A DNA stretch of 20,717 bases from Pigoraptor vietnamica (Eukaryota > Opisthokonta > Filasterea), in NCBI GenBank assembly GCA_943704525.1, contig CALSCQ010002968.1, forward strand, positions 1-20,717, in the 5' to 3' direction. A program made the translations under genes and the position numbers. The notes below the pieces were generated by a model that saw only the letters and a list, made by a program, of their open reading frames with translations, was not told the origin of the DNA and made no database searches. Below are positions 1 through 20,717 of the stretch, piece after piece (positions within the stretch are counted from its first letter, which is position 1; each line of letters begins with the position of its first letter).

Positions 1-77
<77 letters not shown>

Positions 78-93
78 ACACACACACACACAC
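1..93. repeat. (CA)n microsatellite at the left edge
   Basis: About 46 CA units with a single CATA interruption near base 72. The run touches the window edge, so its true length is unknown. It lies about 75 bases upstream of the seipin start codon and could be in its promoter or in an upstream intron. Such runs commonly break assemblies. Confidence 0.97.
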
Positions 94-168
94 GGACAAA
101 GCACCCCAGCAGCGCAGCACTCGCAACAACAGCCCACAACGACTCCCTTGCGCTTGCCGTGCGTGGGA

Positions 169-2005
169 ATGGGGCTTCTGGGGGCCGTGCTGCGCTTGGC
201 CGCGGCCATTCTCCGCGTCACGGGCATCGAGTCAGTGCTCCTCTCCATCGGTCGCACCGTCGGCAAGTCCATACTCGCGTCCGTTGTCGCCGCGTGCCTG
301 CTCGTGGCGTCGACGTTCCTCTACGCGGCCTTCTACGCCCTCTACATCCCCACCGTCTCCCACGTCGTCCCGGTGCACTTTCAGATTGGGTGCGCTCGCG
401 TCGCGCACGCTGCGGCAGTGTGTGTTCCCTGCTGACACTGCTCGCGCTGCGCCGCAGGAGCGAACCGTCCCTCCCCGTGTACGAAGTGGAGCTCACGCCG
501 TACGACAGCGTGGGTGGCCTGCACTCGCGCTGATGGGCGCAACACCCCGATCTCTTTATCGCACCGCCACCCCCGCACCCGCCCACCCCTGCTCCCGTTG
601 CGCACGCAGCTGCTCCGCGGGGGCCAGGCGTACGACGTCTCCGTGGCCCTGGAGATTCCCGAGTCCGCCGTGAACCAAAACGCGGGCATGTTCATGGTGT
701 CGGTCGCACTCGAGTCGCGCGGCGGGGAGACCAAGGCTGTGTCCGCACGGCCGGTGGGTACGGTGGAGGGTAGCCGCGCAGCTGAAGCAAGGACACCCGC
801 TTCCCTCCCTCACTCGCACACGGCGTCGTGCTGCAATGGGATTGCCACAGTGCATGCTGTTGACATGGCTCGTCTCCATCAGACCATTCTGCGGCACAAG
901 TCGTTCCTTCTGCAGACGCTCTCGACGCTGTTTTACTCCCCCCTCCTCGTGCTGGGCCTCTCCGAGGAGAAGCAAATGTTGCGCGTGTTCCCCTTTGAGC
1001 GCTTCGTGGACGACTCGGTGGGCGCCGTGCCGTGCCGGGGCGTCCTGTTCGTAGTGGCAGTGCATGTGTGTGTGTATGTGCTGACGGTGGGACTGCCGCA
1101 GCAACACCCCGTCGTGCGCGCGCGCGTGTCGCTGTCTCGTCCGGACATTCACGTGTACTGGGCAGAGCTGCGCATCGACGCACACTTCACTGGCCTCAAG
1201 TGCGTACGGCAGCAAACAGTGTCACCCCGCTCAGTCTGCGTCCGTTTGACCAGGCCCTGACTACTGCTGTTAATACCGCGGTGTCCTCTGCGTCGCCCCG
1301 CACCCGCTTCACTCACTGCCCTTCCCTGCGCACACGCACGCGCTCCGCCCACAGCCCTTCGGTGTCTATTCTATCCCCGTAGTGTCACTCTCATGAACCC
1401 ACTCCATCCACTCCGTGCCCAGGTATTTCATGTACTGGTGGCCAGCGAGCGCCGCGACGGCAGGCGTCCTCGTCCTCTTCGCGTGGCAGTCGGCCATCGT
1501 CTTCCTTCTCTATCTCCGCTTCGCGCCTAAGCAGCCGGAGCGCCGCCGATCGTCGGTCGCCAGCGTGTCTGCGCCACCCCGTCCCGCGCTTGTCCAGACA
1601 CACGGACCGGCAACATCAAAGACGGTACGTGCGCCCTATCCTTCCTCTCTCGTGTATTGCGTGTTTACACACACAACCCCGCACATGCAGGCCGCCGAGA
1701 GCGCCGCGCAGGCCGCACACGCGGGTGAGCTTGCGGGCGGCGCGCCCATCGCCGACTGGCGCGGCGCACTCGACACCATCGCAGCCGCCGCGTCTGCCGC
1801 CGCCGACGGGGCCGGTGCGGCCATTGACGTGGTTGCGAGCGAGGTAGAGCGGCACGCGGAGGCGCGAAGCAGCGCCCAGTCCAGCACACCCGCCGAGGGC
1901 GAGCACGTGTCAACACCGCACGTCGAGACTATCGGCGCGGGCGAACCGCCGCGCACCCCGGGCTCGCCTGCGGACGGACTGCGGCGGAGACAGGGAAGGC
2001 AATAG
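169..2005 (+). CDS. Seipin, ER lipid-droplet assembly protein
   Basis: Seipin is an ER membrane protein that oligomerises at ER-lipid droplet contacts and controls droplet biogenesis (family knowledge). I model seven exons: 169-389, 458-509, 610-757, 851-1017, 1102-1199, 1423-1624 and 1691-2005, giving 400 residues. Donors are gtgcgc, gtgggt, gtacgg, gtgggc, gtgcgt and gtacgt; all acceptors are CAG and all phases agree. A first membrane segment covers about residues 34-60 (SILASVVAACLLVASTFLY). The lumenal core carries the family signatures VPVHF, PESAVNQNAGMF (human PESPVNQDLGMF), RGGETK and LRIDAHFTGLKYFMYWW (human LRIHAHFTGLRYLLYN). A second membrane segment lies at about 230-262. The cytosolic tail of about 138 residues is rich in Ala, Ser and Pro and looks disordered. 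The start is the first in-frame ATG, just before an amphipathic N-terminal helix. The last intron (66 bases) is stop-free and a multiple of three, so it could be retained. Identification is strong; exon 2 is the least constrained exon. Confidence 0.93.
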
Positions 2006-2092
2006 GCGCCCACGTGCACGCGCGCGCCCTGTAGATAAACCGCCTTGCGTCGTCCGCACCCAAACAGCGGCCAGCGGGGCAGCCCGCACTGT
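2006..2092. other. Convergent 3' spacer, seipin/PIG-F
   Basis: Only 87 bases separate the two stop codons, so the 3' UTRs probably overlap. A GATAAA about 30 bases after the seipin stop (2034-2039) is the nearest thing to a poly(A) signal. Nothing else is recognisable. Confidence 0.5.
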
Positions 2093-3022
2093 CTAGAGCC
2101 GCTTCTTCTTTGCGCGACGGGCGAGGACAAGCCCCAGCACCCCTCCCAGGTGCGCGCCCGCAAAGCACCCGACGGCGCACGTGATGGGCCACCGCTGCGG
2201 GCAACTGCTGTGAGCACACAAGGCATGACAGTCACGTACCACCCGCGACGCACCTGCCACGGGCGGTCCCAGTCGAGCGGAATGGGCAGCGCGCCGAGCC
2301 ACGCCCCGAGGGCCGCGCCCGCAAACAGCCCGCGGTTGAGATGCTCCAGCGCCGTCTCGGGCCTTCGACAGACAGCACTCGGCTCAGCTCCATGTCCACA
2401 GTCGCAAGAGCAGGCGGAGAGTGATACGCACCTTCCCCCCGCAAGCACGCGCACGGCGACGTCCCAGTCTGTCGTCGTCATGGCCGGCACGAGCGTGCCC
2501 GCCACTGCAATCTCGCACGCAAGCGCAAACGTCGCGGCAAAGTCACTGCGCAGCGTGACGTCAGCAGTGAGCACCAGCGTGCGACACCACCCGCCCGTCC
2601 AGTACATACTCGGTGATGGGCGCTCCAAAGAGAACGATGAGCACGTGCGCGACGAGCGCGGCGATGGGCACGACAAAGGCGGCCCGCAGCAACGCCAGCC
2701 ACTTCTGCGAGGAGGACATTGACGCGCGGAGGACAGAACATCCTGAGCGCTGCCCACAGGCGACAACGGCAAGTAACAGGCATGCAATGAGCACGAGCCG
2801 CGTGCGCACCTTTCCCTGCACAACTGCCGGCAGCGCGAGGCACGCGAGTGCCGAGGCAACGGCGTGCGCCTGCACGGCATCGGCGACGGCGACGGCGGGT
2901 GGCCTCTCACCCGAGAGCAGCGCCGCGCCGGGAGCGCTCGGCGGCCATAATAGCGCGCCCCAGCCAGCGACTGCGCCCGCCGCAAGTACTTCCGTGAGGT
3001 GGAGGGCGCGGGGGGAACGCAT
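2093..3022 (-). CDS. PIG-F/GPI11 family, GPI-anchor ethanolamine-phosphate transfer subunit
   Basis: PIG-F is a multispanning ER protein that stabilises the GPI ethanolamine-phosphate transferases PIG-O and PIG-G, in a late step of GPI-anchor synthesis (family knowledge). I model four exons on the minus strand: 3022-2610, 2545-2432, 2362-2254 and 2194-2093, giving 245 residues (human about 219). Donors are gtatgt, gtgcgt and gtgcgt, with phases 2, 2 and 0. Diagnostic motifs are VLFGAPIT near residue 133 and GAWLGALPIPLDWDRPWQ at about 195-212, almost identical to human GAWFGAFPIPLDWDRPWQV, followed by WPITC. Several hydrophobic helices run through the protein. It ends in KKKRL, which places lysines at -3 and -4 as in a KKxx ER-retrieval signal. 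The first ATG in frame is 3022; upstream frame extends only from a TTG. Intron 2 (69 bases) is stop-free and in frame, with a weak pyrimidine tract, so retention is possible. Identification is strong. Confidence 0.92.
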
Positions 3023-3093
3023 GGCGCAGAGGACGAAGTGTGTTGGACGCACAGGCAGATGCACACGGAGAACGCCTGAGTTGATGAAGGTCA

Positions 3094-3222
3094 AAGGGTG
3101 TTATGCTAGGTGAGTGTTGGCGCACGGTGGGTGTTACGTGCGTGTCCGCATGACGTGGATGTCTGCGCAGGGTGGGTGTTACAGCTCACGTCCCTGCAGC
3201 ACTCCGCGTGCGGTGGGTGTTA
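3094..3222. repeat. GGTGGGTGTTA direct repeats, about 41-45 base spacing
   Basis: The 11-mer GGTGGGTGTTA occurs three times exactly, 45 and 41 bases apart, with a shorter match about 30 bases upstream. Flanks (gcgcacGG, gcgcagGG, cgtgcGG) are also partly shared. This looks like a decayed tandem duplication or clustered protein-binding sites. Confidence 0.75.
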
Positions 3223-3422
3223 TGCCACATTTCGCTGATTGCGCGGCCTGCCAACAACGCCAAGGATTTTTCTGCGACGTCGGCGACTGCGTCATCGCGC
3301 TTTCTCCGCTTTTCTCTCGCGCACTTCGGACGCCGTCTCTCGTTCTTGTGGAGGGAGCGCAACCCGCGGGCGCCTTCCTTGAAGAGCTCAGTCGCAGTTG
3401 TCTTTGCTTGTTTGGCTCTACA

Positions 3423-3446
3423 ATGGGTTGGCGCGCGCCTGCTTAA
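3423..3446 (+). promoter_or_regulatory. Upstream ORF in the SET-gene leader
   Basis: An ATG in good context (acaATGG) opens a seven-codon frame, MGWRAPA, ending in TAA. It closes 49 bases before the main ATG. If the 5' UTR includes this point, it could reduce initiation at the main start. Its inclusion in the transcript is not shown. Confidence 0.4.
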
Positions 3447-3495
3447 AACGCGATCGGTGTGCTTCGTGGTCCGACCCACAGCCGCTGCCGTAGCC

Positions 3496-6400
3496 ATGGC
3501 GGACGTCACGTGTCGTGCGCTCGCCGAGCACGACGACATGGCGACGGCCGTGCTTGTGGACGCCGTTTTGGGCTTTCGCACGCACAAGATGCATGCGCGC
3601 TTCCGTCCGCGCAAGACGGACGCCGCGCTCCTGCAGTCCGTTCTCGGCAGCATTCGCGCGCCCGAGGACACCGTGCGCGCCTACCAGCGGCTGCTTGTGG
3701 ACGCGCCGATGTGGTCGCAGTCGCTGGCGCTGAGCGGGGCGCTTGGGACGGGCGGTGTGTACGGGGTGCAGTTTCGCGAGCACGCCCTGCGCTATCTCGC
3801 CATGTACCTCCCCGATGCGGGATACGAAATCACGCTCTGTGAGCGCTACTCGTCGGAGGAGCACCAGGAGGCGAAGGTCCAGGCGACGCGGCGATGGTGG
3901 GAGTGATTGGGAGCGACCTTGCTTCAGTTTGACGCACGGCTGACGTCACTCTGCTGCTCCGTAGGGCGAAGGGGGAGCGCATCGTGCACCTGTGCGGCTG
4001 CATTGCGGAGATACCCCTCGAGGAGGAGGAGGCGTTCCTGCGCCCCGGACAGAACGACTTTAGCGTCATGTATTCGACGCGCAAGGGGTGCGCGCAGCTG
4101 TGGTTGGGGCCTGCGGCATACATCAACCACGGTGCGTGTGCATTGCGGTGTTGTCGCTGCTGTTCTTGTGCTCTTTCTGCGTGGCTGTTGCCTTGCACAT
4201 CAACCGCGGTGCGTGTGATGCATTGCGTTGTGGCTGCTGTTGTGGCTGCTGTTTGTGCTGTGTCGGCTTGCATCATTTGCTGCGTGGCTAAACTGACGTT
4301 CGAATGCGCCGACAGACTGCGATTCCAACTGCAAGGTACGTGTCATGTCGTGGCTGTTGGTTGGGGCCCGTCGTGTTCAGTGAGACATCCACTAGTGTGT
4401 CTCCTGTATCTGTCGTGCGATGCCTAACTGCTGCGTGCGTGTGCGTGGCAGTTTGTGTCGACGGGGCGCAACACGGCGTGCGTCGTGGTGACCCGCGACA
4501 TTGAGCAAGGCGAGGAGATCACGTGCTTTTACGGCAAGAATTTCTTTGGCGAGCGCAATGAGCACTGCCGCTGCGAGACGTGCGAAAGGTGCGTCTGCCG
4601 CGTTGTTGCCGTGCAATTCCCAGGGCGCTCTTGCCACTTCGGTGCCTCTGCTGTGCGTGCGATTGCGTTGCTCACGTGCGCTGCGCAGGCGAGGCGAGGG
4701 CGCATTCCGCGACGAGTCCAAGTCGGAGGCTGCGGAGGGCGCCGAGGTTGAGGGCGGCGACTCGACCAAGCAGAAGTACGCGCTGCGTGGGCGCAAGCGG
4801 CCGCGGTTCGAAGCGCTAGGCGGTGCGTCGCCTGCGCCGGAAGACGAGAGCGGGCGGTCGGACACGACATCGTCGTCTCGGTGCGTGCGACCTAATAGTC
4901 TTGTCCGTGGAGTGGGCTGTTGTGAGAGGGCTTTCGGCCCGTTTGTGTCGTGCGGTTGCTGATATAGTTTCTCTCGCAGAATCGCGCCCATTGGGAGGAC
5001 GCGCGAGGTGGTCTTTGTGAATCCCCTCGACGAGCGCGAGCCATTCTGGTGGCCGGCAATGGTGGGGAGACTGCCTTTGCTGCGTCTGCTGTCGCTGTCG
5101 CCGTGCGTGTTGTTTGGTCCAATGGGATTCTCACAGTGTCTACGTATGGGCGCAGGTTGTGCCCCCGCGGGAGCTTGATGCAAGCATGCCACGCCCAGAC
5201 GAAGGCGACTGCGTCGTGCGTTATTTTGAGGACAACACATAGTGAGTGCGCGCGTGACGTCAGAGCAATGCCCTGCTTCTGACGCCGTGCCACTGCTGTT
5301 CACTAACGCCCTCCCGCGCGCAGTTCGACGGCCGACACCACCGAGCTGCGCATTTTCGCCGAGGACTCGCCCATGTTTGTCGAGTACGCGCGTCGCCTAG
5401 GTGACGATTTCCTTGACAACCGCAATGTGCAGCGCGCCCTGCGCTATCTGCGCACCGGCGCGCTGCCCAAGGGCTTTCGGTGGCCGCGGTGGCAGCCGGA
5501 TGACGTCCCGCGTGTCGCTCGCCCGCCGCGCGCGCAGCCGGCCGATGCGGTGGCTGCGCCGTCGGAAAGCGACGACGAGGACGCGGCAAGGGCGCGGCGG
5601 AGGGCTCAGTTGGCGGCATCCAGGGCGCAGCGGGCGGAGCTCCGAGCGGTGGGTGGCATTGACAAGTGATGGAGCGGTCGCAGAGTGGAGGGGATTTGAG
5701 TGCGCTATTGCGCCATTGAAGCTTTGTTGTCGATTTCTGACGGGTGACTGCGTGCAGGTCACCCCCGCGGCCAAGGCGCCCGTGCGGAAGGGCGAGACAA
5801 AGGGTGCGTTGGTTGTGCAGTTGCCGCGTCAGTTGTCTCGTGTCCCGCATAAATTCCCTTCTGAACCATCGCGGGATGGCGCAGAAACGTCCCCGTCGTC
5901 GGTGCGACGGCGAAGACCCTCGCTTGACTCGGCCAGCGCGGACGAAAAACGCGCCGAAATTCCGCGCAAACGGCGGCGGGTGACGGTGAGTTGGCGAGTG
6001 GCAGCGACGTGTTTTGCAGAATAGAGACGGCTCCTTTGCCGCACTTGTGGCGCGCGTGGCTCACCCGACCCCCTCTGATGTAGAGGAGCACATCGGTCGA
6101 CTCGGACGGTAGCCTTTCCGCGGCGAGCGGATCGAGCCTCGCGTCCGGTGGATCGCGCGTGCCGGGGACGAGTGCGTCGGGAACCCCGCGTGCGGAGCGC
6201 AACGGCGTCCGCACGCGCAGCAGCGCCGCGGGTGCGTTGGCGACTGTGGCGGAGCCTTTGTCGCCCGTCTCTGAAGAGGGGGAGCGGAAGCTGCGTGGGC
6301 GGAAGGCCGCCTCTCGCGCTGTGCGGACGCGGTCTTGGGGACACGCCACGAGCGACGATGCGAAGGCCGTTGCCGTGGCTGCGCGGCGCTCTGCCCGCAT

Positions 6401-6986
6401 CTCCGTCTCATCGACATCGTCGCGCGTTGCTACGGTGGACGAGAAATTGGACGTCGACGACAGGGGCGACGAGGTGGACCGCAGTGTGGCGGAGGGTGCG
6501 CCTTCTCCGGGCGGCGTGCGGATCGTCGTGGAGAGCGAAGAGGAGGAAGAAGACATGCACGTGGACGTTGTTGGTTCACCCCCTGCGTGCGACGGCGTGA
6601 AAGTAAGCTGCGGGGATGCGGCCGCGTGCGACGTGCTGCCCCACGAGCGCCAATCGCGCCGCGTTTCGCCCGAGCAGAAGCGGAGCTGTCCGTCGGCGAA
6701 TGCGGCGCGCGGCACCTCGCGCCCCTTTGGCGACTTTCTCATGTCGAGCATTCTGTCGGACAAGTCGTGGCTGTGGAATCCGCTGATGGGACTGCAACGC
6801 CCCGCGTCGCACGCTTCGTCCGAAGCACCCGGTGAATCTGCGGGCGACGCCATGGACACGGACGAGGACGACGGCGTGGTCACGCTGGCGCCCGCGCACG
6901 ACGCAGCCGCAGCCGCCGCGCCGCAGAGCCGGAAGAGTGTGTATGCGCATCACGCGCGTCTGCCTCTCGGGTCCGGATGGCCGTGA
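3496..6986 (+). CDS. Suv4-20/KMT5-type histone H4K20 methyltransferase with PWWP-like domain
   Basis: The SET domain matches the Suv4-20 (KMT5B/C; fission yeast Set9) family, which di- and trimethylates histone H4 lysine 20 in chromatin. I model ten exons: 3496-3896, 3965-4131, 4316-4335, 4452-4588, 4689-4880, 4980-5061, 5156-5241, 5324-5648, 5758-5985 and 6084-6986, giving 846 residues. Visible features include [12 protein letters not shown] in the N-terminal helical part, [11 protein letters not shown] and [12 protein letters not shown], then the 20-base exon coding DCDSNCK, then [18 protein letters not shown] and the post-SET cysteines HCRCETCER. From about residue 306 a royal-family/PWWP-like module follows: [24 protein letters not shown] and LRIFAED, then a helical part ([18 protein letters not shown]). 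The remaining 400 or so residues look disordered, with basic RKRRR and acidic EEEEED stretches. The start ATG (gccATGG) is preceded by an uORF. Family assignment is very strong; the PWWP call is good but unsearched; the exon 9-10 junction is the weakest. Confidence 0.9.
4132..4315 (+). repeat. SET-gene intron with duplicated splice-donor sequence
   Basis: The last bases of exon 2 plus the donor (catcaacc-ac-ggtgcgtgtg, from 4121) recur 77 bases downstream as catcaacc-gc-ggtgcgtgtg (from 4198). Shared flanking words (gcattgcg, gctgctgtt, gcgtggctgttg) indicate an old tandem duplication. The second copy leaves a decoy donor inside the intron. Confidence 0.7.
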
Positions 6987-7373
6987 TCACGTGACGTCCC
7001 GCCCGCTTCTCTTTTCCTTGCCTTCTGTCGTTTTCGCGATCGCTTTGCGTGCGTTCTCTGCGTCCCTGTGTGCCACCCGCAATGGTCTGCGCGTTGCATG
7101 CCGTGCCCTGCTACGTTTGCGTCCCGTCGGCTGTCTTTGCGTGCGTGCGCTGTCGTTTGCGCGTTGTCGTCGCAGTGAGAAATCAAGTTTGCATTTGCTC
7201 GGGCGTGTTTGAACTTGTGATATTTACTGCAGCCGGACGGCCGCCGCGCCGGGCGTGGCCTTCGTGCAAGTGAAGACGCGCGAATGCGAGTGTGAGAGTG
7301 CGTGTAGGAGAGCGAGTGTGTGTGTGTGTGTGTGTGTAGGAGTAAGCGAGTAAGAAAGCGTGTTGGTGGGCTC
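6987..7373. other. Convergent 3' spacer, SET gene/unknown gene
   Basis: 387 bases between two stop codons. I see no coding potential. It holds a T/G/C-rich plus-strand 3' UTR-like stretch and, at 7315-7338, a short (TG)n run. GATCACGTG overlaps the SET-gene stop codon. No clear AATAAA is present. Confidence 0.5.
7315..7338. repeat. Short (TG)n microsatellite
   Basis: About 12 TG units immediately downstream of the unknown minus-strand gene's stop codon, within its likely 3' UTR. Confidence 0.9.
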
Positions 7374-7567
7374 TTATCGGGGTGACGTGAGGAAGCCGCC
7401 CTGGAACGAGTCGGTGAGATCGCCGGGGTGTCGCCGCAGAAGGAAACGAATGTCCTCAAGTACTGCAGGCGATCATACACTGGACTTAGCGCGCATTCAC
7501 GTGCATACGCATTCTTGTGTGCGTTGTGTGTGTGTGTGTGATTGTGTGATTGTGTGTGTGTGTGTGT

Positions 7568-7620
<53 letters not shown>

Positions 7621-8878
7621 GTACGTCGGCGCAGAGGGGGTAGGATATCTGCAGCGACAGAATGGGCTCCACGGCAATGCAATTCCAATACCTTTGTCCG
7701 CAAACGTGCACTCGGGCGACGTGTACACGCGCACGAGGAAGTTGAGCAGGGCGCCGCCCGCAATCACCGCCTCCATGCTCGTCATCTCGGCAAACAGCGC
7801 GCGGTCGATCGCAAACGGATTCGACGGCGGCGGACGCACGCCCACGCGCACCACTTCCGCGATAATCTCCCACGCCCGCACATCTGGAAAAAATATGGCT
7901 ATGTTGAGTGCGTGCGTGTGCGTGTGCGTGTGTCCCTACGTGCAGTGTGTGCACAAGCGCATCCCAGTCCCCATCGACCCACCGCGCGTCTTCCACTCGT
8001 CTGTGGACTTCAGACGCAGCGGGCGGTCGCGATCGACGGTCGTAGTGCCGTCCGAAGTGAGCGCAAGCAGCCGCCGGTGGTTCGTGCGCAGCTGCGGTGC
8101 CAGGTTGTGAGACGCCAGCTCTCAATTTCATCGCACACGTGCACACGCACCCAGACGTACGGGCACTTGTAGCGCGCGTATGCGGCCAGGAGAAACGCCG
8201 TCTCGTCTGGGTCCTGCTCCGGCGCAGGGATTAGCACAGCACATACCAAAGTGGCTGAAACATGATCGCGATAGGGTGCTTCACACGACGCACCTCGAGC
8301 GTGCCTTCGTTCATCGAAGGACTCGCCGGGGCGGGGGAGTTGCCCCCGTGCCCGCTGAAGCTGCGGGTCGAAATGTTGTGTCAGCTTTAATGTGTGTGCG
8401 TGTGCTCATGCGTGTAGTTGTGTGTGCATCGTGTTTCAATGTGTGCGCGTGCGTGCGTGCGAGATTTCCTGCGTGAGCGCGAGCATGCGTGCGTGCCTGA
8501 TCCCACAGTAACTGACATGACCTGCCAATACCCACAGAGTCCTGAAGCTGGGTGCCTTCTGGAGGTTGACGGCCGACGACGCGCGCGAGTGTGCGGGCGT
8601 CGCGCGGTTGTTGTACACCGTCACCAGCAGCTCCTCCCTCCCCCGCAGATACAGACGGAAGTGCTTGAAGCCGCTCACGCAGCCCGTGCGCAGGCACTCC
8701 CCAAGGAACGCGGGCAGCCGATTCGGAGGGACAGCCGCGTCCGCCGCAGCAGGCGTGGGTGCGGCCATGTGTGCGTACGCCTCCTTGCCTCGGAAACACG
8801 GAGAGGCAACGACAACGGCGCCCGTACTTTCTCAGCAAGCACGCGCACATGCACGCTTAGCTTCAGTGGGTTCGTCAT
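7374..8878 (-). CDS. Unrecognised protein, 272 residues, seven exons
   Basis: I do not recognise the family. The exon model on the minus strand is 8878-8828, 8783-8536, 8360-8294, 8213-8151, 8091-7983, 7883-7692 and 7462-7374. Every phase closes and the donors (gtacgg, gtgggt, gtgcgt, gtgcgt, gtgggt, gtattg) match the local style. One intron has a good branch-point-like gtgctaatcc. Conserved-looking blocks are FKHFRLYLRGREELLVTVYN, AYARYKCPYVWLRTNHRRLL, RPLRLKSTDEW, VRAWEIIAEVVRVG and a C-terminal LEDIRFLLRRHPGDLTDSF. It is a soluble, mixed alpha/beta-looking protein with no signal peptide, membrane segment or obvious catalytic motif. A proline/alanine-rich low-complexity loop sits near residue 25. 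The last intron carries the large CA repeat. The N-terminus is uncertain: the frame stays open upstream (CRLWLFVCAGQRYEG) to an acceptor-like ctcag at 8930, so another 5' exon may exist. It shares a short promoter with SNAPC4. Confidence 0.6.
7525..7620. repeat. (TG)n microsatellite in an intron
   Basis: About 96 bases of TG with ATTG interruptions, inside the last intron (7463-7691) of the unknown minus-strand gene, where it reads as (CA)n in the sense direction. Translations through it give artificial Thr-His or Cys-Val repeats. Confidence 0.97.
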
Positions 8879-9043
8879 AGCGCCCTCGTACCGCTGCCCG
8901 GCGCACACAAACAGCCACAGCCGGCATTCCTGAGATCACGTGGATGGTGTCACGTGGTGTCACGGGACTCGCCTTCAGGCGACGGCGCCAAACTGTGCTT
9001 TCCGTCGTCTGCTGCCACGCGGCAGGCGTGCGTGGACGGCGGG
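8879..9043. promoter_or_regulatory. 165-base bidirectional promoter, unknown gene/SNAPC4
   Basis: Two start codons face away from each other across this short spacer. It contains two CACGTG E-boxes (8937-8942 and 8951-8956) and a perfect tandem 10-mer TGGTGTCACG at 8945-8954 and 8955-8964. The first E-box is part of GATCACGTG. Shared regulation of the two genes is inference; if either gene has an extra 5' exon, the spacer is different. Confidence 0.5.
8945..8964. repeat. Perfect tandem TGGTGTCACG pair
   Basis: Two adjacent identical 10-mers, overlapping a CACGTG E-box at their junction. Candidate paired binding site. Confidence 0.9.
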
Positions 9044-11158
9044 ATGGAGAGCCATGCGCCCGACACACATGCGGCGCACGACGTCCACGTGACACTGGAG
9101 GGCTCGCCCGCGGGCAGCCATGGGGTGTTACACCCTCCCGCACACACGCACGACGCGTCTCCTGCGGCGTCCCCCGCTGCGCCCGAGCAGGTGCGCCGGA
9201 TTGCAGTCTTGCCGCTGGCAGCGCGTGCTCTTCTGAACTCAAGACAGTGCGATCTGTCGCTGCACGCGCGGAGTCAAATATGGCGACCATGTGATTATAT
9301 GTAACGCCTTGGTAACACACTCTTATTGTTGCAGGCGTCCCTCACGGCGACGCGGCGCGCATTGGCCCTCAACCGCGCCATACAGCAGCGACTACACGCG
9401 CAGCTGCAGCGCATCGAGCATGCCCAGGCGCGCAACACGGAGCTCCAGCGCCGATTCAAGGAACTCGCGACGCAGGCGGCACGGCCGGCCGCTCGACGCG
9501 AAACAATGGGCCTCGCCCGCAAGTTTTTGGGTCCGTACTTTGTGGACGTTCGCGGGGAAACTCCGCCGGATAATGACGACGCAAGGGAAAAGAAGGCGCT
9601 CGCTGCGCATGCGCCGGCAGTGCACCGCTCGCGCAAGTGGACGGATGCCGAGCGTGCGGCGCTGGCGAAGGGCGTGCGGCAGAAGAACCAGGAGCTGCTC
9701 ATGCGCCCGCTGCAGGACGACGCGCGCGCGGGGCTCTCGGGTGCGGAGCTTGCGCGGCGCTTGGATGCGATTCGCAATATGCCGTCGCGCGATCTCGAGA
9801 TGAACGTGCGCGGGATTGACTGGGAGCGGCTCGCGCGGACGCACCTGCCCGGGCGCTCGGGAGTGGACTGCCGGCTCCAGTGGCTGAACAACGACCACCC
9901 GCTCATCAACAATGGGCCGTGGACGCGCGCGGAAGATCGCGCGATTGTGCGGCTTGCGCACGAGCGCGGCGAGCTTCAGTGGGAGGCGATTGCGGAGGCC
10001 GTGGGGACCAACCGCACGGCAGCGCAGTGCCTGTCGCGCTACCAGCGGGCGCTGAATCCCGGCATGCTGCGCTCAAAGTGGACGCCGGAGGAGGACGCGG
10101 CGCTCGCGGCGGCTGTGCGGCGGCACGGGGAGGGCAACTGGCAGCAGGTGGCGTCGGACCTCGAGGGGCGCACTGGGCAGCAGTGCCTGCACCGGTGGCA
10201 GAAGACGCTCGACCCCGGCATTCGCAGGGGCAAGTGGACCGAGGAGGAGGACGGCGCCCTGCGCCGCGCCGTCGATCGCTTTGGCGTCGGCAACTGGTTC
10301 AAGGTGCAGACGCTCGTCCCCGGGCGCACCGACGTGCAGTGCCGCGAGCGGTGGGTCAACGTGCTCGACCCCGCGCTGTGCCACCAGCCGTGGTCGCGCG
10401 AAGAGGACGCGCGGCTGCTCGAGGCCGTGGCGCAATACGGCACGGGGCGCTGGTCGCGGATTGCGCAGGAGCTGCCGCCGCGCACCGATAACCAGTGCTG
10501 GCGGCGGTACAAGAGCCTCATGCCTATCGAGGCAGCCGCCGGCCACCGGCTCGTGCTCAGCGCCGTGGGCGGGCCGCCGAACCGCCGGAAGCGCACGCTG
10601 GACGAAATTGCGCCGCACATGGGCGCGCCCTCCGACAAGCGCCCGCGCGAGGACGGCGGCGCGCACCTGCCCCTCGTGCCGGCGGCGCAATCGCTGGTGG
10701 CGTCCATCCCGCGACCTCCCGTGCCGCCGCAACCGTCGGGCGCACGCCCCGTGTTTAGCGCCACGGCGGTTGAGACGGACGCGGGCGCGGCGACCGCAAT
10801 GTTTGAGGAGGTACGTGCATGTGGTCCGTGTGTACGTGCGCGTGCAGTGGGCCTTCGGCGTATGTGGCGGATGTGCGTCTGATGTGCGCGTGGACTACAG
10901 ATGTTCCGTGCGAACGCGCACCCGGAGGCCCCGCTCGTTGGCATCCCACCCTTGCCGCCGCTCGCCGCGACGGTGTCGGCGCATGCAGCGCTGCAGTTGC
11001 TGCTTGGCGACGCACGCGCACCGGAAGCGGCGCCGCCACCGCAAGTCGATCCCCGCGCCCTCGCCCTGCTGCAAACGCGCTTCCGTGCGCTGTTTGTGTG
11101 GCCGAGTATGCTGGCCGCAGCCGACTTGCAGGCGCCGACGGACGATGCGCCATCATGA
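9044..11158 (+). CDS. SNAPC4/SNAP190-like Myb-repeat snRNA transcription factor
   Basis: SNAPC4 is the large DNA-binding subunit of SNAPc, which binds the proximal sequence element of snRNA promoters for RNA polymerases II and III (family knowledge). I model three exons: 9044-9190, 9335-10810 and 10901-11158, giving 626 residues; all junctions are phase 0. A helical segment (RALALNRAIQQRLHAQL) and KFLGPYFVD...PPDNDDARE match the conserved part before the Myb array in human SNAPC4. A half repeat (IDWERLARTHLPGRSGVDC, about residue 210) follows, then four Myb repeats starting near residues 245, 297, 349 and 401. Each begins [PK]W[ST]xxED, for example KWTPEEDAAL, KWTEEEDGAL and PWSREEDARL. This 4.5-repeat layout is the SNAP190 arrangement. 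The C-terminal part is Pro/Ala-rich. Exon 1 (49 residues, Pro/Ala/His-rich) is the weak point: it rests on an in-frame ATG and a gtgcgc donor. The family is confident. Confidence 0.88.
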
Positions 11159-11453
11159 CGCGCTTGTGCCAATTTGAAAGCGGCCGTGCGATCATATGTC
11201 GGGTGATACGTCTGGCGGACGTTTTTTACGTCGGCAGCTGCCAACCACCCGTTGCGTGGATGGGGGCGCCTAATCGTCGTCTGGCGTGAAAGCAGCCACA
11301 CTTGTGGGTGGTGTTGTGTCGCACTTCGACACGCTTCCCAGCAGTCCCGACTGCCACTTGGGCCATCCTTTGCGGAACCCTCCATCTAAACCAGGGGCGT
11401 GCGAGAGTGAATATAGTGCGAATGTAATTTGTGTGTGTATGTGACAGCAGTCC
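11159..11453. other. Convergent 3' spacer, SNAPC4/nirK
   Basis: 295 bases between the SNAPC4 and nirK stop codons. No coding signal or repeat array was recognised. It holds a short TG-rich stretch near 11425-11445. Confidence 0.5.
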
Positions 11454-12773
11454 CTAGTTGTGCAGCTTGCACCCGGCGCAGTTGACGGGAAGCTCGGCGG
11501 GTGCGTAGATCTCGCGCGCCTTCTGTGCGCCCCCCACGGGCGGCGACGGGCTGACCTTGAGGAAGCCGACGCACCCCTTCTCCAGCCGAAAGAGCGAGTG
11601 GTCCAGCAGCGTGTAGTTGCCCGGCACAGGGACGCCGAACTCGACGACGGTCGTTCCGCCCGCAGGCACGGCGGTCACGTGGATGCCGCGGCTGGGCACG
11701 TCCATGAGGCTGCCCTCGCGGTACACCTTGTCGAAGACGACACCGATGACGTGGAATGACGACACGAGGTTGGGCCCTCCGTTGCCGAAGTAGATGCGCA
11801 CGCGGTCGCCCTGCTTAGCCAGCAGCGGGCTCTCGGTGAGCGCGCCCTCGCGCCCGTTCAGCACGACGTAGAGCGGGTTCTCCGCCACGCCGTCCGTGTA
11901 GCTCGGTATGAGGAGGTCCGACCCTCGCTCGGGCATCTCGGCGTAGATCTCGCTCTGCATGACGTAGTACTCGCGGTCGACCCTGGGCAGCCCCTCCTCC
12001 GGTTCGACGAGGATCAAGCCGTACATACCGTTGGCCACGTGCACGGGCACGGGCGCCGCGGCGCAGTGATACACGTAGAGACCCGCGTACTGCAGCTTGA
12101 AGGCCGCCGCACGCGTCTCGCCCGGCTCGGCGTAGAGTGCCGGGGCGCCGCCGCCCGGTCCGGTGAATGCGTGAAAGTCAATGTTGTGCCCGACACCCGA
12201 CTCGTCCTTGTTCGTGTAGTGCACCTCCACCACGTCGCCGACGCGCGCGCGGATGAAGGGGCCGGGCACGTGGCCGTCGAAGGTCCACATCGGGTAGCGG
12301 TGGCGGGGGCTGACGGGCAGGTTCTCGGACGTCGTGTTCATGGTGACAATCAGGCGCACGGGGTGCTTGCGGGTGATCGGCGGCGGCACTTCCGGTGCGT
12401 ACGTCGTCTTGGCCGCTTCCACGAGCAGTTTTGCGTGCACGTCTTTCACGACGACCTCGTCTGCGCGGTACTCGTGGTGCTCGATCAGCTGCCGCGTCGG
12501 CGCCGAATCGGATGGCTCCGGTCCCCCTTCCACGTCAGCGCTCGCGTGCGTGCGCGCACCCATGTACCAGAGGGTCGCGCCCACGCCCACCGCAGCCCCC
12601 GCCACCTGCGCAGCCCGGCGGACGAACGCCCCGCGCGCACTCCCCGCCCCGGCGGCAGTCGAGAGGCGTGCGACGGACCCCATCAGAGTCACGGGAACGA
12701 GGCGATCGCGACCGGAAGGGCAGCCCCGGCGAGCCACCGTTGCAAGAGTGCGCAGCATGGTGGCAGCCGGCAT
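11454..12773 (-). CDS. nirK: Copper-containing nitrite reductase, AniA-like, mitochondrial
   Basis: NirK reduces nitrite to nitric oxide as a trimeric two-cupredoxin-domain enzyme. All copper ligands are visible: type 1 His196, Cys237, His245 and Met250 (YHCAAAPVPVHVANGM); type 2 His201, His236 and His392 (LLDHSLF). Catalytic Asp199 (HNIDFHAFTG) and His341 (SSFHVIG) are also present. Seven residues separate Cys237 and His245, the short linker of the AniA/class II group; NGMYGLILVEPEEGLP and GNGGPNLVSSFHVIG strongly resemble Neisseria AniA. The first 75 residues replace a bacterial signal peptide with an Arg/Ala/Ser-rich presequence-like region, then a hydrophobic stretch (QVAGAAVGVGATLWYMG). 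This suggests mitochondrial import, possibly to the intermembrane space. The gene is one uninterrupted exon of 439 codons, unlike every neighbour. The first ATG is at 12773. A second at 12758 sits in a perfect Kozak context (GCCACCATG) and may be the real start, giving MLRTLATVARR. The tail ends NCAGCKLHN. Confidence 0.95.
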   Translation of the reverse strand: MPAATMLRTLATVARRGCPSGRDRLVPVTLMGSVARLSTAAGAGSARGAFVRRAAQVAGAAVGVGATLWYMGARTHASADVEGGPEPSDSAPTRQLIEHHEYRADEVVVKDVHAKLLVEAAKTTYAPEVPPPITRKHPVRLIVTMNTTSENLPVSPRHRYPMWTFDGHVPGPFIRARVGDVVEVHYTNKDESGVGHNIDFHAFTGPGGGAPALYAEPGETRAAAFKLQYAGLYVYHCAAAPVPVHVANGMYGLILVEPEEGLPRVDREYYVMQSEIYAEMPERGSDLLIPSYTDGVAENPLYVVLNGREGALTESPLLAKQGDRVRIYFGNGGPNLVSSFHVIGVVFDKVYREGSLMDVPSRGIHVTAVPAGGTTVVEFGVPVPGNYTLLDHSLFRLEKGCVGFLKVSPSPPVGGAQKAREIYAPAELPVNCAGCKLHN

Positions 12774-13182
12774 CGCCTTGCACGTCCTCCCCTTCCCCTC
12801 TCACCCTTCACCCTCCGTGTTTCGGTGTGGGCTTATTATATTGCCAGCATAAACAGAGGAGCAAGCCGTGACAGGACAGCTGCGATAGGCGAGAAATTCA
12901 CCCGGTGGTGGCAGTATGTGCTTGAGTATGGGGCAACTTGTGTGGCAGCCTGTCGCGAAGATGACAGCGCATGTGCGCTGTTGGGTTAAAAAAAAAAAAA
13001 AGTTTGGCGATGAAAACACAACTGCGCTCTTCCCCGTCGCTCACAACAGTTTGCGCGCAACTGCACTCTCTTCCTGTCGCTCATTACCGCTTGCACAACT
13101 CACATGAACGGGTGACGGCTGCGTGTGCCTGCGCCAGTGAGCTGCAGATTCATTAACCCACGGAGTGTTGGCGCGAGTGACG
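12774..13182. promoter_or_regulatory. Divergent promoter region, nirK/pinin
   Basis: This 409-base spacer separates two start codons. On the minus strand, AATATAATAAGC (12843-12832) is a TATA-like element about 60 bases upstream of the first nirK ATG. A 13-base A run near 12988-13001 could exclude nucleosomes. A two-copy direct repeat follows before the pinin start. The middle (12880-12980) shows nothing recognisable. Functions are inferred from position. Confidence 0.5.
13020..13098. repeat. Imperfect ~40-base tandem repeat upstream of pinin
   Basis: AACTGCGCTCTTCC then CGTCGCTCA (first copy) recurs as AACTGCACTCTCTTCC then TGTCGCTCA (second copy), followed by CAGTTTGCGCGC versus CCGCTTGCACAA. 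Both copies start with CAACTG, which fits both a Myb-type site and an E-box. Confidence 0.7.
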
Positions 13183-15013
13183 ATGGCTGATCTCGAGCGC
13201 CTCTCGTCTCTGATTGAGGCGAAGCAGCGCGAGCTAAACGAGCTGCACACACAAATCGGAAGGTGCGTTGTGCGTGTTCTTAAGTGTTCGTGCCAGTTGG
13301 CCGTTTAGCTCTAATCCTTACTTTTTCTTCACGCAGGCCTGTTCGCGCGCCGTTCCGCGGGGTATGTTTACACCTGCACAGCAACTTGTTTTGCTCATGG
13401 AATGGAGCGCTTAAATGGTTCTTGATTGCGAATTGGTTTGGGTGAGCTGTTGTGCCTTTTTGTTTGCCTCACACGCGTCCGCGCAGGCGCACGTGCAGCA
13501 CAGCGAGCGTTCGGAATGGGAGCGACGGCGGGATGACATTGTGGAGGACGACGCTCCGAAGGTGGGTTTGCGCGATTGCCGCCGTGTGCGCGCCATTCTA
13601 TTCTGTCTTTGGATGAGGGCAGGGCCTGTTTGCGCGCACGCACCATGAAACCATCCATACGCGAAATAGGCATTCACTGTGTTTGCGCTGCAGCCGTCCA
13701 TGGCGTCGTCTGTCGCGGCGGTAGGCGAAGCGCTCTCTCGGTCGCGGGACGATCGGCGGGACGATCGGCGACGTGACGGGGAGGAGCGCCGGCGCAGCAT
13801 AGGCGAGAGGGACGAGCGGGAGCGTGACAGAAACAGGGGTCGTGATGAGCGCGAGAGGGTCTCGGACATCAAGGACCTGCTGAGAGAGCGGTCGCGTGAG
13901 AGGGAGAGGGAGCGCGAGCGCGATCGTGTGCGAGAGAGGGAGTCCGAGGGTCGGCAGCGACGGAGAAGCCGTGGAGACGACGATCATCGACAGTCGCGGG
14001 GCGAGAGGGGCGAAAGGCCGGAGAGGGAAGGGGCGGGGCACACGGAGGAGACAGCGCAAACTCGGCGGAGGTCGTCGATGGGTGTTGGAACGCGCGAGCG
14101 GCGGATGTTTGGGATGCTCATGGGCACGCTGCAGCAGGCGCAGAAAGAAACGGAGAAGAAGGTGCGGTGCGCAGTGGAAAGGCAATGTCATCGCGCACTC
14201 AAGCACGCATCCAGCCCGTGAGACGTTTTTGGGCGATAAGTAGTGTCGCTCTTCTCTCGGCTGTAATCTTCACACTCTTGGGCAATTGTCCCGGCCCACA
14301 GGATGCGAACCGCGCGGAGATTGAGAGCCGGCTCGAGGAGAAGCTGCAGAACGACCGGCGCGAGGCGCAGGAGGCGATCGAGAGGGATCGGCAGGCGCGC
14401 GCGGACATGGAGTTGCGCGCGAGGGAGATCAAGGCCGAGCTGCTTCGGCTGCGCATCCAGAAGCACGACGCAGAGGCGGTACGAATCGCACCACGTGCGC
14501 TCGATGTGTTTGGCATTCATCCCATTTTCGTGTACACACTTGGCATGCGTGCGAGGCATGTGTGCGCTTGGGCCCATGCACCCACATGCACACGTCGTCA
14601 TGAGTTGCGCGAGCTGCTTGTTTGATCACAGGGCGATTGCCGTGACCTTATGTGTTACCCCTTCTACGTGTTGACCGCAGGACGAGGCTCGGCGAACGCG
14701 TGCGTCGCTGTTGGGCTGTTTCATTCGCACGGAGACGCAGCCGCGCCTGTACTTTCTGCCGGCGAAGAGCGACGCGCTCGTGGAGGGGCTGTTGGGGCGT
14801 TCGCGCGAGGCAGAGGAGAGCGAGCTTGCGGCGTGGCGTGCGTCGCGGCCCACTATTGCCACGCACGAAGTCGTGGACGACCACGCGGATGACGACCACG
14901 CGGACGACCACGCCGACGGACAGGCAGACGGCCATGGGGACACAGTAATGGACGGGTCGGAGCAGCAGCAACAGAGCGGCGACGTCATTATGGGTGGCGA
15001 CGACGACAACTAG
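13183..15013 (+). CDS. Pinin/SDK/MemA-family nuclear speckle protein
   Basis: Pinin is a nuclear-speckle protein associated with the exon-junction/ASAP-PSAP splicing machinery; in animals it also occurs at desmosomes (family knowledge). I model six exons: 13183-13262, 13337-13361 (25 bases), 13487-13561, 13694-14161, 14302-14478 and 14681-15013, giving 385 residues. An N-terminal coiled coil (LERLSSLIEAKQRELNELH) is followed by a highly charged Arg/Asp/Glu-rich region with RERERERERD runs, likely a long charged helix. The pinin core is RRMFGMLMGTLQQAQKET, then IESRLEEKLQNDRREAQEAI and CFIRTETQPRLYFLPAKSD, all close to the family pattern. The tail is an Asp/His-rich repeat (DDHADDDHADDHAD) ending in DDDN. 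Donors are gtgcgt, gtatgt, gtgggt, gtgcgg and gtacga; all phases close. Identification is good; the 25-base exon is inferred from splice signals and phase. Confidence 0.85.
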
Positions 15014-15094
15014 CGCGTTGCCCACTAAAATGCCTCCCGCATCCCGATCGGTCGCATTTTGCAACCCTCTCCGTTCAGAGGGCTTGCCTTTCGT

Positions 15095-15100
15095 TTTATT
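15095..15100 (-). terminator. AATAAA poly(A) signal of the HAD-like gene
   Basis: A canonical AATAAA on the minus strand lies 8 bases past the stop codon, the only clear hexamer found just downstream of a stop codon here. The convergent spacer to pinin is only 94 bases (15014-15107). Confidence 0.5.
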
Positions 15101-15107
15101 GTTGCGG

Positions 15108-15826
15108 CTATTCCTCAGCCTTGTTCGCCTCTGCCCCCCTTTGCGGGGGGCACAGAAGTGCCATTGCGCCATCCCAGTCGGCGACGCGGTGCACGCCCTC
15201 CAGTTTGTCTGCGCCAGCGGCAGCCCAGCGCGCGGCATCACGCTCGCTCCCATTGAAGCAAATCCGCGTGGGTACGGCGCCGTGGAGGTAGTGGTGCACT
15301 TCCATGGAATCGTCCACGAAGTGCGTGATGCCTGCGAATGTGTAAATGCGAACGTGTGAGGGGCGGTTGTGGGAGAAGAGATGTCTCAACGAGTGCGCAC
15401 CCAATTCGCGGCACACGTCGGCCTTCTGGCGCCGCTCGAGGCAGAAGTGGACGTTCTCGCGCCTAAGTCCCGTGCGCTCATAGACACCGTGCGTGTCAAA
15501 GTAGTCGAGAATGCGGCGCTGCATGCGCGGGCCGCACTTGGAGACGACAAAGACGTTCTCGGGTCCGTACGCGTCCACGAGCCGCCTGAGCGACCCAAAC
15601 GCGCCTGTGAGCGGCTTTTGCTCGGCAAGCACTGCAGTACGCACAACAGGTCAATGCACCGAGCCGATCATATGTTGGCAGACCGCCAGTTGAGTACCCA
15701 CTGTCTTCGCCACCCGACTCCACATCGAAGCTCCGCAGAAGGACGCCGCCGACGTCAACGCCACCGCGCGCCGCGCACGGGCGGCTGCTGAAGTGTGACG
15801 CACTGTGGCTCCATATTGCCGTCCAT
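15108..15826 (-). CDS. HAD-superfamily protein, N-terminus unresolved
   Basis: The two supported exons are about 15770-15702 and 15631-15108, joined by a 70-base intron (gtgggt to CAG, phase 1). The first holds the HAD motif I region VDVGGVLLRSFD. The second has GAFGSLRRLVDAYG, NVFVVSKCG, the helical cap-like RRILDYFDTHGVYERTGL, NVHFCLERRQKADVC and the motif IV region GITHFVDDSMEVHHYL. This layout resembles a small HAD-like group with DxGGV in place of DxDxT. The usual second Asp, the general acid of phosphatases, is replaced by Gly, so hydrolase activity is doubtful. Substrate is unknown. No ATG lies in the frame of exon 1. The nearest plausible start (15826, MDGNMEPQC) is one base out of frame with VDVGG, and the gap is too short for a normal intron. 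Either an unmodelled upstream exon, a one-base assembly error in the GC-rich run near 15765-15780, or a real frame break explains this. The span given uses that ATG. Confidence 0.7.
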
Positions 15827-16659
15827 GGCTGGCGTGCTGCGGATGCTCACACAGTAGGACTGTACTTTGTACCTTCGGGGTTGCTGACGTCAGCGCAGCA
15901 CCAGTAACATAACAGCGAGTAACAAGTAGCACGTGATCATTTAATCAGTGGCAAATTCCTAAATAAACACCTTATTTTGTATATTAAGGATACTCCCACA
16001 CATTGCAACCGTAAAAGGGCATTATTTTCAGAATAGCTCAAATAAGGAATTTCTAGGCCATTCGGAGGCGCCGTGCAATTGGCCCGCGGCCACCAACCCG
16101 TGACCCCATGAGGAGCCCGGCCGACCCAACCACACAACCCATACAATCCCATACAAATCATTGCCCCCACTCCATACACGGGCTATGCGGAGTCATTGCC
16201 GCACCCCATCTGCGAGGTGGGCGCATCGTGGGCCAGTCTCCCATCAAACCACCGATCCCTCTCCCCCTGCCCTCTGACCCTCGTCCTTCTCGCTCACGTG
16301 CGTGCACGCACAAGAGGCGCACGCTGTCTCCCTCTGCGTCGTGCCGCTGTGCCTCATTTCCGCCGAGCTCCTGTCGAACGCGCGGGATCGCACTTCGTTG
16401 CACATTCGCACCGGCACACGGGTGTGTTATTATCTAATTGCAATGTTGAGGCCTTGGATTTTTGGCGCTTGATGTGGGCGTGTGCATGCCTAAATTGCGC
16501 GCGCGCGTTCGTGTGTGAAGCATCCGCTGCGTGTGCGTGAATTTCGGTGTGCGTCGTGGGCTATGTGTGCTATCTGTGTATTTTCACGCCAATCGACAAC
16601 AGTGTGGTGCGGTTGTCTTACACCCCTTCTGCTGTCGTCTCTCGCGTAGATCCTTTACC
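15827..16659. promoter_or_regulatory. Long divergent spacer, HAD-like gene/xanthine dehydrogenase
   Basis: The 833 bases hold no convincing exon. A CACGTGATC lies at 15930-15938, then the AT-rich island, then a CCC/CA-rich stretch (16085-16260) and a pyrimidine-rich stretch. A CCAAT core lies near 16592, about 70 bases before the xanthine dehydrogenase ATG, and TATTATCTAATTG lies near 16429. A 5' UTR intron ending at tcgcgtag (about 16648) is possible. Short open frames here show no recognisable domain. Confidence 0.4.
15938..16060. other. AT-rich island in GC-rich DNA
   Basis: About 120 bases are visibly AT-rich (for example CTAAATAAACACCTTATTTTG, then TTATTTTCAGAATAGC), in contrast to everything around. 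AAATTCCT at 15953-15960 and AGGAATTT at 16045-16052 form an 8-base inverted pair about 85 bases apart. It could be a small transposon remnant, a replication or matrix-attachment site, or a promoter element; none is shown. Confidence 0.5.
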
Positions 16660-19600
16660 ATGGAGGGTTCCGAAGCCCACCTCCAGTGCCCGCATTGCGC
16701 GGCAGCGTGAGTGACGCACTTTCTGTGCGCTTGGAGATGCCCTTTGCCCCAGCTCCTCAGCACTCGACTGGTGGGGATCTAACCCCTCCGACTGCCCGTA
16801 CAGGATCAAGCCCAAAAACCCCCTCCCCTCCGGCGTGTACTCTGGCCGCTGCAAGAGCTGCGGCAAGTCGTTCACCTTTCGCGCTGTGCGTGCGAGTGAA
16901 GATGGCGCGACGCAGCGGGTTGCGCGCGCCCCTTCGGACGCCGCGGCGGTCTTTGCGGGGTCGTCTGAGCTCAACTTTGTGCTCAACGGACAGAACGTGC
17001 GCATCACGAACCCCGACCCTAGCATGACGCTGAACGAGTTCATTCGCTCGCGGCGCAATCTCACGGGGACGAAGCGCTCGTGCAACGAGGGCGGCTGCGG
17101 CGCCTGCGTCGTCGCCATGTCGCGCGATGGAACGACCGTCGCCGTCAATTCCGTGGGTGTCGTTTAGTATCGGAGCGAAAGTGTGGTACAGTGTGTGTGT
17201 GTATGTGTGTGCGTGCGTGCTGTGTGGCGTGCGCTGAGATTTCTGTGCGCTGTTCGTAGTGCCTGAAGCCTCTCTGCGCCGTCGACGGATGGACAGTGAC
17301 GACGACCGAGGGCATCGGCAGGTGCGTTTGAGACCCCTTGTGTGCCGCCACTGTGTTACGCTCAGCCGCCCTAATGTAACAACCTGTTACCCACGCAGCA
17401 ACAAGGCCGGCTTCCACCCCGTGCAGGAGAAGATTGCGTCGGGCAACGGCAGCCAGTGCGGCTTCTGCACGCCGGGCATGGTCATGTCGATGTACAGGTG
17501 CGTGCGCCGTGCGTGCTGCTCACGTGGGGGTGCGCCGTGCGTGCTGCTCACGTGGGCGTGCGCTGTGCGTATTGTGTCGCGTGGGGGCGTGTACCGTGGC
17601 GTGTGGTTATGCGCGTGCAATTGAGTTTGAATGCGGCCATTGTCAGCCCCCGAAAGTGGCTAAAATCGCCCATTCTCCACCCGCAGCCTTCTGCAGAGCA
17701 ACCCCACGCCCACGATGCAGGACGTCGAGGACGCCTTCGACGGCAACATCTGCCGCTGCACGGGATACCGCCCCATCCTCGAGGCATTCAAGTCGTTCGC
17801 CATCGACGCCCCGCACCACGCGACCTACGGTGGCATTGCCGATATTGAGGAGGCTGCGCGCAAGGCCTCTGCGGGCGGCGTGTGCGCGTCTGCCGCCGGC
17901 GGGTGCAGCTCTGGCGGGTGCGGCTCTGGCGGCTGCGGGTGCGCCAAGTCGGGCTCGTGCGGGTCGAAGGGCGCTTGCGGTGACATGCCCACGTGCTCGT
18001 TCCGCCCCATCGGCACCAAGTGCCCTGGCGTGGCGGCGTGCAACGTCCCGTCGACGTCACTCTCGGGCGGCTGCGTGCCGTGTGCGTCCGGTGTGGGTGC
18101 CGTGCCCGCGCGCGCACTCCGCTTCGCCGCGAACGGCGTCACGTGGTACCAGCCGACGACGCTGACGGACGCATTTGTGCTGATGCGCCAGCACGCGGGG
18201 GCCTACAAGCTCGTCGCCGGTAACACGGGCACGGGCATCTTCAAGGACGACAAGGCGCCCGTCCTCATCGACATCCGCTGCATTCCCGAGCTCTCGGTCG
18301 TTTCGGCGGACGCGCAGAAGGGCGTCACCATTGGCGCCGCCGTGACGATTACCGGCGTCATTGCGACGCTCACGGCGAACTCTGCGCTTTCGGCGTCGTA
18401 CGCCACGGCCGTCGCGCACCTCAAGAAGATCGCCGGCAAGCCCGTCCGCAACGTGAGTGGCGGCTCGCTTCATTCTTGCGTTGTTCTTGTTTTAATGGCT
18501 GTGTGCGTGTGCGTGTGTGTGCGTGTGTGCTTATCTTCCAACGTGAGTCGGACCGTACTTGTTTTGCGGTGTTGTGTTTCTAACGGCGTTTGTGTGTGTG
18601 CGCTCCTGCAGGCGGCCACGTGGGCCGGCAACCTGATGCTCGTGCACAACCACGCCGACTTCCCCTCGGACATGTGCACCGTGCTCGCGGGCCTCGGCGC
18701 GACCGTGCGCGTGGACTCGTGCACGGGCACGTCGATGGTGGGGGTTATGGACCTCCTCACGCTCGACATGACGGGTCGCATCATCACTTCGGTGACGATT
18801 CCCGTGCTCGCCGCCGACGAGGTGTTCCAGTCGTACAAGGTCATGCCCCGCCACACGGTCAGTGCCCTCCGCCGCACACTTTGATGTCGCCAGCTTGATT
18901 CAGAGACGGATGTTTGTCGACCCTGCCGTGTCTCTGAAAGAGAGAATACCCTCGGCTGTGTCGTGGTTGGGTATGTTCTCACGTGACGTTTGGCCCGTTT
19001 TGCAGAACGCGCACGCGTACGTGAACGCGGCCTTCCGCTTCAAGCTGGACGCGTCCCAGCGCATCTCGTCGCCCGTGCTCATCTACGGCGGCATTGGCCC
19101 TGAGCTTGTGCGCGCGTCGGCGACCGAGGCGTATCTCAGCGGGCAGTCGCTCACGGACGTGACGCTCGGCGGGGCGGTGACGAGCCTCATGAAGGAGCTT
19201 GTGCCTGACAACCCGCCGGTGGCGGCGAGTCCGGACTACCGCAAGGGCCTCGCGGCGTCTCTCCTCTTCAAGTTTATCGTGAAGGTAAGTGTTTTTCTGT
19301 GGCCATTGTCGCACCGACGTGCACGTCCCTCCCTCCCATCGACACTGCGCGATGCGGTGCTTCCACATCAATCCTCCGTGAATTTCGGTCTATTCGTTCA
19401 AAAGCTGAGCTGCGTCCCCATCGCAGCTCGTGGGCGCCAAGGCGGACCCGCGGGTGCAGTCGGCTGGCACGGAGTTTGTGCGGCCGGTGTCTTCGGGTGT
19501 CCAGTCGTTCACGTCGGACCAGTCTGAGTACCCCGTCTCGCAGCCCGTCGTCAAGCTCTCGTCGCACATTCAGGTGCGTCGTGCGCGTCGGCAGCAAAAA

Positions 19601-20599
19601 AAAAGCCCAAATGTCACTGTTGTAGTACACACTGTGTGCGCTGCGGTCACTTGTGCTCACAACTTACTCCTTGCTTGCTGCAGGCGAGCGGTGAGGCGCA
19701 GTACACGGAGGATATTCCCCCGCCCTCGAACACTCTCTTCGGCGCCTTCGTCATTACGACTGTCGGCTCTGCGACGATTGCGTCGATCGATGCCACGGCG
19801 GCGCTGGTGCGTGCGCATTCTGTGTGCCAGTCGTTACCGTGTGTTATGTGCCAGTCGTTACCGCGTATGTTGTGTGCCTTGGACGCGCCCACCCGCCTGC
19901 TTTCGGGGCTGACTTGCGTGCTTGGCTGTCGCAGGCGATGCCCGGCGTCGTGCGCTTCCTGACGGCGAAGGACATTCCCGCGAAGGGCCAGAACAACTGC
20001 AGTCCGGACACGCCCGAGGAGCTCTTCTGCTCTGGCACCGTGCTGTATGCCGGTCAATCGGTCGGACTCATCGTCGCCGACACGCAGGCGCACGCGGACG
20101 CCGCCGCCAAGGCCGTGGTGGTCACTTACACGAACGTGCAGAAGCCCATCCTCACGATCCAGGACGCCGTCGCCGCGAAGAAGTTTTTTGACAACCCCAT
20201 TCCGCCCCTCGCGATGGGCGACGTCGACAAGGCCTTCCCCACGTGCGCGCACGTGATTGAGGGGTCGGTCGAGTGCGGCAGCCAGTACCACTTCCACCTG
20301 GAGACGCAGGTGACGCTCGCCGTGCCCGAGGACAACGGCGGCTTCACGATCCACTCTGCCGCGCAGTGGCCTGACTACGTGCAGAAGTCGGTGTCGCAGA
20401 CGACGGGCGTCCCCATCAACATGGTGTCGGTCGAGGTCAAGCGCGTGGGCGGCGCATACGGCGGCAAGATCACGCGCAACCTGTCGACGGCGTCGGCGGC
20501 GGCGGTCGCTGCGTCGGTGCTCGGGTGCACCGTGCGCGTCGCGGTGAACCTCGAGACGAACATGGCGATGATTGGAAAGCGCCACCCCTTCCTCGCCAA
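16660..20599 (+). CDS. Xanthine dehydrogenase/aldehyde oxidase with N-terminal zinc ribbon, partial
   Basis: A molybdenum hydroxylase of purine or aldehyde oxidation. The window has ten exons: 16660-16706, 16804-17152, 17260-17321, 17399-17497, 17687-18452, 18612-18857, 19006-19284, 19427-19573, 19684-19806 and 19935-20599. They give 927 residues; a final donor (AA|gtgagc) shows that the gene runs past the right end. Residues 10-35 form a CxxC-x18-CxxC ribbon ([12 protein letters not shown]), absent from ordinary family members. Next come the plant-type 2Fe-2S domain (Cys109, Cys114, Cys117, Cys133) and the helical 2Fe-2S domain (CGFC 173-176, CRC 208-210). A Gly/Ser linker with 12 cysteines follows at about 252-318. 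The FAD domain has [11 protein letters not shown] and AATWAGNLM. The molybdopterin half begins with [14 protein letters not shown] and reaches [22 protein letters not shown] and GKRHPFLAK. The Gln before the HFHLE stretch matches the Mo-near Gln of xanthine oxidase. Residues that separate xanthine dehydrogenase from aldehyde oxidase lie mostly beyond the edge. Confidence 0.93.
17502..17590 (+). repeat. 28-base minisatellite in a xanthine dehydrogenase intron
   Basis: GTGCGCCGTGCG-TGCTGCTCACGTGGG is repeated at 17502, 17530 and, with changes, 17558. The array starts just four bases into the intron and each unit begins with a donor-like GTGCG. Confidence 0.8.
19823..19861 (+). repeat. 22-base direct repeat in a xanthine dehydrogenase intron
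   Basis: TGTGCCAGTCGTTACCG occurs at 19823-19839 and 19845-19861, inside the intron 19807-19934. A two-copy tandem duplication near the donor. Confidence 0.85.
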
Positions 20600-20616
20600 G
20601 TGAGCGTCGCATGCGG

Positions 20617-20617
<1 letters not shown>

Positions 20618-20687
<70 letters not shown>

Positions 20688-20717
20688 GTGTGTGTGTGTG
20701 TGTGTTTGTGTGTGTGT
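20618..20717. repeat. (TG)n microsatellite at the right edge
   Basis: About 50 TG units with TTG interruptions, beginning 18 bases after the last donor of xanthine dehydrogenase and running off the window. It lies in the intron after exon 10. Confidence 0.97.

Follow-up and report, generated by a model that had tools for sequence, protein, structure and literature searches.

A KMT5B/SUV4-20-type methyltransferase gene of Pigoraptor vietnamica that appears to carry an ARID4-like RBB1NT/PWWP module

To our knowledge, the full-length KMT5B and KMT5C proteins of animals have no PWWP or RBB1NT module. PWWP domains (Pfam PF00855) bind DNA and, weakly, methylated lysines, and RBB1NT (PF08169) is the PWWP-like domain of ARID4. 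In fission yeast, Set9 is recruited to chromatin by the PWWP domain of Pdp1, which binds H4K20me1, as outlined in PMC3119473; a study of Zymoseptoria reports no true Pdp1 orthologue there, and a dependence on Pdp1 that is not general in fungi (PMC10553808). ARID4A and ARID4B, members of the mSin3A complex, are described as having Tudor, PWWP, ARID, chromobarrel and R2 domains (PMC8038949) or, in another account, Tudor, RBB1 N-t, ARID and chromo domains (PMC12147562). When both Arid4a and Arid4b are deleted in the mouse, the Prader-Willi imprinting centre has less H3K9me3 and less H4K20me3, and the accessible part of that paper names no direct contact between ARID4 and KMT5B/C that would explain the loss of H4K20me3 (PMC6947649). 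The combination of SET and a PWWP-class reader within one protein is already known from the NSD family and the plant ATX proteins, as summarized in PMC3457860, and it is also found in the genome studied here.

The protein described here shares with KMT5B and KMT5C the N-terminal domain, the SET core, the NHDC motif and the post-SET cysteines, together with a KYxLR region as in KMT5B, but differs from both in the PWWP/RBB1NT module that comes after the catalytic part. With ARID4A and ARID4B (RBBP1) it has in common a whole-length RBB1NT match, a later helix and an acidic tail; here, however, the module follows a SET domain, and residues 1-470 give no match to Tudor, ARID or chromobarrel. As in the Set9/Pdp1 pair of S. 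pombe, a predicted H4K20 methyltransferase is paired with a PWWP-type reader, although yeast has two proteins where there would be one here, and chain 2l89 ('PWWP domain-containing protein 1'), which we take to be fission-yeast Pdp1, resembles the module less than ARID4A does. The NSD and ATX proteins resemble it in their overall combination, but their SET domains belong to other families, whereas the module of our protein looks RBB1NT-type and is placed after SET. Among the matches listed in a search of the open-access literature by titles and the starts of abstracts, we found no KMT5-PWWP or KMT5-RBB1NT fusion, which is a weak negative. The contig collections searched for relatives hold viruses and prokaryotes, and their results therefore have no bearing on the spread of the fusion among eukaryotes: the module gave four candidate stretches in viral contigs and the SET core 525 stretches in genome contigs and 15 in viral contigs, with none confirmed for either.

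The window, that is, the whole stretch of 20,717 nucleotides that was analysed, is one contig (C1236) of a 32.5 Mb genome in 1395 contigs; its G+C content is 64% and its genes have introns. The gene occupies 3496-6986 of the + strand. Its 11 exons, joined from the DNA, give one predicted frame of 819 residues with a single, terminal stop, running from an ATG at 3496 to the stop at 6986, and all introns are of the GT..AG type:

3496..3896, + strand, exon 1: start codon and N-terminal KMT5 domain, up to residue 134
3965..4131, + strand, exon 2: first part of the SET domain
4316..4335, + strand, exon 3: 20-nt microexon that contributes to the NHDCxxNCK motif (SET core)
4452..4588, + strand, exon 4: end of the SET core and post-SET cysteines (CRCETCER)
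4689..4880, + strand, exon 5: remaining KMT5 region (RGEGAF, KYALR), aligned to human KMT5B chain 8t9f_K, and linker
4980..5061, + strand, exon 6: beginning of the RBB1NT/PWWP-like module
5156..5241, + strand, exon 7: module core (VVPP...VRYFEDNT)
5324..5648, + strand, exon 8: C-terminal part of RBB1NT (until ~5471) and acidic tail
5758..5803, + strand, exon 9: in-frame retention of intron 9 is also possible
5885..5985, + strand, exon 10: basic linker
6084..6986, + strand, exon 11: C-terminal region, 300 residues

If intron 8 were kept, a stop would follow after 476 residues, with both domains still present. The region encoded by exon 11 has no Pfam match at E <=0.1, and the protein had no match in NCBIfam, a library for prokaryotes.

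Exons 1-5 encode, by similarity, a KMT5B/SUV4-20-type methyltransferase, for which H4K20 activity is predicted. The SET domain occupies residues 128-224 (Pfam SET 51.3 bits, cut-off 22.4), and the closest solved relative of residues 4-243 is human KMT5B (chain 7yrd_K, E 6e-76), which bears out the sequence-only reading of this stretch in its claim of a Suv4-20-family SET domain. Identity to human KMT5B amounts to 122 of 233 aligned residues, and to 78 of 115 in the SET core. KMT5B and KMT5C make up the ten best of the 27 matched solved sequences (E 6e-76 to 4.2e-69), with KMT2D next at 3.2e-5. The NHDC motif and the post-SET cysteines, presumably zinc-binding, align with those of human KMT5B. 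The KMT5B alignment crosses the border between exons 4 and 5 (CERRGEGAF) and extends into exon 5, where KYALR stands opposite KYGLR of chain 8t9f_K; exon 5 is thus part of the KMT5 gene. When the genome was searched with the whole protein, nine matches were obtained at E <=1, seven of them in the window and two, to the module only, on another contig (C1027), and there was no second KMT5-type SET among the best-scored candidates.

A royal-family module lies at residues 315-411, encoded by exons 6-8 and beginning ~65 residues beyond the post-SET cysteines. An isolated 115-residue segment passes the cut-offs of two Pfam profiles: RBB1NT, of whose 94 positions it covers 8-94 (31.9 bits against a cut-off of 25, E 1.4e-7), and PWWP, of whose 93 positions it covers 13-63 (31.6 bits against 25.6, E 2.4e-7). 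None of five control shuffles of the segment matched either profile. A PWWP-like module about 60 residues after the SET domain had been proposed from the letters alone, with residues ~300-420 named for a profile search, and both its placement and, for the WWPA segment, its royal-family character hold up in this search. The choice between RBB1NT and PWWP is a near tie on bits, and when the protein is scanned over 470 residues, PWWP leads narrowly (28.7 bits, against 27.2 for RBB1NT); coverage of the profile favours RBB1NT. A genome-wide RBB1NT search had no match anywhere, the window included, because introns interrupt the coding sequence of the domain, so that this search cannot show absence.

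The two matches on C1027 belong to a paralogue (L013, 165-1880) whose contig begins inside the gene, so that whatever precedes the module lies off the contig. It carries the module from VVPP onward, 39% identical to that of the window in a pair alignment. Both introns that flank the module core (the VVPP...EDN exon) agree in position and phase between the two genes, and a reverse search with the C1027 protein recovers the window (E 1.2e-5), which argues that the module is a shared inheritance of both. Taken alone, the C1027 fragment scores below cut-off with RBB1NT (21.1 bits, cut-off 25), with PWWP (16.3 bits) and likewise with the bacterial toxin family Ntox8 (21.3 bits); the module is followed by GATA-like and then PHD-like zinc fingers, all of them below cut-offs. 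On a further contig (C1107), positions 5999-6232 resemble the GATA-like region of this gene and lie ~1.6 kb before a SET match at 7835-8080, possibly marking another SET protein of unusual make-up.

Searches against solved structures bear on the kinship of the module. With its sequence alone, DNMT3B came first (E 0.23) and ARID4A second (0.35) among five matches at E <=10. A two-sequence profile of the module and the C1027 paralogue, which also matched five solved sequences in total at E <=10, gave ARID4A 7v8n as the best match (E 2.9e-4, 24 bits), ahead of ARID4A 2yrv (0.0031), DNMT3B (0.016) and ARID4A 6l87 (0.016), the first place of ARID4A being reached only once the paralogue joins the profile. 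The ARID4A alignment takes in a later 'QKAxxFLxT' helix and the acidic tail. The module therefore looks ARID4-type (RBB1NT) rather than Pdp1-type, as far as profile and structure matches can tell. The strongest competing view, which we consider unlikely but take seriously, is that KMT5 acquired an ordinary PWWP domain in a separate event, as the NSD and ATX SET proteins did, and that the likeness of the module to ARID4 reflects convergence among royal-family domains. Such an origin would fit the PWWP score, which exceeds its cut-off and is the slightly higher of the two in the longer protein, the lead of DNMT3B in the single-sequence search, the WWPA of the module, closer to the PWWP motif than the WYPA of ARID4A, and the fact that PWWP-SET proteins are common, with an NSD-like one encoded in this genome. 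It is harder to reconcile with a PWWP match that stops at position 63 of 93 where RBB1NT extends to 94 of 94, and with the top rank of ARID4A in the two-sequence search. Moreover, of three PWWP regions of the same genome taken as controls, none had an RBB1NT match at E <=10, these being one complete region, from the NSD-like protein (PWWP 60.6 bits, SET 93.2 bits), and two single-exon fragments, drawn from three of the four other PWWP loci, with the fourth (L004) left out. In a by-eye alignment, the three cage positions of PWWP domains, taken from the description in PMC3119473, are P, W and Y in the module, and the proline at the first of them makes methyl-lysine binding by the module uncertain.

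That the SET domain and the module reside in one protein, as had also been claimed from the sequence alone, is supported by the single open spliced frame of the 11 exons and, for the junction of exons 5 and 6, by splice sites, phase and the lack of an ATG between 4558 and 5059. Exons 1-6 joined are recognized as SET only, exons 7-8 reach just 13.4 bits with RBB1NT, below the cut-off, and exon 8 alone gives no match, so that recognition of RBB1NT needs exons 6, 7 and 8 spliced together. Alternative transcripts could in principle yield two proteins instead, a SET-only form of 332 residues with intron 5 retained and a module protein that starts from ATG 4558 with intron 4 retained; both frames are open, and from ATG 4558 the retained intron 4 reads into exon 5 (ORF 4492-4962). 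We regard this as quite improbable. Introns 4 and 5 have the same GT..AG ends as the other introns, and the KMT5 similarity spans the junction of exons 4 and 5 as in human KMT5B, which indicates that intron 4 is normally removed. Furthermore, 4558 and 5059 are the only ATGs in 4500-5070, the latter being the methionine of WWPAM, and a separate module protein would thus require an unusual transcript.

The sequence-only reading had gone on to see in the gene a fusion of the H4K20 writer with its reader partner, as if Set9 and Pdp1 had been joined, and of this the presence of a PWWP-class module on an H4K20-type SET protein stands, whereas the kinship with Pdp1 is outscored (E 0.53, against 2.9e-4 for ARID4A and 0.016 for DNMT3B). 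Although the recruitment of Set9 through H4K20me1 binding (PMC3119473) makes a Pdp1-like PWWP fused to its writer an appealing idea, and 2l89 is one of just five solved sequences at E <=10 in the profile list, we hold it to be very improbable, since this chain, the one Pdp1 chain compared, comes fifth and last at 13.5 bits, far below the 24 bits of ARID4A, is missing from the five matches (E <=10) of the module sequence alone, and stands for a dependence not found throughout the fungi (PMC10553808). The chain aligns with profile positions 25-93, through the barrel and some of the stretch beyond it, and the later helix that the module shares with ARID4A falls outside.

The domains that accompany RBB1NT in animal ARID4 are encoded elsewhere in this genome. 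The KMT5-module protein has no match to Tudor, ARID or chromobarrel in residues 1-470 or in the last exon, and all three are found in an ARID4 orthologue on contig C774 (L038, ~1731-4020), with a double Tudor (E 4.2e-31 to ARID4B chain 7dm4), an ARID (79.8 bits) and a Tudor-knot chromobarrel (51.1 bits). A Pfam scan of the spliced model of this orthologue gave no RBB1NT up to E 10. On the solved human construct 7v8n, the module with its acidic tail maps to 14-133 and the ARID portion of the C774 product to 111-234, which places RBB1NT just before ARID in human ARID4A. In the C774 gene, the end of the Tudor exon (2332 of L038) and the start of the ARID exon (2617) are separated by 284 nt, including a 22-nt microexon and in an open frame, and this is too short for RBB1NT and two introns, so that the domain would not fit between Tudor and ARID. 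Nor was RBB1NT found in the 8-kb ARID4 locus when the window and 42 loci were scanned with a profile; E <1 was reached only by the window or C1027, with the next values at 1.2, 4.1 and 10, and it should be noted that the profile was built from the window, C1027 and human ARID4A, so that these self matches follow from the way it was made, and the scan had no further, independent RBB1NT gene as a positive control. Judged by these searches, RBB1NT is present on the KMT5 and C1027 genes and absent from the ARID4 of C774, a distribution that may reflect either a move of the domain or its loss from ARID4 after duplication. A Sin3 corepressor domain is encoded on contig C1249, and an ARID4-Sin3 setting may therefore exist here.

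Based on this comparison we can propose, with moderate confidence, that the product of the gene is an H4K20 methyltransferase of the KMT5B/SUV4-20 type which carries an ARID4-type RBB1NT module and targets itself in cis. The ligand of the module would be nucleosomal DNA, a methylated histone tail or both, and the bound module would hold the catalytic domain on that same chromatin, so that methylation could be targeted without a separate recruiter. Since animal ARID4A/B have the module and the ARID4 of this genome does not, the fusion can be read as the transfer of a domain to the enzyme side, or its retention there, within a pathway that ARID4 and H4K20 methylation would share. The fusion suggests that the KMT5 enzyme and ARID4 act on the same chromatin. 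A bolder version, which we put forward tentatively and would not yet count on, is that, within a single pathway, RBB1NT changed from one protein to another: it would have left ARID4, or never joined it, and would now sit on the H4K20 methyltransferase, a true Rosetta stone. If so, animal ARID4 and KMT5B/C are predicted to form a physical or functional unit in which RBB1NT delivers the enzyme. More specifically, a KMT5-RBB1NT fusion in a genome whose ARID4 lacks RBB1NT leads to the prediction that ARID4 recruits or contacts KMT5 through its RBB1NT/PWWP region.

The KMT5-module gene shares the window with several other genes. A spliced seipin gene lies upstream at ~436-1530 on the + strand (Pfam Seipin 126.2 bits on the joined exons). 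Downstream, an open frame at 9305-10882 on the + strand encodes five Myb-like repeats and is presumably SNAPc4-like, and another at 11454-12800 on the - strand has the multicopper oxidase domains Cu-oxidase_3 and Cu-oxidase_2, in what we take to be a protein of the copper nitrite reductase type. Finally, exons at ~16700-20600 on the + strand resemble, in our estimation, xanthine dehydrogenase.
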